64,000 bases of DNA from Microbispora sp. ZYX-F-249 (GTDB lineage Bacteria; Actinomycetota; Actinomycetes; Streptosporangiales; Streptosporangiaceae), in contig NZ_JBDJAW010000030.1 of NCBI RefSeq assembly GCF_039649665.1, positions 1 to 64,000 on the forward strand. Reading direction: 5' to 3'. Of this stretch, positions 1 through 64,000 are shown piece after piece. Within the stretch, counting starts at the first letter, position 1, and every line of letters starts with the position of its first letter. The translations under genes were made by a program, and so were the position numbers. The notes beneath the pieces were generated by a model, which saw nothing but the letters and a program-made list of their open reading frames with translations, did not search any database and was not told the DNA's origin.

Positions 1-1
1 C

Positions 2-394
2 GGCCCGAACACCTCGCCCAGCCCCACCCCGCCGGTCAGCCCGAGCCCGACCCCGCCGGTCAGCCCGTCGCCCGGCACCTCCCCCGGCACCTCGCCCGAG
101 CCGGGCGGATGCAGCGCGACGATCCGTACGGTCAACTCCTGGCCCGGCGGCTTCCAGTCCGAGGTCACCGTCAAGGCAGGCGCGGCGCTCAACGGCTGGA
201 CGGTGAACTGGACCTGGCCCGGCGGACAGAGCATCAGCAGCCTGTGGAACGGCACGCAGAGCGGGTCCGGCTCCAGCGTGACCGTCCGCAACGCCCCCTA
301 CAACGGCTCCGTCGCGTCCGGGGCGACCACCACCTTCGGCTTCACCGCCAACGGCAGCGCGGCCACCCCGACCCTCACCTGCACCAGGGCCTGA
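2..394 (+). CDS. C-terminal end of a secreted CBM2 carbohydrate-active enzyme (partial)
   Basis: Only the 3' end is inside the window; the reading frame is open from base 2 to a TGA at 392-394. The visible 130 residues begin with a Pro/Ser/Thr-rich linker (repeats of PTPPVSPSP) of the kind that joins catalytic and binding modules in extracellular actinobacterial enzymes. A family 2 carbohydrate-binding module follows, starting at a cysteine (GGCSATIRTV) and ending with the partner cysteine (TLTCTRA). The aromatic residues in NSWPGG, NGWTVNWTWPGG and SLWNG are the usual CBM2 cellulose- or chitin-contacting and core tryptophans. The catalytic domain lies upstream, so substrate and reaction cannot be told; a cellulase, xylanase or lytic monooxygenase are all possible. 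A 14-bp tandem repeat begins at the stop codon. Confidence 0.85.
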   Translation, partial: GPNTSPSPTPPVSPSPTPPVSPSPGTSPGTSPEPGGCSATIRTVNSWPGGFQSEVTVKAGAALNGWTVNWTWPGGQSISSLWNGTQSGSGSSVTVRNAPYNGSVASGATTTFGFTANGSAATPTLTCTRA

Positions 395-445
395 CCTCTG
401 TGGCCTGATCCCTGGGCCCTGATCTCTGGGACCTGATCCCTGGCG
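390..445 (+). repeat. 14-bp degenerate tandem repeat, four units, over the CBM2 gene stop codon
   Basis: Four head-to-tail 14-nt units of the form CCTGAyCyCTGkGn start at 390, 404, 418 and 432. The first unit contains the TGA stop of the CBM2 gene. A second 14-nt repeat, CCGGATCCGGTTCG, occurs at 452-465 and again at 480-493. I see no hairpin with a T-tract here, so the role is unknown; replication slippage is the simplest origin. Confidence 0.75.
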
Positions 446-554
446 ACCACACCGGATCCGGTTCGGACGACATGTCCGGCCGGATCCGGTTCGCGTTTCC
501 GGACCTGGACGCCGGGTGGAGGGGCGACGCCGGCGGCGAGATGATGGCCGTGTG

Positions 555-1064
555 ATGGACGGCGCGCTGCTGCTGCTGGACGTCGACGGGGTGCTCAACC
601 CCGTACGGCGCTCCTCGCCGCGTTTCCGCCGGTTCGAGTGCGTGGTGGAGGGCGAGGGGTTCCGGCTGCTGCTCGATCCCCGCCACGGCGCCAAGCTGAT
701 CGCGCTGCGCCGGGAGACCGGCGTGGCGCTGACCTGGGCGACGACCTGGGGCGAGCGCGCCAACCAGGAGATCGGACCCAAGATCGGCCTGCCCCCGCTG
801 CCCGTCGTCCCGATCGACGGCGACCCTCCCCGCCCGCACGGGGTGAACCTCAAGACCTGGCACGTCGCGGAGTACGTCCGCGGCCGGCCGTTCGTGTGGC
901 TCGACGACGACCTCGGGCCGGCCGATCTGGAGTACCTGCACGGCCATCCGGGCGTCGGCGACTTCCTGGTCGTCGCCGTCGACCCCCGGGACGGTCTGGG
1001 CGACGCCCACCTGGACGCGGCCCGCCGGTGGCTGACCACCCCGCGGCGGCAGATCTCCTGGTGA
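555..1064 (+). CDS. HAD-fold domain protein
   Basis: The 169-residue product starts MDGALLLLDVDGVLNPV. The DVDG near the N-terminus is haloacid dehalogenase motif I, with the first Asp as expected nucleophile. A second acidic cluster, WLDDDLG, sits about two thirds along where the late HAD metal-binding acids lie. The spacing resembles the compact HAD domain proteins common in actinobacteria (HAD_SAK-type), some of which have been linked to RNA end repair; that role here is inference. I chose ATG 555 because the coding frame upstream is arginine-rich and not protein-like; GTG 552 is an alternative. No strong ribosome binding site is visible. The gene stands 75 bp before the sulfotransferase gene and may be read with it. 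Confidence 0.75.
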   Translation: MDGALLLLDVDGVLNPVRRSSPRFRRFECVVEGEGFRLLLDPRHGAKLIALRRETGVALTWATTWGERANQEIGPKIGLPPLPVVPIDGDPPRPHGVNLKTWHVAEYVRGRPFVWLDDDLGPADLEYLHGHPGVGDFLVVAVDPRDGLGDAHLDAARRWLTTPRRQISW

Positions 1065-1139
1065 CAGTGCTGGGGTCACAGGTGAACGGGGGGTTGATTC
1101 TCAGGGAATTCCCCGGAAGCACCGGTAGATTCGCGGGCC

Positions 1140-2030
1140 ATGACATGGCAGCGGAGGATCAACGGCGCACTCGTCAAGTTCACAGGGGTCCAGCTCACCC
1201 GTGTCCGGCCCGCCGCGCCGTCGTCGAAGCCCCCCGCGCCGGCTCCGGCGCCCGAGGAACTGGTGCGCCCACCGGCCGATCCGCGCGCCGACCGCCTCCT
1301 GGTCGCTCCGGTGTTCGTCATGTCCCCGGTGCGGTCGGGTTCCACCCTGCTGCGGTCGATCCTCAACGCCCATCCCGATCTGCACGCCCCGCATGAACTG
1401 CACGTCCGGCGGCTGACCGTCGGATTCGGCACGCCGCTGGCCCGCAAGGCGATGGAGGCGCTCGGCCACAACCAGGCCGACCTGGAGCACATGCTCTGGG
1501 ACCGGGTGCTCCACCGCGAGCTCGTACGCAGCGGCAAGCGGACCATCGTGGACAAGACCCCCGCCAACGCCTTCGCGTACGCCAGGATCGCCGCCTGCTG
1601 GCCGGACGCCCGGTTCGTCTTCCTGCTGCGGCACCCCGCGTCCATCGCCGCGTCCTGGTACGAGGCGGACCCCGTCAAGCGCACCCGGGAGGAGGCCGCC
1701 GCCGACGCGCTGCGCTACATGAAGGCCGTGCAGCGGGCCAAGCAGGCCCTCACCGGCCTGACCGTCCGCTACGAGGACCTGACCACCGAGCCGGAGAAGA
1801 CGACCCGCGCCATCTGCGAGTTCCTCGGTGTCGAGTGGGAGCCCGGCATGCTGGCGTACGGCGAGCAGAAGGTCGTGCAGAAGGGCCTCGGCGACTGGAG
1901 CGACAAGATCCGGTCGGGCACGGTCCAGCCGGGACGCGACCTGCCGGGGCCGGACGAGATACCCGATCCACTCAAACCGATCTGCCGCAGCTGGGGCTAC
2001 CTGCCCCGTGAGGAGGGCGGCCGCGGATGA
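1140..2030 (+). CDS. PAPS-dependent sulfotransferase family protein
   Basis: A 296-residue protein with the sulfotransferase fold. The 5'-phosphosulfate loop is SPVRSGSTLL (residues 62-71). The 3'-phosphate-binding motif is FLLRHPASIAASW (about 161-173), with Arg164 and Ser168 in the expected places. Such enzymes move sulfate from PAPS to a carbohydrate, lipid or natural product; the acceptor cannot be read from sequence. The first 40 residues are a basic, proline-rich tail with no clear signal peptide, suggesting a cytoplasmic or membrane-associated enzyme. The stop overlaps the ATG of the glycosyltransferase at 2027 by 4 nt, so the two are translationally coupled and may build a sulfated glycan together. 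Confidence 0.9.
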   Translation: MTWQRRINGALVKFTGVQLTRVRPAAPSSKPPAPAPAPEELVRPPADPRADRLLVAPVFVMSPVRSGSTLLRSILNAHPDLHAPHELHVRRLTVGFGTPLARKAMEALGHNQADLEHMLWDRVLHRELVRSGKRTIVDKTPANAFAYARIAACWPDARFVFLLRHPASIAASWYEADPVKRTREEAAADALRYMKAVQRAKQALTGLTVRYEDLTTEPEKTTRAICEFLGVEWEPGMLAYGEQKVVQKGLGDWSDKIRSGTVQPGRDLPGPDEIPDPLKPICRSWGYLPREEGGRG

Positions 2031-3202
2031 GGATCCGATACATGCTCCTGCACGCCTACGGCATGGGCGGCACGATCCGCACCGTGGTCAACCAGGCGAA
2101 CGCGATGGCCGCGCTCGGCCACGACGTGGAGATCGTCAGTGTGGTGCGCCGCCGTGAGGAGCCGCAGTTCCGGCTGCATCCCGCCGTCGCCCTCACCACG
2201 CTCGTGGACCAGCGGGCCGGCGTGCGGGCCGACTCCCTCGGCCGCCGCGTGTGGCGGCGGCTGCGCGGCAAGATCGTGCCGTACGGCGAGTTCGCCGCGG
2301 GCTACTTCACCGAACGGGTGGAGAAGGCGGTCATCGACTACGTCTCCTCCCTGCGCGACGGCGTGCTCGTGACCACCCGCCCGGCGCTGAACCTGATCTC
2401 CGCGCGCCGCGCCTCCAAGGACGTCGTGCGGGTGGCGCAGGAGCACATGAACCTCGGCACCTATCCCGCGACGCTGCGCGCGGAGATCGTCCGGCACTAC
2501 GGAGCGTTCGACGCGGTCACGGTGCTGACGGCCAGCGACCAGCGCGAGTACGAGCAGGCGCTGCCCGGCGCGAGGATCGTGCGGATCCCGAACGCGGTCC
2601 ACTCGGTGAACCAGACGCCGTCCCGGCAGGAGCATCCCGTGGTGGTCGCCGCGGGACGCCTGGTCAAGCAGAAGGGCTTCGACCTGCTGCTCCCGGCGTT
2701 CGCCCAGGTGGTCAAGGAACATCCGGAGTGGCGCCTGCGCGTCTTCGGCACCGGCCCGAAGAAGGCCGCCCTGCGCGCGCTGATCGGCGAGCACGGCCTG
2801 TCCGGGCACGTGACGCTCATGGGCCGGACCGACCGCCTCGACGACGAGCTCGCCCGGGCCTCGATCTACGCGCTGAGCAGCCGGTTCGAGGGCCTGCCGA
2901 TGGTCATGATCGAGGCGATGACCCACGCGCTGCCGATCGTGGCGTTCGACTGCCCGACCGGCCCCGGCGACGTGCTCACCGACGGGACCGACGGCGTCCT
3001 GGTGCCCTGCGGGGACGTGGACGCCCTGGCCGCGGCCCTCAACCGGCTCATCGCCGACCGCGACCTGCGGCTGCGCATGGGCGCCGCCGCCGCGGCGACC
3101 GCCATGGAGTACGCGCCGGAGAACGTGATGCCCCTGTGGGAGAACCTCTTCTCCGAGCTCCTGGGCGCCAGGACGGCCGGCGGCGCGCACGCGCGGCGCT
3201 GA
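2027..3202 (+). CDS. Glycosyltransferase family 4 protein (GT-B fold)
   Basis: 391 residues, the usual size for GT4. The N-terminal half opens with MRIRYMLLHAYGMGGTIRTV, a Rossmann strand followed by the glycine-rich loop seen in GT4 enzymes. The C-terminal half has the donor-nucleotide domain: VAAGRLVKQKGFDLLLPAF, then SSRFEGLPMVMIEAMTHALP, whose paired acidic residues in the E-x7-E arrangement bind the nucleotide sugar. It ends with a typical DGVLVPCGDVDALAAAL helix. It is expected to transfer a hexose to a lipid- or protein-linked acceptor at the inner membrane face. ATG 2027 overlaps the sulfotransferase stop. A strong hairpin follows, so this is the last gene of the unit. Confidence 0.92.
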   Translation: MRIRYMLLHAYGMGGTIRTVVNQANAMAALGHDVEIVSVVRRREEPQFRLHPAVALTTLVDQRAGVRADSLGRRVWRRLRGKIVPYGEFAAGYFTERVEKAVIDYVSSLRDGVLVTTRPALNLISARRASKDVVRVAQEHMNLGTYPATLRAEIVRHYGAFDAVTVLTASDQREYEQALPGARIVRIPNAVHSVNQTPSRQEHPVVVAAGRLVKQKGFDLLLPAFAQVVKEHPEWRLRVFGTGPKKAALRALIGEHGLSGHVTLMGRTDRLDDELARASIYALSSRFEGLPMVMIEAMTHALPIVAFDCPTGPGDVLTDGTDGVLVPCGDVDALAAALNRLIADRDLRLRMGAAAAATAMEYAPENVMPLWENLFSELLGARTAGGAHARR

Positions 3203-3260
3203 CCCGGCCACCCGCGTACGCGGCCCCGGCCGGTCTCCCGCCCCGTGCGGGGGCGGGAAA

Positions 3261-3294
3261 GGCCCCTGGCCGGCGGTGACGCCGGTCAGGGGCC
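3261..3294 (+). terminator. Intrinsic terminator hairpin between convergent genes
   Basis: A 14-bp stem (3261-3274 with 3281-3294, one G-T wobble) closes on a 6-nt GGTGAC loop. It lies between the glycosyltransferase gene and the end of the oppositely read phosphoesterase gene, where a bidirectional terminator is expected. No long T-run follows, as is usual in high-GC actinobacteria. Confidence 0.75.
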
Positions 3295-3314
3295 CTCCGT
3301 GCGATCGGCCCGCG

Positions 3315-6068
3315 TCAGCCGTCGTTGTCCGACGACGGGATGTAGGCGCCCGGCACCCGGTCCGGCGCGTAGATCTCGCCGTCACCCGGGTAGGGCTTCT
3401 TGTAGTCGTGCGCCTCGTACCACGAGAAGCGGTTCATCTGCTCCGGGTTCCCGGAGTCGGCCCTGGCGTTGGGCCCGTTGAACGCCTGGTGCGCCTTCCA
3501 GGCGCCCCACTTCTTCGCGATCTCCTGCTTGTCCGCGGGCACCTTCGCCGACGGCGCCGCCGCGGCGGCCGGGTTCTGCGGCGCCGGGGTGTCCGCACCG
3601 CAGGACGGCAGGGTGGAGCCCGACAGCCCCAGCGTCAGCGACGTGCGGTTCGGCAGGGCGGTGAACGGGGTGTAGTCGGGCTTGTCGGTGAATGCCGCCG
3701 TCATCGGGGTGGCGGCGCTGTCCTTCTGGTTCATCGGCTGGATCCCGAGGATCTGCTCGATGGTGCGGATCATGGTGATTTGCGTGTAGTAGCGGCTGTC
3801 CACGGTGCCGTGCTTGGCCCAGGGGCTGATGATCTGGATCGGGGCACGGTGGCCGTCGACGTGGTCGGTGCCGGCCTGGGAGTCGTCCTCGACGACGAAG
3901 ATCGCCGAGTCCTTCCAGTACTCGCTGTGCGAGATCTTGTCCGCGATCCTGCCGACGGCCAGGTCGTTGTCGGCGACCTGGGCGGCCCCGTTCACCGGAC
4001 CGCCGGTGTGGTCGCTGGACAGCCAGAACATGTTGAGGTTGGCCGGCCCGTTGGCCTCGAAGTCACGCTTCCAGATCTCGTACCGGTAGATGTCCGGGAC
4101 GCTGGTGTCGAACTTCGGGAAGCCGTGCACCGACACCTCGTCGAGCGACGGGATCGGCGAGGACGAGTTCAGGGTGTAGGCGGTGTTCGCCCCGGTGGCT
4201 TCCATGTTCTTGGTGTCGCAGTACAGGTTCTGCCAGGTGGCGCCGGACGGCTTGGCGAGGAACTGGTGGAACTCACCGAAGTTCCGCACGGTCTTGCCCG
4301 CCGCCTGCGCACCGGTCCACAGGAAGCCGGTCCGCTGGTGGCCGAGCGCGTCGTCCTCGGTGTCGTAGCTGCGCAGGTATTCACCGGCCGAGGACTCGGT
4401 GTACTCCGGGTTGTCGGCCTGCATCAGCCAGTTGTGGCCCTCGGCCGAGTTGGTGCCGATGTCGTAGGTGTTGTCGTACAGGCCGAACTGACGTGCCAGC
4501 GCGTGCTGGTTCGGCGTCACGTTCTCGCCGTACTGGGCCAGCGACGGGTCGCCGTTGCCCTGCGGGATGTCACCGAAGATCTGGTCGTAGGTCCGGTTCT
4601 CCTTGACGATCAGGAAGACGTGCTTGATCGTCGAGGGGTCCCCGAGACGCTTCGGGACCGCCACGGCCTTCTGCTTTTTGCCCTCGGCCTTCTTGACGTC
4701 GTTCTTGCCCCAGCCGTTCTGCGCGAAGACCTTGGCCGTGTACTTGGCGATCTCCCTGTCGTCCGGCGGCGTGAACCGCTGCAGGCTCGACGTCGTGTCG
4801 TGGGTGCCGTGCCCGGCGGCGGTGGTGGGGCGGCGGGCGTCGATGCCACGGGTGTTGGAGACCAGCACGTCGCCACCGACGGTCGTGATCTCCGCGGGGA
4901 AGTAGTCCGTCGGGAGCAGGCCGACGTAGCTCACCGGCTCCTGCGGCGTCGTGTAGCGGTAGACGGCGACCGCGTTGGCGCGGCCGAGAGTGACCAGCAG
5001 ATGCCCGTCGTCGGTGAGCGTCACCGCGTCGGGCTCGTAGCCCACGGAGGCCTGCGGCCACGGCTGGGTGGCGATGGTCTGGACGACCGTGTCGGTGGAC
5101 GTGTCGATGACCGACACGTCGTTGGTCGCGGTGTTGGTGACGAACAGCGCCCCGTTCTTGGCGTACAGGGCGGTCGGGTGCAGGCCCACGTCGATGCTCG
5201 CGGGCGCGCCGGACGGGTTCGCCAGGTCGATGACGCTGACCGTGCCGGTGGTGGTGGCGCCGGTGTCCGGGTCGGCCGGCACCTGGGTGCCGTAGGAGTT
5301 GATCGTCGTCTCGCCGGGCCTGGCCGGGCGGCCGCCCTCGTTGCTGACGTAGAGCTTGGTCCCGACCATGATCATGTCCCGAGGGGCGTTGCCCACGGCC
5401 CAGCTCTGCCGAACGGCTCCGGTCGCGGCGTCGATGGCGACCACCCGGTTCTGGCCGTTGACGGCCGAGTACACAGTCTTGCCGTCCGGCGAGAACACCG
5501 CCTCGCCCACCAGTGCGCGCTTCGAGCCCTGCGCGGCGATGGTGATGTTCACCGGGTCGGCCAGGCTGCCGTCCGGGTTCACGGTGAACCTGGTGTAGCC
5601 GTCGGCCCGCCCCAGCCACAGCTGCGAACCGTCCGGCGAGTACGTGGGGCCTTCCTGGCCCACGTCGTTGCCGCTGATGCGCAGGTTCGCCGCCGCGTTG
5701 TTGCCGATGAGCTGCTGCACCTTCCAGTTCTCGAGGTCGACGACGGCGAGCGCCAGCCCGCCGTCCGTGATCGAGGCCGCGAGGTGGGTGCCGTCCGGGC
5801 TGACCGAGGACGACATGATCTTGCCGTTGGCGATGACGAGGCGCTCGCCGATGGGGTCGATGTACTGGTCACTCGACACGACCAGGCCCTTGGGGGTGGT
5901 CTGGCCGACCTGCTGGGTGCCGAATCCGTCGGTGGACGCGTAGGCGATGCCGCCGCCGGTGACGACGAGAGCGGCGGTGGCGGCCGCGAGGAGGCGGGTC
6001 CGCCTTCCGGTGCGTCCGGTGAGGAGCCCGCGGGGGACCTTCGCGACGCGCTGACGCATGACGTGCAT
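3315..6068 (-). CDS. Secreted beta-propeller and phosphoesterase (alkaline phosphatase fold) protein
   Basis: 917 residues. Residues 1-45 carry a basic stretch then a hydrophobic segment (RLLAAATAALVVTGGGIAYA), a signal peptide or anchor. Residues about 60-460 are a YncE-like propeller with repeats such as YSPDGSQLWLG, FSPDGKTVYSA and NDVSVIDTSTDTVV. From about 490 a phosphoesterase domain follows: ENRTYDQIFGD near the start, and DHTGG and VEDDSQAGTDHVDGHR further on, the metal-binding motifs of the phospholipase C/acid phosphatase-like family. It probably hydrolyses phosphate esters outside the cell; substrate unknown. The start at 6068 is supported by AAGGA eight bases upstream. Only 3 bp separate it from the ABC permease gene, so it is the third gene of that operon. 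Confidence 0.9.
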   Translation of the reverse strand: MHVMRQRVAKVPRGLLTGRTGRRTRLLAAATAALVVTGGGIAYASTDGFGTQQVGQTTPKGLVVSSDQYIDPIGERLVIANGKIMSSSVSPDGTHLAASITDGGLALAVVDLENWKVQQLIGNNAAANLRISGNDVGQEGPTYSPDGSQLWLGRADGYTRFTVNPDGSLADPVNITIAAQGSKRALVGEAVFSPDGKTVYSAVNGQNRVVAIDAATGAVRQSWAVGNAPRDMIMVGTKLYVSNEGGRPARPGETTINSYGTQVPADPDTGATTTGTVSVIDLANPSGAPASIDVGLHPTALYAKNGALFVTNTATNDVSVIDTSTDTVVQTIATQPWPQASVGYEPDAVTLTDDGHLLVTLGRANAVAVYRYTTPQEPVSYVGLLPTDYFPAEITTVGGDVLVSNTRGIDARRPTTAAGHGTHDTTSSLQRFTPPDDREIAKYTAKVFAQNGWGKNDVKKAEGKKQKAVAVPKRLGDPSTIKHVFLIVKENRTYDQIFGDIPQGNGDPSLAQYGENVTPNQHALARQFGLYDNTYDIGTNSAEGHNWLMQADNPEYTESSAGEYLRSYDTEDDALGHQRTGFLWTGAQAAGKTVRNFGEFHQFLAKPSGATWQNLYCDTKNMEATGANTAYTLNSSSPIPSLDEVSVHGFPKFDTSVPDIYRYEIWKRDFEANGPANLNMFWLSSDHTGGPVNGAAQVADNDLAVGRIADKISHSEYWKDSAIFVVEDDSQAGTDHVDGHRAPIQIISPWAKHGTVDSRYYTQITMIRTIEQILGIQPMNQKDSAATPMTAAFTDKPDYTPFTALPNRTSLTLGLSGSTLPSCGADTPAPQNPAAAAAPSAKVPADKQEIAKKWGAWKAHQAFNGPNARADSGNPEQMNRFSWYEAHDYKKPYPGDGEIYAPDRVPGAYIPSSDNDG

Positions 6069-6071
6069 GGA

Positions 6072-7427
6072 TCATTCCTTCGGGGTGCTTGCGAGCAGGT
6101 CGACGTTCCCGTCGAACTGCCAGAGGGGGTTGGGTGCGTCCCCGGCCGGGGTGCGCACCTGGAAGTAGCCGTTCACCTCCTTGGGTCCGTCTCCGTCGGC
6201 GACGTACCGCCCGTCCGCGGTGACGTCGAGCTGGTAGACGGCGGAGCCGACGGCGCCCGCGCCCGGGAGGTGCCAGGTCACGACGCACCGCCAGTCGTTG
6301 CCCGGTCCCCGGTCGAGGACCCGGGAACCACCCTTGTCGCAGGACGCGGACGCCCCCATCTGCGCCTCGGTGACGTCGGGACGATGGAGCTCCCGCGTCT
6401 GCAGCCGATAGAGATGGGCGTACGCCGTGGCGAGCGAGTCCTGCAGCTTCCCCTTCTCGATCCCCGAGCCCGTGGCCGGGGTCGTGACGGCGATCACGCC
6501 CACGGTGAGGACGACCAGCGCGGCCAGCGGCAGGACCGCCGCCACGACGACCCGCCGGCCCGACCCGTCGTACGCGAGGTCGGTGAAGTCGCGGCGCAGG
6601 AACAGCCGGTAGGCCAGCCCGGTGGCGGTGACCGCCCAGACCAGGCTCACCGCGAGACCGGCCAGGAGGGGGCCCGTCTGCGCCGGGCCGGTGAACAGCC
6701 CGCGCCAGGCGATGAAGGCGCCGTTCGGCAGGGCCGTACGCACCGCCACCGGCAGCGGGAGCAGCTGTGCGAGCTGCAGCACCAGGGCGAGCAGCGCGGG
6801 CATCAGCAGCCCCATCGGCGAGCGGCCCAGGGCCACCGAGCCGAGGAGCCCGACGGCGGCGAACGCCACCGTCGGCGCCAGCACGCACACCCAGGCGAGC
6901 AGAACCGTGGCTGCGGCGTCCCCCGGGGGGAGGAGATGGCCGTCCAGGCCGGCGAGCGGCCGGTTGCCGACCGCGACCAGGCCGCCGATGACGCCCGACG
7001 CGGCCAGCCCCGCCACCAGCAGCAGGAGCACGGTCAGGCTGGCGAGGCCCTTCGCCACGAAGATCCGTCTCGGTGAGCGGACCGCCACGAGGAGGTGGCG
7101 CCAGGTGCCCAGCCGGTCCTCGGCCGCGAAGACGTCACCGGCGACCAGCGCCGTCAGCAGCGGAAGCGCCCAGGTGCACGAGAAGTCGAGCACGACCAGC
7201 GCCCCCGCCCAGCCCGTCACGTTCATCCAGCGGCCGAAGACCGTGTCGGCGGGGAGCGAGCTCTGCAGGCTCACGGCGGCCACGAAGGCCGCCGGAGCGA
7301 CCCAGCAGGCGAGCAGCAGCAGGCGGATGCGCCACTGGGAGAGCAGCTTGGCCAGCTCGAACCGGTAGCCGGGCAGCACGGGCGCCGGCCGTGCGCCGGC
7401 CGGGGGCCGGGTGACGGTCGCGGTCAT
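6072..7427 (-). CDS. ABC transporter permease (ABC-2 type) with C-terminal extracytoplasmic domain
   Basis: 451 residues. After a short cytoplasmic tail (FELAKLLSQWRIRLLLL) several hydrophobic segments follow up to about residue 345, including a DVFAAEDRLGTWRHLL loop typical of ABC-2 permeases. The last 110 residues are hydrophilic and hold two cysteines (ASCDKGG, WRCVVTW), consistent with a domain outside the membrane. The start at 7427 is chosen because its ATG overlaps the ATPase stop by 4 nt; the open frame upstream of it is arginine-rich shadow. It pairs with the ATPase at 7424-8407 to form an exporter whose cargo is unknown. Confidence 0.88.
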   Translation of the reverse strand: MTATVTRPPAGARPAPVLPGYRFELAKLLSQWRIRLLLLACWVAPAAFVAAVSLQSSLPADTVFGRWMNVTGWAGALVVLDFSCTWALPLLTALVAGDVFAAEDRLGTWRHLLVAVRSPRRIFVAKGLASLTVLLLLVAGLAASGVIGGLVAVGNRPLAGLDGHLLPPGDAAATVLLAWVCVLAPTVAFAAVGLLGSVALGRSPMGLLMPALLALVLQLAQLLPLPVAVRTALPNGAFIAWRGLFTGPAQTGPLLAGLAVSLVWAVTATGLAYRLFLRRDFTDLAYDGSGRRVVVAAVLPLAALVVLTVGVIAVTTPATGSGIEKGKLQDSLATAYAHLYRLQTRELHRPDVTEAQMGASASCDKGGSRVLDRGPGNDWRCVVTWHLPGAGAVGSAVYQLDVTADGRYVADGDGPKEVNGYFQVRTPAGDAPNPLWQFDGNVDLLASTPKE

Positions 7428-8407
7428 CGCAGGTCCTCCCCGTCGGTCTGCGTAGGCACGGTCCCGGTCAGGCTGAGGAACGCGGCCTCGATCGGCGTCA
7501 CCACGGGCGCCAGCTCCCGGAGCGCCACGCCGGCCCGCACCAGCCGTACGACCAGCTCGTCGACGGCCGGCACGGGCCCGTGCACCACGAGTACGCCGGC
7601 GTCGAGTCGCCGGGCGGGGTCGCGGCCGGGCGCGACGCGGAGCCCGGGGGTCTCCGACGCCAGCCGGCGGGCGGCCGCGGGGTCGGAGGTGAGCAGCCGG
7701 TAGTCGAGCTCGCCGCTCTCGGCGGCGAGCTTGCTCACCGGGCCCGAGAAGACGACCCGTCCGGTGGCGAGGATGGTCACCTCGGAGCACAGCGCGGCGA
7801 GGTCGTCCATGCGATGGCTGGACAGGACCACCGCGGTCCCGTCCGCGGCGAGGCCGGTGATGACGCGGTGCACGTGGTGCTTGCCCGCGGGGTCCAGGCC
7901 GTTGGCCGGCTCGTCGAGGACGAGCAGCCGTGGCTTGGTGAGCAGCGCCGCGGCCAGCCCGAGCCGCTGGCGCATCCCCAGTGAGAAGCCCCGGACACGG
8001 TCGTCGGCGACGTCGGTGAGCCCGACCTGCTCCAGCGCGTCGCCGACGCCGGTGGCGCCACCGGCGTCGTGCCGTCCCAGCGACGCCAGGGCCGAGAGGT
8101 TCTGGCGCGCGGTGAGCGAGGGATAGAGCCCGGGTCCGTCCACGAAGCCCGCGACGCCGTCGGGGACGGCGAGCGTCCGCCCGACCGGCGTATTCAGGAT
8201 CTCGAGGCGACCGCCGTCCGCGACCGCCAAGCCCAGCAGCAGACCGAGGAGCGTCGTCTTGCCCGCGCCGTTCGGGCCGACCAGGCCGTGGACCTGCCCG
8301 TACGCCACGTCGAGGTCGACGCCGTCGAGTGCGACCACATCACCGAAGGACTTCGTGATCCCGCGAGCCCGGACTGCCGGGCTCCTGTGTTCGTCGCTTT
8401 GTTGCAT
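7424..8407 (-). CDS. ABC transporter ATP-binding protein
   Basis: 327 residues. Walker A is GPNGAGKTT (44-52), the signature is FSLGMRQRL and Walker B is LLVLDEPANGLD, followed by the LSSHRMDDL switch histidine. The C-terminal 90 residues form the accessory domain often found in single-domain exporters of the ABC-2 class. The start has a good ribosome site (GAGGAAGG) upstream. First gene of the operon ATPase-permease-phosphoesterase, and divergent from the alkaline phosphatase gene at 8666. Confidence 0.93.
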   Translation of the reverse strand: MQQSDEHRSPAVRARGITKSFGDVVALDGVDLDVAYGQVHGLVGPNGAGKTTLLGLLLGLAVADGGRLEILNTPVGRTLAVPDGVAGFVDGPGLYPSLTARQNLSALASLGRHDAGGATGVGDALEQVGLTDVADDRVRGFSLGMRQRLGLAAALLTKPRLLVLDEPANGLDPAGKHHVHRVITGLAADGTAVVLSSHRMDDLAALCSEVTILATGRVVFSGPVSKLAAESGELDYRLLTSDPAAARRLASETPGLRVAPGRDPARRLDAGVLVVHGPVPAVDELVVRLVRAGVALRELAPVVTPIEAAFLSLTGTVPTQTDGEDLR

Positions 8408-8665
8408 CCGTGTCCTTCCTCGGCAGCCGTCACCCGGTCGCAGGTTCGGCGATCGGTACGGCAGCGAGAAAGTTAGCTCCGCTAAGGATGCGGGACGGTG
8501 TGCATCGCGACAATGAAGGGTTTATGCCGCGTGAACAGATATCGCGATCAGCGGGAGACCTGGTCCGGCGTGGTTAAGGATGGTGCCGGGCCACGTTCAC
8601 CTGGTGATGGTTTTCTGCCCGTAATATCCCCGTCTTGCCAACGGATAGTCACTTGGGGGTTCTAT
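8408..8665. promoter_or_regulatory. Divergent promoter region between exporter operon and alkaline phosphatase gene
   Basis: 258 bp separate the two start codons, so both promoters must lie here. One segment, GTTCACCTGGT at 8595-8605, resembles a single 11-nt PHO-box unit (PhoP direct repeats in actinobacteria start GTTCACC), but I do not find a good second unit 11 nt away. The phosphatase content of both flanking units makes phosphate control plausible but unproven. Confidence 0.3.
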
Positions 8666-9949
8666 ATGGGTTCCTCCCGCAAGCGTCTGCTGCGGCTGCT
8701 TGCTCCTACGACGGCTGTGGCTACGGCAGCGGTCGTCGGCGCGGTCCTCGATTCCGTTCCGTCCGCGAACGCCGCCACCTCCGACCACGGCGGCGGCCGG
8801 GCACGCAGCGTGATCTTCATCAATGGTGACGGCATGTCCGCGGCCCATCGTGAAGCCGCGAGGCTCTACCTGACCGGCCTCGGCGGACAGCTCACCATGG
8901 ACAGGCTTCCGGTCTCCGGGCAGCTGACCACCAGTCCGCACGACCCCGCGAGCGCTGTCACCGACTCCGCCGCGGCGGCCACCGCCTGGGCGACGGGGAC
9001 CAAGACCTACAACGGCGCCATCAGCGTGGACGTCAAGGGCAAGCCGCTGCCGATCCTGGGCCTGCAGGCCAAGGCGGCGGGCAAGTCCACCGGCCTCGTC
9101 ACCACGGCTCAGGTGACCGACGCCAGTCCTGCCGCGTGGTTCTCCCGGACCGCCGACCGGGCGGCCCAGGACGAGATCGCGCGGCAGTACCTGGCGGTCA
9201 GCAAGCCGGATGTCATCCTCGGCGGCGGCGAGGACTGGTGGCTCCCGGCGGGCACCCCCGGCGCGTGGCCCGACAAGCCCGCCGAGGATCCCGGCGAGGC
9301 CAGCAAGGGAACCAAGGGCAACCTGATCGACCAGGCCAAGCGGGCCGGCTACCAGTACGTCTCCACCGCGAAGGAGCTCGCCCGGGCGAAGCGGGGAAAG
9401 CTGCTGGGCCTGTTCGGCAACGAGGAGATGTTCCAGCAGCGGCCCGAAGGCCAGGGCGACGTCTACGCTCCGGCCGTGGACCTGGCCACCATGACCAGGA
9501 AGGCGCTCGACACCCTCAGCACCAACAAGAAGGGCTTCTTCCTCTTCGTCGAGGAGGAGGGCATCGACGAGTTCGCGCACGAGAACAACGGCACCCGCGT
9601 GCTCCAGGCCATGGCATCCCTGGAGAAGGCCGTCAAGGTCGCCAGGGCGTACGTGGCCGCGCACCCCGACACGCTTCTCGTCGTCACGGGCGACCACGAC
9701 TGCGGCGGCCTCACCGTGGAGGACACCTCCGGCAGCGACGAGAGCGGCAGCGACCCGTCGACCGAGGACGGTCCGTTCCCGATCCACGGCAGCGATCTCA
9801 CGTTCGTCATGGACTGGACCACCACCGGGCACACCGGCGCGGATGTGCCGGTCACGGCCCAGGGGCCCCTGTCCACCCTGTTCACCGGCAAGCACCCCAA
9901 CACCTACGTGCACAAGGTGCTCTCCCGGGCGCTGACCTCACGTCACTGA
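8666..9949 (+). CDS. Secreted alkaline phosphatase (PhoA family)
   Basis: 427 residues from ATG 8666, with GGGGGT just upstream. The signal peptide has a basic start (MGSSRKRLLRLL), a hydrophobic core and an ANA cleavage motif at 35-37. The mature protein starts with the metal loop IFINGDGM (Asp55) and then TDSAAAATAW, where Ser101 is the expected phosphoserine nucleophile. GDHDCGGLTVE near the C-terminus supplies metal-binding Asp/His. It should release inorganic phosphate from monoesters outside the cell using zinc and magnesium. Length is normal. Longer in-frame starts upstream exist, but they would put a non-signal-like extension before the signal peptide. Confidence 0.92.
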   Translation: MGSSRKRLLRLLAPTTAVATAAVVGAVLDSVPSANAATSDHGGGRARSVIFINGDGMSAAHREAARLYLTGLGGQLTMDRLPVSGQLTTSPHDPASAVTDSAAAATAWATGTKTYNGAISVDVKGKPLPILGLQAKAAGKSTGLVTTAQVTDASPAAWFSRTADRAAQDEIARQYLAVSKPDVILGGGEDWWLPAGTPGAWPDKPAEDPGEASKGTKGNLIDQAKRAGYQYVSTAKELARAKRGKLLGLFGNEEMFQQRPEGQGDVYAPAVDLATMTRKALDTLSTNKKGFFLFVEEEGIDEFAHENNGTRVLQAMASLEKAVKVARAYVAAHPDTLLVVTGDHDCGGLTVEDTSGSDESGSDPSTEDGPFPIHGSDLTFVMDWTTTGHTGADVPVTAQGPLSTLFTGKHPNTYVHKVLSRALTSRH

Positions 9950-10936
9950 ACGGCCGCTCGTCGCGCCGGCCAGCCGGTCGCCCAGGGAGCTGCGCCGATA
10001 GAGCACCTGCCGCCCGTCGCGGGCCCGGGTGACCAGGCCCGTGGCGTACAGCACGCGCAGGTGCTGGGACACGGCGCTCGGGGTGACCCTGAGGCGGCGG
10101 GCGATCTCGACGGTGGGCAGCGGCTCGCCGAGGAGGCCGAGCAGCCTCGCCCTCGGCGCGCCGAGAAGCGACACGAGAGCGGTCTCGTCCGCCACGGGCG
10201 CCGGGTTCCAGAGCGTCGCCACGCCGCGGCTGGGATAGACCAGCGTGGGAGGCTCCTCCGGGAGGACCGGGGGCGCGGGCTTGTGCGCGAACACGGACGG
10301 CACGAGCAGCAGTCCCCGGCCGGCCGCCGCGACGCGGAAGCTGCCGATCATCTTGTCGACGTGCAGGACGCCGTGGTCCCAGCGCAGGTTCGGGTGCATG
10401 CCCGCGAACAGCAGGCGGGCGCCTCCCACGGCGAGCTGCCGCGCCCGGTAGGTCATGTCGGCCTCCAGCACCAGCCGCATCTGCGGCCACATCGGCCGGA
10501 CTGCGATCTCCCAGTAGCGTCCCAGGAGGTCGCAGACGGCGTCCCGGAGCCGTACGACCGGCGCGTCGGCGGCGGCGGCCGCGTCGCGCAGCGGCTCGGG
10601 CAGCGGATCCGGCGCGTGCGCGGCGAGCAGGTCGCGGCGGACCAGATCGGGAGGGGTCCGGCCGACGACCGCCAGCTCCTCCTCGAAGTGCGGGGCGAAG
10701 GTGGCGGGCCTCGGGGTCAGGAAGTCGGGGACGGTGAACCTCCTGGCGACCAGGGACATCAGCAGGCCGGTGTCGAGCCCGCCGAGCCTGCCGAGAACGG
10801 ACCTGCGCCAGGGCAGGTGCATCGCGGACAGGCCCGGGTCGCGCAGCACCCGCAGGCTGAGCACCGTCTCGGTCAACGGCGAGAGGGCGAACCTCGTGTC
10901 CGCGAGGTCCTCGACCCCGAGCACAAAGCTGATCAT
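9938..10936 (-). CDS. ArsR/SmtB-type winged-helix transcriptional regulator (DUF5937-like N-terminal domain)
   Basis: 332 residues if it starts at MISFVLGVEDLADTRFALSPL; an ATG 21 bases upstream (10957) is also in frame. The first 250 residues resemble the N-terminal domain often fused to ArsR regulators in actinobacteria. The C-terminal 80 residues are a winged helix: LLGAPRARLLGLLGEPLPTVEIARRLRVTPSAVSQHLRVL with a SAVSQHL recognition helix. There are no cysteine pairs like those of metal sensors, so the inducer is probably a small molecule. It is divergent from the MFS gene at 11202, the classic repressor/exporter arrangement. The stop lies inside the last codons of the converging phosphatase gene (12-nt overlap). 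Confidence 0.85.
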   Translation of the reverse strand: MISFVLGVEDLADTRFALSPLTETVLSLRVLRDPGLSAMHLPWRRSVLGRLGGLDTGLLMSLVARRFTVPDFLTPRPATFAPHFEEELAVVGRTPPDLVRRDLLAAHAPDPLPEPLRDAAAAADAPVVRLRDAVCDLLGRYWEIAVRPMWPQMRLVLEADMTYRARQLAVGGARLLFAGMHPNLRWDHGVLHVDKMIGSFRVAAAGRGLLLVPSVFAHKPAPPVLPEEPPTLVYPSRGVATLWNPAPVADETALVSLLGAPRARLLGLLGEPLPTVEIARRLRVTPSAVSQHLRVLYATGLVTRARDGRQVLYRRSSLGDRLAGATSGRSVT

Positions 10937-11201
10937 TAAGCTCGAGGCTACATCCATTGGCGGCGAAAGACCCGTGGCGTGAACTTCTGTCCGTGATCCA
11001 CGCATTCCTCGAACGACCCACGGCGATCGACGCCGGCGCGACCGCCGCGACCGCGGGTGACACGACCCGCCCTCCGGCACGTCGGCCCGCTCTCGGCTCC
11101 GGGCAACTCCGGCGCCCGGCGGCGTGGCCGATCCCGGCCGGGCAGGTGGGCGCGCGGGAGCCGGGGCCCGATCCCGCGCGGCGCGGGCCGGGGGCCGGCG
11201 C
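10937..11201. promoter_or_regulatory. Divergent promoter region, ArsR regulator / MFS exporter
   Basis: 265 bp without a convincing gene. It must carry promoters for both flanking genes and probably the ArsR operator. I could not pick out one clear palindrome; the stretch near 10931-10960 is the only AT-richer part. Confidence 0.35.
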
Positions 11202-12500
11202 ATGAGCCGCCCGGTGCTCGCGATCCTGACCGTGACCTGCGCGGTGGCCGTGGGCAACGTCTATTTCCCGCAGGCCATCGTGCCGCTGGTCGCGGCCGGG
11301 CTGCGTCTGGCCCCCGACGCGGGCGCCCTGGTGGTGACCGCCACCCAGGCCGGCTACACCGCCGGGATCGTCCTGCTCGTCCCGCTCGGTGACCGTCTGC
11401 CGCACCGTCCGTTCCTCGTCGCCCTGCTCGCCCTGACCGGCCTGGGCCTGCTCGCCGCGGGCAGCGCGCCGGCCCTGCCGTCCCTCGTCGCCGCCAGTGC
11501 CCTGGTCGGCCTGACCACCGTGGCCGCGCCGGTCGTCGGCCCGCTGGCGGCCGGTCTGGCCGCCCCCGGCCGCCGGGGAGCGGTGATCGGCACGCTGCTG
11601 AGCGGGTCGACCGGCGGCATGCTGCTGGCCCGGACCTTCAGCGGAACCCTCGGCGAATGGCTGGGCTGGCGGGCTCCGTACCTGGTGGCCGCGGCCCTGG
11701 CGCTGCTCCTGGCGGCGGCCCTGGCCGTCACGGTGCCGGTGACGGCGCCTGTGGAGGAGCCGGTGAAGGGGCCGGTGAGGGGGCCGGTGAAGGGGCCGGT
11801 CACGACCGCGTCCGCCCGCCGGCCGTACCTCGCGCTCCTGGCCGGACCGCTGCGCCTGCTCCGCACCGAGCCGGATCTGCGCCGTTCCTGCGCCTACCAG
11901 GCGGCCGTCTTCGCCGGGTTCTCGGCCGTATGGACCTGCCTGGCGCTCCTCCTCACCGGCCCGGCGTACGGGCTGGGCGCTCAGGCCGTCGGGATGCTCG
12001 CCCTGGTCGGCGCGGCGACCATGCTGTGCACTCCCCTCGCCGGCCGGCTGGTGGACCGCCATGGACCCGATCCGGTGAACCTGGTCTGCATGCTCGGGGT
12101 CCTGCTGTCGGCCGCGATGCTCGCCGCCGGGTCCCTCGGCGGCGCCGGGGGGCTGGCCGCGCTGGTTGCCGGCACACTGCTGCTCGACGTCGCGATGCAG
12201 TCCGGCATGGTCGCCAACCAGGCCCGGATCTACGCCCTGCGTCCCGACGCCCGCAGCAGGCTCAACACGGCCTACATGACCTGCGCCTACCTCGGCGGCA
12301 GCGCGGGCTCCTGGCTCGGCGTGCGCGTCTGGAGCGCGGCCGGCTGGCCGGGCGTGTGCGCGCTCGCCGGTCTGCTCACCGCACTCGTCCTGACCCGTCA
12401 CCTGCCGGCCGTGTACGGCCCCGGCCCCCGTCGGCGATCGGCGGGGACACGGGAGGCCCGGGGGGCGGCACGACCGGAGTTCCGCCGGTCGCGGCGATAA
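11202..12500 (+). CDS. MFS transporter (probable drug or sugar efflux)
   Basis: 432 residues with about twelve hydrophobic segments. MFS signature features are visible: GYTAGIVLLVPLGDRLPHR between helices 2 and 3, and LAGRLVDRHG at the equivalent place in the second half. The central loop holds an in-frame 12-bp tandem repeat that gives VKGPVRGPVKGP. The start ATG 11202 was taken because the first helix begins right after it; the upstream frame is Gly/Ala/Arg-rich intergenic sequence. Divergent from an ArsR-type regulator, suggesting substrate-induced efflux. The substrate cannot be told. Confidence 0.88.
   Translation: MSRPVLAILTVTCAVAVGNVYFPQAIVPLVAAGLRLAPDAGALVVTATQAGYTAGIVLLVPLGDRLPHRPFLVALLALTGLGLLAAGSAPALPSLVAASALVGLTTVAAPVVGPLAAGLAAPGRRGAVIGTLLSGSTGGMLLARTFSGTLGEWLGWRAPYLVAAALALLLAAALAVTVPVTAPVEEPVKGPVRGPVKGPVTTASARRPYLALLAGPLRLLRTEPDLRRSCAYQAAVFAGFSAVWTCLALLLTGPAYGLGAQAVGMLALVGAATMLCTPLAGRLVDRHGPDPVNLVCMLGVLLSAAMLAAGSLGGAGGLAALVAGTLLLDVAMQSGMVANQARIYALRPDARSRLNTAYMTCAYLGGSAGSWLGVRVWSAAGWPGVCALAGLLTALVLTRHLPAVYGPGPRRRSAGTREARGAARPEFRRSRR
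11762..11797 (+). repeat. 12-bp in-frame tandem repeat in the MFS central loop
   Basis: Three units of GGTGArGGGGCC at 11762, 11774 and 11786 encode repeated Val-Lys/Arg-Gly-Pro in the cytoplasmic loop between helices 6 and 7. The reading frame is kept, so the repeat can expand or shrink without loss of the gene. Confidence 0.85.
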
Positions 12501-12541
12501 CCGGTTGCCCGCTCCCGCGCGGCGTGGGGACACTCGGCGGC

Positions 12542-13105
12542 ATGAGCGTTCCCTACCGGCAGATCCGTGCCGCCTACACCGAGGAGGCCGTCACCGTCTA
12601 CCAGGCCTACGATCCGGCCATCGCCGGCAGAGCCGTCGCCGCGCAACGGTTCGTGCCGCCGTTCAAACGCGAGCGGATGACCTGGATCAAGCCGTCGTTC
12701 CACTGGATGATGTACCGCAGCGGCTGGGCCGCCAAGCCGGGCCAGACCCGCGTGCTCGCCGTCGAGATCACCCGCGACGGCTTCGAATGGGCGCTCGCCC
12801 GTTCCTGTCCCAGCCATCCCGGTCCCGGCGACGACCGCGCCATGTGGGCCGCCCGGCTCCGCGACAGCCCCGTCCGGATCCAGTGGGATCCCGAGCGTGA
12901 CGCCCGCCTGAACCCGCTGCCGTACCGGTCGATCCAGATCGGCCTGTCGCGGGAGGCCGTCGACCGCTACGTCGACCAGTGGACCGTGTCCATCACCGAC
13001 ATCACGGACACGCTCGGCGCGATCCGGGCCGGCGCCACCGCGCCGCCCGTGGAACGGCCCTATCCGCTGCCGCCCGCCCTCGCCGCCGTCGTCGGCGCCG
13101 CCTGA
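12542..13105 (+). CDS. DUF4291 domain-containing protein
   Basis: 187 residues matching the DUF4291 family along its length: YRQIRAAYTEEAVTVYQAY at the start, FKRERMTWIKPSFHWMMYR in the middle and YRSIQIGLSREAVDRY late. The conserved W-I-K-P-S-F-x-W-M-x-Y-R motif suggests an active or nucleotide-binding site, but the function is unknown to me. It begins 42 bp after the MFS gene and may be co-transcribed. It is followed directly by remains of an ADP-ribosylglycohydrolase gene. Confidence 0.88.
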   Translation: MSVPYRQIRAAYTEEAVTVYQAYDPAIAGRAVAAQRFVPPFKRERMTWIKPSFHWMMYRSGWAAKPGQTRVLAVEITRDGFEWALARSCPSHPGPGDDRAMWAARLRDSPVRIQWDPERDARLNPLPYRSIQIGLSREAVDRYVDQWTVSITDITDTLGAIRAGATAPPVERPYPLPPALAAVVGAA

Positions 13106-13127
13106 GCGGGGCGCCGCCCGCCTGCCT

Positions 13128-13383
13128 GTGCCAGACTGGGCGATCGCGGTGGCCGTCGCCGTCGCCGTGGCGGCGTCCGAGGCCGACCTGTCCCCCGGCC
13201 GCTTCCTCGACGCCGTGCTGGACCACACACCGCCCGGCGGCGTACGGGACGGGATCGGCGCGGCCCGGCGGCTGCTCCCGGTCGCCGATCCCCTGCTCGC
13301 GGCCCGCGCCGTGGGCAACGGCCGGAAGACGGCGGCGCACGACACCGTGCCGTTCACTGTGTGGGCGGCCGCCGCCGGAGCGG
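13128..13383 (+). pseudogene. ADP-ribosylglycohydrolase internal fragment
   Basis: The frame from GTG 13128 reads AVAASEADLSPGRFLDAVLD, then GNGRKTAAHDTVPFTVWAAA. This matches the middle of ADP-ribosylglycohydrolase proteins (a GNG..AxDTVPF segment precedes the metal-binding region). The N-terminal third and the metal-binding D-D-T end are both missing, and homology stops at about 13380 where a different frame takes over. The product would not be active. Read as a decayed gene. Confidence 0.6.
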
Positions 13384-13701
13384 GTGTGGAGCGACGACGA
13401 TTGGGCGGTCATCCGGCGCGGCCACCGGCCCGTGGGCATGGACGACCGGTGGTCCGCCTACATGGAGGGCGACACGCTGCACCTGCACCGGAGCTGTACT
13501 GGTCACCAGATCTACGAGGCCCGCTTCGGCCGGATGCCGGGTGGCCGGTCCGTGGTCGCCGCCCGGGTCGAGGCCGGCCGCGAACGGCACCGGCGGGTCG
13601 GCGACGCGTACGACCGCCTGCTGCTGGAGCTGCTCGTCGACACGATCCTGCTGGAGCGCCCCGGCCCCCGCCGCTGGGACGAGCCGGCGTCCCTGCGGTG
13701 A
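13384..13701 (+). CDS. Small uncharacterised protein, or frameshifted 3' end of the preceding broken gene
   Basis: From GTG 13384 the frame encodes about 105 residues: WSDDDWAVIRRGHRPVGMDDRW, HRSWTG-like HRSCTGHQIYEARF, and a helical tail YDRLLLELLVDTILL. The composition (Trp, Asp, His in ordered motifs, third-position GC bias) is that of a real protein, not shadow. It is one frame off the ADP-ribosylglycohydrolase fragment just before it. It may be an independent gene, or the tail of an original longer gene joined by a deletion. No ribosome site is evident. I do not recognise a function. Confidence 0.5.
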   Translation: MWSDDDWAVIRRGHRPVGMDDRWSAYMEGDTLHLHRSCTGHQIYEARFGRMPGGRSVVAARVEAGRERHRRVGDAYDRLLLELLVDTILLERPGPRRWDEPASLR

Positions 13702-13728
13702 GGCGGGCGGCCGTACGGCCGGCTTAAT

Positions 13729-13790
13729 CGCGATGCCGCACGCCCGTGCGCTCGGTTATCGCGATGCCGCACGCCCGTGCGCTCGGTTAT
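13729..13790 (+). repeat. Perfect 31-bp tandem duplication at the promoter/start of the next gene
   Basis: Bases 13729-13759 are repeated exactly and immediately at 13760-13790. The second copy ends in TTAT, and the following GG completes an in-frame ATG at 13789; the more likely ATG is at 13801. The duplication therefore sits in the leader or promoter of the 13801-15431 two-gene unit and could change its expression. Confidence 0.9.
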
Positions 13791-13800
13791 GGTCGTCGTC

Positions 13801-14454
13801 ATGCCACACTCCCCCCGCATCGGGCGCGTGCCCGTAAGCGGCCCGGAGTTCAGGGGCGTCTTCGACATCCACCTGACGGTGGCCGCCGACGACGTCGCGC
13901 CACTCGCCGCCTGGGCGCGGGAGAACGACGCCAAGTTCACCCACATCGTGCTCGAGCGTGGGACGGTCCGCTCCCAGCCGATGCTCACCGTCCGCGGCGC
14001 GGGCACGCTCGGCGAGCAGATGACGGCCGCGGCCACCCGGGCCGCGCGGTTACGGGACGAGGGGTTTCCCGTGCTCCGGGTCAAGATCGAGGCGGCGCCC
14101 TGGAACGAGGACGTCCCCCGGACCGCCGAGGCCGCCGCGACCATGCCGGGCCGCTACTTCGAGCATCACGTCAAGGTCGCCGTGCGGGGAGATTTGACGC
14201 CCCTCACCGAACTCGCCGTGACCCACGGCGCGCACGTGTCCCGGAACGCCCGCCGGCGGCGCGACGACGGTTCACACGAGCGGTTCGTCACGCAGCGGTG
14301 CCGGGGTGTCGCTCTGTCCACGGCCGGCCGGCGCTTCGAGGCGCTGCTCGCCGACCTGGAACGGCACGGCTACGCCGTGCTCGAAGCCGAACGCGAGTTC
14401 GTCGTCCACGACGACAACCCCGGTGCCGACCACGGCTGGATCGAGGAGAGATGA
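13801..14454 (+). CDS. Conserved protein of unknown function, partner of the nucleotidyltransferase
   Basis: 217 residues from ATG 13801 (an in-frame ATG at 13789 is possible). The sequence has two similar halves: FDIHLTVAADDVAPLAAWA with KFTHIVLERGTVRSQPM, and FEHHVKVAVRGDLTPLTELA with HVSRNARRR and ERFVTQRC. The D-x-H-x-T-V / E-H-H-V-K-V pairs, each followed by a basic conserved strand, suggest a duplicated ferredoxin-like fold with histidines in pairs, reminiscent of 2H or nucleotide-binding proteins; this is inference. Its stop overlaps the ATG of the AbiEii-type gene by 4 nt (ATGA), so the two are made together. No signal peptide or membrane segment. Confidence 0.75.
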   Translation: MPHSPRIGRVPVSGPEFRGVFDIHLTVAADDVAPLAAWARENDAKFTHIVLERGTVRSQPMLTVRGAGTLGEQMTAAATRAARLRDEGFPVLRVKIEAAPWNEDVPRTAEAAATMPGRYFEHHVKVAVRGDLTPLTELAVTHGAHVSRNARRRRDDGSHERFVTQRCRGVALSTAGRRFEALLADLERHGYAVLEAEREFVVHDDNPGADHGWIEER

Positions 14455-15431
14455 CGTCGAGCTGGGAGCGGTTCCCGTATGTCTCCCTCCCCGGGGGAGT
14501 CACCGTCCCGCCTCGCGGGACGCCGGACTTCCCGGAGACCTACCTGCCGGTCGTGAACCGGCCGGGGATCCGCCAGCCGCCCATCTTCGATCCGGCGCTC
14601 AAGCAGTTCGACCGGGCCTTCCGGGCCGGCGAACCGGTCTTCGACGATCCGGAGACGGGGCGCGGGTGGCGGCGTGCCCGGCGCCGGGCGATCGACCACC
14701 TGGTCCGGGTCGTCGCCGAATCCTCTTGGCAGGAGAACCTCGTGCTGCGCGGCAGTCTGCTGCTCGAGGCGTGGGTCGGCGGGGAGGCGCGTGAGCCGGG
14801 CGATCTCGACTGGGTCGTCGTCCCGCCCACCGTGGACATGGACAGCCCGCTCACCGCCGCGATGTTCAAGGGCGTCATCGCCGCTGCCGTGGCCGGGCCG
14901 GCCGACGGCGCGGTGACCTTCGACCCGGGCGACGTCGCGACGGACGAGATCTGGACCTACGACCGCGTCCCCGGGCGGCGCCTGGTGTTCGTCTGGCGGG
15001 CCGGCGACCTTCCGCCGGGGACCGTGCAGCTCGACTTCACCTTCAACGAGCGCCTGCCCGTCCCGCCGGGGCTCGCCCTGATCCCGCGCACCGGCGGGGG
15101 CGAGCCCACGCCGGTCCTGGCCGCCTCCCCGGAGCTGTCGCTGGCCTGGAAGCTGCTCTGGCTGGCCACCGACGACTACCCGCAGGGCAAGGACCTCTAC
15201 GACGCCGTCCTGCTCGCCGAGCGCGTCCGGCTCCCCCGCGGCCTCCTCGACGCGGTTCTGCGCGACGCGCTCCGCGAGCGCCCGGCGAGCCGGTTCGGCC
15301 CGGAGACCGTCCGGACCCTGCAGGTGGACTGGGACGAGTTCCGCGCCGAGTATCCGCACGTCACCGGGGCCGCCGGCGACTGGCTGGAACGGCTGGCGCG
15401 GGCGCTCGGCCCCACTTTCGCGGAGGGATGA
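14451..15431 (+). CDS. AbiEii/AbiGii-family nucleotidyltransferase
   Basis: 326 residues. The core motif is LVLRGSLLLEAW followed by GDLDWVVV: the Gly-Ser at 101-102 and the Asp-x-Asp at 118-120 are the polymerase-beta-type nucleotidyltransferase signature. A third acid is expected in VQLDFTFNE. A helical C-terminal half (LAWKLLWLATD, GKDLYDAVLLAE) matches the AbiEii/Gii family, whose known members act as toxins in type IV toxin-antitoxin systems by adding nucleotides to tRNA. No AbiEi-type winged-helix antitoxin is adjacent; the coupled upstream gene is a different family, so this may be a housekeeping or novel two-gene module. Confidence 0.85.
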   Translation: MTSSWERFPYVSLPGGVTVPPRGTPDFPETYLPVVNRPGIRQPPIFDPALKQFDRAFRAGEPVFDDPETGRGWRRARRRAIDHLVRVVAESSWQENLVLRGSLLLEAWVGGEAREPGDLDWVVVPPTVDMDSPLTAAMFKGVIAAAVAGPADGAVTFDPGDVATDEIWTYDRVPGRRLVFVWRAGDLPPGTVQLDFTFNERLPVPPGLALIPRTGGGEPTPVLAASPELSLAWKLLWLATDDYPQGKDLYDAVLLAERVRLPRGLLDAVLRDALRERPASRFGPETVRTLQVDWDEFRAEYPHVTGAAGDWLERLARALGPTFAEG

Positions 15432-15436
15432 CCCCG

Positions 15437-15964
15437 TCAGGTCAGGCGGCCGACGTGGGCCAGGGCCTGCTTGAGCAGCACGCCCTGGCCGCCGGTCATC
15501 TCCTGCTGGACGATCGGGGAGGCCGCCTCCTCCGGCGTGAACCACTCCAGGTCCAGGGCGTCCTGCCTGGGCCGGCAGTCACCGCGTACGGGGACGATGT
15601 AGGCCAGGGAGACCGCGTGCTGCCGAGGGTCGTGGAACGGCGTGACCCCCGGAGTGGGAAAGTACTCCGCCACGGTGAACGGCGTCGGCGAGACCGGCAC
15701 GCTCGGCAGCGCCACCGGCCCGAGGTCCTTCTCCAGGTGGCGCAGGAGGGCGTCGCGGATGCGCTCGTGGTAGTACACCCGCCCGGACACCAGCGCCCGG
15801 CTCACGGTGCCGTCCGCGCCGATCCGCAGCAGCAGGCCGACGCGGGTCACGGTGCCCGTGTCGTCCACGCGCACCGGCACGGCGTCCACGTACAGGATCG
15901 GCATCCGGCCACGCACCGACTCGATCTCGTCGGGGGCGAGCCAGCCTGGCGTCGTTTCGGTCAT
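15437..15964 (-). CDS. NUDIX-fold hydrolase of the DUF4916 family
   Basis: 175 residues from ATG 15964 (GTG 15973, nine bases upstream, is also possible). The motif set WLAPDEIESVRGRMPILYVDAVPV near the start, the strand GLLLRIGADGTVSRALVSGRV in the middle and LEWFTPEEA near the end is that of DUF4916, a NUDIX-related family. A canonical GX5EX7REUXEEXGU box is not visible: the region GRVYYHERIRDALLRHLEKD aligns with the NUDIX helix but lacks most catalytic acids. Activity is therefore uncertain. It converges on the nucleotidyltransferase gene with a 5-bp gap. Confidence 0.78.
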   Translation of the reverse strand: MTETTPGWLAPDEIESVRGRMPILYVDAVPVRVDDTGTVTRVGLLLRIGADGTVSRALVSGRVYYHERIRDALLRHLEKDLGPVALPSVPVSPTPFTVAEYFPTPGVTPFHDPRQHAVSLAYIVPVRGDCRPRQDALDLEWFTPEEAASPIVQQEMTGGQGVLLKQALAHVGRLT

Positions 15965-15973
15965 TTCGGTCAC

Positions 15974-16228
15974 GGGTCGATCGTACTTGCCCAGGCGAGA
16001 GGTGGTTCGCAGGTCGGCGCAACCCGCACCGCGCCCCCTGCCACCCGCTCCGCTCGACATGCCGGCGGCGACGGGAGGCCCTGTGCCACGCGGGGTCACC
16101 CGGTGGCCACGTTCACCCCTGCGTCGTGTTCTCCAGCCATGCCGGTTCCATGCGCATGATCCCTACGTTGGCCGTATCGCAGCAGTTCGGCTCCCGCGAG
16201 GGGGCCGCCGGAAGAGAGAAGGCCAATT
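15974..16228. promoter_or_regulatory. Leader/promoter region of the cysteine-rich peptide operon
   Basis: 255 bp between divergent genes. It must contain the promoter of the 16229-20201 operon. A purine-rich ribosome site (GAAGAGAGAAGG, 16210-16222) precedes GTG 16229. I see no clear -35/-10 pair or operator palindrome. Confidence 0.35.
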
Positions 16229-16516
16229 GTGATTGGAACCGTCCGGTCGCTCGCCGACCGAATGCTGGAGCGCCTGGTCCCCTCGACCCGGGCCGAGGCG
16301 GCGCCGTGCAGCGTGGCCTGGGAGCTGTACCAGTGCCCCGGCAACCCCTATCCCACCACCGGCCTGAAGCAGGTCAAGAGGTGCGGCAGCACGGTGACCG
16401 TGCTGCAGACCCTGCCGTGTGGCACGTCGATCTGCGGTGGATACGGCCGGTACGGAGACTTCACTCCCTGGTACCCGTGCCCGTGCGTGAACACGCCGTA
16501 CAACACCTGCCCCTGA
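16229..16516 (+). CDS. Cysteine-rich leader-bearing precursor peptide (8 Cys)
   Basis: 95 residues, GTG start with a strong ribosome site. Residues 1-24 (ending LADRMLERLVPSTRAEA) are cysteine-free, basic and helical, with no hydrophobic core, so this is not a Sec signal. The rest has eight cysteines (27, 36, 52, 64, 69, 84, 86, 94), an even number, and is rich in Gly, Pro, Tyr and Thr, like a disulfide-bonded secreted mini-protein. The leader ends in A-E-A before A-P-C, a type I signal-peptidase-like site; an S26 peptidase is encoded in the same unit. A hairpin and 178 bp separate it from the redox, transport and protease genes, the usual layout of a highly expressed precursor. I do not recognise the family; bioactivity is inferred only. 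Confidence 0.75.
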   Translation: MIGTVRSLADRMLERLVPSTRAEAAPCSVAWELYQCPGNPYPTTGLKQVKRCGSTVTVLQTLPCGTSICGGYGRYGDFTPWYPCPCVNTPYNTCP

Positions 16517-16578
16517 TCGGGCCGGATGACCTGACGGTCCGGGGCTGACCGGGTTCGGGAGCCCTCCGACGCGCAGAG

Positions 16579-16610
16579 GGTGCCGTGACCGGTGAAACGG
16601 TCACGGCGCC
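16579..16610 (+). terminator. Hairpin after the precursor gene (attenuator or mRNA-stability stem)
   Basis: A 13-bp stem (16579-16591 with 16598-16610, one G-T wobble) with a GTGAAA loop. It has no T-tract and the next gene on the same strand begins 85 bp later, so partial read-through is likely. Such stems between precursor and processing genes let the peptide mRNA be more abundant than the rest. Confidence 0.6.
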
Positions 16611-16694
16611 TTGACCGCTCCCGGGCACGCGGGAGGAAACAGGGGGTCGCGAACGGGGAAAAGTCGCGGCGCCCTTATCGGATTAGGGGTTTTG

Positions 16695-17225
16695 ATGGAG
16701 TATGTCCTGGTCTGCTGCCGCCTTCTGATCGGCGCGGTCTTCGTGGCGTCGGCGGTGAGCAAGGTGCGAAGTCGCAGCGCGTACACCTCCTTCCGCAGCG
16801 CCGCCGGGGAGCTGGCGCCCAAGGTGCCGCTGATCCCGCGGGCACTCGTGCCGCCCGCGGTCATCGCCGGTGAGCTCACCGCGGCCCTCCTGCTCGCCGT
16901 CCCGACCACGGTCGGCGCGGGGTTCGTGATCGCGATGGCGTTGCTGGCCGCGTTCACGGCCGCCATCACGATGGCGGTGCGCTCCCGGCGGCGGGTGGCC
17001 TGCAACTGCTTCGGCAGCTCGTCCACGCCGGTGGGACCGGCTCAGCTCATCCGGAACGGCGTGCTGCTGGCCGCCTCGTCGACCGGGGCGGTACTCGCCT
17101 TCGGCACCACCTCGCCGGCCCTGGAGCCGATCGGTGTCTTCACGGCGACGGTCGCCGGCCTGCTGGGAGCCGGCCTGGTGCTGCTCACCGAGGACATCGC
17201 CGAACTGTTCCAGCCGTTTGCCTGA
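16695..17225 (+). CDS. MauE/DoxX-like redox-associated membrane protein
   Basis: 176 residues with four hydrophobic helices. The motif RRRVACNCFGSSST (Cys103-x-Cys105-Phe-Gly) before the third helix is the hallmark of MauE-type proteins, which support disulfide formation in the cysteine-rich small subunit of methylamine dehydrogenase. The start LVCCRLLIGAVFVASAVSKV is typical of the family. ATG 16695 is preceded by AGGGG. With the CxxC protein encoded next it would form a VKOR/DsbB-like electron relay. No methylamine dehydrogenase genes are here, so the likely client is the 8-Cys peptide encoded upstream. Confidence 0.85.
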   Translation: MEYVLVCCRLLIGAVFVASAVSKVRSRSAYTSFRSAAGELAPKVPLIPRALVPPAVIAGELTAALLLAVPTTVGAGFVIAMALLAAFTAAITMAVRSRRRVACNCFGSSSTPVGPAQLIRNGVLLAASSTGAVLAFGTTSPALEPIGVFTATVAGLLGAGLVLLTEDIAELFQPFA

Positions 17226-17271
17226 TCCGTCGCCGAGAGCGGCGACATGACCGTTGAACTTGGGGGTTGTC

Positions 17272-17835
17272 GTGTTGAACATCGTGGCGGTGCTCGTCGT
17301 CGCCGTCGGCGTGCTGTGCGTCCTTAACACCGTCCTCACCCTGGGCATGGCCCGGCGGCTGCGGACCCAGAACGAGCTGTTGGCGAACCCCTCCAGGTTC
17401 ATGCCGGGAAATCACTTCCCGCCGGTGATGCGGGTGGCGGGGGAGCGGACGAGCGCGTTCAGCACCACCACCGTGGACGGCGCGCCGGTCGATGAGACGT
17501 TCTTCGATGAGACCTCCGCGCTGGTGGCGGCGTTCTCGGTCGGCTGCGCCGCGTGTGAGGAGCGGTTCCCCGAGTTCCTCCAGTTCGCCGCGGCCTTCCC
17601 CGGAGGGCGGGAGCGGGTCCTGGCCCTGGTGATCGGCGCCGAAGGCGCCGAGGAGAAGGCCGAGCTGCTGAAGCCGGTCGCCACCGTGGTGGTGGAGGAC
17701 ACCCACGGCGGCCCGCTCTCCACGTCGCTGGGGACCACGGCATACCCGGCGCTGGGGATCATCGAGCCCGGCGGTGTGGTGCGCGCCTCGGGCACGCTGA
17801 TCCAGGATGTGGCGATCGCCCTGGAAAAGGTCTGA
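17272..17835 (+). CDS. Membrane-anchored thioredoxin-fold protein (MauD/TlpA-like)
   Basis: 187 residues from GTG 17272, chosen because GGGGG lies five bases upstream; TTG 17254 is a longer option. Residues 2-26 form a membrane anchor. The outer domain has a redox motif AAFSVGCAACEERFPEF with Cys92 and Cys95 (CxxC), then a cis-proline region TTAYPALGIIEPGG, as in MauD/TlpA proteins. It should form or shuffle disulfides outside the membrane. It lies 46 bp after the MauE-like gene and 3 bp before the ABC transporter gene, so all are one operon. Confidence 0.88.
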   Translation: MLNIVAVLVVAVGVLCVLNTVLTLGMARRLRTQNELLANPSRFMPGNHFPPVMRVAGERTSAFSTTTVDGAPVDETFFDETSALVAAFSVGCAACEERFPEFLQFAAAFPGGRERVLALVIGAEGAEEKAELLKPVATVVVEDTHGGPLSTSLGTTAYPALGIIEPGGVVRASGTLIQDVAIALEKV

Positions 17836-17838
17836 TCG

Positions 17839-19659
17839 ATGCGCGGGATCGTCGAAGCGTTACGGCTGACTTGGCGCGCCAGCCCGTGGTTCACCACGGT
17901 GTTCGTCGCGCTCACCCTGCTGACCGCGCCGATGCCGGTGGTGACGGCGTGGCTGACCAAACTGGTGCTGGACGACATCATCGCCGGAGCCGAGCCCGGC
18001 GCGGTGCTCGGCAAAGCCGTCGGACTCGCCGCCGCCGGCCTGGCGACGGGCCTGATCCCGAATCTCACCCAGTACGCCTCCCGCGAGACCGAACGCCGCG
18101 TCGGACTCCTGGCCCAGGAACGCCTGTTCACGGCGACCGAGCGGTTCGTGGGGATGGCCAGGTTCGAGGACCCGGTCTTCCTCAACCGGATCCAGATGGC
18201 CATGCAGCACGGCGGCAGCACCCCCGGCGTACTGGTCTCGGCCATCCTGTCGACGGTCAGCTCCGTCGTCACCGGCCTGGGCTTCCTCGGCTCGCTGCTG
18301 GTCATCTCCCCCTGGATACCGGTGGTGATCCTGGCCTCGGCCGTCCCGGTGCTGGCCACCGAGATGTGGCTGGCCCGCAGCCGGGCGGACCTGTCGTGGC
18401 GGTTGAGCCCCATCGAACGCCGGGAGATGTTCTTCCGCGACCTGCTCACCAGCACCCAGGCCGCCAAGGAGATCCGGCTGTTCGGCATCGGCGCCTACCT
18501 GCGCGAGCGCATGACGACCCAGCGGCGCAGGTCCAACGTCGAGAACCGGCGGATGGACCTGCGCCAGATCAGCGCCCAGGCGCTGATCGGCCTGCTCGGC
18601 ACCGCGGTGGCGAGCGGCACGCTGTTCTGGGCGGTGCTGGCCGCGGCCGGCGGCGACATCAGCATCGGTGACATCTCCCTGCTGGTGGCCGCGGTCGGCG
18701 GCGTGCAGAGCGCGGCCACGTCGCTGGTGCACACCGTCGCCGGTTTCCACCAGCAGTTGATGCTGTTCGACCACTACCTCCGGGTCGTCGCCGCCGGGCC
18801 CGACCTGCCCGTCGCCTCCCCGCCCGCGGCCATCACCCCGCTGGAGCACGGCATCGTCTTCAAGGACGTGTGGTTCCGCTACTCCCCCGACCACCCCTGG
18901 GTGCTGCGCGGCCTGAACCTCACCATCCCGAACGGACGGACCGTGGGGCTGATCGGACGCAACGGCGCCGGCAAGAGCACTCTGATCAAGCTGCTGTGCC
19001 GGATGTACGATCCCGAGCGCGGCGCCGTCCTGTGGAACGGCGTGGACCTGCGCGAACTGGACCCGGCCGAGCTGCGCGCCCGCATCGGCGCGGTCTTCCA
19101 GGACTACATGGAGTACGACCTGACCGCCGCGGAGAACATCGGCCTGGGCGACCTGGCGTACGTGAGCGACCGCGACCGGATCGTCGCCGCCGCCGAGCGG
19201 GCCGGGGCGCACACGTTCGTCGAGCGGCTGCCCCGCTCCTACGACACCCTGCTGTCCCGGCTGTTCTTCCAGGGGGACGACGTCGGGGGCGCCGACGACG
19301 GTGCCGGGGTGGTCCTGTCCGGAGGCCAGTGGCAGCGCCTGGCGCTGGCCCGCGCCCACCTGCGGTCCGGGCGCGACCTGATGATCCTGGACGAGCCCAG
19401 CTCCGGTCTGGACGCCGAGGCGGAGTACGAGATCCATCACAAGCTGCGGCAGTTCCGGACGGGCCGCACCAACGTGCTCATCTCGCACCGGCTCAACACC
19501 GTGCGCGACGCCGACCTACTGGTCGTGCTCGACGAGGGGGTCGTGGCCGAGCGAGGCACCCACGAGGAGCTGATGGCGTTGAGCGGCGTCTACGCGAGCC
19601 TGTTCTCCATGCAGGCCGAGGGTTACCTGGACGCCCTTCCCGAGCGGGCCACGCGGTGA
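17839..19659 (+). CDS. ABC exporter, fused membrane and ATPase domains
   Basis: 606 residues: an exporter-type membrane domain (about 1-310, six helices) and a nucleotide-binding domain. Walker A is GRNGAGKST (373-381), the signature LSGGQ (493-497) and Walker B LMILDEPSSGLD. There is no N-terminal C39 peptidase, so it cannot cut a double-glycine leader itself. Its overall shape is like LanT-type or McjD-type peptide exporters lacking a protease. The gene follows the CxxC protein by 3 bp and its stop overlaps the signal peptidase start (GTGA). It is the obvious candidate to move the cysteine-rich peptide across the membrane. Confidence 0.92.
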   Translation: MRGIVEALRLTWRASPWFTTVFVALTLLTAPMPVVTAWLTKLVLDDIIAGAEPGAVLGKAVGLAAAGLATGLIPNLTQYASRETERRVGLLAQERLFTATERFVGMARFEDPVFLNRIQMAMQHGGSTPGVLVSAILSTVSSVVTGLGFLGSLLVISPWIPVVILASAVPVLATEMWLARSRADLSWRLSPIERREMFFRDLLTSTQAAKEIRLFGIGAYLRERMTTQRRRSNVENRRMDLRQISAQALIGLLGTAVASGTLFWAVLAAAGGDISIGDISLLVAAVGGVQSAATSLVHTVAGFHQQLMLFDHYLRVVAAGPDLPVASPPAAITPLEHGIVFKDVWFRYSPDHPWVLRGLNLTIPNGRTVGLIGRNGAGKSTLIKLLCRMYDPERGAVLWNGVDLRELDPAELRARIGAVFQDYMEYDLTAAENIGLGDLAYVSDRDRIVAAAERAGAHTFVERLPRSYDTLLSRLFFQGDDVGGADDGAGVVLSGGQWQRLALARAHLRSGRDLMILDEPSSGLDAEAEYEIHHKLRQFRTGRTNVLISHRLNTVRDADLLVVLDEGVVAERGTHEELMALSGVYASLFSMQAEGYLDALPERATR

Positions 19660-20201
19660 CCGGTCCGCTCCTCCTTGTCATCCTGCCGCTCGCGGCCGTC
19701 GCCGCCGCGATGGTCTGGGCGCGCCGGAGCCTGCTGGCGGCGGACGTCCTGGGCACCAGCATGCACCCCACCTACCGGTCCGGTGACAAGGTGCTGGTAC
19801 GGCGCCTGCCCGGCGACCGGGTGCGCCCGGGGGACATCGTGGTGGCCGACATCGCGGTCGTCGCGGAGGACGGGCCGACGCTCCTACCGGGGAGGACCGT
19901 CCGGGAGGAGCACCGCGAACCACGGCTCCGCCTGGCCGACATGGGCGGCCGGTCCGCGTGGCCCCCGGGCGCCGAGGACACCGTCAGCCGGATCGTCAAG
20001 CGGGTCGCCGCCGTCCCCGGGGATCCGGTCCCCGACTCGGTGCCCCGGCGGGCGGGGGAGACCCTGGTCCCGGCGGGGTGCCTGGTCCTCCTCGGCGACA
20101 ACCCCGATGAAAGCGTGGACTCCCGCCATTTCGGCTACGTGCCGGCGAACAGCATGGTCGGGAAGGTGATCCGTACCCTCTCCGGGGGGATCGGGCGCTG
20201 A
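19656..20201 (+). CDS. S26 family signal peptidase
   Basis: 181 residues. An N-terminal hydrophobic anchor (LLLVILPLAAVAAAMVW) is followed by VLGTSMHPTYRSGDKVLVRR with the catalytic Ser35 in the S-M-x-P box. SRIVKRVAAVPGD carries the general-base Lys115, and LLGDNPDESVDSRHFGYV is box E. All catalytic features are present, so an active type I signal peptidase is expected. GTG 19656 overlaps the ABC gene stop by 4 nt. Being in the peptide operon and not near ribosomal or rnhB genes, it is probably dedicated to the leader that ends A-E-A. Confidence 0.9.
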   Translation: MTGPLLLVILPLAAVAAAMVWARRSLLAADVLGTSMHPTYRSGDKVLVRRLPGDRVRPGDIVVADIAVVAEDGPTLLPGRTVREEHREPRLRLADMGGRSAWPPGAEDTVSRIVKRVAAVPGDPVPDSVPRRAGETLVPAGCLVLLGDNPDESVDSRHFGYVPANSMVGKVIRTLSGGIGR

Positions 20202-20239
20202 ACCGGAAGCCGTCCCGCCGGCCGAATCGGAACGCGACT

Positions 20240-21097
20240 TCATCCGCGAACAATCCTTGGGAGGCCGCGGGCGCGGACCGCGGTGTTGTGACGCCAGATC
20301 CGGGCGTTGACATCGGCGGGCGCCGAACCCTCGGGGAGATCCGCCAGGACCTCGCGACGGGCGATCCCGGCGACGGCGACCCGCCGCCGGAAGTCGGGGA
20401 AGATCTGCACTTCGCCGTCGCCCCAGCGCAACGGGCTGTCCGACGCCTCCAGATAGACGTAATCCATGCCGTGGCGCGCGTCGTCGCCCAGCATGGCGAC
20501 GTCGACGGCCCACTCGCGCAGGCGCGCCGGCGGGGCACGGAAGACCAGCGCGCCGCCGATCCGTTCCACGGCGGCGCCGTGGTCGGCGGCCGGCGGCTCC
20601 CAGGCGGGCCACCGCCGCAGCTCCCGGCACTCGCGGACGCGCTCACGCGTACGGGTCAGCTCGGCGTCGAGGCCCCAGGTATGCCAGCGGACCGTGCCGG
20701 CGGAGGGCGCCCGAGCCGCGAGCCGGCGGAGCAGCTCGCGGACCCCCTGCCGCTTCAGCGTCGTCAGATGGGCCGGGACCAGCACGATCGGATCGGCCGG
20801 TTCGGCGTCGAACGGGTTCGGGTCGAGGTGCGGCCGGTCGATGACGACCGCGGTGCCCGGCAGACGCTGGAAGGACAGGCCCCACAGCAGCCTGCCCAGC
20901 AGGCGGGCGCCGTGCACGTCCGAGAGGATGTGCCACGTCTCGTGGAAGCGGTTGGTGGAGAACCGGGCCCGCGACCCCGGCCGCAGGGTGATGACGTTGT
21001 AGTCGCGGCCGTCCGCCCGGACCGGGCGACGGTGCAACTTGAGCCCGTCACCGGCGCGGGCCGCCGCGCCCGGCCTGGGTCCCTTACGCCCCCGCAC
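20240..21097 (-). CDS. Hypothetical protein, unknown family
   Basis: 285 residues, no signal peptide or membrane segment. Recognisable elements are a strand-rich start (DGRDYNVITLRPGSRARFSTNRFHETW), a central TVRWHTWGLDAELTRTRERVRECRELRRWP helix and DYVYLEASDSPLRWGDGEVQIF late. Codon third positions are strongly GC-biased, so it is a real gene. It ends 38 bp from the converging signal peptidase gene and is preceded by the patatin gene on the same strand (63 bp). I do not recognise a fold or motif. Confidence 0.65.
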   Translation of the reverse strand: MRGRKGPRPGAAARAGDGLKLHRRPVRADGRDYNVITLRPGSRARFSTNRFHETWHILSDVHGARLLGRLLWGLSFQRLPGTAVVIDRPHLDPNPFDAEPADPIVLVPAHLTTLKRQGVRELLRRLAARAPSAGTVRWHTWGLDAELTRTRERVRECRELRRWPAWEPPAADHGAAVERIGGALVFRAPPARLREWAVDVAMLGDDARHGMDYVYLEASDSPLRWGDGEVQIFPDFRRRVAVAGIARREVLADLPEGSAPADVNARIWRHNTAVRARGLPRIVRG

Positions 21098-21160
21098 GTC
21101 TCACCGTCGTCTCCTCTCCAGGCTGTGGTCCCGTTCATGAAAGCGCCGCGCGGGCGCCCG

Positions 21161-22144
21161 TCACAACTGGATTAGCCCGGGCCGGTGCCGGTGGTCCTCC
21201 TCGTGCGGGGGACCCAGCGGGCGGGCGAGCCGGGGGTGCGGTTCGCGCCGCTCCAGCCAGTGGGTGGTCGACAGGGTCGCCCGCTCGATCATGTCGGCCG
21301 TACCGCGGAAGTCGACGGGCAGCACCTCGACCGGGCACAGCGGCGGCAGCACGTGCAGGCGGGTCCGGCGCGTGTTCTGCCTGATCGAGGCGCTGATGCG
21401 CTGCTCGCTGAGCAGGTTGTAGCCGTGCAGGGCCATGGCGATCGCGGTCGACGGGGCCGCCGGCAGATGGCAGGAGAAGCCCGGCGCCAGCAGGTACGCC
21501 TCGTCGGCGCCCGCGTCCACGGCGTAGTCCAGCGTGGTCAGGTCCGCGACGCCGCCGTCCATGAGCATCCGGTCCCCGATCGTCACGGTGGGATACAGGG
21601 CCGGGATCGCGGTGCTGGCCAGCAGGGCCGGCAGCGCGGGCCCTCGCGACAGGATCACCGGCCGTCCCGTCCGCACATCCGCGGTGAGCACCGACAACGG
21701 CGTCCGCGTCTCCTCCAGCTGCCGGATCGGCAGGATGCGTTCGAGGAACCGCCGCAGGGAGGAGTTGTCGAACAGGTAGTTGCGGCGGCCGAGCATCGCC
21801 GCGGCCAGCGTGGCGGGGTTCAGCGGGAAGGTGTAGTTGAGCACGCCGAGCGCCTGCAGGGCTCCCCGCACGGGGTGGAAGGGCAGGTTTCCCGCGAGAG
21901 CGCGCAGCACGTCGGGCCCGCTCACCGGGTACACGTCGTGGCTGCTCACCGACAGCCACAGCCGGGCCAGCTCCTCCACGCCCTCCGCATCCGGGCGTGC
22001 GGCGTAGTAGGCGCCGTTGAGCGCCCCGATCGACGCGCCGACCACCATGTCGGCGCGGATCCCGTGCGCGGTGAGCGCGCGGAGCATGCCGACCTGCGCG
22101 GCTCCCAGGCTGCCGCCTCCCCACAGGATGAACGCCGTCGTCAT
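21161..22144 (-). CDS. Patatin-like phospholipase
   Basis: 327 residues. The oxyanion loop WGGGSLGAAQVGML is followed by the nucleophile elbow GASIG (Ser38), and the partner Asp lies in LMDGGVADL (about residue 195). The Ser-Asp dyad of patatin lipases is thus complete. It should hydrolyse acyl esters of lipids at or in the membrane. The start at 22144 is supported by GGGGAAG just upstream; an ATG 63 bases further out would add only a basic tail. A CPxxVLPVDF segment near the C-terminus fits bacterial patatins of this size. Confidence 0.9.
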   Translation of the reverse strand: MTTAFILWGGGSLGAAQVGMLRALTAHGIRADMVVGASIGALNGAYYAARPDAEGVEELARLWLSVSSHDVYPVSGPDVLRALAGNLPFHPVRGALQALGVLNYTFPLNPATLAAAMLGRRNYLFDNSSLRRFLERILPIRQLEETRTPLSVLTADVRTGRPVILSRGPALPALLASTAIPALYPTVTIGDRMLMDGGVADLTTLDYAVDAGADEAYLLAPGFSCHLPAAPSTAIAMALHGYNLLSEQRISASIRQNTRRTRLHVLPPLCPVEVLPVDFRGTADMIERATLSTTHWLERREPHPRLARPLGPPHEEDHRHRPGLIQL

Positions 22145-22307
22145 CGGCCGCTTCCCCACGCTCCCCCGGCCCCGGTCCCCCTTCCTACCCGTACGCCCTT
22201 GTTTCACCCGCCGTCCGGAGAGGTGAGGGTTACGTGAGACGTGGGATTTTCGCCGGGCGCTTGTTTATCCTGCCGGGGGCGACAGTTGAAAGGCAGGAAT
22301 CCCCCCG

Positions 22308-24218
22308 ATGGCCTATGCCGACAAGATCTCTCCCATCCTCCGCACCACGCTCGAGCTCCTGCGTGAGGCAGGGCGGCCGCTGCGACCGGAAGAGGTTCGC
22401 AAGGAAGTCGAAGGGAGAGTGACGATACCCCCGGAGCTGCGGGGGCCCAACGCGCACGGCCAGGCGCGGTGGTGGGCGCAACTGGGCTTCCGCACGGGAG
22501 AGGCCGCGTCGCTCGGCTGGATGACCAAACGGAACGGCTGGGCGATCACCGAAGCCGGTGTCCGCGCGCTCGACGACTTCGAGGGCACCGAGCTCTACCG
22601 CGAACTGGCGCGTCAGTACCGGGCGAGGAGGCTGCCGCCGCAGGGTCGTGTCTACAGTGACCCCCGCTGGAACGTCGTCCTGGAGGCCCTGGAGCGTCTG
22701 GAACCGGGCCACTGGACCACGTACGGCGACCTGGCGGCCCTGGTGGGCATGTCCGCGCAGTCGGTGGGGGGCTTCATGGCCGAGACCGCCGACACGGGCC
22801 ATGCGCATCGGGTCCTGCAGTCGGGAGGGCTGATCTCCCCGCAGTTCCGCTGGCTGGACCCGGAACGGACCGATGATCCGCGTGAGGTGCTCGAGAAGGA
22901 GGGCCTGACCTTCGACCACGCCGGCCGGGCCGACCCGCGGCGGCGCGTCACCGCCGACCGGTTCCGCACGATGCTCGCCCAGGCCGGCGTCGTCCTGCCC
23001 CCGGCGGGCGGCCCCGAGCCCACGCCTGCGCCCGACCCGACTCCTGCCGCGTTCGAGCAGTTCCAGCAGAACCTCGGGTACGCCCGGCAGCTCGTGGACG
23101 GGGGCCGCAACCTGGAACAACTCGCGGTCGGCTCCTTCGACGTCACCGACCTCTACCGCGCGGCCTGGACCCAGGCCGTGGCGGCCCTCGACCACTGGGT
23201 CACGCGCGAGATCGTCGACCGGGCCGTGGGCCTCGCGCTGACCCCGGGAGAGCCCCGCCCCCACAAGTTCAACAACTTGAGCATCCCTGTGGAGTTGTTC
23301 GAGGACATCCACCACCGCAAGGAAGACCTCGGCAACGCCTTCCGCGGGCATCTCGAGCGTCATTTCGCCTTCATGACCTTCCAGAACCCGGAGAAGATCA
23401 AGGAAGGGTTCGCGCACGTCAGCACGGTGAACCTCTGGGTGAGAGTCGCCGAGGTCCTGACCGGACAGGACGCGAAGAATCCGATCACCGCGGACGGCGT
23501 CCGTACGAGGCTGCGGGAGATCGCCTGGCGCAGGAACAACATCGCCCACACCGCGGACCACGATCCGGTACGCCCCGGGCAGAAGGCCCCGATCACCGCA
23601 GACGAGGCTGCGGCGACGATCGACTGGCTCGAGACGATGGCCATCGCCATCCAGCTGGCCCTCGGCGACACCCTTCCCGCTCCGAACCCCGACGGCCCGA
23701 GCGACATGCGCGGCGCCCCTTCGGCAGCAGGGGCGGGACAGGCCGCCGGCTCCCGCGTGAAGCGCACGTGGGACGAGCCCGGCTTCCTCGAGGCCCTCGA
23801 GGAGCTCTGCCCTGCCGATGTGCGCGACACGCTGCTGGCCGTCTACCGTCACGCCGAGAGCCATCCGTCTTTTGACGAGTACTACTTCGGCGACGGCGAG
23901 TATCCGTCGGTGACCGCCTGGTTCAACCTCGGCTCCGACAAGGCCTCCGTATGGAGCATCTACACCGGCCCGGCCAAGTCCGTGATGGCCGTCAACTTCG
24001 GGTCCATGCACAACCACGGCGCATCACGACAGCGCATGGCACGGCTCGCCGAGAGGCTCGGCGTCCTCCCGGGATCGGGCCACCTCCGCGATCAGCTCGA
24101 ATCCGCCGGCTACGCGAAATACCCCTCGCTCCAGCCGGCCGCCCTCGCGCGTCCGGAGTCCCGGGAGGTCATCATCGCGGCCCTGAACGAGTTCCTGACC
24201 GGCGAGCCAGCCCGCTGA
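22308..24218 (+). CDS. Multidomain protein: Mrr-like winged helix, alkyltransferase-like domain, HEPN RNase-like domain, unknown C-terminal domain
   Basis: 636 residues. Residues 1-90 resemble the winged helix at the N-terminus of Mrr restriction proteins. Residues about 115-220 resemble the DNA-binding domain of O6-alkylguanine transferases and ATL proteins: GHWTTYGDLAALVG (Trp136) and HAHRVLQSGG (165-174), where the PCHRV active Cys is replaced by Ala166. After a Pro/Ala linker, residues about 255-455 are helical with RRNNIAH: Arg409-x4-His414 is the HEPN ribonuclease motif. A further 150-residue alpha/beta domain (VTAWFNLGSDKASVWSIY) is unrecognised. A DNA-sensing module plus an RNase toxin in one chain suggests a phage-defence or abortive-infection effector. 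Ribosome site AGGCAGGA precedes ATG 22308. Monocistronic. Confidence 0.7.
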   Translation: MAYADKISPILRTTLELLREAGRPLRPEEVRKEVEGRVTIPPELRGPNAHGQARWWAQLGFRTGEAASLGWMTKRNGWAITEAGVRALDDFEGTELYRELARQYRARRLPPQGRVYSDPRWNVVLEALERLEPGHWTTYGDLAALVGMSAQSVGGFMAETADTGHAHRVLQSGGLISPQFRWLDPERTDDPREVLEKEGLTFDHAGRADPRRRVTADRFRTMLAQAGVVLPPAGGPEPTPAPDPTPAAFEQFQQNLGYARQLVDGGRNLEQLAVGSFDVTDLYRAAWTQAVAALDHWVTREIVDRAVGLALTPGEPRPHKFNNLSIPVELFEDIHHRKEDLGNAFRGHLERHFAFMTFQNPEKIKEGFAHVSTVNLWVRVAEVLTGQDAKNPITADGVRTRLREIAWRRNNIAHTADHDPVRPGQKAPITADEAAATIDWLETMAIAIQLALGDTLPAPNPDGPSDMRGAPSAAGAGQAAGSRVKRTWDEPGFLEALEELCPADVRDTLLAVYRHAESHPSFDEYYFGDGEYPSVTAWFNLGSDKASVWSIYTGPAKSVMAVNFGSMHNHGASRQRMARLAERLGVLPGSGHLRDQLESAGYAKYPSLQPAALARPESREVIIAALNEFLTGEPAR

Positions 24219-24252
24219 CCACGGCGACCGCAGGCCCTGTAACCCGGCGAGA

Positions 24253-24801
24253 TCACCATCCCGGGTAGCGGTCGAGCCAGAACGGGTCCTCCGGAGGCGT
24301 GTATTCGCTGCCGCTCGGGCTGTCGGTCACCTCCGCGACCAGGTCGCGTGCGAGGGTGTCCATGACCCAGGTCGACTCCAGCCTGCTGAGGAGCTCGACC
24401 GGCCACACGCCGGCGCCGTGCAGTGCCCCCAGCATGGCGCCGGCGACGGCGGCGACGGAATCGGCGTCGGGCGCCGCGGCGGCGAAGGTGAGCGCCTCCA
24501 TCGCCTCGGTCGCCTCGGAGCAGGACGCCGCGGCGTACAAGCCGCCGAGGAAAGCGGAGGGCGCGGTGGCATCGGGCGCGATCCGCGCCAGCCGGGCCTT
24601 CTGCCGGGGAGTTTCCCGCGCATGGGCGAGGACCGCACGAGCCTCATCGAGAAACGTCCCCACCTCCGGCGGCCGGAGCAGACCGTCATCGGGCTCCGCC
24701 GCTTCGTCCAGGGAACGCGTGGACAGGCACCGCCCGGTCAGGACCACAGCCGCCGTCGCCTCGTACGCGCGCGGGTCGCCGTACGTCAGTAGGCGTGCCA
24801 C
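24253..24801 (-). pseudogene. ADP-ribosylglycohydrolase, C-terminal fragment
   Basis: 182 codons in a frame different from the N-terminal fragment. It reads [20 protein letters not shown], then a central region and PDADSVAAVAGAMLGALHGA, which matches the metal-binding D-x-D-S/T region of ADP-ribosylglycohydrolases, and ends FWLDRYPGW, the typical C-terminus of this subfamily. Compared with relatives, about 50-100 residues between VVWHAY and LLTYGDP are missing. The two fragments share a 16-bp overlap in different frames, so a deletion plus frameshift split the gene. The fragment could be translated from an internal GTG, but an active enzyme is unlikely. Confidence 0.7.
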
Positions 24802-25013
24802 ACCACCGACGGCGGGTGACAGATGCCCCTGTGCGCCGCGCGGACCGACGCCCGGATGACGCCGTCGATCGTGAAGGCCGCCAGCTGCGTACTGACTCCC
24901 GTCCGGATGGGCCCCGACGCCGGCACCGCGTCACGGCTCACGCTCTCGCCCAGCGCGAGGCCCAGCACGAGGCCACGGACCCGGTTGGCCCAGGTGGCCT
25001 GCTCCTCACTCAT
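24786..25013 (-). pseudogene. ADP-ribosylglycohydrolase, N-terminal fragment
   Basis: 75 codons beginning [24 protein letters not shown], the glycine-rich first helix of ADP-ribosylglycohydrolases, then [20 protein letters not shown] and a stop after VVWHAY. A good ribosome site (GAGGGG) overlaps the end of the acyl-CoA dehydrogenase gene 12 bp upstream, so the original gene was the second one in that operon. The protein is cut before any metal-binding residues. Confidence 0.7.
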
Positions 25014-25025
25014 ATGACTGGCCCC

Positions 25026-26237
25026 TCAGCGGACGGGCAGGCCGGTGACGGAGCGGCCGATGATGAGGCGCTGGATCTCGCTGGTGCCCTCGAAGATGGT
25101 GAAGATCTTGGCATCGCGGTGGAAGCGCTCCACCGGGTGCTCGCGGGTGTAGCCGGCCCCGCCGAGGATCTGGATGGCCTGCTCGGTCACCCAGACCGCC
25201 GTCTCGCTCGCGACCAGCTTGCTCATCGAGCCTTCGGCCTGCTCGAACCGCCGGCCGTGCCGGGCCATCCACGCGGCCCGCCACGTCATGAACCGGGCGA
25301 CGTCCACGCGGGTGGCCATGTCGGCCAGCAGGAAGGCGACGGCCTGGTTCTCCCCGATCTTGCGGCCGAACTGCTCGCGCTCGCGCGCGTAGTCGCGGGC
25401 GTACTCGAAGCCCGCGCGGGCGACGCCGACCGCCATGGCGGCGACGAGGGGGCGGGTGGTCTCGAAGGTCCGCATCGCGGCCTGCTCGCCCGAGCGCGCG
25501 CCGGCGCGCACCCGCGCGAGCCGCTCGTCGAGCTTCTCCTTGCCGCCCACCAGGCAGCGCCCCGGCACCCGTACGTCCTCCAGGACGACCTCGGCGGTGT
25601 GGGAGGCGCGGATGCCGTGCTTCTTGAACTTCTGCCCCTGGGACAGACCCGGGGTGCCGGGCGGGATCACGAAGGACGCCTGGCCCCGGGTGCCCAGTGA
25701 CGGGTCGACCGAGGCCACGACGACGTGGACGTTGGCGATGCCGCCGTTGGTGGCCCAGGTCTTCACGCCGTTGACGACCCACTCGTCCTTGGCCTCGTCG
25801 TAGACGGCCCGCGTCCTGATCGCGCCGACGTCGCTGCCGGCGTCCGGCTCGGAGGAGCAGAACGCCCCGAGCTTGACGTCGTCGGGAGTGCCGAACATCT
25901 GGGGCAGCCACTCCCCCATCTGCTCGGGGGTGCCGTTCGCGGCGATGGAGGCGGCGGCCAGGCCGGTGCCCACGATCGACAGGCCGATGCCCGCGTCCCC
26001 CCAGAACAACTCCTCGAACGCCACGGGCAGGCCGAGCCCCGACTCCTCGAACCACTGCTGTGCGAAGAAGTCGAGCGAGTACAGTCCGATCTTGGCGGCC
26101 TCCTGGATGACCGGCCAGGGCGTCTCCTCACGCTCGTCCCACTCCGCACCCGCCGGGCGGACGACGTCCCTGGCGAACTCGCGGACCCAGTCGCGCACCT
26201 CGCGGACGTCGTCGTTCAGCTCGGGGCAGAAGGTCAT
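25026..26237 (-). CDS. Acyl-CoA dehydrogenase
   Basis: 403 residues with the standard three domains: helical N-terminus (to about 120), beta domain with FCSSEPDAGSD and WATNGG (FAD and substrate contacts), and helical C-terminus ending in FTIFEGTSEIQRLIIGR. The Glu in FEGT is the usual catalytic base. It oxidises an acyl-CoA to the 2-enoyl-CoA with FAD; chain length is not readable. A palindromic operator lies directly upstream (26259-26277). The decayed ADP-ribosylglycohydrolase gene follows by 12 bp on the same strand. Confidence 0.93.
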   Translation of the reverse strand: MTFCPELNDDVREVRDWVREFARDVVRPAGAEWDEREETPWPVIQEAAKIGLYSLDFFAQQWFEESGLGLPVAFEELFWGDAGIGLSIVGTGLAAASIAANGTPEQMGEWLPQMFGTPDDVKLGAFCSSEPDAGSDVGAIRTRAVYDEAKDEWVVNGVKTWATNGGIANVHVVVASVDPSLGTRGQASFVIPPGTPGLSQGQKFKKHGIRASHTAEVVLEDVRVPGRCLVGGKEKLDERLARVRAGARSGEQAAMRTFETTRPLVAAMAVGVARAGFEYARDYAREREQFGRKIGENQAVAFLLADMATRVDVARFMTWRAAWMARHGRRFEQAEGSMSKLVASETAVWVTEQAIQILGGAGYTREHPVERFHRDAKIFTIFEGTSEIQRLIIGRSVTGLPVR

Positions 26238-26258
26238 CTCAGGCTCTCCTCTCCTTAA

Positions 26259-26277
26259 GTGTTACCAACGGTAACAC
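26259..26277. promoter_or_regulatory. Perfect palindromic operator upstream of the acyl-CoA dehydrogenase gene
   Basis: GTGTTACC-AAC-GGTAACAC is a perfect inverted repeat with 8-bp arms, placed 22 bp before the ATG (reading on the minus strand), where it would block initiation. Its form is typical of TetR-family fatty-acid regulators. The only complete TetR gene nearby (28643) has a different operator, so the cognate regulator is elsewhere. Confidence 0.7.
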
Positions 26278-26292
26278 CTCGGCGGGAGCCGG

Positions 26293-27294
26293 TCAGCGCA
26301 ACCGGGACGCGTACTGCGGGACCGTGGCCATCGGCGGGCGCTCGGCCACTCCGACGTGCCGCGTCAGCGGGCGGTGCCCGGCGGGACCGCGTTCGAACTG
26401 GACCAGCCGCGTGGACGGCTCGTGCAGCGGAACGACCTTGTGATGGCGCTCCAGCCGCGCCCAGGCGGTGTGCATGATCTGCCCGGCCATCCCGCCGAGC
26501 GCCTCCGTCGACTGGTGGGAGTGGACTCTGCGGCCCAGGTCGACCTGCGCGAGCGCGTCGAGCCCCACCAGGTCCAGCAGGTCGATGAGCAGCCCCAGCT
26601 CCACGCCGTACCCGGTGACGAACGGCACCCGTTCGAGCACCGCGCGGCGGCCGGCGTACTCACCCGCCAGAGGCTGCACGAACCCGGCGAGCAGCGGCCA
26701 GTGCAGGTTGAGCAGCGGCCGGGCGACCAGCTCGGTGACCCTGCCCCCGGCGTTCGGCTCCGCCGCGCCGAGCAGCGGCCGGTCGTAGCACGCCTTCACG
26801 TATCCGACCGCGGGGTCGGCCAGCAGCGGCCCGAGCAGGCCGGTCACGAACGAGGTCCGGAACTCGCGCAGGTCGGCGTCGACGAACACCACCAGGTCGC
26901 CGGTCGTCACCGCGAGGGACTTCCACAGCGCCTCGCCCTTGCCGTCGTAGCGCGGCTCGTGCAGCTCGGGCAGGATCTCGTCCTGCGCGAAGACCTTCGC
27001 CCCGGCGCGTAACGCCCGGGCCGCCGTGTCGTCCGACGACCGGGAGTCGATCACGACCAGCTCGTCCACCAGCGGCACGGCCTCGACGAGGTCGCGGCGC
27101 ACGGCGGAGACGATCTCCCCGACCGTCTCCTCCTCGTTCCTCGCGGGCAGCACCACCGAGATCGAGGCGTCCGCCTTGGCGGACAGCAGGGCGCGGGCCG
27201 GCCAGTCGGCCGCCGACGAGGTACGCCGACTCAGCCAGGCCTCCACCTCAGGCAGCACGCCCGTCCTCCCCCTGTCCACCGGCTTCACTGGCAT
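26293..27294 (-). CDS. gpgS: Glucosyl-3-phosphoglycerate synthase
   Basis: 333 residues with the GT81/GT-A fold. The N-terminal nucleotide-binding strand is ISVVLPARNEEETVGEIV, the metal-binding D-x-D is VFVDADLREF, and the segment RYDGKGEALWKSL lies between them. PFVTGYGVELGLLIDLLD and LGRRVHSHQSTEALGGMA are signature stretches of GpgS. It makes glucosyl-3-phosphoglycerate from UDP-glucose and 3-phosphoglycerate, the first step towards glucosylglycerate or methylglucose lipopolysaccharides. The partner phosphatase GpgP is not in the window. The ATG shares one base with the stop of the MFS gene (TGATG), so they are coupled. Confidence 0.9.
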   Translation of the reverse strand: MPVKPVDRGRTGVLPEVEAWLSRRTSSAADWPARALLSAKADASISVVLPARNEEETVGEIVSAVRRDLVEAVPLVDELVVIDSRSSDDTAARALRAGAKVFAQDEILPELHEPRYDGKGEALWKSLAVTTGDLVVFVDADLREFRTSFVTGLLGPLLADPAVGYVKACYDRPLLGAAEPNAGGRVTELVARPLLNLHWPLLAGFVQPLAGEYAGRRAVLERVPFVTGYGVELGLLIDLLDLVGLDALAQVDLGRRVHSHQSTEALGGMAGQIMHTAWARLERHHKVVPLHEPSTRLVQFERGPAGHRPLTRHVGVAERPPMATVPQYASRLR

Positions 27295-28526
27295 CACCTT
27301 ATGCGGCGGCCGGAGGAGGCGATCAGCACGAGCCCCCCTCCGAGCGCCAGCACCCCCGCCACGCCGTACATGAGGCCGGCGAAGCCGTACGGCGCGGCGG
27401 CCGAGGCCACGACCGGGCCGATACTGGCTCCGGTGAACAGGAAGAAGGTGAACAGGGAGACGGCCGTGCCCCGCGCGGGACCGGCCAGCAGGCCCACGGT
27501 CTCGATCACGGCGGGAGCGGCGACGCCGATCGCGAAGGCGAAGACGGCCAGCAGCACCGCCAGAGCGGCGACACCGGGGGCGGCCAGCCCGACCACCAGC
27601 GCGAGCACTGCGGCTATGACGACGGCCAGCGCCGCCCTGCGGGCCGGGGAGATCCGGGCCAGGTACGGCGTGGCGAACGGGATCGCCACGATCGCCGGCA
27701 ACGCGGTGGCCCGCAGCGTCAGCAGCGCGGAGGGATCGCCGGCGATGCCCACGGGGCCCTCGAGCTGCAACGCGGTGTAGAGGGCGACGAACGCGCCGAG
27801 AATCGTCAGCGTCGCGGCGTACACCAGCACCAGGCGCGGGTTGCGCAGCAGCGCCGGGACGACGGCGTAGGGGTTCGCTCCGGCACGCCGGTCGGCGTCG
27901 GGCAGCATCACCCGGCGCAGCACCAGGGCCACGACGGCGAACGCGGCGCCGCCGAGCAGGAAGACGGGCCGCCACCCGAGCAGGTCGACGAGCGCCTTGG
28001 CGGCGAGCTGCGCGACCACAGCCGAGGCGAACAGCGCGCTGACCACGGCGGTCATCGTGACGGCCCGGCGGCGGGGTTCGACGCGCTCGGCGATGTACGC
28101 GAACGCGGTGGGGGCGAAGACGGCGGTGGTGATGCCTTCGGCCACCCGCAGGGCGAGCGCCGCCCCCGGGCCGGGGCTCAGCGCGACCAGCGCGGTCGTC
28201 ACCGCCGTGGCCGCCATGCCCCAGGTCATCACGCGGCGCCTGCCGTACAGGTCGGACAGCGGGCCGAACAGCAGGAAGCCGCCCGCGTAGCCGAGACCGA
28301 AGGCGCTCACGAGCCAGGTGAGGACGGCGGTGGGTGCGCCCCAGTCGGCCGACATATGCGTCAGCAGGGGGATCACGACATAGAGGTGCCCGGTGGCGAG
28401 GAGCCCGGCCGGCACGAACGCGGCCACGGTGCGCCACGTCGGCCCGTACGTCTCGGATGATGCCGCAGAGGCGTCCGGTGCCCCCGGTGCCGCAGGTGGG
28501 GAAACGACGGAAGTCGATATGTCCAT
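27294..28526 (-). CDS. MFS transporter
   Basis: 410 residues with twelve hydrophobic segments. The loop between helices 2 and 3 is GFLLFGPLSDLYGRRRVM, a good MFS signature, with the drug-efflux style FLLFTGASIGPVVASA later. The start was set at ATG 28526 (MDISTSVV); a TTG 18 bases upstream runs into the operator. It is divergent from a TetR regulator gene with a perfect inverted repeat between them, so expression is probably inducible by its substrate. It overlaps gpgS by one base. Confidence 0.88.
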   Translation of the reverse strand: MDISTSVVSPPAAPGAPDASAASSETYGPTWRTVAAFVPAGLLATGHLYVVIPLLTHMSADWGAPTAVLTWLVSAFGLGYAGGFLLFGPLSDLYGRRRVMTWGMAATAVTTALVALSPGPGAALALRVAEGITTAVFAPTAFAYIAERVEPRRRAVTMTAVVSALFASAVVAQLAAKALVDLLGWRPVFLLGGAAFAVVALVLRRVMLPDADRRAGANPYAVVPALLRNPRLVLVYAATLTILGAFVALYTALQLEGPVGIAGDPSALLTLRATALPAIVAIPFATPYLARISPARRAALAVVIAAVLALVVGLAAPGVAALAVLLAVFAFAIGVAAPAVIETVGLLAGPARGTAVSLFTFFLFTGASIGPVVASAAAPYGFAGLMYGVAGVLALGGGLVLIASSGRRIR

Positions 28527-28543
28527 GGCGGCGACGGTAACCA

Positions 28544-28576
28544 ACCAACCAGTTGGATGTCAACCAACTGGTTGGT
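28544..28576. promoter_or_regulatory. TetR operator between MFS and TetR genes
   Basis: A perfect 13-bp inverted repeat (28544-28556 ACCAACCAGTTGG, 28564-28576 its complement) with a 7-bp spacer. Each arm is itself nearly palindromic (CCAACCAGTTGG), so the site may hold two repressor dimers. It sits 18 bp before the MFS start and 66 bp before the tetR start, so one bound repressor could shut both. Confidence 0.85.
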
Positions 28577-28642
28577 GGCAGGATGAGTATGCTGAGGGTC
28601 CGTCCCTGAGCCCCCGCCCGTTCGTGAACACGGAGGAAGCCG

Positions 28643-29242
28643 ATGTCGCCCCGCAAAAACGCCAAGGACCCCACCGCCGCCACCAAGGCCGCCCTGTTGG
28701 AGGCCGCGCGGACGGAGTTCGCGGCGTACGGCGTGGCGGGCGCCCGGGTGGACCGCATCGCCGAGCGCGCCGGGGTCAACAAGGAGCGGATCTACGGGCA
28801 CTTCGGCAGCAAGGAGAAGCTGTTCGACACCGTCATCAAGGCGGCGCTCGACGAGGTCGCCGCGGCGGTGGCGATGCCGGGCAAGGACCCGGCGGATTAC
28901 GTCGGCAACCTCTTCGACTTCTACTCCGCCCACCCCGACCTGGTACGCCTGCTGATGTGGGAGGCGCTGCACTACAGGGGTGAGGACGACCTGCTGCCCG
29001 GCCAGGAGCTCCGGGTGGACAAGTGCCGGTCAAAGACCGAGTCGCTCGCCGAGGGCCTCGGCCGGGAGCCGGACGACTCTGTCGCCCGAATGGTGTTCTC
29101 GCTGGTGGGCATGGCGATGTGGCCGAGCGTCATGCCACAGCTCGCCCGGATCACGGTAGGTGAGGAGGCGGCGACCCCCGAGGGACGCGAGGCGCTGCGC
29201 GAGCACCTCGTGGCGTTCGTCCGTGCCGCCGTCGGCAACTGA
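28643..29242 (+). CDS. TetR family transcriptional regulator
   Basis: 199 residues. The N-terminal helix-turn-helix is LLEAARTEFAAYGVAGARVDRIAERAGVNKERIYGHFGSKEKLF, with GVNKERIYGHF as recognition helix. The C-terminal ligand domain (FDFYSAHPDLVRLLMWEAL, VARMVFSLVGMAMWPSVMP) fits small-molecule sensing. A strong ribosome site (GGAGGAAG) precedes ATG 28643. It is divergent from an MFS exporter with a large shared inverted repeat, so it most likely represses both. A hairpin terminator follows. Confidence 0.92.
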   Translation: MSPRKNAKDPTAATKAALLEAARTEFAAYGVAGARVDRIAERAGVNKERIYGHFGSKEKLFDTVIKAALDEVAAAVAMPGKDPADYVGNLFDFYSAHPDLVRLLMWEALHYRGEDDLLPGQELRVDKCRSKTESLAEGLGREPDDSVARMVFSLVGMAMWPSVMPQLARITVGEEAATPEGREALREHLVAFVRAAVGN

Positions 29243-29279
29243 TCCGGCCGTCGAGACCGACCAGCACCGGCGGGAACGA

Positions 29280-29308
29280 CCGGCGCCGTCGGGAACCGAC
29301 GGCGCCGG
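29280..29308 (+). terminator. Hairpin terminator after tetR
   Basis: A perfect 13-bp stem (29280-29292 with 29296-29308) and a 3-nt GAA loop, 37 bp after the tetR stop and facing the converging ramB gene. There is no gene in 29243-29447. Confidence 0.75.
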
Positions 29309-29447
29309 CCTCCGGCAGACGTCAGAGGCGTCGCCGCGCCGGCTCCGCACCGGCCACCCGGACATGTGGTGCCGGCTCTCGCCCGATGTGGCGAAGACCG
29401 CCGCCGGGAAGCCGGCCCATCGCGCTGAGCGCCATTGCGCCGGCGGC

Positions 29448-30920
29448 TCAGCCGTGGGCGGCGTGGCGCTCCAGGAACGCGTACACGTCGGCCTCGTCGA
29501 CGCCGGGGAACGACCCGGGCGGCAGCGCGGCCAGCACGTGGGAGTTGGCGCGCGCCGACGGCCAGGCGTAGCCCTCCCAGCGCTGCGCGAGCTCGGCCGG
29601 GGGGCGGCGGCAGCACTCGCCGTTCGGGCAGTTCGACTTGGTGCGGTGGGTGGTCTCGCGCCCCCGGAACCACCGCGACTCCCGGTACGGCACGCCCAGC
29701 GTGATCGCGAAGTCCTTCTCCTGGGACGGGTCCACGTGGGCGACGCAGAAGTACGTGCCGGTGGGCGAGTCGGAGTACTGGTAGTACAGCGAGAACCGGT
29801 CGGGTGAGAGGAAGACCTGGCGGCCCGACCACTGCTGGCACAGCCGCTGCCCCTCGATCGCGCCCTGCTCGTCGGCGGGGAAGACGATCCCGTCGTTCTC
29901 GTACGCCTTGTAGATGATCCCGCCGGCGTCGTTGCGGACGAAGTGGCACACCAGGTCGAGGTGGCGGGTGGCCAGGTTGGTGAACCGGTGCGCCGCCATC
30001 TCGTACGACACCGCGAACACGTCGCGCAGGTCCTCCACCGACAGCGCCTTGTCCTGCTTGGCCTCCCGCAGGTACGGCACGGCCGCCGCCTCGGGGACGA
30101 GGACGGCCGCGGCGAAGTAGTTGGCCTCCACCCGCTGGCGCAGGAAGTCGGCGAAGTCGCGCGGCTTGTGGTGCTGGAGCGCGATGTGCCCGAGCGTCTG
30201 CAGCAGCACGGTACGCGGGGTGTGCATGCCCAGTTGCTGGCGCTTGACGTAGATGCGCCGGTTGCGCAGGTCGGTCACCGAACGCGCCGAACGCGGCAGG
30301 TCGGGCGCGGTGTGCACGGTGAACCCGAAGTGCGACACCAGCGCCTGGACGGTGCTCTCCGACAGCGCGCCGGTCCGGTAGCCGACGGCGGTCAGGGCCT
30401 CGGCCGCGGCCTTCTCGATCTCCTCGAAGTAGTTGCCCAGCTCGCGCTGCTTGCGCCGCAGCTCGGCGTTGGCGGCCCGCGCCTCCTCCGGCGTGGCCGT
30501 GCCCTTCGCCTCCCTGGCCTTGAGCTCCTCGAACAGGCCGAGGATGTGCTCAAGCACGTCGTTGGGCACCCGGGCGGAGACCTTCAGCCGGCTCAGCCCG
30601 AGCCCCGCGTAGAGCGGGTCGCGCTGGGCCTCCTCCAAGGCGATCTCGAGCTGGGCCCGCCGGTTCGGCGCCTGCCTGCGCAGCAGCTCCTCCACCGGCA
30701 CGTTCAGCGCGGCGGCCAGCGACTTCAGCAGCGAGAGCTTGGGCTCGCGCTTGCCGTTCTCCAGCAGCGACAGCTGGCTGGGCGCGCGCCCGACGCGGTC
30801 GCCGAGCTCGGAGAGCGTGAGACCGCGCTGCTTGCGCAGGTGCTTGAGCCGCTGGCCGAAGGCCAGGAGATCGAGCTCGTGCGTCAAAGACAGCGGTTCT
30901 TCGCCCAGGACGGAGGTCAT
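29448..30920 (-). CDS. ramB: XRE-family short-chain fatty acyl regulator (RamB-like)
   Basis: 490 residues. Residues about 20-76 are an XRE helix-turn-helix (LKHLRKQRGLTLSELGDRVGRAPSQLSLLENG). The middle holds an ImmA/IrrE-type domain in which the expected HExxH is replaced (QTLGHIALQHH), so no peptidase activity. The C-terminal 180 residues (KAYENDGIVFP, RFSLYYQYSDSPTGTYFC, cysteines in NCPNGECC) match the ScfR/RamB regulators of acetate and propionate metabolism. These bind upstream of aceA/aceB. Here the gene is divergent from aceA with 244 bp between, so control of the glyoxylate shunt is the natural reading. Confidence 0.9.
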   Translation of the reverse strand: MTSVLGEEPLSLTHELDLLAFGQRLKHLRKQRGLTLSELGDRVGRAPSQLSLLENGKREPKLSLLKSLAAALNVPVEELLRRQAPNRRAQLEIALEEAQRDPLYAGLGLSRLKVSARVPNDVLEHILGLFEELKAREAKGTATPEEARAANAELRRKQRELGNYFEEIEKAAAEALTAVGYRTGALSESTVQALVSHFGFTVHTAPDLPRSARSVTDLRNRRIYVKRQQLGMHTPRTVLLQTLGHIALQHHKPRDFADFLRQRVEANYFAAAVLVPEAAAVPYLREAKQDKALSVEDLRDVFAVSYEMAAHRFTNLATRHLDLVCHFVRNDAGGIIYKAYENDGIVFPADEQGAIEGQRLCQQWSGRQVFLSPDRFSLYYQYSDSPTGTYFCVAHVDPSQEKDFAITLGVPYRESRWFRGRETTHRTKSNCPNGECCRRPPAELAQRWEGYAWPSARANSHVLAALPPGSFPGVDEADVYAFLERHAAHG

Positions 30921-31164
30921 GACTCGATCTTATGCGGAAAATCGGCGCTTCTTCCAGCAGTACGTGATCCACCTCACGCGGATTGGTCTAGTCCACATCG
31001 AAAACTTCGCGTTTCTTCACCGCTAAATACCCACCAGTCTTGCTTCCAACAGAAGTTTTGACGTTCTTTCGAGAGGTGCCGCCTTGTGAGTGTCTTGATA
31101 TCGACACAAACTCGGAAGCAAGCCCCAGGTGACGACAACGTACGCAACAAGGGAGTGACCGGAG
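30921..31164. promoter_or_regulatory. Divergent ramB/aceA promoter region
   Basis: 244 bp and unusually AT-rich for the window. A near-palindrome GAAAACTTCGCGTTTC lies at 31000-31015 and a GTGTC-8nt-GACAC inverted repeat at 31090-31107. Either may be a RamB or carbon-catabolite site; neither is a perfect match to the RamB consensus I know (based on TTTGCAAA). Confidence 0.4.
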
Positions 31165-32457
31165 ATGTCGGATCGCCTCACCGCCGCCGCCCAGCGGCTG
31201 CAGCAGGACTGGGACACCAATCCGCGATGGAGCGACGTCGAGCGGACCTACACGGCCGAGGACGTCGTCCGCCTGCGCGGCTCGGTGCAGGAGGAGCACA
31301 CGCTGGCCCGGCTCGGCGCGGAGCGCCTGTGGGACCTGCTGCACCACGAGGACTACGTCCACGCGCTGGGCGCGCTGACCGGCAACCAGGCGGTCCAGCA
31401 GGTGAAGGCCGGCCTCAAGGCCATCTACCTGTCGGGCTGGCAGGTGGCGGCCGACGCCAACCTCAGCGGCCACACCTACCCCGACCAGAGCCTCTACCCG
31501 GCCAACTCGGTCCCCGCCGTGGTCCGCCGGATCAACAACGCGCTGCTGCGGGCCGACCAGATCAGCTGGGCGGAGGGCGACGAGGCCGCCCCGCACTGGC
31601 TGGCACCCATCGTGGCCGACGCCGAGGCCGGATTCGGCGGCGTGCTCAACGCGTTCGAGCTGATGAAGGCCATGATCGCGGCCGGCGCCGCGGGCGTGCA
31701 CTGGGAGGACCAGCTCGCCTCGGAGAAGAAGTGCGGCCACCTCGGCGGCAAGGTGCTGATCCCCACCGGCCAGCACATCAAGACCCTGAACGCGGCCCGC
31801 CTCGCGGCCGACGTGGCGGGCGTGTCCTCTCTGGTCATCGCGCGGACCGACGCCCAGGCCGCGACGCTGCTGACCAGCGACGTGGACCCCCGCGACCGCG
31901 CCTTCTGCACCGGCGATCGGACCGCCGAGGGCTTCTACCGGGTCCGCAACGGCGTCGACGCCTGCATCGCCCGTGGCCTGGCCTACGCGCCGTACGCCGA
32001 CCTGCTGTGGATGGAGACCTCCACGCCCGACCTCGACGTGGCCCGCGAGTTCGCCGAGGCGATCAAGCGGGAGTACCCCGGCCAGATGCTCGCCTACAAC
32101 TGCTCGCCGTCGTTCAACTGGAGGAAGCACCTCGACGACGCGACGATCTCCAAGTTCCAGCGCGAGCTGGGCCACATGGGGTACAAGTTCCAGTTCATCA
32201 CCCTGGCCGGCTTCCACTCGCTGAACTACTCGATGTTCGACCTGGCCCGCGGCTACGCCGAGGAGGGCATGACGGCGTACGTCGGGCTCCAGGAGGCCGA
32301 GTTCGCCGCCGAACGGCTCGGCTACACCGCCACCCGCCACCAGCGGGAGGTCGGCACCGGATACTTCGACCTGGTCAGCACGGCCATCGCGCCGGACTCC
32401 TCCACGACGGCCCTGAAGGGCTCGACGGAGGAGGCACAGTTCGCCGGGGCTCACTGA
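31165..32457 (+). CDS. aceA: Isocitrate lyase
   Basis: 430 residues, the length of short-form bacterial isocitrate lyases. The catalytic hexapeptide region [16 protein letters not shown] has the active Cys190, and [27 protein letters not shown] [15 protein letters not shown] and WMETSTPDL complete the active site. It splits isocitrate to succinate and glyoxylate, the first step of the glyoxylate shunt needed for growth on acetate or fatty acids. Malate synthase is not in the window. The divergent RamB-like regulator is its expected controller, and a strong hairpin follows the gene. Confidence 0.96.
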
Positions 32458-32481
32458 CCACAGCGGACCCAGGTCGACGGC

Positions 32482-32541
32482 GGCCCCGCCGCCGATCCGC
32501 AGGCCACCCCCGCGGGGGTCTGACGGATCGGCGGCGGGGCC
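32482..32541 (+). terminator. Long hairpin terminator between aceA and the converging ABC ATPase gene
   Basis: A perfect 18-bp stem (32482-32499 with 32524-32541) encloses a 24-nt loop that has its own small CCCCCGCGGGGG hairpin. It sits between convergent stops, so it can act for both strands. Confidence 0.85.
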
Positions 32542-32562
32542 TCGCCGTGCCCGGCGCGGGGG

Positions 32563-33375
32563 TCAGACGCGCAGCGCGCGGGCGTACCAGCGGCCGTCCA
32601 GCGAGTCGATGCGCAGCCGCCGGCCGAAACAGTCCGACAGGTTCGGACCGGTGAGCACCTCGTCCACGGGACCGGCGGTGACGATGCGGGTGTCCCGCAT
32701 CAGCAGCGCGTGCGTGGTGGTGGCCGGCACCTCCTCCAGGTGGTGCGTGACCATCACGGTCGTGAGCCCCTGCCGGGTGCGCGCCAGGTCCTCCAGCGCC
32801 TCGATCAGGTCCTCCCGCGCCGGCAGGTCGAGGCCCGCGAACGGCTCGTCGAGCAGCAGGATCGCCGGGTCGGCCATCAGCGCCCTCGCCACCCGGATCC
32901 GGGCCCGCTCCCCCTGCGAGCACACCTGGAAGCGCCGGTCGGCGAGGTCCTTGCAGCCGAGGTCGGCCAGCAGCCGGTGGGCCCGATCCCGTTCCTCGTC
33001 GCCGTACCGGTCCCACAAGGGCGCGCTCGTCGCGGTGTGCCCGGTGAGCACGACGGTCAGCGCGGTGGCGCCCTCCTCCTCCAGCAGCGACTCGTCCACG
33101 AGCCGCTGGCTGGCCGCCACCAGTCCGATGCTCCGGCGCAGCTCCCGCAGGTCGACCCGGCCGAGCCGCCGCCCGAGCACCGTGGCCGTCCCCGAGCTCG
33201 GGTGGCGTACGGCCGCGGCGACCGAGAGCATCGTCGTCTTCCCGGCGCCGTTGGGGCCGAGGATCACCCAGTGCTGGCCGTGCTCCACCCGCCAGTCGGC
33301 CCCGGTCACCAGGGTCCGGCCGACCACGCGGACGGTCACGTCGTCGAGTTCGAGAGCTGCGTCCATCACGTCCAT
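32563..33375 (-). CDS. ABC transporter ATP-binding protein
   Basis: 270 residues from ATG 33375 (ATG 33366 also possible). Walker A is GPNGAGKTT, the signature is CSQGERARIRVARAL and Walker B is ILLLDEPFAGLD, followed by VMVTHHLEEV. The signature CSQGE in place of LSGGQ is typical of ModF/YfhK-type stand-alone ATPases. No permease gene is adjacent, so this may be an orphan subunit or a translation or stress ATPase. The Ser/Thr kinase gene lies immediately upstream on the same strand. Confidence 0.88.
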   Translation of the reverse strand: MDVMDAALELDDVTVRVVGRTLVTGADWRVEHGQHWVILGPNGAGKTTMLSVAAAVRHPSSGTATVLGRRLGRVDLRELRRSIGLVAASQRLVDESLLEEEGATALTVVLTGHTATSAPLWDRYGDEERDRAHRLLADLGCKDLADRRFQVCSQGERARIRVARALMADPAILLLDEPFAGLDLPAREDLIEALEDLARTRQGLTTVMVTHHLEEVPATTTHALLMRDTRIVTAGPVDEVLTGPNLSDCFGRRLRIDSLDGRWYARALRV

Positions 33376-33420
33376 GGGCACCCAGCATGCTGCATGAACG
33401 CGTCTGCTCACGACCGCGTA

Positions 33421-35109
33421 TCAGGGGATGGACGGCGCCGGAACGGACACCACACCGGGCGACTCGCTCACCGGCGGCGGGGCCGGGCTGGGCGGCGGCG
33501 ACTCCCCGTCCCCCCACTGCGGCTCGGCGGTGACCCCCGTCGACGGCGCCGGGGAATGCCCCTGGCCGGGGTGCCCCGGCTGGCCGGAGTGCCCGGGCTG
33601 GCCGGACTGTCCCGACTGGGCCTGCGGGGACGGACGGGCAGGGCGGCAGTCCCTCGGCCGCCCGGTGCCGCAGTGCCCGTCCGCCGGTGGGCGCAGCGTC
33701 ACCCCGGCCGACGGCGGCGAGGGCGCCGTGGTGGTCGGCTCGCCGTCCGGGGTCGCCGGCCCGGGCGGCGGCATGGTCCGGGTGGCCGTCACGGTCACCC
33801 TCGGCCGGGCGGCGTCCGCGATGGGCACCACCGGAGGCCGCGAGGTGCCGGGCACGTCCTGCGGCGGCAGGGCGCCGTCCTCGCCGGGGACGACCACGGG
33901 CAGCGCGGGCGGCGGATCCGCCGTGCTCTCCATGCGGGCCGCCCCGGTGCCCGCAGCGACCACGGTCATCGCGGCGATCGTCACGGTGGCGAGCGCGGTG
34001 AAGCCCGCGTGGGACATCTGCGCCCCCGAGCGCGCCGCGCGGCGCCGGGCCACCCTGCCCTGTGCCGCCCCCTGTGCCGCCGCCTGTGCCACTTCCTGCG
34101 GCACTCCCGGTGCCGCTCCCCGCGCCGCGCCGGCCTGGGTGCGCGCGGCGCGTACGGCCGCCCGGCCGGGGGCGGTGCCCGCCGGGTACGGCACGGGCTG
34201 CCAGATCTCGTCGAGCACCGCGGCCACCGCGCGCCGGGGGTCGGCCGCCGCGTGGACCCCGCCCGCGGCGAGCAGGAAGGCCAGCAGCCGGGCCGCGTCG
34301 GGGCGGTCGGCCGGCTCCCGCCGCAGCGCCGCCGCCACGCCGTCCCACAGCGGCTTCGGCACGGCGTCGATCCTGGGCTCCTCGACCAGGATGCGCCGCG
34401 TGAGCACGTCGAGGTCGCCGGCGCCGAACGGATGCCGCCCGGTGGCCGCGAACGCGACCAGGCAGCCCCAGGAGAAGACGTCCGAGGCGGGGATGGCGTG
34501 GTGGCCCCGCAGCCGCTCGGGCGCCACCCAGCCCGGGCTGCCCATGATCTGCCCGGCCTGCGTGTGCGCCATCGCGACGTCGAGGTCGCGGGCGATCCCG
34601 AAGTCGATGACGAACGGCCCGCGCGGCGACAGCAGCACGTTGCCGGGCTTGAGGTCGCGGTGGACCAGCCCGGCCTCGTGCGTCGCCACGAGCGCGGCGG
34701 CGGTGCCGAGGGCCACGCCGTACGCGAGGTCGGGCGTGAGCGGCCCCCCGGCGGCGACGACCTGCGAGAGCGCGGGGCCGGGGACGTACTCGGTGACGAG
34801 GTAGGGCCGGTCGCCGTCGAAGCCGTCCTCGATGACGGCGGCGGTGCAGAACGGCGTCACGCGGCGGGAAAGCGCGATCTCCTCCGCGAACCGGGCCCGC
34901 AGCGTGGGGTCGCCCAGGTGCATCGGATGCGGCGTCTTCAGGGCGGCGTACCCCCCGCCGGGATGCTCGGCCAGGTAGACCACGCCCATTCCGCCGCTGC
35001 CCAACCGGCCGAGCAGCAGGTAGCGCCCGACGACGACCGGGTCGCCCACGGTCAGCGGGCGCACACCGGGAGGCATGCCGTTCTGGAAGGCCGTTCCGCC
35101 ACGTGCCAT
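33421..35109 (-). CDS. Serine/threonine protein kinase with membrane anchor and proline-rich extracellular tail
   Basis: 562 residues. The kinase domain (about 25-290) is complete: GRLGSGGMGVVYLAEH (P-loop), AALKTPH (ATP Lys), HRDLKPGN (catalytic loop) and DFGIARD (metal). A juxtamembrane region with AAAQGAAQG repeats leads to one transmembrane helix (ALATVTIAAMTVVAAGTGAA, about 390-410). The outer 150 residues are Pro/Ser/Thr/Gly-rich with GQSGQPGHSGQPGHPGQ repeats, probably spanning the cell wall; no PASTA domain is present. The start at 35109 has GAGAGG upstream. It should phosphorylate intracellular proteins in response to an envelope cue. Confidence 0.92.
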   Translation of the reverse strand: MARGGTAFQNGMPPGVRPLTVGDPVVVGRYLLLGRLGSGGMGVVYLAEHPGGGYAALKTPHPMHLGDPTLRARFAEEIALSRRVTPFCTAAVIEDGFDGDRPYLVTEYVPGPALSQVVAAGGPLTPDLAYGVALGTAAALVATHEAGLVHRDLKPGNVLLSPRGPFVIDFGIARDLDVAMAHTQAGQIMGSPGWVAPERLRGHHAIPASDVFSWGCLVAFAATGRHPFGAGDLDVLTRRILVEEPRIDAVPKPLWDGVAAALRREPADRPDAARLLAFLLAAGGVHAAADPRRAVAAVLDEIWQPVPYPAGTAPGRAAVRAARTQAGAARGAAPGVPQEVAQAAAQGAAQGRVARRRAARSGAQMSHAGFTALATVTIAAMTVVAAGTGAARMESTADPPPALPVVVPGEDGALPPQDVPGTSRPPVVPIADAARPRVTVTATRTMPPPGPATPDGEPTTTAPSPPSAGVTLRPPADGHCGTGRPRDCRPARPSPQAQSGQSGQPGHSGQPGHPGQGHSPAPSTGVTAEPQWGDGESPPPSPAPPPVSESPGVVSVPAPSIP

Positions 35110-35278
35110 ACGGAAGCTACCTCTCTCGAAGTGCCGCACAGCCACTGTGGCCGGTTGGAACGCGCCACGCGCTCAACTAGCGCCAAGCGGCATGAGAGGT
35201 AAGCCCAATGGCACCTCTAGGTAAGGTCAGCCGGAGAAACCCCAGGTCACATTGGTCCCATTAACCCCAAAATGACCC
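35110..35278. promoter_or_regulatory. Intergenic leader of the kinase gene
   Basis: 169 bp between the esterase stop and the kinase start, both on the minus strand. It is AT-richer than its surroundings near 35200-35275 and should hold the kinase promoter. No clear operator found. Confidence 0.3.
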
Positions 35279-36259
35279 CTACGCGGCCTCGGCGCCCGCG
35301 GCGGAGCGGTGGACGTCGACGGCGTCGAGGAAGCGGGAGACGTGATCGAAGAACAGGCGGCCCTCGGGGAGGACGTCGGCGAGGAGGGGGAAGATGTGCG
35401 GCATGCGGTTCCACTCCTCGTAGGTCACCTGCACGCCGTTCTCACGGGCGCTGAGGGCGACATGGCGGGCCTCGTCGCGCAGGACCTCGGTGGAGCCGGT
35501 GACGATCATCAGCGGGGGGATGCCGGTGTAGTCGCCGTAGACGGGGGACACGAGGGGGTCGAAGCAGTCGAGGCCGTCGGTCCAGCGGCGGGCGAGCCAG
35601 TCGACACGGCCGGCGGGGAGCATGGGGTCCGCCCAGACGTTGACGCGGCGGCGGCTGGAGCTGAGGTCGGCCCAGGGGGACAGGCAGATCCCGGCGGCGG
35701 GGAGGGGCATGCCGCGGTCGCGCAGGGACAGCAGCGTGGCCAGGGTGAGGTGACCTCCGGCGGAGTCCCCGGCCAGCACGATGTCCTGTGGGGCGTATCC
35801 GAGACCGAGCAGGCACTCGTACGCCTGGAGCGCGTCCGTCAGCGACTCGGCGAGGGAGTGGACCGGCCCCTGGCGGTAGTCGAGCGAGAACACCGGGCGG
35901 CGGGCCACGGCCGACAGCCGCCAGGTGATCGGCCGGTGGGTGGCCGGGGAGCAGACGAAGTAGGCCCCGCCGTGGAAGTAGAGCACCACCTTGCCCTCGT
36001 CCAGGCCGGTCCCGCCGTGCACCCATTCCCCGGTGCACGAGCCGAATCCGTCTGGAACGATGGACACGTGCTTGGGGAGCATGCCGGGAACCCGCTCTCC
36101 GAGGCAGATGATGCGGCTGGCGACGGCCATCCCCGCGGTGTTGCGCACGAGAATGGTGGAGATCGGCTTCATGGTGCCCCGCAGAACCCCGTTGATCGCG
36201 GCGGCCTGCCAGCTGACCGGATATTCCGGACGGATGTCTACATTCAGCTCATGCTCCAT
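35279..36259 (-). CDS. Alpha/beta hydrolase, hormone-sensitive lipase family
   Basis: 326 residues. The HSL oxyanion motif is YFHGGAYFV (about residue 95), the nucleophile elbow is LAGDSAGGHL, and the acid/histidine region ends with MPHIFPLL. These give a full Ser-Asp-His triad. It should hydrolyse short to medium acyl esters in the cytoplasm; no signal peptide is seen. It is divergent from the DUF3052 gene with a 116-bp spacer that carries a small palindrome. Confidence 0.92.
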   Translation of the reverse strand: MEHELNVDIRPEYPVSWQAAAINGVLRGTMKPISTILVRNTAGMAVASRIICLGERVPGMLPKHVSIVPDGFGSCTGEWVHGGTGLDEGKVVLYFHGGAYFVCSPATHRPITWRLSAVARRPVFSLDYRQGPVHSLAESLTDALQAYECLLGLGYAPQDIVLAGDSAGGHLTLATLLSLRDRGMPLPAAGICLSPWADLSSSRRRVNVWADPMLPAGRVDWLARRWTDGLDCFDPLVSPVYGDYTGIPPLMIVTGSTEVLRDEARHVALSARENGVQVTYEEWNRMPHIFPLLADVLPEGRLFFDHVSRFLDAVDVHRSAAGAEAA

Positions 36260-36337
36260 GCAAGCCTCCCAAAAGGGACATTCCCCATTAGGTCATCCGT
36301 TCTACCGGTTGGCATGTTTCACTCCCCTTACAGGGGT

Positions 36338-36353
36338 GTTACGAGCAGGTAAC
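36338..36353. promoter_or_regulatory. Small palindrome in the esterase/DUF3052 divergent promoter
   Basis: GTTAC-GAGCAG-GTAAC, a 5-bp-arm inverted repeat 22 bp before the DUF3052 start. It is short, so it may be chance, but it lies where an operator would act. Confidence 0.35.
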
Positions 36354-36375
36354 GACCGGAGGTCATGAGGCACCC

Positions 36376-36762
36376 ATGCATGGATATTCGGCGGCTCCGC
36401 TGCCCCGGAAGCTGGGTGTCAAGCCCGGCCACCGGGTGTTGCTGGTAAACGCTCCGCAAAATATCCGTATAGACGGCGACGAAGAGGACGACGGAAATCC
36501 CGCGCCGTATGACGTGATCGTGATTTTCTGCCCCGACGAGGCCACCCTGACGGCCGCGTTCCCGCGGGCGCGCGAGCGCCTGGCCCGGGACGGCGGGCTC
36601 TGGGTGAGCTGGCCCAAGAAGGCGAGCGGCGTCGCCACCGATCTGTCCGGCGACGTCGTCCGCGCCTTCGGGCTCGGCGAGGGCCTGGTGGACAACAAGG
36701 TGTGCGCCGTGGACGAGGTGTGGTCGGGGCTGCGCTTCGTCCGCCGCCTCGCCGACCGGTGA
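36376..36762 (+). CDS. DUF3052 family protein
   Basis: 128 residues. The start GYSAAPLPRKLGVKPGHRVLLVNAP and the later GLWVSWPKKASGVATDLSGDVVRAFGL and VDNKVCAVDEVWSGLRFVRR are the conserved blocks of DUF3052, a small cytoplasmic actinobacterial family of unknown function with a methyltransferase-like fold lacking a clear cofactor motif. The stop overlaps the GTG of the ABC permease by 4 nt (GTGA), so it is the first gene of a four-gene unit with the exporter. Confidence 0.9.
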   Translation: MHGYSAAPLPRKLGVKPGHRVLLVNAPQNIRIDGDEEDDGNPAPYDVIVIFCPDEATLTAAFPRARERLARDGGLWVSWPKKASGVATDLSGDVVRAFGLGEGLVDNKVCAVDEVWSGLRFVRRLADR

Positions 36763-37559
36763 TCCCCGGCCACGGCGCCGCCGTCTCCCTCTATCCGCGG
36801 CTCGCCTGGTACGGCTTCCGCAGGCACGCGACCTACTGGGGCGCCGCACTGGCCGGGGCCTTCACCAACACCGTCTTCGGGGTGCTCCGCGCGTACGTGC
36901 TGATCGCGCTCTGGCAGGCCCGGCCGGGGCTCGGCGGGTACGACGTCGCGGCGGCGGTGACCTTCACGTTCCTCACGCAGGCGTTCATCGGGCCCATGCA
37001 GCTGTTCGGCGGCGGCCTGGACCTGCCGGAGCGCATCCGCAGCGGCGACGTGGCGCTCGACCTGGTCCGCCCGGCGTCCCTGCAGGCCTGGTGCCTGTCG
37101 GAGGACCTCGGCCGGGCGGCGTACCTGTTCGTCGTCCGCGGCGCGCCGCCGGCCCTCGTCGGCGCGCTGCTGTTCGGCATCGTCGCCCCGCGCGCGCCGG
37201 CCGCGTTCCTCGCGAGCGTCGCCCTCGGCGTGGTGGTGAGCTTCGGATGGCGGTACATCATCGCGCTGGCGACGTGCTGGATCCTGGACGACCGGGGCCT
37301 CGCGACGCTGTCGATGGTGCTCACCACGTTCTTCAGCGGGCTCATGCTGCCCCTGACGATCTTTCCCGGGTGGTTCGGCGAGCTCGCCCGCGCGCTGCCG
37401 TGGTCGGCGATGGCCCAGGTGCCCGCCGACGTCTACCTCGGCACGGCCGAGCCCGCCCGCGCCCTCGGCTTCCAGGCGCTGTGGGCCGCCGTCCTGCTGA
37501 CCCTGGGCGCGTTCATGACCGGCGCCGCCCGCAGGAAGGTCGTGATCCAGGGTGGCTGA
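36759..37559 (+). CDS. ABC-2 type permease, subunit 1
   Basis: 266 residues with six hydrophobic segments. The loop DLPERIRSGDVALDLVRPASLQ is the signature of the DUF990-type ABC-2 permeases, which work as pairs. GTG 36759 overlaps the DUF3052 stop. With the second permease (37566) and the ATPase (38358) it forms a complete heteromeric exporter of unknown substrate; relatives have been tied to drug or viologen efflux. Confidence 0.88.
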   Translation: MIPGHGAAVSLYPRLAWYGFRRHATYWGAALAGAFTNTVFGVLRAYVLIALWQARPGLGGYDVAAAVTFTFLTQAFIGPMQLFGGGLDLPERIRSGDVALDLVRPASLQAWCLSEDLGRAAYLFVVRGAPPALVGALLFGIVAPRAPAAFLASVALGVVVSFGWRYIIALATCWILDDRGLATLSMVLTTFFSGLMLPLTIFPGWFGELARALPWSAMAQVPADVYLGTAEPARALGFQALWAAVLLTLGAFMTGAARRKVVIQGG

Positions 37560-37565
37560 GCGGTC

Positions 37566-38354
37566 GTGATCAGGACGTACGCGCTGCTCGCCTGGGCTTG
37601 GACGCGGGCCGCGGCGCAGTACCGGCTCTCCTTCGCGCTCACGACGGCGGGCGCCTTCGTCGTCGGCGGCCTCGACATCGCGGTGATCTGGGTGATCTTC
37701 GCCAACACCGACACGCTGGCCGGCTTCGGCCTGGCCGAGGTCATGTTCCTGTACGGCGCGTCGGAGCTGGCCTTCGCGCTCGCCGACATGCTGTTCGGCA
37801 ACGTCGACCGGATCAGCCGGCACATCAGGGCGGGCACCCTCGACGTCATGCTGATCCGGCCCGCGTCTCTCTTCGTGCAGGTGGCGGCCGACCGCTTCAC
37901 CCCGCACCGGATCGGCCGGGCCGCGCAGGCCGCCGTGGTGCTGGGCGTGGCCCTGGCGCGGCTGGAGATCCCCATCGGCCGCGTCTGGATGGTGCCCGTC
38001 ATGGTGGCGTCGGGGATCGTGATCTTCACGGCGTTGTTCACGCTGGGCGGCGCGCTGCAGTTCCTGCTCACCGACGCCCCCGAGGTGGCCAACGCGTTCA
38101 CCTACGGCGGGGCGATGCTCAACCAGTATCCGCTGAGCGTCTACGACGCCCGCATCGTCCGGGGGCTGACCTTCGTGCTGCCCCTGGCGTTCGTCAACTG
38201 GCAGCCGGGCCTGTACGTGCTCGGCCGGCCCGACCCGCTCGGACTGCCGTCCTGGACGGGCCTGCTGTCCCCCGCCGCCGCGCTCGCGCTGGCCGCCGTC
38301 GCCGCGCTCGCCTGGCGTGCGGGGATCCGCCGCTACCGATCGACGGGGAGCTGA
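37566..38354 (+). CDS. ABC-2 type permease, subunit 2
   Basis: 262 residues, six hydrophobic segments, paralogous to subunit 1: DRISRHIRAGTLDVMLIRPASLFVQ corresponds to the same cytoplasmic loop. GTG start, 6 bp after the first permease gene. Its stop is 3 bp before the ATPase start, so the three are one operon. Confidence 0.88.
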   Translation: MIRTYALLAWAWTRAAAQYRLSFALTTAGAFVVGGLDIAVIWVIFANTDTLAGFGLAEVMFLYGASELAFALADMLFGNVDRISRHIRAGTLDVMLIRPASLFVQVAADRFTPHRIGRAAQAAVVLGVALARLEIPIGRVWMVPVMVASGIVIFTALFTLGGALQFLLTDAPEVANAFTYGGAMLNQYPLSVYDARIVRGLTFVLPLAFVNWQPGLYVLGRPDPLGLPSWTGLLSPAAALALAAVAALAWRAGIRRYRSTGS

Positions 38355-38357
38355 CCA

Positions 38358-39164
38358 GTGATCGAGGCAGACGGGGCCGGCCGGACCTTCACGGTCCGCC
38401 GCCGGGTCGTGCACGCCGTACGGGACCTGTCCTTCCGCATCGCGGCCGGGGAGTTCGCCGCCTTCCTCGGCCCGAACGGCGCGGGCAAGTCCACCACGAT
38501 CAAGATGCTGACCGGGATCCTCACCCCGACGTCGGGCCGGGTCACCGTGGCCGGTCTCGACCCCTCCCGGCGGCGTACGGCTCTCGCCCGCAGGATCGGC
38601 GTCGTCTTCGGCCAGCGGACCACGCTGTGGTGGGACCTACCGCTGCGGGACAGCCTGGAACTGGTCCGGCTCCTTTACAAAGTAGATCGGAAGGTGTTCC
38701 GGGAGCGGCTGGACGAGATGTGCGAGCTGCTCGACCTGGGCGCCTTCCTGCGGACGCCGGTGCGCCAGCTCAGCCTGGGCCAGCGGATGCGGGGCGACAT
38801 CACCGCCGCCCTGCTGCACGATCCCGCCGTGCTGGTGCTCGACGAGCCGACGATCGGGCTCGACGTGGTCAGCAAGGCGGAAGTGCGCGACTTCCTGCGG
38901 CGGCTGAACGCCGAGCGCGGGACGACCGTGCTGCTGACCACCCACGACCTGGGCGACGTGGAGCGGCTGTGCCGCCGCGTGCTGCTGATCGACCACGGCC
39001 GGCTCGCCTTCGACGGCACGGTGGACGACCTGCGCGCGACGGTGCCGGAACGCGCGTCGATCGAGGACGTGGTGGCCGACCTCTATCTCAGAAGCCGAGG
39101 GACTCCTCGTACTCCTCCTCCTGCTCCTCTTCCCGCTCGCGACCGGCCCAGCGGGACGGCATGA
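38358..39164 (+). CDS. ABC transporter ATP-binding protein for the paired permeases
   Basis: 268 residues. Walker A GPNGAGKSTT (38-47), the family-specific FGQRTTLWWDLPLRDSLELV, signature LSLGQRMRGDITAAL and Walker B VLVLDEPTIGLDVVSKAEV are all present. The last 25 residues (after ADLYLRSRG) are proline-rich and lie antisense to the 3' end of the gene at 39088, a 77-bp tail-to-tail overlap. Relatives usually end near ADLY, so the extra tail may be recent read-through. Confidence 0.92.
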   Translation: MIEADGAGRTFTVRRRVVHAVRDLSFRIAAGEFAAFLGPNGAGKSTTIKMLTGILTPTSGRVTVAGLDPSRRRTALARRIGVVFGQRTTLWWDLPLRDSLELVRLLYKVDRKVFRERLDEMCELLDLGAFLRTPVRQLSLGQRMRGDITAALLHDPAVLVLDEPTIGLDVVSKAEVRDFLRRLNAERGTTVLLTTHDLGDVERLCRRVLLIDHGRLAFDGTVDDLRATVPERASIEDVVADLYLRSRGTPRTPPPAPLPARDRPSGTA

Positions 39165-39564
39165 GCACCGGCAGGAACAACGCGACGCCGAGCAGGCCGT
39201 ACACGCCGGTGGACAGCAGCGTGAGCATGCCCCGGCCGGCCTGCAGGAGCTCGGCCTGCACCGACGGCCCGGCGGGCACGAGGCTCGCGGCGCGCGACAC
39301 GTCGAGGACGTAGACCACGGTCCAGGCCAGCAGCGCCATCGACGGGACGAACGCCGCCAGCGGGGACACCCGGCCGACCAGCACCAGCCCGAGCAGCAGG
39401 CCCACGACGGCCATCACGCCCAGGGCGATCAGCATGCGGGTGTCCTTGGCCGGGTCGATGCTCTGGGCCGCTCCCCGGACCGCCTCCTGAGAGGCCCATC
39501 CGCCGCCGAGGAGCAGAGCCGCCGCGACGACAACGCCCAGGAGCAGCCCGAAGAAGTGCCGCAT
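39088..39564 (-). CDS. Small membrane protein, function unknown
   Basis: 158 residues from ATG 39564 (GTG 39570 also possible). Four hydrophobic segments (FFGLLLGVVVAAALLLGGG, MLIALGVMAVVGLLLGLVLV, FVPSMALLAWTVVYVLDV, LSTGVYGLLGVALFLPVL) are followed by an acidic tail (REEEQEEEYEES). It belongs to no family I recognise. It stands 64 bp after the ABC permease gene on the same strand and probably shares its transcript. Confidence 0.72.
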   Translation of the reverse strand: MRHFFGLLLGVVVAAALLLGGGWASQEAVRGAAQSIDPAKDTRMLIALGVMAVVGLLLGLVLVGRVSPLAAFVPSMALLAWTVVYVLDVSRAASLVPAGPSVQAELLQAGRGMLTLLSTGVYGLLGVALFLPVLMPSRWAGREREEEQEEEYEESLGF

Positions 39565-39628
39565 GAACACCGCCTTGGGTGAGAGGTCCGCGGCAACACT
39601 AGCGACAAAGAACGGTAAAGGGCAGCAC

Positions 39629-40639
39629 TTACGCCGTGATGTCCTTGCTCGTGAAGCGCGCCCAGGCGACGGAGCCGGCGACGAGGGCGTAGGCGGCGAA
39701 GACGAGCAGCCCCTGTCCCATCTGGTCGAACGCCACCGGCGCCCGCAACGCCCCGTCGAACGCGCTCCACCAGGAGGTCAGCAGGAACGGCCGCACGGCC
39801 GCGACCTGCGGGATCGCGGACAGGACCTGGCTCACCACCACCAGCACGACGCTCGAGGCCACGGCCCCGATCGGCGCCTCGGTCAGCGTGGACACCGCGA
39901 GCGCGACCGCGCCGAGCGCGGCCATCCCCGCGGCGGCGTACAGGACGACCACCCCCACGCGCAGCAGGGCGCCGGCCGCCGGGATCGTCGTGCCGGACAG
40001 CAGCGTCACCGGCCCGGCCGGGAACAGCAGCAGCCCGGCCGCCAGCGCCGACAACGCCACCACCGCGCACGCCGCGAGGCAGAAGACCACGATGTTGGCG
40101 TACTTGACCGCGAGCAGCCTGGTGCGGCCCGCCGGGGCGACGAGCAGGTAGCGCAGTGTGCCCTGGGCGGCCTCGCCGGCGATCGCGTCGCCCGCCACGA
40201 CCGCCACGGTCAGCGGCAGCACGATCGGCATCATCGCGACGAACGCGGCGAACGTCAGCATCAGGCCGTTGCCCGCGATCTGCCCGACGATCGAGCCGCC
40301 CACGTCCTCGCCCGACGCGACCCGCACCGCGACGCCGACCAGCACCGGCACCACGGCCAGCACCCCGAGCATCGCGAGGTTGCGCGGTCGGCGGAACGTC
40401 AGGCCGATCTCGGAGGCCAGCAGCCTCGTCAGATGCCGCGTCGTCCCTCCCGCCGGCGGCCCGCCCGGTGCGGGCGCCGCGGCGTGGGCGGACGGTCGCT
40501 CCTCCTCCCCCGGCCGGGCCCCGGACAAGGCTTCGGACACGGTTTCGGACACGGTTTCGGACACCGCCTCGGGCGCCGTCCCGGGCGCCGTCCCGGGCGC
40601 CGTCTCGGACACCGCTGTCGCGTTCTCACGCACCGACAT
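39629..40639 (-). CDS. ABC-2 type permease
   Basis: 336 residues. The first 65 are a low-complexity cytoplasmic tail with repeats (GTAPGTAP, SETVSETVSE) encoded by 12-bp DNA repeats. Six hydrophobic segments follow, with the ABC-2 loop GEAAQGTLRYLLVAPAGRTRLLAVKY. The ATG overlaps the ATPase stop by 14 nt. It pairs with the ATPase at 40626-41723 and the LolA-like protein, suggesting export of a lipid or lipoprotein-linked cargo. Confidence 0.88.
   Translation of the reverse strand: MSVRENATAVSETAPGTAPGTAPEAVSETVSETVSEALSGARPGEEERPSAHAAAPAPGGPPAGGTTRHLTRLLASEIGLTFRRPRNLAMLGVLAVVPVLVGVAVRVASGEDVGGSIVGQIAGNGLMLTFAAFVAMMPIVLPLTVAVVAGDAIAGEAAQGTLRYLLVAPAGRTRLLAVKYANIVVFCLAACAVVALSALAAGLLLFPAGPVTLLSGTTIPAAGALLRVGVVVLYAAAGMAALGAVALAVSTLTEAPIGAVASSVVLVVVSQVLSAIPQVAAVRPFLLTSWWSAFDGALRAPVAFDQMGQGLLVFAAYALVAGSVAWARFTSKDITA
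40521..40620 (-). repeat. 12-bp tandem repeats encoding the N-terminal tail of the ABC permease
   Basis: Two families of 12-nt units lie side by side: TCGGACACGGTT-like units encoding S-E-T-V and CCCGGGCGCCGT-like units encoding G-T-A-P. Each has about three copies, all in frame. Confidence 0.8.
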
Positions 40640-41723
40640 CGAACCCCTCCCCCGTCAGCCCCACGAAGATCTCCTCGAGCGTGGGCCGGACCACGCCGAA
40701 CCCACGTACGGCCACGCCCTCGCCGACGAGCAGCGCGCAGAGCCGTTCCGGCGCCTCCTCGCCGGCGACCGCCGTCACCTCGCCGTCCCCGGCGCGCACC
40801 TCGCGCAGCCCGGCGCGGGACAGCACGGCCGCCGCAGTGCCGGCGTCCGGGGTCTCCACGCGCAGGCGCGGCTGTCCGCCGGACGCGCGCAGGGCGGCGA
40901 TCGGCCCCTGGGCGACGAGCCTGCCGGTGCGCATGACGCCGACGTGGGTGCACATCTGCTCGACCTCGCTCAGCAGGTGGGAGGAGACGAAGACGGTCGT
41001 GCCGTCCTCGGCGATCCTCCTGATCAGCGTGCGCACCTCCCTGGTGCCCTGCGGGTCGAGGCCGTTGGTCGGCTCGTCCAGCACGAGCAGTTCCCTCGGG
41101 ACCAGCAGCGCGGCGGCGATGGCCAGGCGCTGGCGCATGCCGAGCGAGTAGTTCCGGTAGCGCTTGCCTGCCGCCGCCGTCAGCCCGACGCGCTCCAGCG
41201 CCGCGCCGATCCTGGCCCGCGCCGTACGCGGGTCGGCCCCCGGGCCTGCCGCGTCGAGGCGGCGCAGGTTCGCCTCGCCCGACAGGTACGGATAGAAGGC
41301 CGGCCCCTCGACCACCGCGCCGACGCGCGGCAGCGCCCGCGCCAGCCCCGCGGGCATGGGCGTGCCGAGCAGCGACCATGTGCCGGCGGTCGGGGCGACC
41401 AGGCCGAGCAGCATGCGGATCGTCGTGGTCTTGCCCGAGCCGTTGGGGCCGAGGAAGCCGTAGACGGCGCCGCGCGGCACCGCCAGGCCGACGTCGTCGA
41501 CCGCCACCTGGCCGCCCCGGAAGCGTTTGGTGAGACCGGACGTGACGATGGCGTGCGCGCCCGCGCCCCCTGAGGAGGGCGAGGGTGCCCCGGCGTCGTC
41601 CCGGAGCGCCCCCGCGCGCGTGCCCACCGTCACCGCGTCCACCATGACGTCCGTCGTGACGTCCACCCGGCCGTCCGCCGCGACGTCCGTCCGCGGTGCG
41701 TGGGCCCGGTCACCTCTTCTCAC
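40626..41723 (-). CDS. ABC transporter ATP-binding protein
   Basis: 365 residues. The ATPase core starts near residue 58: Walker A GPNGSGKTTT, the Q-loop region GAVVEGPAFYPYLSGEANL, signature YSLGMRQRLAIAAAL and Walker B LLVLDEPTNGLD. A C-terminal 80-residue accessory domain follows. The N-terminal 57 residues are low-complexity, so the true start may be inside, for example the ATG at 41645. With the start at 41723 it overlaps the LolA-like gene stop by 14 nt. Part of the LolA-like/ATPase/permease operon. Confidence 0.9.
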   Translation of the reverse strand: MRRGDRAHAPRTDVAADGRVDVTTDVMVDAVTVGTRAGALRDDAGAPSPSSGGAGAHAIVTSGLTKRFRGGQVAVDDVGLAVPRGAVYGFLGPNGSGKTTTIRMLLGLVAPTAGTWSLLGTPMPAGLARALPRVGAVVEGPAFYPYLSGEANLRRLDAAGPGADPRTARARIGAALERVGLTAAAGKRYRNYSLGMRQRLAIAAALLVPRELLVLDEPTNGLDPQGTREVRTLIRRIAEDGTTVFVSSHLLSEVEQMCTHVGVMRTGRLVAQGPIAALRASGGQPRLRVETPDAGTAAAVLSRAGLREVRAGDGEVTAVAGEEAPERLCALLVGEGVAVRGFGVVRPTLEEIFVGLTGEGFDVGA

Positions 41724-42960
41724 CCGCCGCCCGGTAGAGGGCCTCCGGGGTGACGGCGCCGGCGAGCAGGCGGCCGTCGTCGGTGATCAGGATCGACACC
41801 ACCTTGGTGCGCAGCAGCCTGCCGCTCCCCCACGCCCCGCTGACCGGGGTGGCCGACGAGCGCACGCCGTCGAGCAGCGCGGCGAGATCCACGCCGTCCC
41901 CCTCTCCGTCCCGCTTGCCGGACCGCTCGCCGGACCGCCCGGCGGTCACGTCGGGCAGGGACGTGACGAGCACGCTGTCCCAGCCCGACCCGGCGACGCG
42001 GCCCCGGTCGCGGGCCTCGGCCGCCGCCTCCGGCCGGTGCCCGGCGGGAGGCGTGGCCGTCCCTTCCTCGACCTTCGCGCCGGGCGGTGGCGTGAAGGAG
42101 AAGTTCTCCGGGGCGGGAGCGGTGAACGACAACGACTCGAAGCCGACCTCGAAGACCGGCTCGGCCGCGCCCTTCGCGTACACCTGCACGCGCAGCGGCA
42201 TCAGCTTCTCACCGTCGAGCGCCACCCGGACGTCCTTGATCAGCGAGTCCGCCGCCTTGGGCGTCAGCACGAGCTGGTAGGCCGCGCGGCCCGCGACCGT
42301 GACGTTCTCGCCGACGCCGATCGCGGTGTCGGCGCCGGCCGCCTCCAGCGCCTGCCGCGCGGCCTGCTCGGGCGTCGCGAACCGCGTCTCGAACGTCGTC
42401 TCGAACGGCGTCTTGAACGGCGTCTTGAACGGCGTCTTGAACGGCGTCTTGAACGGCGTCGAAGGCCGCGCCGGGAACGCGCCGTCCGGCCTGCCGCCGG
42501 TGGCCGCCGGGGCGGTGAGGCGGGTCGCCTTGTTGGCGGCGCTGTCCCACAGCCACACCGTGTCGCCGTTCGCGATGACGTCGGTCTCGCTCATCTCCCC
42601 CGGCAGCATGAGGCGGAACCGGTTCTCCCCCGCGTACCAGATCTTGAGCTGGTGCGACCCCGACAGCAGCGACAACGGCGAGGCCCCGGCCGGCCCGGGC
42701 GGCCCGGACAGGCCCGACAGGCCGGGCAGCGCGGGCAGGCCGAGCGACGCCGTCTCGACGATCGTGCCGGACATCTGCGGCATGCGGCCGTGCTGCCAGG
42801 TGCGCGCGACCTCGGTCAGCAACTGCTCCGCCGTGCGGTCCGGCAGCGACGGGTCGCTGCGCACCGCCGCGATCACCGGGCCGGTCCCCACGGCCGCCGC
42901 CACCACGGCCACCGCCGCCACCGGCACTCCCCACTTCACGGCTCGGGCTCTCTTCGCCAT
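41710..42960 (-). CDS. LolA-like lipoprotein-sorting-type protein
   Basis: 416 residues. An N-terminal hydrophobic segment (VPVAAVAVVAAAVGTGPVIAAV) acts as signal or anchor. The rest is a beta-rich LolA/DUF2092-like domain: LTEVARTWQHGRMPQMSGTIVE, HQLKIWYAGENRFRLMLPGEMSETDVIANGDTVWLWDS and VPLRV-type strands. LolA-fold proteins carry lipids or lipoprotein acyl chains. A run of TPFK repeats (12-bp DNA repeats, 42371-42454) splits the domain. It is divergent from a two-component system (43096-45147), which may sense envelope stress and control this operon. Confidence 0.82.
   Translation of the reverse strand: MAKRARAVKWGVPVAAVAVVAAAVGTGPVIAAVRSDPSLPDRTAEQLLTEVARTWQHGRMPQMSGTIVETASLGLPALPGLSGLSGPPGPAGASPLSLLSGSHQLKIWYAGENRFRLMLPGEMSETDVIANGDTVWLWDSAANKATRLTAPAATGGRPDGAFPARPSTPFKTPFKTPFKTPFKTPFETTFETRFATPEQAARQALEAAGADTAIGVGENVTVAGRAAYQLVLTPKAADSLIKDVRVALDGEKLMPLRVQVYAKGAAEPVFEVGFESLSFTAPAPENFSFTPPPGAKVEEGTATPPAGHRPEAAAEARDRGRVAGSGWDSVLVTSLPDVTAGRSGERSGKRDGEGDGVDLAALLDGVRSSATPVSGAWGSGRLLRTKVVSILITDDGRLLAGAVTPEALYRAAGEKR
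42371..42454 (-). repeat. 12-bp tandem repeat, seven units, inside the LolA-like gene
   Basis: Seven head-to-tail 12-nt units; the four at 42407-42454 are identical (GGCGTCTTGAAC) and the three at 42371-42406 have diverged. They encode T-P-F-K/E repeats in frame. Identical copies point to recent expansion, and copy number could vary between strains. Confidence 0.92.
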
Positions 42961-43095
42961 CTCACATCTCCCACTATGGGCGGAAACCTGACGACTCGAA
43001 GACTGCCGGGACGATCCTGTGCCGACGCTGAGACGGGCTGAGAGGCCTCTCAGGCACGCCGCACCCGCACCGGCGAAAGGGGCCACACTGGGGCA

Positions 43096-43770
43096 ATGCG
43101 GGTTCTGGTGGTGGAGGACGAGCGGCGGATGGCGGCGGCGCTGCGCCGCGGGCTGCAGGCGGAGGGCTTCGCCGTCGACCTGGCGCACGACGGCCACGAG
43201 GGCCTGCACCTGGCCCGCGTCGGCGACTACGACGTGGTCGTGCTCGACATCATGCTGCCCGGCCTGTCCGGCTACAACGTGTGCAAGCAGTTGCGCGCGG
43301 AGGAGAACTGGGTGCCGATCCTCATGCTGTCGGCCAAGGACGGCGAGTACGACATGGCCGACGGGCTCGACCTCGGCGCCGACGACTACCTCACCAAGCC
43401 GTTCTCGTACGTCGTGCTGGTGGCCCGGCTCCGGGCCCTGCTGCGCCGGGGCGGCGGCCGCAGGCCCGCCGTGCTCCGCGCGGGCGACCTGTCGCTCGAC
43501 CCCGCGGCACGGCACGTCGCGCGGGGCGAGGAGCCGGTCGAGCTGACGCCCAGGGAGTTCGCGCTGCTGGAGTATCTGATGCGCCGGCCGGGCGAGGTGG
43601 TGTCGAAGCCGGAGATCCTGGAGCACGTGTGGGACACCTACGACACCGACCCGAACGTGGTCGAGGTCTACGTCGGGTATCTCCGCCGGAAGATCGACAC
43701 GCCGTTCGGGCGAGCCGCCCTGCAGACCGTGCGCGGAGCCGGATACCGGCTCGCGAGCGACGGCGGCTGA
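43096..43770 (+). CDS. OmpR-family response regulator
   Basis: 224 residues. The receiver domain has the acidic pair EDE (7-9), phospho-acceptor Asp51 in VVVLDIMLPG, and Lys101 in YLTKPF. The C-terminal winged helix (VELTPREFALLEYLMRRPGEVVSKPEILEHVW, then VVEVYVGYLRRKI) is OmpR/PhoB-type. The stop is 3 bp before the GTG of the histidine kinase. It faces the LolA-like/ABC operon, whose promoter lies in the 135-bp gap 42961-43095. Confidence 0.95.
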   Translation: MRVLVVEDERRMAAALRRGLQAEGFAVDLAHDGHEGLHLARVGDYDVVVLDIMLPGLSGYNVCKQLRAEENWVPILMLSAKDGEYDMADGLDLGADDYLTKPFSYVVLVARLRALLRRGGGRRPAVLRAGDLSLDPAARHVARGEEPVELTPREFALLEYLMRRPGEVVSKPEILEHVWDTYDTDPNVVEVYVGYLRRKIDTPFGRAALQTVRGAGYRLASDGG

Positions 43771-43773
43771 CCC

Positions 43774-45147
43774 GTGCGCCTGCCCGATCCCGCCGTCCTC
43801 GCGCGCCCCGTGACGTGGTGGCGGCGGCAGAGCCTGCGGTTCCGGGTGACCGCCGCCGCGACCGCCGTGCTGGCGCTCGCCCTCGCCGTGTCGGCGTACG
43901 TGTTCGTCGCGGTGCTCGGCGAGGCGCTCGTCCGCCGCATCGACGACCAGGTCTACCAGCGGGCGCGTGAGATCGTCGCGCTGTCGGACGCGGACCGGCT
44001 GTCCGATCCCGTCGTCTCGGCGGACAACACGATCGTGCAGGTGCTCGACCGGGACGGGCGCGTCGTCGACGCCACGCCGAACACCGACCGCCTGGTCCCC
44101 CTGCTGCCTGCGCCGGCGCGGGAGGCCGCCGTACGCGCCGGCGAGCCCCTTTTCCTGGACGGCCGGCCGTACGCGCTGCCGGGGACGCTGCGGGTGCGGG
44201 TGCTCGGCGCGGACCGCGGCGTGACGGTGATCGTGGCGCGCTCGTTCGCCGAGGTGGAGAGCAGCCTGGTGACCACCGGGCACGTGCTGATCGCGGGCAT
44301 GCCGCTCCTGCTCGCGCTGCTGGCGGCGGTCTCGTGGCTGGTCGTCGGGCGCACGCTGCGGCCCATCGCGCTGCTGCGGCGGGGCGCGGCCGAGGTGGGC
44401 GCGACCGCGCGGTCGCGGCGGCTGCCGGTGCCCGAGGCCCGCGACGAGGTGCACGCGCTCGCGACCACCCTCAACGACATGCTCGGGCGGCTGGAGGAGG
44501 CCGACGCGCGCCAGCGGGCGCTGGTCTCCGACGCCGCGCACGAGTTGCGCAGCCCGCTCGCGAGCATGCGGCTCCAGCTGGAGGTCGCGCTCAGCCACCC
44601 GGAGGGGCAGGACTGGAAGGAGACGGCGGAAGGGGTGCTCGAGGACACCCTCCGGCTGTCCCGGCTCGCCGAGGACCTGCTCGCGCTCGCCCGGCTCGAC
44701 GAGGGACGCCTGGGCCGGCGGGAGCCGGTCGACCTGGCCGAGCTCGCCCGCCGTACGGCCGAGCGGCACGGCCTCGCCCTCGACCTCGGGCCCGGCCCGT
44801 CTCCCGTCGTGGTGGGCGACGCCCTGGACCTGCGGCGGGTGCTCGCCAACCTGGTCGGCAACGCCCTGCGGCACGCGGCGTCCACGGTCCGGATCGGCGT
44901 GCGCGCCGACGGGGCGGTCGCGGAGCTGACCGTCACCGACGACGGGCCGGGCATCCCGCCGGAGGACCGCGAGCGGGTCTTCGACCGGTTCACCCGGCTC
45001 GACGACGCGCGCAGCCGCGACGACGGCGGCGCCGGGCTCGGTCTCGCGATCGTGCGCACCACGGTCGAGGCCCACGGCGGTACGGTCCATCTGGAGGACG
45101 CCTCCCCCGGACTGCGCGCCGTCGTCCGGATCCCCCTGGCACGTTGA
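43774..45147 (+). CDS. Sensor histidine kinase, partner of the OmpR-type regulator
   Basis: 457 residues. Two transmembrane helices (about residues 28-50 and 168-190) flank an outer sensor domain of about 115 residues. A HAMP linker follows, then the dimerisation helix VSDAAHELRSPLASMRLQ with phospho-His256. The ATPase domain has LVGNALRHAA (N box), VTDDGPGIP (G1) and GGAGLGLAIV (G2). GTG start 3 bp after the regulator gene. A classical envelope-sensing kinase. Confidence 0.95.
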   Translation: MRLPDPAVLARPVTWWRRQSLRFRVTAAATAVLALALAVSAYVFVAVLGEALVRRIDDQVYQRAREIVALSDADRLSDPVVSADNTIVQVLDRDGRVVDATPNTDRLVPLLPAPAREAAVRAGEPLFLDGRPYALPGTLRVRVLGADRGVTVIVARSFAEVESSLVTTGHVLIAGMPLLLALLAAVSWLVVGRTLRPIALLRRGAAEVGATARSRRLPVPEARDEVHALATTLNDMLGRLEEADARQRALVSDAAHELRSPLASMRLQLEVALSHPEGQDWKETAEGVLEDTLRLSRLAEDLLALARLDEGRLGRREPVDLAELARRTAERHGLALDLGPGPSPVVVGDALDLRRVLANLVGNALRHAASTVRIGVRADGAVAELTVTDDGPGIPPEDRERVFDRFTRLDDARSRDDGGAGLGLAIVRTTVEAHGGTVHLEDASPGLRAVVRIPLAR

Positions 45148-45155
45148 GGAGTTCC

Positions 45156-46574
45156 ATGCTTCCCGACCACGGCAGGCCCGTCGCCGAACTGCTCGCCGAG
45201 CTCACCGCCCTGAAGGCGGCCGACCTGCCGGTCCGCGGCGGCAAGGTGACGGCCTACGTCTACGACACCGGCCTGCCGGAGGTGCACGAGGCCGCGCACC
45301 GGGCGTACGCGGAGATGCTCGAGGTCAACATGCTCGACCCGACGGCCTTCCCCAGCATGGTCGCGCTGGAGCGCCAGGTCGTCGGGGCGGTGGCCGAGCT
45401 GCTCGGACGGCCCGGCGCGCCCGGGATCTTCACCAGCGGCGGCACCGAGTCGATCATGCTGGCGGTGAAGGCGGCCCGCGACGCCCGCCCCGGCGCCACC
45501 CGGGTCGTGCTGCCGGTCACCGCGCACCCGGCGTTCCACAAGGCCGCGCACTACCTCGGCATGGAGATCGTGCCGGTCCCGGTGGACCCGGCCGGCTACC
45601 GCGCCTCGGTCCCGGCGTTCGAGGACGCGCTGGACGACCGGACCGCGCTGGCCGTGGTCTCGGCGCCGTCCTACCCGCAGGGCGTCGTCGACCCGGTCGA
45701 GGAGGTCGCCGCGCTCGCCGCCTCGCGCGGCGTGCCGTGCCACGTGGACGCCTGCGTCGGCGGCTGGCTGCTGCCGTGGCTGCGCGAGGCCGGGGCCGCG
45801 ATCCCGCCCTTCGACCTGAGCGTGCCCGGCGTCACCTCGATCTCCTGCGACCTGCACAAGTTCGGGTACGCGCCGAAGGGGGCGTCGGTGCTGCTGTTCC
45901 GCGACGCGGAACTGCGCCGCCGGGCCTACTTCGCCTCGGCGGCCTGGCCCGGTTACACGATCATCAACGCGACCGTGCAGAGCTCGCGCTCGGCGGGGCC
46001 GCTGGGCGGCGCCTGGGCGACCCTGCAGGCCCTCGGCCGGGAGGGCTACCTGGAGCTCGGCCGCAGGACGCTCGAGGCGACCCGGAGGCTGACCGACGGC
46101 GTAGGGAAGATCCCCGGTCTGCGGGTGCTCGGCGAGCCGGAGGCCGCGCTGGTCGCCATCGCCGGCTCCGCCGAGGTGGACGTCTTCGTGCTCGCCGACG
46201 AGGCGCGCCGGCTCGGCTGGTTCCTCCAGCCGCAGCTGTCGTACGCCGGGATCCCGGCCAACATCCACGTGACGGTCACCGGCGTGACGCTGGCCGGGGT
46301 GGACGCGATGCTGGAGGTGATCGCGGAGGCGGCCGAGGCCGCCCGGAAGCGGGGGCCTGCCGAGGTGCCCGAGGGGCTGCCCGAGCTGATCGCGTCCCTC
46401 GACCTCGACGCGCTGGACGACGCCACGTTCGCCGAGCTCGCCGCGTCGGTGGGGATCGACCTCACCGCGACCGGGCAGCCCGGGATGGCGGTGGTGAACG
46501 CCGTGCTCGACGCGCTGCCGGCCGCGTCCCGCGAGGCGGTCCTCGTCCGGTTCCTGTCGGTCCTGTACGCCTGA
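45156..46574 (+). CDS. PLP-dependent lyase/decarboxylase (sphingosine-1-phosphate lyase-like)
   Basis: 472 residues of fold-type I PLP enzyme. TSGGTESIMLAVKAARD binds the phosphate, HVDACVGGWLLPW holds the Asp that contacts the pyridine nitrogen, and SCDLHKFGYAPKG carries the Schiff-base Lys235. This arrangement and the D-L-H-K-F/Y-G-x-A-P-K-G motif match sphingosine-1-phosphate lyase and related aspartate/tyrosine decarboxylases. The real substrate is unknown. A ribosome site (GAGGAG) precedes ATG 45156. It begins 8 bp after the histidine kinase stop, so it may be co-transcribed. Confidence 0.88.
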   Translation: MLPDHGRPVAELLAELTALKAADLPVRGGKVTAYVYDTGLPEVHEAAHRAYAEMLEVNMLDPTAFPSMVALERQVVGAVAELLGRPGAPGIFTSGGTESIMLAVKAARDARPGATRVVLPVTAHPAFHKAAHYLGMEIVPVPVDPAGYRASVPAFEDALDDRTALAVVSAPSYPQGVVDPVEEVAALAASRGVPCHVDACVGGWLLPWLREAGAAIPPFDLSVPGVTSISCDLHKFGYAPKGASVLLFRDAELRRRAYFASAAWPGYTIINATVQSSRSAGPLGGAWATLQALGREGYLELGRRTLEATRRLTDGVGKIPGLRVLGEPEAALVAIAGSAEVDVFVLADEARRLGWFLQPQLSYAGIPANIHVTVTGVTLAGVDAMLEVIAEAAEAARKRGPAEVPEGLPELIASLDLDALDDATFAELAASVGIDLTATGQPGMAVVNAVLDALPAASREAVLVRFLSVLYA

Positions 46575-46669
46575 GCCGCCTCTCGCCGTAGGAGGGCCCT
46601 GGCCGCGGTGAACGCCCCGGGTCCGCCGGGGGTGGGCACGGGTGTGCCGATGCTGCCAAACTCTGGGGC

Positions 46670-48391
46670 ATGAGGGAGAACGAGCAGCGGTCGCTGGTTC
46701 CCAGCATGCGGTTGGACGATCTGCTGGCCGAGTTGCAGACGCGTCTGGAGGCGGTGCTGGCCACGCGTGATCGGGTGCACGCGCTGCTGGAGGCGGTCGT
46801 GTCGATCGGCAGCGATCTGGACCTGGAGGTGGTGCTGCGGCGGATCGTGGCGACCGCCGCCACGCTGGTGGACGCGACCTACGGGGCGATGGGCGTGATC
46901 GGGGAGGAGAACACGCTCATCCAGTTCGTGCCGGTGGGGCTGAGCGAGGAGGAGATCGCCCGGATCGAGCACTGGCCGCACGGGCTGGGCCTGCTCGGCC
47001 TGCTGATCAAGGAGCCGCAGACGCTGCGGTTGTCGCACATCTCCGAGCACCCCGAGTCCTATGGTTTCCCGCCGGGGCATCCGCCGATGGGCAGTTTCCT
47101 GGGCGTGCCGGTCCGCGTGCGCGACGAGGTGTTCGGCAATCTGTATCTGACCGAGAAGCGCGGCGGCGGGGACTTCGACGAGGACGACGAGGCGATCGTG
47201 GTGGCCCTGGCCACGGCCGCGGGTGTCGCGATCGAGAACGCGCGGTTGTACGAGGACAGCCGGCGGCGGGAGACCTGGTTGCAGGCCTCGGCCGACATCA
47301 CGACGCGGTTGCTGTCCGGGGGCGAGCCGCAGGAGGTCTTGACGCTGATCGCGCGGCGGGCCCGTGAGATGGCCGGCGCCGACGCCGCGGCGATCCTGCT
47401 CCCGGGCAAGGACGGCGACACCCTGCACGTGGCGCTGGAGGACGGCGCGCCGGCCGAGGACGGGCAGCCGGGCGTCCGTCTCGTCGGCGACGAGGTCGCG
47501 GTCGAGGGGTCCCTGGCCGGCCGGGCGTTCCTCAGCGGTGAACCGCTCGCACTGGACGATCTCGACCACAACCAGGTGCGCCTGGTCTGGGCCGACGACC
47601 CGCCGGTGGGCCCGGCCGGCGCCGTGCCGCTGGGTGCGCTGGGAGCCGTGCGCGGGGTGCTCGCCCTGGTCAAACGCTCGGGACGGATGCCGTTCAGCCA
47701 GTCCGAACTACGGACGCTGCACGCCTTCGCCGGGCAGGCCGCCGTCGCCCTGGAACTGGCCGAGACCCGCCGCGACGCCGAACGACTCGGCCTGCTGGAA
47801 GACCGCGACCGCATCGCCAAGGACCTGCACGACGTCGTCATCCAGCGCCTGTTCGCCGTCGCCATGACCTTGATGAGCGCGGTGCGCCTGGTCGAACGCC
47901 CCGAAGCCTCCTCCCGCCTGCAGAACGCGATCGACGAACTCGACACCACCATCCGCCAGATCCGCTCGACCATCTTCGCCCTGCAGACTCCCCGCGAAGA
48001 CACCGCGCCCAGCCTGCGCGCCCAGATCGTCGACCTGGTCGAAGGCGCGCGCGGCCACCTGGGCTTCATGCCGGGCCTCAGCCTGGAGGGCCGCCTCGAC
48101 AACGACGTGCCCCCCGAGGTCGCCGAACACCTGCTCGCCGTGCTCCGCGAGGCCCTGTCCAACCTCGTCCGCCACGCCAAGGCCCGCCGCGCCGACGTCA
48201 CCGTCCAGGCCGCCGACGGGCACCTGACCCTCCTGGTCCACGACGACGGCGTCGGCATCCCGCCCGAAGGCCGCCGCAGCGGCCTGCGCAACCTCGCCGA
48301 CCGCGCCGAACGACTCGGCGGCGCCTTCACCGTCACCTCACCTCCCACCGGCGGCGCCCACCTCGAATGGAGCGTCCCGCTGCACGGATGA
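46670..48391 (+). CDS. GAF-domain sensor histidine kinase (DevS/NarL-type partner family)
   Basis: 573 residues, cytoplasmic. Two GAF domains lie at about 55-195 and 220-365 (VDATYGAMGVIGEENTLIQF; GADAAAILLPGKDGDTLHVAL). A HisKA_3 helix follows with DRIAKDLHDVVIQRLFAVAM, phospho-His387, and an ATPase domain with LREALSNLVRHA, VHDDGVGIP and SGLRNLADRAERLGG. This is the DevS/DosT layout; in that family the first GAF can bind haem to sense oxygen or NO. No response regulator gene is adjacent. ATG 46670 was chosen for the protein-like start MRENEQRSLVPSMRLDDLL. Confidence 0.92.
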   Translation: MRENEQRSLVPSMRLDDLLAELQTRLEAVLATRDRVHALLEAVVSIGSDLDLEVVLRRIVATAATLVDATYGAMGVIGEENTLIQFVPVGLSEEEIARIEHWPHGLGLLGLLIKEPQTLRLSHISEHPESYGFPPGHPPMGSFLGVPVRVRDEVFGNLYLTEKRGGGDFDEDDEAIVVALATAAGVAIENARLYEDSRRRETWLQASADITTRLLSGGEPQEVLTLIARRAREMAGADAAAILLPGKDGDTLHVALEDGAPAEDGQPGVRLVGDEVAVEGSLAGRAFLSGEPLALDDLDHNQVRLVWADDPPVGPAGAVPLGALGAVRGVLALVKRSGRMPFSQSELRTLHAFAGQAAVALELAETRRDAERLGLLEDRDRIAKDLHDVVIQRLFAVAMTLMSAVRLVERPEASSRLQNAIDELDTTIRQIRSTIFALQTPREDTAPSLRAQIVDLVEGARGHLGFMPGLSLEGRLDNDVPPEVAEHLLAVLREALSNLVRHAKARRADVTVQAADGHLTLLVHDDGVGIPPEGRRSGLRNLADRAERLGGAFTVTSPPTGGAHLEWSVPLHG

Positions 48392-48429
48392 CATCGCCCG
48401 CCGACGCCGGCCGCACCCGCCGCGGGCCG

Positions 48430-49431
48430 TCACGGGTGGGGGCGGCGGACGCGGGGGACGGGCTGGCCGCGGCGCGCGGCCTCGGCCTTCAGGCGCTTTC
48501 TGAGCATGCGGCCCTGCCCGAGGAACGACCGGATCCGCTCGCGGCGGTCGCCGGACAGGCTCCAGTCGTTCAGGGCCCGCTCGACCCGCACGCTCAGCCG
48601 GTCGTCCGCTCCGGTCGCGGTCCCGACGAGCACCACGTTCTCCTGCCATTCCATGCCCGGGCCGTGCCGGTGGAAGGTCAGGCACACGGGCCCGGGCGCC
48701 GCCTCGACCCCGGCGGGCAACCGCAGGTCGAAGCCGGCCTCGGTCCGTGCGGCCGAGCGGACGCGCACCGGCAGCGGCATGCCGCCGGCGACCATCGTGA
48801 CGACGGGCTCGCCCAGGCGGGCGGCGCGGTCGGCGAAGAGCCGCCAGTCCGGCGGCGGGGCCGATCGGCCCGGCAGCCGGGGACCCGCGGGGGCGGGGTC
48901 GGAGGCGGGGACCGCGAGGCCTCCGGGGGCCGTCCAGACCTCGGGCGTCCCGGACAGGTCGCCCTCGGGCCACCAGACGATCCTCTCGGGGGTGACCTCC
49001 ACCCAGATGCGAGCGAAATACCACCCCAGCCGCTTCACCAGGAACCACGGCATCCCGGCGAATCCGGCGCCGGTCTTGGCGAGCGACTCGCGGACGTACC
49101 GGTCGGTGCCGGCCTGCAGATCGGCGTCGCGTACGGCCGCCCGGCCCTGTACCAGGACGATCGGCGGCCGATCGAGCCCGCTGCCCGTGCCCTCCGCGCC
49201 GGCGCTGGAGAAGAGCAGCGCGACGCGCGGGTCGCGCCGGGCGCGCTCGGCCTTGCCGGGGTAGGTGAGCCCGGTGCTCACATCGAGCGTGCCGGCCGCG
49301 CCGATGTACGGCGTGACGGGCCAGGTGACGGGCCGGCCGACGCGGGTGAGCGAGGCGTATTCGCAGACCATGGCGCGGCCGAAGAGCTCGGCGGCCTCGC
49401 GCGGCCACGTGATCGGTGCGGATGCGGTCAT
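48430..49431 (-). CDS. Pyridoxamine 5'-phosphate oxidase-fold (FMN/F420-binding) protein
   Basis: 333 residues. The N-terminal 130 residues are a PPOX-type flavin barrel (AMVCEYASLTRVGRPVTWPVTPYIG, KAERARRDPRVALLFSS, PIVLVQGRAAVRDADL). The second half has another barrel-like region (GEPVVTMVAGGMPLPVRVRSA, CLTFHRHGPGMEWQENVVLVG), suggesting a duplicated or two-domain protein. The substrate is unknown. ATG 49431 shares one base with the hemerythrin gene stop (TGATG), so they are coupled. Confidence 0.82.
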   Translation of the reverse strand: MTASAPITWPREAAELFGRAMVCEYASLTRVGRPVTWPVTPYIGAAGTLDVSTGLTYPGKAERARRDPRVALLFSSAGAEGTGSGLDRPPIVLVQGRAAVRDADLQAGTDRYVRESLAKTGAGFAGMPWFLVKRLGWYFARIWVEVTPERIVWWPEGDLSGTPEVWTAPGGLAVPASDPAPAGPRLPGRSAPPPDWRLFADRAARLGEPVVTMVAGGMPLPVRVRSAARTEAGFDLRLPAGVEAAPGPVCLTFHRHGPGMEWQENVVLVGTATGADDRLSVRVERALNDWSLSGDRRERIRSFLGQGRMLRKRLKAEAARRGQPVPRVRRPHP

Positions 49432-50075
49432 CACGACTCCAGGACAGCGCTCGCGGGGATGGCGGCGCCGTACAGGCGGCTGTAGCGCCGCCGGTAGGCC
49501 GGCCACCAGAACAGGCGGAACAGGAGCCGCGCCACGGCGGGCAGGTCGGCGTACGACCTCGCGAGCAGGTCGGCGTCCGCGCTCGAGGCGAGCCAGCCGA
49601 AGACGAGGGGGACCCGGCGGCGGCCGAAGTCGTCCAGCGCCCGGCGCTTGTCGGCCTCGACGTCCTCGACGGTGAGGTGGCGGAGCATGAGCGGCACGGC
49701 GGTCCGCTCCTCGTGGTCGAGGTGCTCGTTGACGAGCTCGTGCAGCCGGCGCAGAGTGCGCGCCCGCCCGGCCAGGGGCACTCCGCGATCGGCGGCGGCC
49801 GCGATGAGCGGATCGAGCGCGGAGTGCTCGGACTCCAGCTCGCTCAGCGCTTCCGCCGCCTCCGGTGCACGCTCGGCGAGCATGGGCCACAGGCCGGCGT
49901 CCTCGTGCGAGTGATGGGCGTGCAGCATGTCCAGCACGAGCGCGAGCTGCTCCTCCAGAAGTTCCTCGTGCGCGTCGTCACGCGGGTTCGCGCACGCCTC
50001 GGCCAGGCGGCCGAACTCGGCGCGGAAACCGGCGTGCATCATCAGGAAGCCGGTCAGGTGTTCCGGTGTGATCAT
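49431..50075 (-). CDS. Hemerythrin-domain protein
   Basis: 214 residues. A four-helix bundle has the iron ligands expected: HAGFRAEF near the start, HAHHSHEDAGLWP, EHSALDP and HLDHEERTAVP. It would carry a di-iron site for oxygen, NO or redox sensing. The C-terminal 80 residues (WWPAYRRRYSRLYG) are an added basic domain. Coupled to the PPOX-fold gene; the pair may handle reactive oxygen or nitrogen species. Confidence 0.87.
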   Translation of the reverse strand: MITPEHLTGFLMMHAGFRAEFGRLAEACANPRDDAHEELLEEQLALVLDMLHAHHSHEDAGLWPMLAERAPEAAEALSELESEHSALDPLIAAAADRGVPLAGRARTLRRLHELVNEHLDHEERTAVPLMLRHLTVEDVEADKRRALDDFGRRRVPLVFGWLASSADADLLARSYADLPAVARLLFRLFWWPAYRRRYSRLYGAAIPASAVLES

Positions 50076-50129
50076 CGGTCTGTTTCCTCACGTGTCGAAC
50101 GTGTCGGCAACAGACTGAGCGACCCGGCC

Positions 50130-53100
50130 CTACGTGCACTTGTCGAGGGCTTGGCGGGCCCTTGCCAGCCAGTAGCCCCCGCCCGCCTGCTCCAGCAGGC
50201 GCACCGCCTCCCGTAGGTGGGCCCGGGCCCCCTCGCGGTCCCCCAGCGCCAGCAGCGCCTCGCCCATGTGGCCGTCGTACGCGCCGTCGATCGTGGTGCA
50301 GGTGCCGCTCACGTGCAGCAGCCCGGCGAAGGGACGGAAGGCGTCGTACACCTCCCGGACGATGTCCGGCTCGCCGAGCCGGATCGCCGCGTGCAGCCGG
50401 CACATGGCGGCCATCGCCCAGTGGTAGTCGCGCGGCGGCAGCGGGGTCTCACGCAGGAGCCGCCGGGCGCGCTCGTGCTCGCCCCGGTCCGCCAGCGCGT
50501 ACGCCAGGACGTAGCCGAGCCCGGCCATGCCCGTCCGCCGGAACATCTCCTCGACCCATTCCGCCTCCTCGCCGAAGCGGTCCTCCTGGATGAGCGTCTC
50601 GGCCCGCACGGCGAGCATGCCCACCTCGAAGTACGCGAGGTCGGAGAAGGACAGCGTCGCCCTGACGGGCTCGAAGTGGCGAGCCGGGTCCGGCACCCCC
50701 TGGAACAGGTCGAGACCCACGTGTGCGATCGCCGCCTGCAGCGCCAGCGTGGGATTGTGCAGGTCGCGCAGCAGCGCGTCGGTCTCCGCCAGCAGCGCGC
50801 GGGCCTGCCCCACCCTGCCGTGCTCGACGTGGTGGGCGACGAGGTGGAGCTGCGCGATCACCCTGAGCTGGGACGACAGGTCCGGCTCGGCCAGCAGGCG
50901 CCGCGCGGTCCCGGCGACCTGCTCGATGAAGTCCTGTCCCTGCATGGCGAGCAGCCGCAGGTGGAGCACGCGCCGCAGCAGGGCGGGGTCGCCCACGCGC
51001 TCGGCCGCCGCCACGGCCCGCGACGAGACCGCGTCGACCTCGTCCTCGTGACCGGTCTGGGCGTGCACGACGGCCCGGACGGCCTGCGCCGTCGCCCACG
51101 CGGCCGTGTCCGGGGGCAGCTCGCGCACGGCCCGGTCCATCGCCTCCCGCAGGGCGGCCACGTCGAGGCCGTAGCGGAACGGCACCCAGACGCCGTGCCC
51201 CATCGCGATGTCGGCGGCCCTTACCGCCTTCTCCAGGTCGGCGCCGGCCAGGTCGAGCGCCTGCTCGACCGCCTCGTAACCCTCGTCGAACCGCCCGGCG
51301 GCGTAACGGCTCCCGGCCAGCCCGACGGCGAGCTCGAACCGCTCGGCCGCGCCGGCCCCCGCCGGCTCGGCCGCCGCCAGCGCCTCCTGCCACGAGATGG
51401 CCGCGTCGTCGGGCGCGTGCCGCCGCAGGGCCGCCCGCGCGGCGCGGGCGGAGTAGTCCATCGCCATGCGGGCGTTGTCCACGCCGAGCTCCGCGGCCGC
51501 GAGCCAGTGCCGCGCGATCACGGCCGCCCGGTCGTCCCGGTCCCCGTGGACGCGGGTGAGGACGCCCGCGACCTGCTCGTGCACCCGCGCCCGCCACAGC
51601 CGCGACCGGCGCGACAGCAGCGCGTCGGTCACCAGGGCATGGGCGAACTCGTACCCGCCCAGCCGATACGACGACTCCCGGATCAGCCCCGCGTCGAGGG
51701 CCGCGTCGAGCGGCGGCAGCAGGTCGCCGACCGTGACACCGGCGACCTGGGCCAGGACGCCCGCGTCGAACTCGTCACCCATCACCGCGGCGAGCTCCAG
51801 CACACGGGCCGCCTCCTCCCCCAGGCCCGCCACCCGGTGCAGCACGACGTCCAGCACGCCCCGCGGCAGCTCCTCGCCCGCCCGGGCAAGCTCCGCGAGG
51901 AAGAACGGGTTCCCGGCGGTGCGCCCGCGCAGTTCCTCGGCCCTGCGGCTGCCCGGGTCGCGGCCGGACAACTCCCGGACGAGCGCGCGGACCTCCTCGG
52001 TGGCGAGCCCGTCGAGCCCGAACCTGCGCGCGCCGAGCCGCGACAGCGCCGACAGCGTGCCGGTGAGCGCCGACGCCTCGTGCCGCCGGAAGGTCGCCAC
52101 CAGCAGCAGGCCCGGCCGGGCGGTGGACGCCACGTGGACCAGCAGCCGCAGCGTCGCGTCGTCGGCCGCGTGGATGTCCTCCAGAACGACGATCACCGGG
52201 CCGATGCCGGCCAGGAACGTGCCGACCGCCTCGAAGAACCGCAGCCGCGCCCCCTGCGCGTCGGACGCCGGGATCGCCTCCACGCCGCCCGACAGGAACG
52301 TGCTCACCTCGCCGGGCAGGGCGGCCTCCGGGGCCGCGGCGGCGAGGTCGCACAGCACCCGTTCCCAGGGCCACAGGGCGGGCGCGGTCTCGTGGTCGGG
52401 ACTCGACCCCCAGCCCACGGGCACGTCGGCGGTCGCGCGGAACCGCTTCAGCAGGCTCGTCTTGCCGACGCCCGGCTCGCCGTCCACCAGCACGACCTGC
52501 CCGGCGGCGGACGACGCCTCGGCCGCCTCGTACAGGAACTCCAGCGCGCTCTGCCTGCCGACGAAGACCGGCTGTTGCGCCGCGGGCTCGGGAGCCCTGC
52601 GCACCGTCGTCTCCTTCGGCGACCGCGCCGAAGGCCGCTGCGGGGGCTGCGGAGGGAGCAGCGCGGGGTCCTGGCGCAGCACCGCGCTTTCGAGCCCCCG
52701 CAGCCGCGGCCCGGGGTCGATGCCGAGCTCCCCGGCGAGCACCTCGCGCACCCGGCGCAGGCATTCGAGGGCCGCCGCCTGCCGGTCCGCCCGGTAGTGG
52801 GCCAGCACCAGCAGTTCCCAGGCACGCTCCCGCAGGGGATGCTCGCGGACGAACGAGTCCAGCAGCGCGACCACGTCCGTGTGGCGGCCGAGCTCCAGCA
52901 GGGCCGCGGCCAGCCCCTCCACCGCGTCCAGCCGCACCTGTTCCAGGCGGCCGATCTCCGGCTGCGCCCACTCCTCGGACCGCACGTCCGCGTACGGGTC
53001 GCCTCGCCACAGGTCGAGCGCCTCGGCGAGGGCGGTGGCCGCCACCTCGTGCCGTCCCCCGGCGAGATGGCCGGCCCCTGCCGACGCGAGCGTCTCGAAG

Positions 53101-53417
53101 TCCCTCGTGTCGAGGCCGAGCCCCCCGGTCATGAGGCCGTACCCGTCGGCGGCGCTGACCAGGACGGCCGAGGTCGCACCCGGCCGCCGGCCGGGCTCCA
53201 GCAGGCGGCGCAGGTTGGAGACGTAGACCTGCAGACTCCCCTGGGCGCTGGGCGGGGGGTTGCCCGACCACAGCCGGTCCGCAAGGAGGTCCACGGGGAG
53301 CACGCGGTCGGCGTGCATCGCGAGGAGAGCCAGGAGGGCTCGCTGCTTCGGCGGTCCGGCCGGTACGGCCTGCCCGTCCACGACGAGTTCCATGGGCCCG
53401 AGGACGTTCAGCCGCAC
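50130..53417 (-). CDS. SARP/AfsR-like transcriptional regulator with AAA ATPase and TPR-like domains
   Basis: 1095 residues from GTG 53417 (MRLNVLGPMELVVDG, the usual start of this class). Residues 1-95 are an OmpR-type winged helix (SLQVYVSNLRRLLEPG), about 100-245 the bacterial transcriptional activator (BTAD) domain (RDFETLASAG, LRERAWELLVLAHYRADRQAAAL). An ATPase domain follows with Walker A DGEPGVGKTS (about residue 318) and Walker B VIVVLEDIHAADD. The last 500 residues are helical TPR-like repeats. Such proteins activate secondary-metabolite or stress genes in answer to a ligand. No biosynthetic cluster is adjacent; a target may be the flanking metallopeptidase or redox genes. Confidence 0.92.
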   Translation of the reverse strand: MRLNVLGPMELVVDGQAVPAGPPKQRALLALLAMHADRVLPVDLLADRLWSGNPPPSAQGSLQVYVSNLRRLLEPGRRPGATSAVLVSAADGYGLMTGGLGLDTRDFETLASAGAGHLAGGRHEVAATALAEALDLWRGDPYADVRSEEWAQPEIGRLEQVRLDAVEGLAAALLELGRHTDVVALLDSFVREHPLRERAWELLVLAHYRADRQAAALECLRRVREVLAGELGIDPGPRLRGLESAVLRQDPALLPPQPPQRPSARSPKETTVRRAPEPAAQQPVFVGRQSALEFLYEAAEASSAAGQVVLVDGEPGVGKTSLLKRFRATADVPVGWGSSPDHETAPALWPWERVLCDLAAAAPEAALPGEVSTFLSGGVEAIPASDAQGARLRFFEAVGTFLAGIGPVIVVLEDIHAADDATLRLLVHVASTARPGLLLVATFRRHEASALTGTLSALSRLGARRFGLDGLATEEVRALVRELSGRDPGSRRAEELRGRTAGNPFFLAELARAGEELPRGVLDVVLHRVAGLGEEAARVLELAAVMGDEFDAGVLAQVAGVTVGDLLPPLDAALDAGLIRESSYRLGGYEFAHALVTDALLSRRSRLWRARVHEQVAGVLTRVHGDRDDRAAVIARHWLAAAELGVDNARMAMDYSARAARAALRRHAPDDAAISWQEALAAAEPAGAGAAERFELAVGLAGSRYAAGRFDEGYEAVEQALDLAGADLEKAVRAADIAMGHGVWVPFRYGLDVAALREAMDRAVRELPPDTAAWATAQAVRAVVHAQTGHEDEVDAVSSRAVAAAERVGDPALLRRVLHLRLLAMQGQDFIEQVAGTARRLLAEPDLSSQLRVIAQLHLVAHHVEHGRVGQARALLAETDALLRDLHNPTLALQAAIAHVGLDLFQGVPDPARHFEPVRATLSFSDLAYFEVGMLAVRAETLIQEDRFGEEAEWVEEMFRRTGMAGLGYVLAYALADRGEHERARRLLRETPLPPRDYHWAMAAMCRLHAAIRLGEPDIVREVYDAFRPFAGLLHVSGTCTTIDGAYDGHMGEALLALGDREGARAHLREAVRLLEQAGGGYWLARARQALDKCT

Positions 53418-53581
53418 GGGCCAATGGTACGGAGGAGCCTGACAACCGGTCCAGTTGTCACATCTCCGGAAACGTCCGGCGTTCCGGCAGCGCGACCGGG
53501 ACCGCGCGAGCCCTCCGGGCGACCTGGAGTCCCCTCCGGCGGGATCTTCTCGTCGCCGGACGCAGCTACCATTTGCCCACA

Positions 53582-54445
53582 ATGCGACGCTATCCCCCCT
53601 TGCTCCTGGTCTGTCTTCTCGCGACGGCCTGCATCGCCGATCCCACCGCCAGGGCGACCCCCGTGCCGGCCGCACCGTCGACCGGGGCGCTCGCGTCGCC
53701 GGCGCCCGCCTCACCCTCGCCCCCGGCGCCGTCCGGGCCCCGGCTGGTCTCGGTGCCCACAGGTGAGAGCGCCGCCCTCGAAAGCCCGCTATACGCCGCG
53801 CCGCGGACGAGCGCCCGCTGCGAGATGCCGGCGATCAAGCCGGACCACTGGGGCTCGATGAAGAGGTACCTCGGATCGGCGTCGGCCTGCCTGGACCGCG
53901 TCTGGACGCGCGAGTTCGCCGCGGTGCGGGTCTTCTACTCCCCGCCCCGGCGCAGGTACGTCCGGCACCACACGCGCGATCCCCAGTGCGGGACGATGCC
54001 CGCCAAGGGCGCCTCCGGCACCTACTGCCCGCTCACCTCGACCTATTACATCCTCGTGCCCCGGGACGTCATCGGACCGTGGGGGGCGGCGTGGGCGGCG
54101 CAGCTGACCGCCCACGAGTACGGGCATCACGTGCAGTACATGACGAACATCCTCGACTACGCCGACTTCCGGTCCGAATCCGCCTCCAAACGAGCGATCG
54201 ACCTCGACAGCCGGCGGCTCGAGCTCCAGGCCGAGTGCCTGTCCGGAGTGGCTCTCAAGGCGGCGCGCGGCGGCCTGCCGCCGTTGACGCGGTTCCAGGA
54301 CCTCTACACCGGCCGGCTCCCCGCACAGTGGGTGCGTGACCACGGCCGCCCGAGCACACAGCGGCGCTGGTTCGAGAGGGGATGGCGCAGCGGCAGGCCC
54401 GGCTCGTGCGACACCTGGTCGGGACCGGAGCGCGAGGTCAGCTGA
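53582..54445 (+). CDS. Secreted neutral zinc metallopeptidase, putative lipoprotein
   Basis: 287 residues. A signal peptide with a lipobox-like end (LLVCLLATAC, Cys17) is followed by a Pro/Ala/Ser linker. The catalytic domain has TAHEYGHHVQYM: His178 and His182 of HExxH bind zinc with Glu179 as base, and a downstream Glu in LELQAECLSG is the third ligand. Cysteines at FARCEMP-type spots, DPQCGTM, TYCPL and GSCDTW may form disulfides. It belongs to the YpfJ-like putative zinc metallopeptidases. A second, longer paralogue is at 56485. Confidence 0.88.
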   Translation: MRRYPPLLLVCLLATACIADPTARATPVPAAPSTGALASPAPASPSPPAPSGPRLVSVPTGESAALESPLYAAPRTSARCEMPAIKPDHWGSMKRYLGSASACLDRVWTREFAAVRVFYSPPRRRYVRHHTRDPQCGTMPAKGASGTYCPLTSTYYILVPRDVIGPWGAAWAAQLTAHEYGHHVQYMTNILDYADFRSESASKRAIDLDSRRLELQAECLSGVALKAARGGLPPLTRFQDLYTGRLPAQWVRDHGRPSTQRRWFERGWRSGRPGSCDTWSGPEREVS

Positions 54446-54493
54446 CCTCCGTCTCGGCACGCCTCCGCCGCCCGCGGAGATGAGGCACCTCGC

Positions 54494-55375
54494 TCAGGCG
54501 GGCGCGCCGCCGAGGCGGGAGACCACCGCGAGAGCCGTACGGGCGCTCGCCGCGTCGTGCACGCGGAACACCCGGGCGCCCTGCAGCGCCGACACGGTGA
54601 GCGTCGCCAGCGTGCCGGCGTGGCGATCCTCCACGGGCAGGCCGCCCAGGGTCTCCCCGACGAAGTCCTTGTTGGAGACGGCCACCAGCACCGGCCACCC
54701 CGTGGCCGTCAGCTCGCCGAGCCGCCTGCTGACCTCCAGCGAGTGCCACGTGTTCTTGCCGAAGTCGTGCGCCGGGTCGACCAGGATCGCGTCGCGGCGG
54801 ACCCCCGCCGCGACCGCCCGCTCCGCGAGGTCCGTCGTGTACGTGATCACGTCGGCCACCACGTCGTCGTACGCGATGCGGTGGGGCCGGGTGCGCGGCT
54901 CCACCCGCCCGGCGTGCGCGCACACCAGGCCGATGCCGTACGCCGCGGCGACCTCGGCGAGCTCGGGGTCCACACCGCCCCAGGTGTCGTTGAGCAGGTC
55001 GGCCCCGGCCTCCGCGACGACCTTGGCGACCTCCGACCGCCAGGTGTCGACACTGATGATCACGCCGGGGTGCCGCTCGCGCACCGCGGCGACGACCTCG
55101 GCCACGCGGCGGATCTCCTCGGCCGGGTCGACCTCCGTGCCGGGACCGGCCTTGACGCCGCCGATGTCCACGATGTCCGCGCCCCCCTCGATCTGGCGGG
55201 AGGCGGCGTCCACGGCGGCGGAGAAGGCGTAGGTCGATCCCCTGTCGTAGAAGGAGTCGGGGGTCCGATTGACCACGGCCATGACCGCGAAGTCACCGGG
55301 ACCGAAGGCGCGGCCGCGCAGGCGCAGGACGGACGGAGGGCCGGGCGCCTCGGCGGGCATCGGCGTAGTGGACAT
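54494..55375 (-). CDS. folP: Dihydropteroate synthase, FolP2-type paralogue
   Basis: 293 residues. VVNRTPDSFYDRGSTY, GGADIVDIGGVKAGPG, ISVDTWRSEVAK, LLNDTWGGVDP, DPAHDFGKNT and SNKDFVGETL match closely the mycobacterial FolP2 paralogue. Features differing from canonical FolP1 include the DTWGGVD loop and HDFGKNT. Canonical enzymes join p-aminobenzoate to the pterin pyrophosphate; FolP2 of mycobacteria has been reported not to do so, so the real role may differ. No other folate gene lies nearby. ATG 55375 starts MSTTPMPAEAP. Confidence 0.88.
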   Translation of the reverse strand: MSTTPMPAEAPGPPSVLRLRGRAFGPGDFAVMAVVNRTPDSFYDRGSTYAFSAAVDAASRQIEGGADIVDIGGVKAGPGTEVDPAEEIRRVAEVVAAVRERHPGVIISVDTWRSEVAKVVAEAGADLLNDTWGGVDPELAEVAAAYGIGLVCAHAGRVEPRTRPHRIAYDDVVADVITYTTDLAERAVAAGVRRDAILVDPAHDFGKNTWHSLEVSRRLGELTATGWPVLVAVSNKDFVGETLGGLPVEDRHAGTLATLTVSALQGARVFRVHDAASARTALAVVSRLGGAPA

Positions 55376-55463
55376 CGCCCGCCAGCGTACTAGGTGAGAG
55401 TCGTCCGATCCGTGCCCGCCGGACGCCCACGCCGATGGAACGGTCCAAAACGCGGGCATACGC

Positions 55464-56333
55464 TCACGCCGCGGAGCCGCCCTCGGCCAGGGCCACGAAG
55501 TCCTGCGCCATCGCGGGCAGCCGCCGCCGGGCGTGCACGACCGCGATGATCTTCCGGAGTGAGGGATCCAGCGATCGGACCACCAGGCCGGCCCTGGCCG
55601 CCTGCTCAGCCATGCTCCGGTACCACAGCAGCGAGGCCCGCCCCTCCCGTACGGCCCGCAGCCAGCCCCGGCGCTCGTCGGACTCGACGGCGGGGATCGG
55701 GCGGACGCCGTACGTGGCGAAGATCTGGTCGAACTCCCTGCGGCGCGGGCTGCCGGGGGCGGGCAGCACCAGCCGCATGCCGTCCAGCCGGGCCACGGGG
55801 ACGGGATCGGGCAGGTCGAGGCCGGGCGGGGAGATCAGCACGATCTCCTGGCGTTCGAGCGGGTGGCTCACCAGGTCGGTGGGCACCGGGAGATCGGTCA
55901 GCCCGAGATCGGCGCGCTGCTCGCGGACCGCGCTGACCACCCCCTCCCGGCCCTCGCACCGCACGATGTGCACCCGGATCCCGGGATGCTCCGCGGCGTA
56001 GGCGGGCAGCAGGCGCCCGGCGAGACCGGGCTCCAGGCTCGGAGTGGACGCGATCCGCAGTTCGGCGCCGGAGGAGTTGCCCTGCGTCGCGAGGGCCTCG
56101 ATCTCGGCCACCGCGTCGAGGGCCTCGCGGGCCAGCTTCACGACCCGGCGTCCCTGGGCCGTCACGACGACCCCGCGGCCCGAGCGCGCGAAAAGCGTCA
56201 TTCCGAGTTCGCGTTCCAGGTCGCGTATCGCGCGGGACAGCGCGGGCTGCGCGATATAGAGCGATCTGGCGGCATCGGTCATGGTGCGGTGCTCCGCAGT
56301 GGCGACCACGTAACGGAGCTGCTGCAGATTCAT
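55464..56333 (-). CDS. LysR family transcriptional regulator
   Basis: 289 residues. The N-terminal winged helix-turn-helix ([39 protein letters not shown]) and the effector domain ([34 protein letters not shown]) are complete. It lies divergent from the metallopeptidase gene at 56485 with a 151-bp gap that would carry its operator, so it probably controls that gene or itself. The inducer is unknown. Confidence 0.93.
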
Positions 56334-56484
56334 GCGAAAAACGCTAGGGCAGACGAGCCCGGCGATTCCGGAACATCGCAGAGATCACGCCGGTCGATTA
56401 CCCATCGTGCCCGACATCTGCTACATCCGTGATGGATGAGATTTCAGTATTCTTTTGCCCCAAATCCACAAAGGGGGCAATGTC

Positions 56485-58590
56485 GTGGCGCAGCAGTACC
56501 CTCCCCAGGAGCAGCCCGGGGGGAGTCCTTCCTATTCAGGGCCGCCGTTTCCGCCGCCCGAGGCTGTGCCCGGCTCGCCGGACGGACCGCGATCACCCGG
56601 CGCGGCGCCGGGACCGTACGGCCCGCCCGCGTGGGGTGGCCCGGGCGGGCCGGGCATGCCGGAGGGCGGCGTCCCGCAATCCGGACCCGGAGCATGGAAC
56701 GGATCGTCCGGATGGCCTCCCTCTCCGGGAGAGCAGCCCGGCCACCCGGGTGGCCCCGGCCCTTACCCCGGCGCGGCGCCCTATCCGCCGCCCCCGCGGC
56801 AGCAGAGCGGTCCCCATGCGCCCGGGACGCATCCCCAGGGACCGGCCGCGCCCCCGAACGGCCCGTCCCACGGCGGCCCCCAGGGTCACGGCGGGCAGCA
56901 GGGCTACGGCGGGCAGCAGCCCTATGCGCAGGCCGGGCCGCCCCCCGGCCACGGCGCCCACCCGGCGGCCCCGGCGCAGGGCGGCCTCCCTCCGCAGAAC
57001 GGCCCTCAGCCGGGCCCGACGCCGTACCAGCCCGGAGCCCAGTATCAGGGGGGAACGCAGCACCAGGGCGGCGAGTGGTACCCGCAGACCCCGGCGTGGC
57101 CGGGCGCGACGGGTGAGGGGCCGCACGCACAGGCACAGGCACAGTCCCCCGCCGCCTACGCGTCCCCGCCGTCTCCCGCCGCGCCGACCGGCGCTCCGTA
57201 CGGTCCGGCGAACGGAGCCGCGGGGCATCCGGGCGGCCACCCGGGCGGCCAGACGTACGCGCCGGGCGGCCCCGCGTACCCGGCGAGCGGCGCTGTCCAG
57301 GCTCCGCCGGCGAACCCGGCGAACCCGGCGAACCCGGCGTACCCGGCGGCCCCGGCGGCCTTCGCCCCGCCGCAGCCTCCGCCGCCCGCGGGAACTCCGG
57401 CCTGGGGAACGCCACCTCAGGGGTCACCGCCGCAGGGAACACCGGCCCAGGGAACCCCGCCCGCGCCGCAGGGCATGCCGTTCCCGCCGGCGCCGCCGCA
57501 GGGGCCTCAGGCACCGCCGCAGGGACCGCAGGCACCGCCGCAGGGGCCCGGATGGGCGCCGCAGCCTCCTCCTCCCCCGCGTGGGCCGGCCGCTCCCTTT
57601 CCGCCGCCCGCCTGGCGTCCGCCCCGCCGCAAGTCCGGTGCGGGGGCCGTCGTCGGCGCGCTGATAGGCGTGCTCGCGGTCGTCTTCGTGCTCGTCGTGG
57701 TGGTGGCCGCGCTGGCGGGCCTGTCGGACCACGAGGAGACGGTCTCGCCCGTCGCTCTTCCGACCCTCACCTTCTCGCCGTTCCCGTCGCACCAGAACAC
57801 CACGGACACGGAACCGACTCACAAGCCCACGACCCAGCCCTCGAAGCAGCCAACGACGCGGCCGACCCCGGTGCTCAACCGCACGACGAAGAACAACAGC
57901 CTCTACCGGGCCGGATCGCCGGCGAAGACGAACTGCCGGGCCGGGAACGCCAGCATCTACAACCACGCGCAGTTCAAGGCACTGATCCTCAAGACCGGCG
58001 CGTGCATGGGCAAGGCGTGGGCACCGGCGCTGCAACGGGCCGGGATCGCGTGGAGCCCGCCGAAGTACATGATCGCGGCCCGTAAGGGCAGGGGCGCCTG
58101 CGGCGACTACCCCGCCCCCGGCAGCAACGTCCCCTACTACTGCCCGAGCAACAGCACCATTTACGCCTCCACCTCGGCGATGGCGAGGGAGTACGGCCCG
58201 CTCGGGTCGTGGAACGGGATCATCATCAGCATGATGGCCCATGAGTACGGCCACCACATCCAGAGCCTCTCGGGCATCTCCGACTCCTGGTGGCGGCAGA
58301 CGCTCGACTCCACCTCGCGCAGCGGACGGATGGCCCTGAGCCGCCGGCACGAACTGCAGGCGACGTGTTTCGGCGGCATGTTCATGCGGTCGGTCGCCGC
58401 CTCGTATCCGATCGACGCCACCCGGCGCAACACGCTTCTGTGGGCGTACAGCCACCTGGGCGACCCGCCCGGAGGCCCGCGCGACCACGGCAACACGCGC
58501 AGCAACGCCGCGTGGTTCCGCCAGGGGTACACCCGCCCGATGACCTACCAGTGCAACACCTGGGTCGTCGGGTCCGCGTCCGTTTCCTGA
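56485..58590 (+). CDS. Membrane-anchored zinc metallopeptidase with long proline-rich N-terminus
   Basis: 701 residues from GTG 56485 (GGGGG nine bases upstream). Residues 1-385 are a Pro/Gly/Gln-rich cytoplasmic tail with repeats (PANPANPANPAYP, PPQGPQAPPQGPQAPP). One transmembrane helix (VVGALIGVLAVVFVLVVVVAAL, about 395-416) leads to a Thr/Pro linker and an outer catalytic domain: MMAHEYGHHIQSL with His586, Glu587, His590, and RHELQATCFGG giving the third ligand. It is paralogous to 53582. The giant disordered inner tail is unusual for a peptidase and may bind a partner or localise it. Confidence 0.88.
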   Translation: MAQQYPPQEQPGGSPSYSGPPFPPPEAVPGSPDGPRSPGAAPGPYGPPAWGGPGGPGMPEGGVPQSGPGAWNGSSGWPPSPGEQPGHPGGPGPYPGAAPYPPPPRQQSGPHAPGTHPQGPAAPPNGPSHGGPQGHGGQQGYGGQQPYAQAGPPPGHGAHPAAPAQGGLPPQNGPQPGPTPYQPGAQYQGGTQHQGGEWYPQTPAWPGATGEGPHAQAQAQSPAAYASPPSPAAPTGAPYGPANGAAGHPGGHPGGQTYAPGGPAYPASGAVQAPPANPANPANPAYPAAPAAFAPPQPPPPAGTPAWGTPPQGSPPQGTPAQGTPPAPQGMPFPPAPPQGPQAPPQGPQAPPQGPGWAPQPPPPPRGPAAPFPPPAWRPPRRKSGAGAVVGALIGVLAVVFVLVVVVAALAGLSDHEETVSPVALPTLTFSPFPSHQNTTDTEPTHKPTTQPSKQPTTRPTPVLNRTTKNNSLYRAGSPAKTNCRAGNASIYNHAQFKALILKTGACMGKAWAPALQRAGIAWSPPKYMIAARKGRGACGDYPAPGSNVPYYCPSNSTIYASTSAMAREYGPLGSWNGIIISMMAHEYGHHIQSLSGISDSWWRQTLDSTSRSGRMALSRRHELQATCFGGMFMRSVAASYPIDATRRNTLLWAYSHLGDPPGGPRDHGNTRSNAAWFRQGYTRPMTYQCNTWVVGSASVS

Positions 58591-58677
58591 TCACCGGCTT
58601 GATGATCTACGTCTACCTTGTCCGGATATGGGGGTTAGAATCCCTAGCCACGGCTTCGGAGGAGAGAGCGGTGAACC

Positions 58678-60519
58678 ATGCGAGGCGGGGGTCCCGCTGA
58701 CGGCACCGGGGGTCCCCGGGAAGGTCGGCGCCCAGGTCAGCCCAGCGGAGACTCAGGTCAGCCCGGCGGCGACACAGGTCGGCCCGGCGGCGACACGGTT
58801 CCGCACGGCGGAGACGCAGCTCAGCCCGGCGGAGATACGGGTCGACCCCGCATGAACCCGAGTCAGCCGGGCGGAGACACCGGTCAGCCTCGCGTGAACC
58901 CGGGCCGGCCCGGTCCCGGCACGGATCAGCGTGGCGGGACCGGGAGCGACGGGGAACCCACGGGCCCGGCGCCCGCGGCCGCCACGCGCGGCGGGGCGGC
59001 GCGTTCCGGTCCCCCGCTGACCACCGCCTCCCTGATCGGCTGGACGGCGCTGTCGGCCGTCCTCCCCGGGGCGGCCCACCTGCGGGCGGGCAACCGCCGC
59101 ACCGGGTTCGCTCTGCTGGCGACGTTCGGCGTCGTACTGGTCACCCTGGTGGTCCTGGCCCTGAACCTGAAGGACAACGCGGGGGTCGCGCTGCGCGGCA
59201 GCACGTTGACCGCCGTCATGGTCGGCGCGGGCGTGTGCGCGCTCGCCTGGTTCACGCTCGTGCTGCTGTCCTTCGTCGCGCTGCGCCCGCAGCGCCTGCC
59301 CCAGACCGGGCAGGTGGTGTCCGGCATCGTCGCGGGCGTGCTGTGCGTGGCCGTGATGGCGCCGTTCGCCTTCACCGCGAACACCATCAGGACGGCCAAC
59401 CAGTTACTCGACGACGTCCTGGCTCCGGTGGACGACGGCTCGACTCCCGCCCCCGTACGCGCCGAGGACCCGTGGAACGGCCGGAAGCGGGTGAACTTCC
59501 TGCTGCTCGGCGGTGACGCCGCGGGCAACCGGGTCGGCGTGCGCACCGACTCGATGACCGTGGCCAGCGTGAACATCGCCACCGGCAACACGGTCCTGTT
59601 CAGCCTGCCGCGCAACCTCCAGTACGTCCGCTTTCCCCCGAGCAGCCCCCTGCGCAAGGTGTTCCCCAACGGCTTCAACGCCGAGGGCCAGGGCCTGCTC
59701 AACTCCGTCTGGTACTACGCCGACAACAACCCCCAGGTCATGGGGGGCAAGAACCGGGGCGCGCAGGCGCTCAAGGACGCCATCGGCTACACCCTGGGCC
59801 TGCACATCGACTACTACGCGATGGTCGACATGTACGGCTTCGCGGCCTTGATCGACGCGGTCGGCGGGCTCAAGATCCGGGTCGAGCAGGACGTCAAGTG
59901 GGGCGGGAAGTTCGGCACCGCCGGCACCATCAAGGCCGGTTACCGCACGCTGAACGGCGAGGAGGTGCTCTGGTACGGCCGCTCCAGGGTCGACAGCGAC
60001 GACTTCTCCCGCATGGGCCGCCAGCGCTGCGTCATCGGCGCGCTCGCCCAGCAGGTGACCCCGGCCACGGTGCTCGCGAACTTCAACAAGATCGCGGCGG
60101 CGGCCCGGCACATGTTCCGCACCGACATCCCCCGCGACCTGCTCGAGCATCTCGTGCCCCTCGGCATGAAGGTCAGGAACGCCAAGATCACCAGCCTCCA
60201 GTTCGTGCCGCCGCTCATCTACACCGGCAACCCGGACTGGGCCAAGATCAGGAAGCTGACGCTCGAGGCGATCCGCGAGTCGATGACCGACCGGGGCGCC
60301 GTCGCGGCCACCGCGTCGCCGATGACCTCCACGGGATCGGCGTCGTCCGCGACGCCCTCCGGTTCGGCCGCGGGGACCGTGTCGCCTTCCGCGTCGCCGT
60401 CCGCCTCGCCGAGCCCGCCGGCCTCGCGGACGCCGATCCTCGCCGGGGCGAGCCCTCGCGCCACCCCCACTCCCAACGACAAGCCGGCCAAGAGCCTGTC
60501 GGAGCTGTGCGGCTTCTGA
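58678..60519 (+). CDS. LytR-CpsA-Psr (LCP) family glycopolymer transferase
   Basis: 613 residues. The first 115 are a hydrophilic tail with GGDTG.P repeats. Several hydrophobic segments follow (about 120-240), more than the single helix of most LCP proteins. The LCP domain (about 270-480) has NFLLLGGDAAGNRVGVRTDSMTVASVN with the conserved Arg/Asp pairs, IDYYAMVDMYGFAALIDAVGG, and SRVDSDDFSRMGRQR. These transferases attach wall teichoic acid or arabinogalactan-type polymers to peptidoglycan. A Ser/Ala/Pro tail ends the protein. ATG 58678 is the only in-frame start before the tail. Confidence 0.92.
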   Translation: MRGGGPADGTGGPREGRRPGQPSGDSGQPGGDTGRPGGDTVPHGGDAAQPGGDTGRPRMNPSQPGGDTGQPRVNPGRPGPGTDQRGGTGSDGEPTGPAPAAATRGGAARSGPPLTTASLIGWTALSAVLPGAAHLRAGNRRTGFALLATFGVVLVTLVVLALNLKDNAGVALRGSTLTAVMVGAGVCALAWFTLVLLSFVALRPQRLPQTGQVVSGIVAGVLCVAVMAPFAFTANTIRTANQLLDDVLAPVDDGSTPAPVRAEDPWNGRKRVNFLLLGGDAAGNRVGVRTDSMTVASVNIATGNTVLFSLPRNLQYVRFPPSSPLRKVFPNGFNAEGQGLLNSVWYYADNNPQVMGGKNRGAQALKDAIGYTLGLHIDYYAMVDMYGFAALIDAVGGLKIRVEQDVKWGGKFGTAGTIKAGYRTLNGEEVLWYGRSRVDSDDFSRMGRQRCVIGALAQQVTPATVLANFNKIAAAARHMFRTDIPRDLLEHLVPLGMKVRNAKITSLQFVPPLIYTGNPDWAKIRKLTLEAIRESMTDRGAVAATASPMTSTGSASSATPSGSAAGTVSPSASPSASPSPPASRTPILAGASPRATPTPNDKPAKSLSELCGF

Positions 60520-60567
60520 GCCGGAACTCCTGAGCGGGCTCTGCGGGACTGCGGCCGAGCGGACAAC

Positions 60568-60606
60568 GCCGGGCGCGGCCTCCTCGACGAGGAGGCCGCG
60601 CCCGGC
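60568..60606 (+). terminator. Perfect 19-bp hairpin terminator after the LCP gene
   Basis: Arms 60568-60586 and 60588-60606 are perfectly complementary around a single A, so the real loop is a few bases opened at the tip. A short T-rich stretch (CGTCTTTCGG) follows. It separates the LCP gene from the converging GNAT gene. Confidence 0.9.
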
Positions 60607-60646
60607 ACGTCCTCGTCGTCTTTCGGGCGCCGGCCTTCTCCGGCCG

Positions 60647-61180
60647 TCACATCGCCGGGGGCCGCAGGCCGAGCCACTGCTCGGCGTCCCAGGCCCGGAA
60701 CCGCTCGACCTCGACGAAGCCCAGCTTCGCCGCGAGGCGCATCGAGCCGGCGTTGGCGCTTTGGGTGGTGAGCACCACCGGCTCGCCGGGGAGGGCGCGG
60801 TCGAACCAGTCGAGTGCCGCCGCGCAGGCCTCGGCGGCGTATCCGCGCCCCCAGGCCTCCGGCAGGAACAGGTAGCCGAGATCGGCCTTCCCCGCGGCAG
60901 CCGGGCGCTGGTGCCCGGCCGCTCTCCTGAGCAGGATGTGGCCGATCATCGCCCCGCCGAGCTCGACGACGAAGCTCCCGGGCCATCGTTCGGGCACCTC
61001 GGGCATCTCACGCTCGAGCTCGTCGCGCGGGCGGGGACCGCCGAGGTAGGTGTGCACCTCCGGCGAGGCGAGCAGCTCGACGAACGTCGTACGGTCCCGC
61101 GCCTCGGGCTCACGGAGCACGAGCCGCTCGGTCCGGATCGGCTCGGGCGGCCAAGCCACGTGTCGTCCCAGATCTGCCAT
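60647..61180 (-). CDS. GNAT family N-acetyltransferase (RimJ/RimL-like)
   Basis: 177 residues. IRTERLVLREPEARDRTTFVELL is the typical RimJ/RimL start, GAMIGHILLRR and ADLGYLFLPEAWGRGYAAEACAAAL contain the acetyl-CoA binding motif A (Q/R-x-x-G-x-G/A region: WGRGYA), and LTTQSANAGSMRLAAKLGFVEVERF is motif B. It acetylates an amine, possibly a protein N-terminus or small molecule. Cytoplasmic. Confidence 0.9.
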   Translation of the reverse strand: MADLGRHVAWPPEPIRTERLVLREPEARDRTTFVELLASPEVHTYLGGPRPRDELEREMPEVPERWPGSFVVELGGAMIGHILLRRAAGHQRPAAAGKADLGYLFLPEAWGRGYAAEACAAALDWFDRALPGEPVVLTTQSANAGSMRLAAKLGFVEVERFRAWDAEQWLGLRPPAM

Positions 61181-61443
61181 CCGCGCACGCTAACAACACC
61201 GCTGGACGACGTTCAACATGGGCAATGACGCGTGGCGAACCGGCCGGGCCATGAGCGCGGCCGGGTGGACGATCCCGGCGACGATCCCGGCGACGATCTC
61301 CACGTCGATTCCCCAGGTCCACGCCCTGGGCGACACCGGACGGTTTTCCGTGAAGACGTGGACGCGGCCTCCCGGATGCAGCAAGGTTGTCACGTAACGT
61401 ATCCACCAAGTCACCATCCGCCGAGTAACGGAGTGGACTCGTC
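61181..61443. promoter_or_regulatory. Intergenic region before the subtilase gene
   Basis: 263 bp. It holds a 12-bp repeat (GACGATCCCGGC at 61268 and 61280, a third partial copy at 61292) and a TTGTCA-like box at 61387. A 75-codon minus-strand frame (61190-61417) is present but has no family features and I do not call it. The subtilase promoter should lie here. Confidence 0.35.
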
Positions 61444-62805
61444 GTGCGCGTACTCATCCAATTGCGTCCCTCCCCCGATCTGGTCGCCGCGGTCGCCGAC
61501 CGGTCGGTTCCGTCCACGGCGTCCGACGTGGCCGACGGCCTGCCCGGGGTCGTCCTCGACCAGTCGTACGCACCCGTGGCCGTGCCCCGCCCGATGCCCG
61601 CGTCCCCCGGCGGGGACCCGCTGTCGCTCAACCAGCCGCTGATCTTCTCCATGGCGCCCCAGGACGCCTCGGTCGTGGTCCGCGGGGAGATCGCCGACGA
61701 CGAGGTCACCAGCAGGATCGCCCTCCTGCCGGCGACCCGCCGCGACGTGGTCGCGGTGTACGCCGACCCGGCGATCGAGACCACGCTCACCTGCGCGGGC
61801 GACCCGGCGGTCGGCGACTGGCACGACGTCGAACGGCTGCTGCGCGTGCCCGACCTGACGTCCGAGGGGCTGGACGGCTCCGGCGTCCCCCTCGCCGTCA
61901 TCGACACGGGCATCAACGCGGCGTACGTCAAGGCCGCCCGCGGCCACGACGTGACGGTCGACCACGAGCGGAGCTGGAACCCCGCGAGCGTCTCCGGGAC
62001 CCCGGGGGACTTTCCGGTCGACCACGGCACGATGTGCGCCTTCGACGCGCTCATCGCCGCGCCCAAGGCGTCGCTCGTGGACGTCCCCGTGCTGCTGTCG
62101 CGGCGGCAGGGCGGCTCGACGCTCGACGGCCTGCTGTCGGACGCGATCGCGGCGTACGCACACCTGCGCGAGATCCTCGACGCCCAGCCCGCCGAGTCGC
62201 GGGCGCTGGTGGTCACCAACAGCTGGGGGTCGTTCTCCCCGCGCTGGGACTTCCCGCCCGGCCACCCCGGCAACTACTCCGACAACCCCGCCCATCCGTT
62301 CAACCTGATCGTCGGCAGCCTGGCCGAGGCGGGGGCGGACATCCTGTTCGCCGCGGGCAACTGCGGGACGCAGTGCCGCGACAGCAGGTGCGCCTTCCCC
62401 GACCGGCCCATCGTCGGGGCCAACTCCCATCCCCGCGCGCTGTCGATCGGCGGGATCGACACCGCCGGCGCGCGGGTGGGCTACTCCTCGCAGGGCCCCG
62501 GGCGGCTGACGGCGCGCAAGCCGGACGTCTGCGCCTACACGCACTTCGCCGGCTCGGGCGCGCTCGGCGACGGCGAGCCCGACTCCGGCACCTCGGCCGC
62601 CTGCCCCGTCGCGGCCGGGCTGGTCGCCGCCGTGCGCTCCCGCTGGCCCGCCACCGTGCTGCCGCCCGCCCAGCTCCGGACTCTGCTGCGCCGGACGGCC
62701 GATGATCGCAGTGCCGTAGGGTATGACCACGACTACGGGTACGGCGTGGTGGACGCCGCCGGCATCATCGCCGCGCTGCGCCGCCGAGCCGCGAAGGCGG
62801 CCTGA
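61444..62805 (+). CDS. S8 subtilisin-like serine peptidase, no signal peptide
   Basis: 453 residues. The catalytic triad is visible: VIDTGIN (Asp154), DHGTMC (His194) and GTSAACPVAAG (Ser384); AAGN supplies the oxyanion Asn. The N-terminal 130 residues (MRVLIQLRPSPDLVAAVADRSV) could be a propeptide or an I9-like inhibitor but lack a secretion signal, so the enzyme is expected in the cytoplasm. The GTG at 61444 is followed by a coupled set: a small protein (62885) and a P-loop kinase-like protein (63148). A cytoplasmic peptidase in such a cassette suggests a regulated, possibly defensive role. Confidence 0.9.
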   Translation: MRVLIQLRPSPDLVAAVADRSVPSTASDVADGLPGVVLDQSYAPVAVPRPMPASPGGDPLSLNQPLIFSMAPQDASVVVRGEIADDEVTSRIALLPATRRDVVAVYADPAIETTLTCAGDPAVGDWHDVERLLRVPDLTSEGLDGSGVPLAVIDTGINAAYVKAARGHDVTVDHERSWNPASVSGTPGDFPVDHGTMCAFDALIAAPKASLVDVPVLLSRRQGGSTLDGLLSDAIAAYAHLREILDAQPAESRALVVTNSWGSFSPRWDFPPGHPGNYSDNPAHPFNLIVGSLAEAGADILFAAGNCGTQCRDSRCAFPDRPIVGANSHPRALSIGGIDTAGARVGYSSQGPGRLTARKPDVCAYTHFAGSGALGDGEPDSGTSAACPVAAGLVAAVRSRWPATVLPPAQLRTLLRRTADDRSAVGYDHDYGYGVVDAAGIIAALRRRAAKAA

Positions 62806-62829
62806 GAACACAGCGCCGCGAAGGCGGCC
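62788..62829 (+). repeat. 15-bp direct repeat spanning the subtilase stop codon
   Basis: GCCGCGAAGGCGGCC occurs at 62788-62802, inside the last codons, and again at 62815-62829, after the stop. This looks like a small duplication at the gene end. Confidence 0.7.
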
Positions 62830-62884
62830 GGAGACGGGCCGCGCCGCCCGGCGTCGGGACGTCCACCAGTGGGAGGCGGGGCCG

Positions 62885-63151
62885 GTGGCAGAGGTGCTCA
62901 TCACCGTGCGGCTTCCCGCGCCCGCGACGCTGGAGGCCGCGATGCGGCGGCTCGGCCTCACCGAGGACGAGGTCGACACCGCGTACGGCCTGGTGCCGGT
63001 CGATCCGGACAGGAACCTGTACGTCCTGCGGGTGACCGAGGACGCCGGACGCCGGGTCGGCGGCCAGGGCACCGGCGGGGCGGACAGCGGTCGGGCGGAC
63101 GGCGGGCCCTACTCCGATCCGCCGATCGAGCCGTACGGGCCGCCGCGATGA
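62885..63151 (+). CDS. Small protein partner of the subtilase
   Basis: 88 residues from GTG 62885, with GGGAGG in the 15 bases upstream. The first 50 residues ([53 protein letters not shown]) look like a compact alpha/beta domain, possibly similar to a detached I9-type propeptide or inhibitor; the rest is a Gly/Pro-rich tail. The ATG of the next gene overlaps its stop by 4 nt. Its place directly after a subtilase lacking a clear propeptide suggests it controls or is cut by that enzyme. This is inference. Confidence 0.7.
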
Positions 63152-63714
63152 ACGCTCCCGTCTGGGTGGTGTCCGGTCCGCCGGGCGCGGGCAAGTCGAC
63201 CGTCTGCGATCTGCTGCTGGCCCGTCTCGACCCCGCGCCGGCCCTGCTCGACAAGGACACGATGTACGGCGGCTTCGTCGAGGCCACCCTCGCGGCGTAC
63301 GGCAGACCGCCGGGCGAGCGCGAGGGGCCGTGGTACGACGAGCACGTCAAGCGGCACGAGTACGCCGGAATGACGGCGACGGCCAGGGAGATCCGCTCCC
63401 ACGGCTGCCCGGTGATGCTCGGCGGGCCGTTCACCTCCCAGGTGCACGACGCGGCGCTCTGGCGAGCGTGGGTGGAGGCGCTGGGCGGCCCCGAGGTGCG
63501 CCTGGTCTGGATCCGCTCCGACGGCCCCACCCTGCGCGAGCGGCTGGTCCGCCGGGGGCTCGCCAGGGACGGGCAGAAGCTGGACAGGTTCGCCGAATAC
63601 CTGCGTGCCATCCGCGTGGACGAGCCGCCCGCCGTGCCGCACGACGAGATCGACAACCGCCTCGGCGCCCCGCCGCTCGCCGGCCAGATCGACCGGCTGC
63701 TGACGAGGACCTAG
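63148..63714 (+). CDS. P-loop kinase-like ATPase (AAA_33 type)
   Basis: 188 residues. Walker A is GPPGAGKST (10-18), followed by [13 protein letters not shown], an Asp-based lid as in small-molecule or polynucleotide kinases of the AAA_33/zeta-toxin-like group. [27 protein letters not shown] resembles the substrate/lid region with Arg residues. It could phosphorylate a small molecule or a sugar nucleotide. It is third in the subtilase/small protein/kinase unit and its stop shares CTAG with the convergent TetR gene. Confidence 0.85.
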
Positions 63715-64000
63715 GTGGTCTCCGTCCGGTGGGCGTGGAACGCCTGGATCACCAGCGCGGCGAAGCGCCGGGAGGCCGTGACCCGGGCGGCCGTGGAGGT
63801 GGCCGGGATGCCCCTGTTGGCCGTGAGCATGAGGATCAGGTCGTCCAGGACGAAGTCGGGGCGCAGGTGGCCGGTGTCCTTGGCGCGGCGGGCGAGTTCG
63901 GCGAGCGAGTCAAGCGCGCGCCGCCGGTTCGCGGCGACGTCCGTCGCGTCGGGGAAGGCCGACAGGAAGGCGCCGGTGAAGCCTCGATTGCGGGAGTGCA
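63711..64000 (-). CDS. TetR family regulator, C-terminal part (partial)
   Basis: The window holds the last 95 codons or so on the minus strand, ending in a TAG at 63713-63711 that shares CTAG with the convergent kinase gene. The end reads [23 protein letters not shown] followed by [13 protein letters not shown], the C-terminal ligand-domain helices of a common TetR subfamily. The DNA-binding half lies beyond the window edge. Confidence 0.75.

What the first reader, a model, noticed from the sequence alone, without database searches (positions are those of the whole stretch)
16229..20201. Undescribed operon for a leader-bearing, eight-cysteine peptide with its own disulfide, export and leader-cutting machinery
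Five genes on one strand: an 8-Cys, 95-residue precursor; a MauE-like membrane protein (CxCFG); a membrane-anchored CxxC thioredoxin-fold protein; an ABC exporter without a C39 peptidase; an S26 signal peptidase with an intact Ser35/Lys115 dyad. The last genes are 3 bp apart or overlapping. MauE/MauD are known to help fold the cysteine-rich subunit of methylamine dehydrogenase, but no such enzyme is present. Inference: a new class of disulfide-rich secreted peptide made outside the usual RiPP enzyme families.
Basis: partly seen in the sequence, partly recalled or inferred. Interest (0 to 1): 0.88.

Follow-up and report, generated by a model that had tools for sequence, protein, structure and literature searches.

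The report
Actinobacterial disulfide-rich peptide secretion operon
A soil actinobacterium carries a five-gene unit that seems to make, fold, trim and export a small peptide cross-linked through its cysteines, and relatives of this unit pair one conserved leader with very many different cysteine-rich peptides, rather like a bacterial counterpart of a cone-snail peptide library.

Summary
Observation confirmed. The genes at 16229-20201 encode a precursor (95 aa, 8 Cys), MauE, a membrane-anchored CxxC thioredoxin-fold protein, an ABC exporter and an S26 peptidase. The host genome has four such loci. In 150 genomes of the family, 78 of 88 precursor hits lie within 10 kb of a homologue of the CxxC gene. 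Anchored on the ABC gene instead, 73 of 80 named loci encode a precursor with the same leader. Leaders are mostly 24 aa, ending A-x-A; cores are hypervariable (122 cysteine spacings in 180 distinct peptides). Core cysteine number is even in 178 of 180, against 46-61% for other residues, which complete disulfide pairing would explain. Charge bias places the CxxC domain, the MauE CxCFG and probably S26 on the cytosolic side, so trimming and thiol chemistry may precede export. 'Undescribed' is too strong: decRiPPter (PMC7794033) flagged mauE-containing candidate RiPP families with Cys-rich precursors. Chemistry, activity and topology are untested. Verdict: a real, widespread, uncharacterised RiPP-like class.

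The parts
16229..16516 (+). precursor peptide gene, 95 aa, 8 Cys
   Evidence: ORF; leader HMM E 9e-08; homologues
16229..16300 (+). 24-residue leader MIGTVRSLADRMLERLVPSTRAEA, ending A-x-A
   Evidence: P18, A22 and A24 invariant in 13 precursors found without a motif filter; 24 aa in 128 of 180 leaders
16301..16513 (+). core peptide, 71 aa, 8 Cys
   Evidence: all cysteines lie after the leader; even-number rule
16577..16612 (+). 15-bp stem-loop in the transcript between precursor and mauE (possible attenuator or processing site)
   Evidence: fold z-score -3.66 for 16514-16694; no terminator-like T-run; role is inference
16695..17225 (+). MauE-family membrane protein, 176 aa
   Evidence: PF07291 84.1 bits
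17001..17015 (+). CNCFG motif of MauE, shortly after the basic stretch RSRRR
   Evidence: CxCFG in 140 of 142 homologues, mean 2.70 K/R in the 10 residues before it
17272..17835 (+). N-terminally membrane-anchored thioredoxin-fold protein (MauD/TlpA-like; alternative TTG start 17254)
   Evidence: profile match to thioredoxin-fold structures; paralogues
17545..17556 (+). CAAC redox motif
   Evidence: both Cys invariant in the three paralogues; a CxxC was recognised in 176 of 181 homologues
17839..19659 (+). ABC exporter, fused membrane and ATPase parts, no C39 peptidase domain, 606 aa
   Evidence: PF00005 99.2 bits; PF00664 below its cut-off; exporter-type NCBIfam matches
19656..20201 (+). S26-type (signal-peptidase-like) peptidase, 181 aa, one N-terminal TM
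   Evidence: PF10502 71.1 bits; TIGR02227 70.1 bits, cut-off 47
19758..19760 (+). catalytic Ser35 codon of S26
   Evidence: invariant in A6; SM.P-type motif in 172 of 190 homologues
19998..20000 (+). catalytic Lys115 codon of S26
   Evidence: invariant in A6; Lys motif in 173 of 190 homologues

Best explanation
The operon makes and exports a ribosomal peptide whose eight core cysteines end up in four disulfides; it is one of a large actinobacterial class. Proposed path: (1) the precursor is made with a 24-aa amphipathic, non-Sec leader (motif G/A-D-R-L-L-x3-V-P-x3-A-x-A); (2) the leader docks the precursor on the membrane-bound machinery; (3) the MauE plus CxxC thioredoxin-fold pair controls thiol oxidation of the core; (4) the dedicated S26 peptidase cuts after A-x-A, taking the role that a C39 domain plays in peptidase-containing ABC exporters; (5) the ABC protein exports the mature peptide. 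Shown by sequence: the genes, the conserved linkage, the leader motif, core hypervariability, even cysteine number and charge bias. Inferred: disulfides, the order of steps, the cleavage agent, sidedness and any biological role, most likely microbial antagonism because the cores change faster than the leader. The confidence given is for the class and the five roles, not for the order or the side of the membrane.
For: Linkage: 78 of 88 precursor hits within 10 kb of a CxxC-protein hit, 72 of those 78 on the same strand. In 114 fetched loci MauE is found in 94, ABC in 103, S26 in 104 and a leader-HMM precursor in 95. ABC-anchored named set (best 80 of 565 relatives): CxxC protein 78, S26 74, MauE 65, precursor 73; the anchor is independent but some loci are the same as in the survey (13 of its 77 distinct peptides are identical to survey peptides). 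Disulfides: core Cys even in 178 of 180 distinct peptides (4, 6, 8, 10 or 12), in 120 of 122 spacing frameworks and in 69 of 71 representatives sharing at most one core 4-mer, while ten other residues are even in 46-61%; 15 of 15 leader-HMM hits in 20 further loci are even. Leader cutting: A at -1 in 95%, A at -3 in 93%, P at -7 in 91% of 180 leaders, Cys in 1; 187 of 195 precursor hits (both sets, repeats included) lie in loci with an S26 gene; four loci of one genus of another family have no linked S26, and their precursors lack A-x-A before the first Cys. Leader not Sec-like (max 10-residue hydropathy mean 1.07). Core changes faster: pN/pS 0.61 and 0.89 against 0.26 and 0.25 for the leader.
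Against: No chemistry, expression or activity data. The leader percentages are partly built in: the seeds of the leader HMM were picked with a P...A-x-A pattern and at least 4 Cys, so divergent leaders are under-counted and the S26/A-x-A link cannot be judged cleanly; the 13 precursors, found without that filter, do show P18, A22 and A24 invariant. 10 of 88 precursor hits are not within 10 kb of a CxxC hit. In 8 of 114 loci I found no small Cys-rich gene and 3 are doubtful; 7 of 80 named loci and 7 of the 20 further loci gave no leader-HMM hit. 8 locus entries without detected S26 keep A-x-A (L148 and L195 are cut by contig ends, L108 and L199 are the same place). MauE was not detected in 20 of 114 and 15 of 80 loci. 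Odd peptides exist: 2 of the 180 and 2 divergent ones found by eye (L019, L039). Core pN/pS stays below 1. The AlphaFold model of the precursor is poor (pLDDT 58).
Confidence: 0.78

Rival explanations
1. Same peptide class, but the redox pair and S26 act outside the cell: the ABC protein exports the whole precursor, S26 then cuts at A-x-A as a normal signal peptidase does, and MauE/CxxC oxidise the peptide on the outer face. (A variant of the best explanation in sidedness and order, so the two confidences do not exclude each other.)
For: Ordinary type I signal peptidases and many TlpA/ResA-type proteins work outside (established knowledge). A-x-A is the usual signal peptidase site; for cinnamycin-type peptides a general type I signal peptidase is postulated to cut AFA/AYA (passage in PMC12837462). 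A MauE of the host outside the four loci (L232) also has a basic stretch before its CGCFG, so that feature is not special to this class, and MauD/MauE of known systems were not tested as a control.
Against: Charge bias: 179 of 181 CxxC homologues have more K/R after the TM than before, 2 ties (means 3.78 and 0.02). S26: 154 cytosol-facing, 19 outward, 17 tied of 190 in a first pass; 141, 11 and 13 of 165 assessable in a stricter pass. MauE CxCFG lies between TM3 and TM4 after a basic loop. The host's two LepB-type peptidases and one lipoprotein thioredoxin have their basic residues before the TM, judged by eye.
Confidence: 0.4
2. The MauE/CxxC pair is a reducing relay that keeps the core cysteines reduced until export; oxidation outside is spontaneous or done by general enzymes.
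For: Predicted cytosol-facing sites sit in a reducing compartment; the CxxC profile matches ResA among other thioredoxin-fold proteins, and ResA-type proteins act as reductants (recalled).
Against: Export of a reduced peptide with 4-12 cysteines would risk misfolding (inference); MauE has been speculated to help form disulfides in methylamine dehydrogenase (as stated in PMC7794033).
Confidence: 0.25
3. The peptides are secreted metal-binding (metallophore or metallothionein-like) peptides rather than disulfide-stabilised ones.
For: Exported Cys-containing RiPPs that chelate copper exist (bufferins; abstract start, passages of PMC12452194), and doxX genes occur in their clusters.
Against: Metal binding does not require even cysteine numbers, yet 178 of 180 are even; 122 spacing patterns do not fit one metal site; no MNIO-type domain was found in the operon or in the six neighbouring genes tested.
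Confidence: 0.08
4. The small ORF is unrelated to the four downstream genes, which serve general redox and export functions.
For: In 8 of 114 loci no small Cys-rich ORF was found.
Against: Linkage counts; four paralogous loci in one genome, each with its own precursor.
Confidence: 0.02

Closest known systems
decRiPPter mauE-containing candidate RiPP families in Streptomyces (PMC7794033; passages and section 7 read)
   Same: mauE, one family also mauD, clusters filtered for transporter and peptidase genes, precursors of at least 8 Cys; cites S. viridosporus T7A, and this module occurs in S. viridosporus NRRL 2414 (L191).
   Different: Reported as candidates from genome mining; the text I read gives no leader motif, even-cysteine rule or topology. 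The S. viridosporus precursor found here has 6 Cys, so identity of the loci is not established (supplement not available).
Methylamine dehydrogenase maturation proteins MauE/MauD
   Same: MauE family (PF07291) and a membrane-anchored CxxC thioredoxin-fold partner.
   Different: Here tied to small precursors, an ABC exporter and S26; no MADH light-chain hit in the genome (inconclusive).
Actifensins (Actinomyces defensin-like bacteriocins, PMC6989792; passages read)
   Same: Actinobacterial, leader plus Cys-rich core, disulfides, ABC genes, several copies per operon.
   Different: Cluster described with subtilisin-like protease, alpha/beta hydrolase and LuxR regulator; GA-type cleavage site; one conserved defensin framework instead of many.
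Peptidase-containing (C39) ABC exporters of double-glycine bacteriocins (recalled)
   Same: Leader-bearing precursor, dedicated exporter and dedicated leader peptidase.
   Different: No C39 domain, no GG motif; a separate S26 peptidase and A-x-A site.
Nickel superoxide dismutase maturation protease (TIGR02754, S26)
   Same: S26-type protease removing an N-terminal extension (family role recalled); 45.6 bits.
   Different: Below that model's cut-off of 63.25; here with a TM anchor and linked to peptides.

Membership tests
RiPP-type biosynthetic operon | ribosomal precursor with conserved leader and variable core | tested here: met
RiPP-type biosynthetic operon | co-encoded modification, leader-removal and export genes | tested here: met
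   (gene level; functions inferred)
RiPP-type biosynthetic operon | post-translationally modified product | not testable with these tools
   needs mass spectrometry; even cysteine number is indirect
decRiPPter mauE candidate families | mauE plus precursor of at least 8 Cys, with transporter and peptidase genes | tested here: met
   window operon; description
decRiPPter mauE candidate families | sequence identity with the published candidate precursors | not testable with these tools
CefA Cys-every-fifth RiPP (NF038108) | score above the curated cut-off of 30 bits | tested here: not met
   13.7 bits; 0 of 35 diverse precursors match any NCBIfam family at E 0.01
Lanthipeptides | linked lanthionine synthetase | tested here: not met
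   no such Pfam domain in the five genes or the six neighbouring genes tested; one neighbouring ORF (14393-15428) not tested
C39 ABC (double-glycine) bacteriocin exporters | N-terminal C39 peptidase domain and GG-type leader | tested here: not met
MADH maturation system | methylamine dehydrogenase light chain present | tested here: inconclusive
   PF02975: no hit, but no control genome rang
S26 signal peptidase family | Ser/Lys dyad and S26 profile | tested here: met
Actifensin/defensin-like bacteriocins | defensin-type C6 framework and afn gene set | tested here: not met
   window core has 8 Cys and another gene set, compared with passages of PMC6989792

The most novel reading that the evidence does not exclude
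A membrane-bound, cytosol-facing factory that oxidises and trims disulfide-rich peptides before export: MauE and a reverse-anchored thioredoxin-fold protein handle core thiols on the inner face, and a reverse-anchored S26 peptidase cuts A-x-A leaders in the cytosol and hands the folded peptide to an ABC exporter. It would be a leader-directed folding platform tolerant of more than a hundred cysteine frameworks.
Probability: 0.3. Interest if true: 0.88.

Novelty: new variant of a known kind. Interest (0 to 1): 0.73.

Why it matters
If true, soil actinobacteria hold a large, almost untouched library of disulfide-rich peptides with one shared leader and a compact processing module. That gives a simple genome-mining rule (leader motif plus even core cysteines plus MauE/CxxC/ABC/S26) and possibly a general way to make disulfide-rich peptides in bacteria. 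It also gives MauE/MauD-type proteins, whose mechanism is poorly known, a small and tractable substrate, and it makes directly testable whether disulfides can be installed on the cytosolic side before export.

Tried and rejected
Lanthipeptide or MNIO-type RiPP: rejected for the window because no such domain is in the operon or the six tested neighbours. CefA (NF038108): 13.7 bits, below its cut-off. PDB sequence matches of the precursor profile were at chance level (best E 0.97). The AlphaFold model of the precursor was too weak (pLDDT 58, pTM 0.36), so no fold search was made. Clustering cores by single linkage was uninformative (chains into 8 or 2 clusters); I used distinct frameworks and low-overlap representatives instead. 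Promoter and terminator scan: nothing found. Literature: ten searches were made, the last two for comparison systems; among the listings of the other eight, only the decRiPPter paper looked like a direct forerunner. Most listed papers were not opened, and the library lacks most subscription papers.

Rows left out of counts: of 69 regions with and 55 without an A2 precursor hit (CxxC hits with E below 1e-14), 60 and 54 were fetched. One false leader hit (L110 at 105, minus strand) was dropped. Peptides found only by eye and those are not in the 180. 25 of 190 S26 sequences were not assessed (18 without the motif, 7 too short). The leader HMM hits and 56 were cut at E 0.05, those at E 1.
Full report
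WHAT IS THERE. The window lies in an unnamed 8.78-Mb genome. I take it to be Microbispora: the 8 named precursor homologues are all Microbispora, and a congener's single contig of 7,371,534 bases matches the length listed for Microbispora sp. NBC_01189. Pfam identifies MauE, the ABC ATPase and S26; the CxxC protein is joined to thioredoxin-fold proteins through its family profile. Flanking genes on both sides point the other way: DUF4916/NUDIX upstream, a protein without Pfam match and a patatin downstream.

PARALOGUES. A search with the precursor alone brought up two more precursors in the same genome, matched over the leader. Both lie beside their own MauE, CxxC, ABC and S26 genes. A fourth locus, C5 at about 154 kb (L082), appeared in the family survey. 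The four share the leader; the cores differ and have 8 (window), 6 (C62), 6 (C42) and 8 (C5) cysteines.

LINKAGE. In 150 genomes of the family the 13-sequence precursor profile gave 88 hits in 43 genomes at E 0.01, and the CxxC profile 140 hits in 59 genomes at E 1e-6. 78 of the 88 precursor hits are within 10 kb of a CxxC hit, 72 of 78 on the same strand; 10 are not. I fetched 114 loci around CxxC hits, 60 with and 54 without such a precursor hit. MauE is found in 52 of 60 and 42 of 54, ABC in 58 and 45, S26 in 57 and 47. A leader-only profile finds precursors in 60 of 60 and 35 of 54 loci. Its seeds had a P...A-x-A pattern and at least 4 Cys; the hits themselves were not filtered for cysteine. 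By eye I add L016, L019, L039, L043, L047, L051, L053 and L060. L030, L034 and L045 are doubtful. In L011, L015, L020, L025, L027, L028, L046 and L058 none was found.

SECOND ANCHOR. 78 loci have the CxxC gene, 74 S26, 65 MauE, 63 all four with ABC, and 73 a precursor. Of the 7 misses (L166, L169, L170, L176, L180, L185, L220), L169 and L170 are cut by contig ends. Some of these loci are the same as in the survey: 13 of 77 distinct peptides are identical. Across 394 genomes of the class, 41 have a CxxC hit at 1e-6, the strong ones in the window's family and one other family. From that search I fetched 20 more loci: 7 from the other family, 7 from the window's family, 6 with weak hits. 13 of the 20 gave leader-profile hits, 15 in all, each with an even cysteine number.

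LEADER AND CORE. Over 180 distinct precursors the leader is 24 aa in 128; A is at -1 in 95%, A at -3 in 93%, P at -7 in 91%, R at -14 in 74%, D at -15 in 68%; one leader contains Cys. The seed pattern favours P and A-x-A, so these figures are partly built in; 13 precursors found without it have P18, A22 and A24 invariant. The leader has no Sec-type hydrophobic stretch. Mean pairwise identity is 0.40 for leaders and 0.25 for cores. In two Microbispora groups pN/pS is 0.26 and 0.25 in the leader and 0.61 and 0.89 in the core: faster core change, but not above 1.

THE EVEN-CYSTEINE RULE. Core cysteine number is 4, 6, 8, 10 or 12 in 178 of 180 peptides; the exceptions have 7 and 11. Ten other residues are even in 46-61%. 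The rule holds for 120 of 122 spacing frameworks and 69 of 71 low-overlap representatives. The one peptide with an odd total in the family set has its extra cysteine in the leader. Two divergent peptides found by eye (L019, L039) have 7. Cysteines thus seem to be gained and lost in pairs, which complete disulfide pairing predicts and lanthionine or metal binding does not require. Relatedness inflates the raw count, hence the framework and representative counts.

SIDEDNESS. 179 of 181 CxxC homologues carry more K/R after the N-terminal TM than before it, 2 tie (means 3.78 and 0.02). S26: 154 cytosol-facing, 19 outward, 17 tied of 190; in a stricter pass 141, 11 and 13 of 165. MauE: CxCFG in 140 of 142, with on average 2.70 K/R in the ten residues before it. 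The host's two LepB-type peptidases and a lipoprotein thioredoxin show the usual outward pattern, judged by eye. Against special weight for MauE, another MauE of the host (L232) has a similar basic stretch, and known MauD/MauE were not used as controls. By the positive-inside rule (established knowledge) the active sites face the cytosol. This is prediction only. It would put leader cutting and thiol chemistry before export, as C39 domains do in peptidase-containing exporters (recalled).

WHO CUTS THE LEADER. 187 of 195 precursor hits lie in loci with S26. Apart from two LepB-type genes, every S26 match of the host genome lies in one of the four precursor loci. Four loci of one genus of another family have MauE, CxxC and ABC matches but no linked S26, and their 8-Cys precursors lack A-x-A before the first Cys; those four genomes hold one or two S26 genes elsewhere. 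Against this, 8 locus entries without detected S26 keep A-x-A, and the search favoured A-x-A leaders to begin with.

PRIOR ART. decRiPPter (PMC7794033; passages and section 7 read) lists three candidate RiPP families with mauE, one also with mauD, each with a precursor of at least 8 Cys, in Streptomyces, and suggests a role in precursor modification. The module occurs in S. viridosporus NRRL 2414 (L191), a species named there, although the precursor I find has 6 Cys. No NCBIfam or Pfam family covers any of 35 diverse precursors at E 0.01. The other literature searches showed no characterised member in their listings.

VERDICT. Real, widespread and, within the searches made, uncharacterised; the idea of a class was anticipated as a mining candidate. 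Added here: the leader rule, the even-cysteine rule, the size of the framework repertoire, S26 as a near-constant partner and the predicted cytosolic sidedness.

Noticed in passing
L136-L139: MauE-CxxC-ABC loci of one genus of another family without a linked S26; their 8-Cys precursors have a shorter leader without A-x-A before the first Cys.
   Followed up: partly
L099:4781-10667: Seven different leader-bearing 6-Cys precursors around one machinery set.
   Followed up: no
window 16577-16612: 15-bp stem-loop between precursor and mauE without a T-run; may set a high precursor-to-machinery ratio.
   Followed up: partly
L006 and L007, next to the paralogous operons: Large ORFs that look like AfsR/SARP-type regulators (judged by eye from the translations, not tested).
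   Followed up: no
L232 (G000 contig C18, about 21938-22339): A MauE gene outside the four precursor loci, also with a basic stretch before its CGCFG motif; a weaker sixth MauE match lies on C25 (L237).
   Followed up: no
L064, L074-L077, L079 and L096: S26 gene on the strand opposite to the CxxC gene, so S26 is linked but not always co-transcribed.
   Followed up: no
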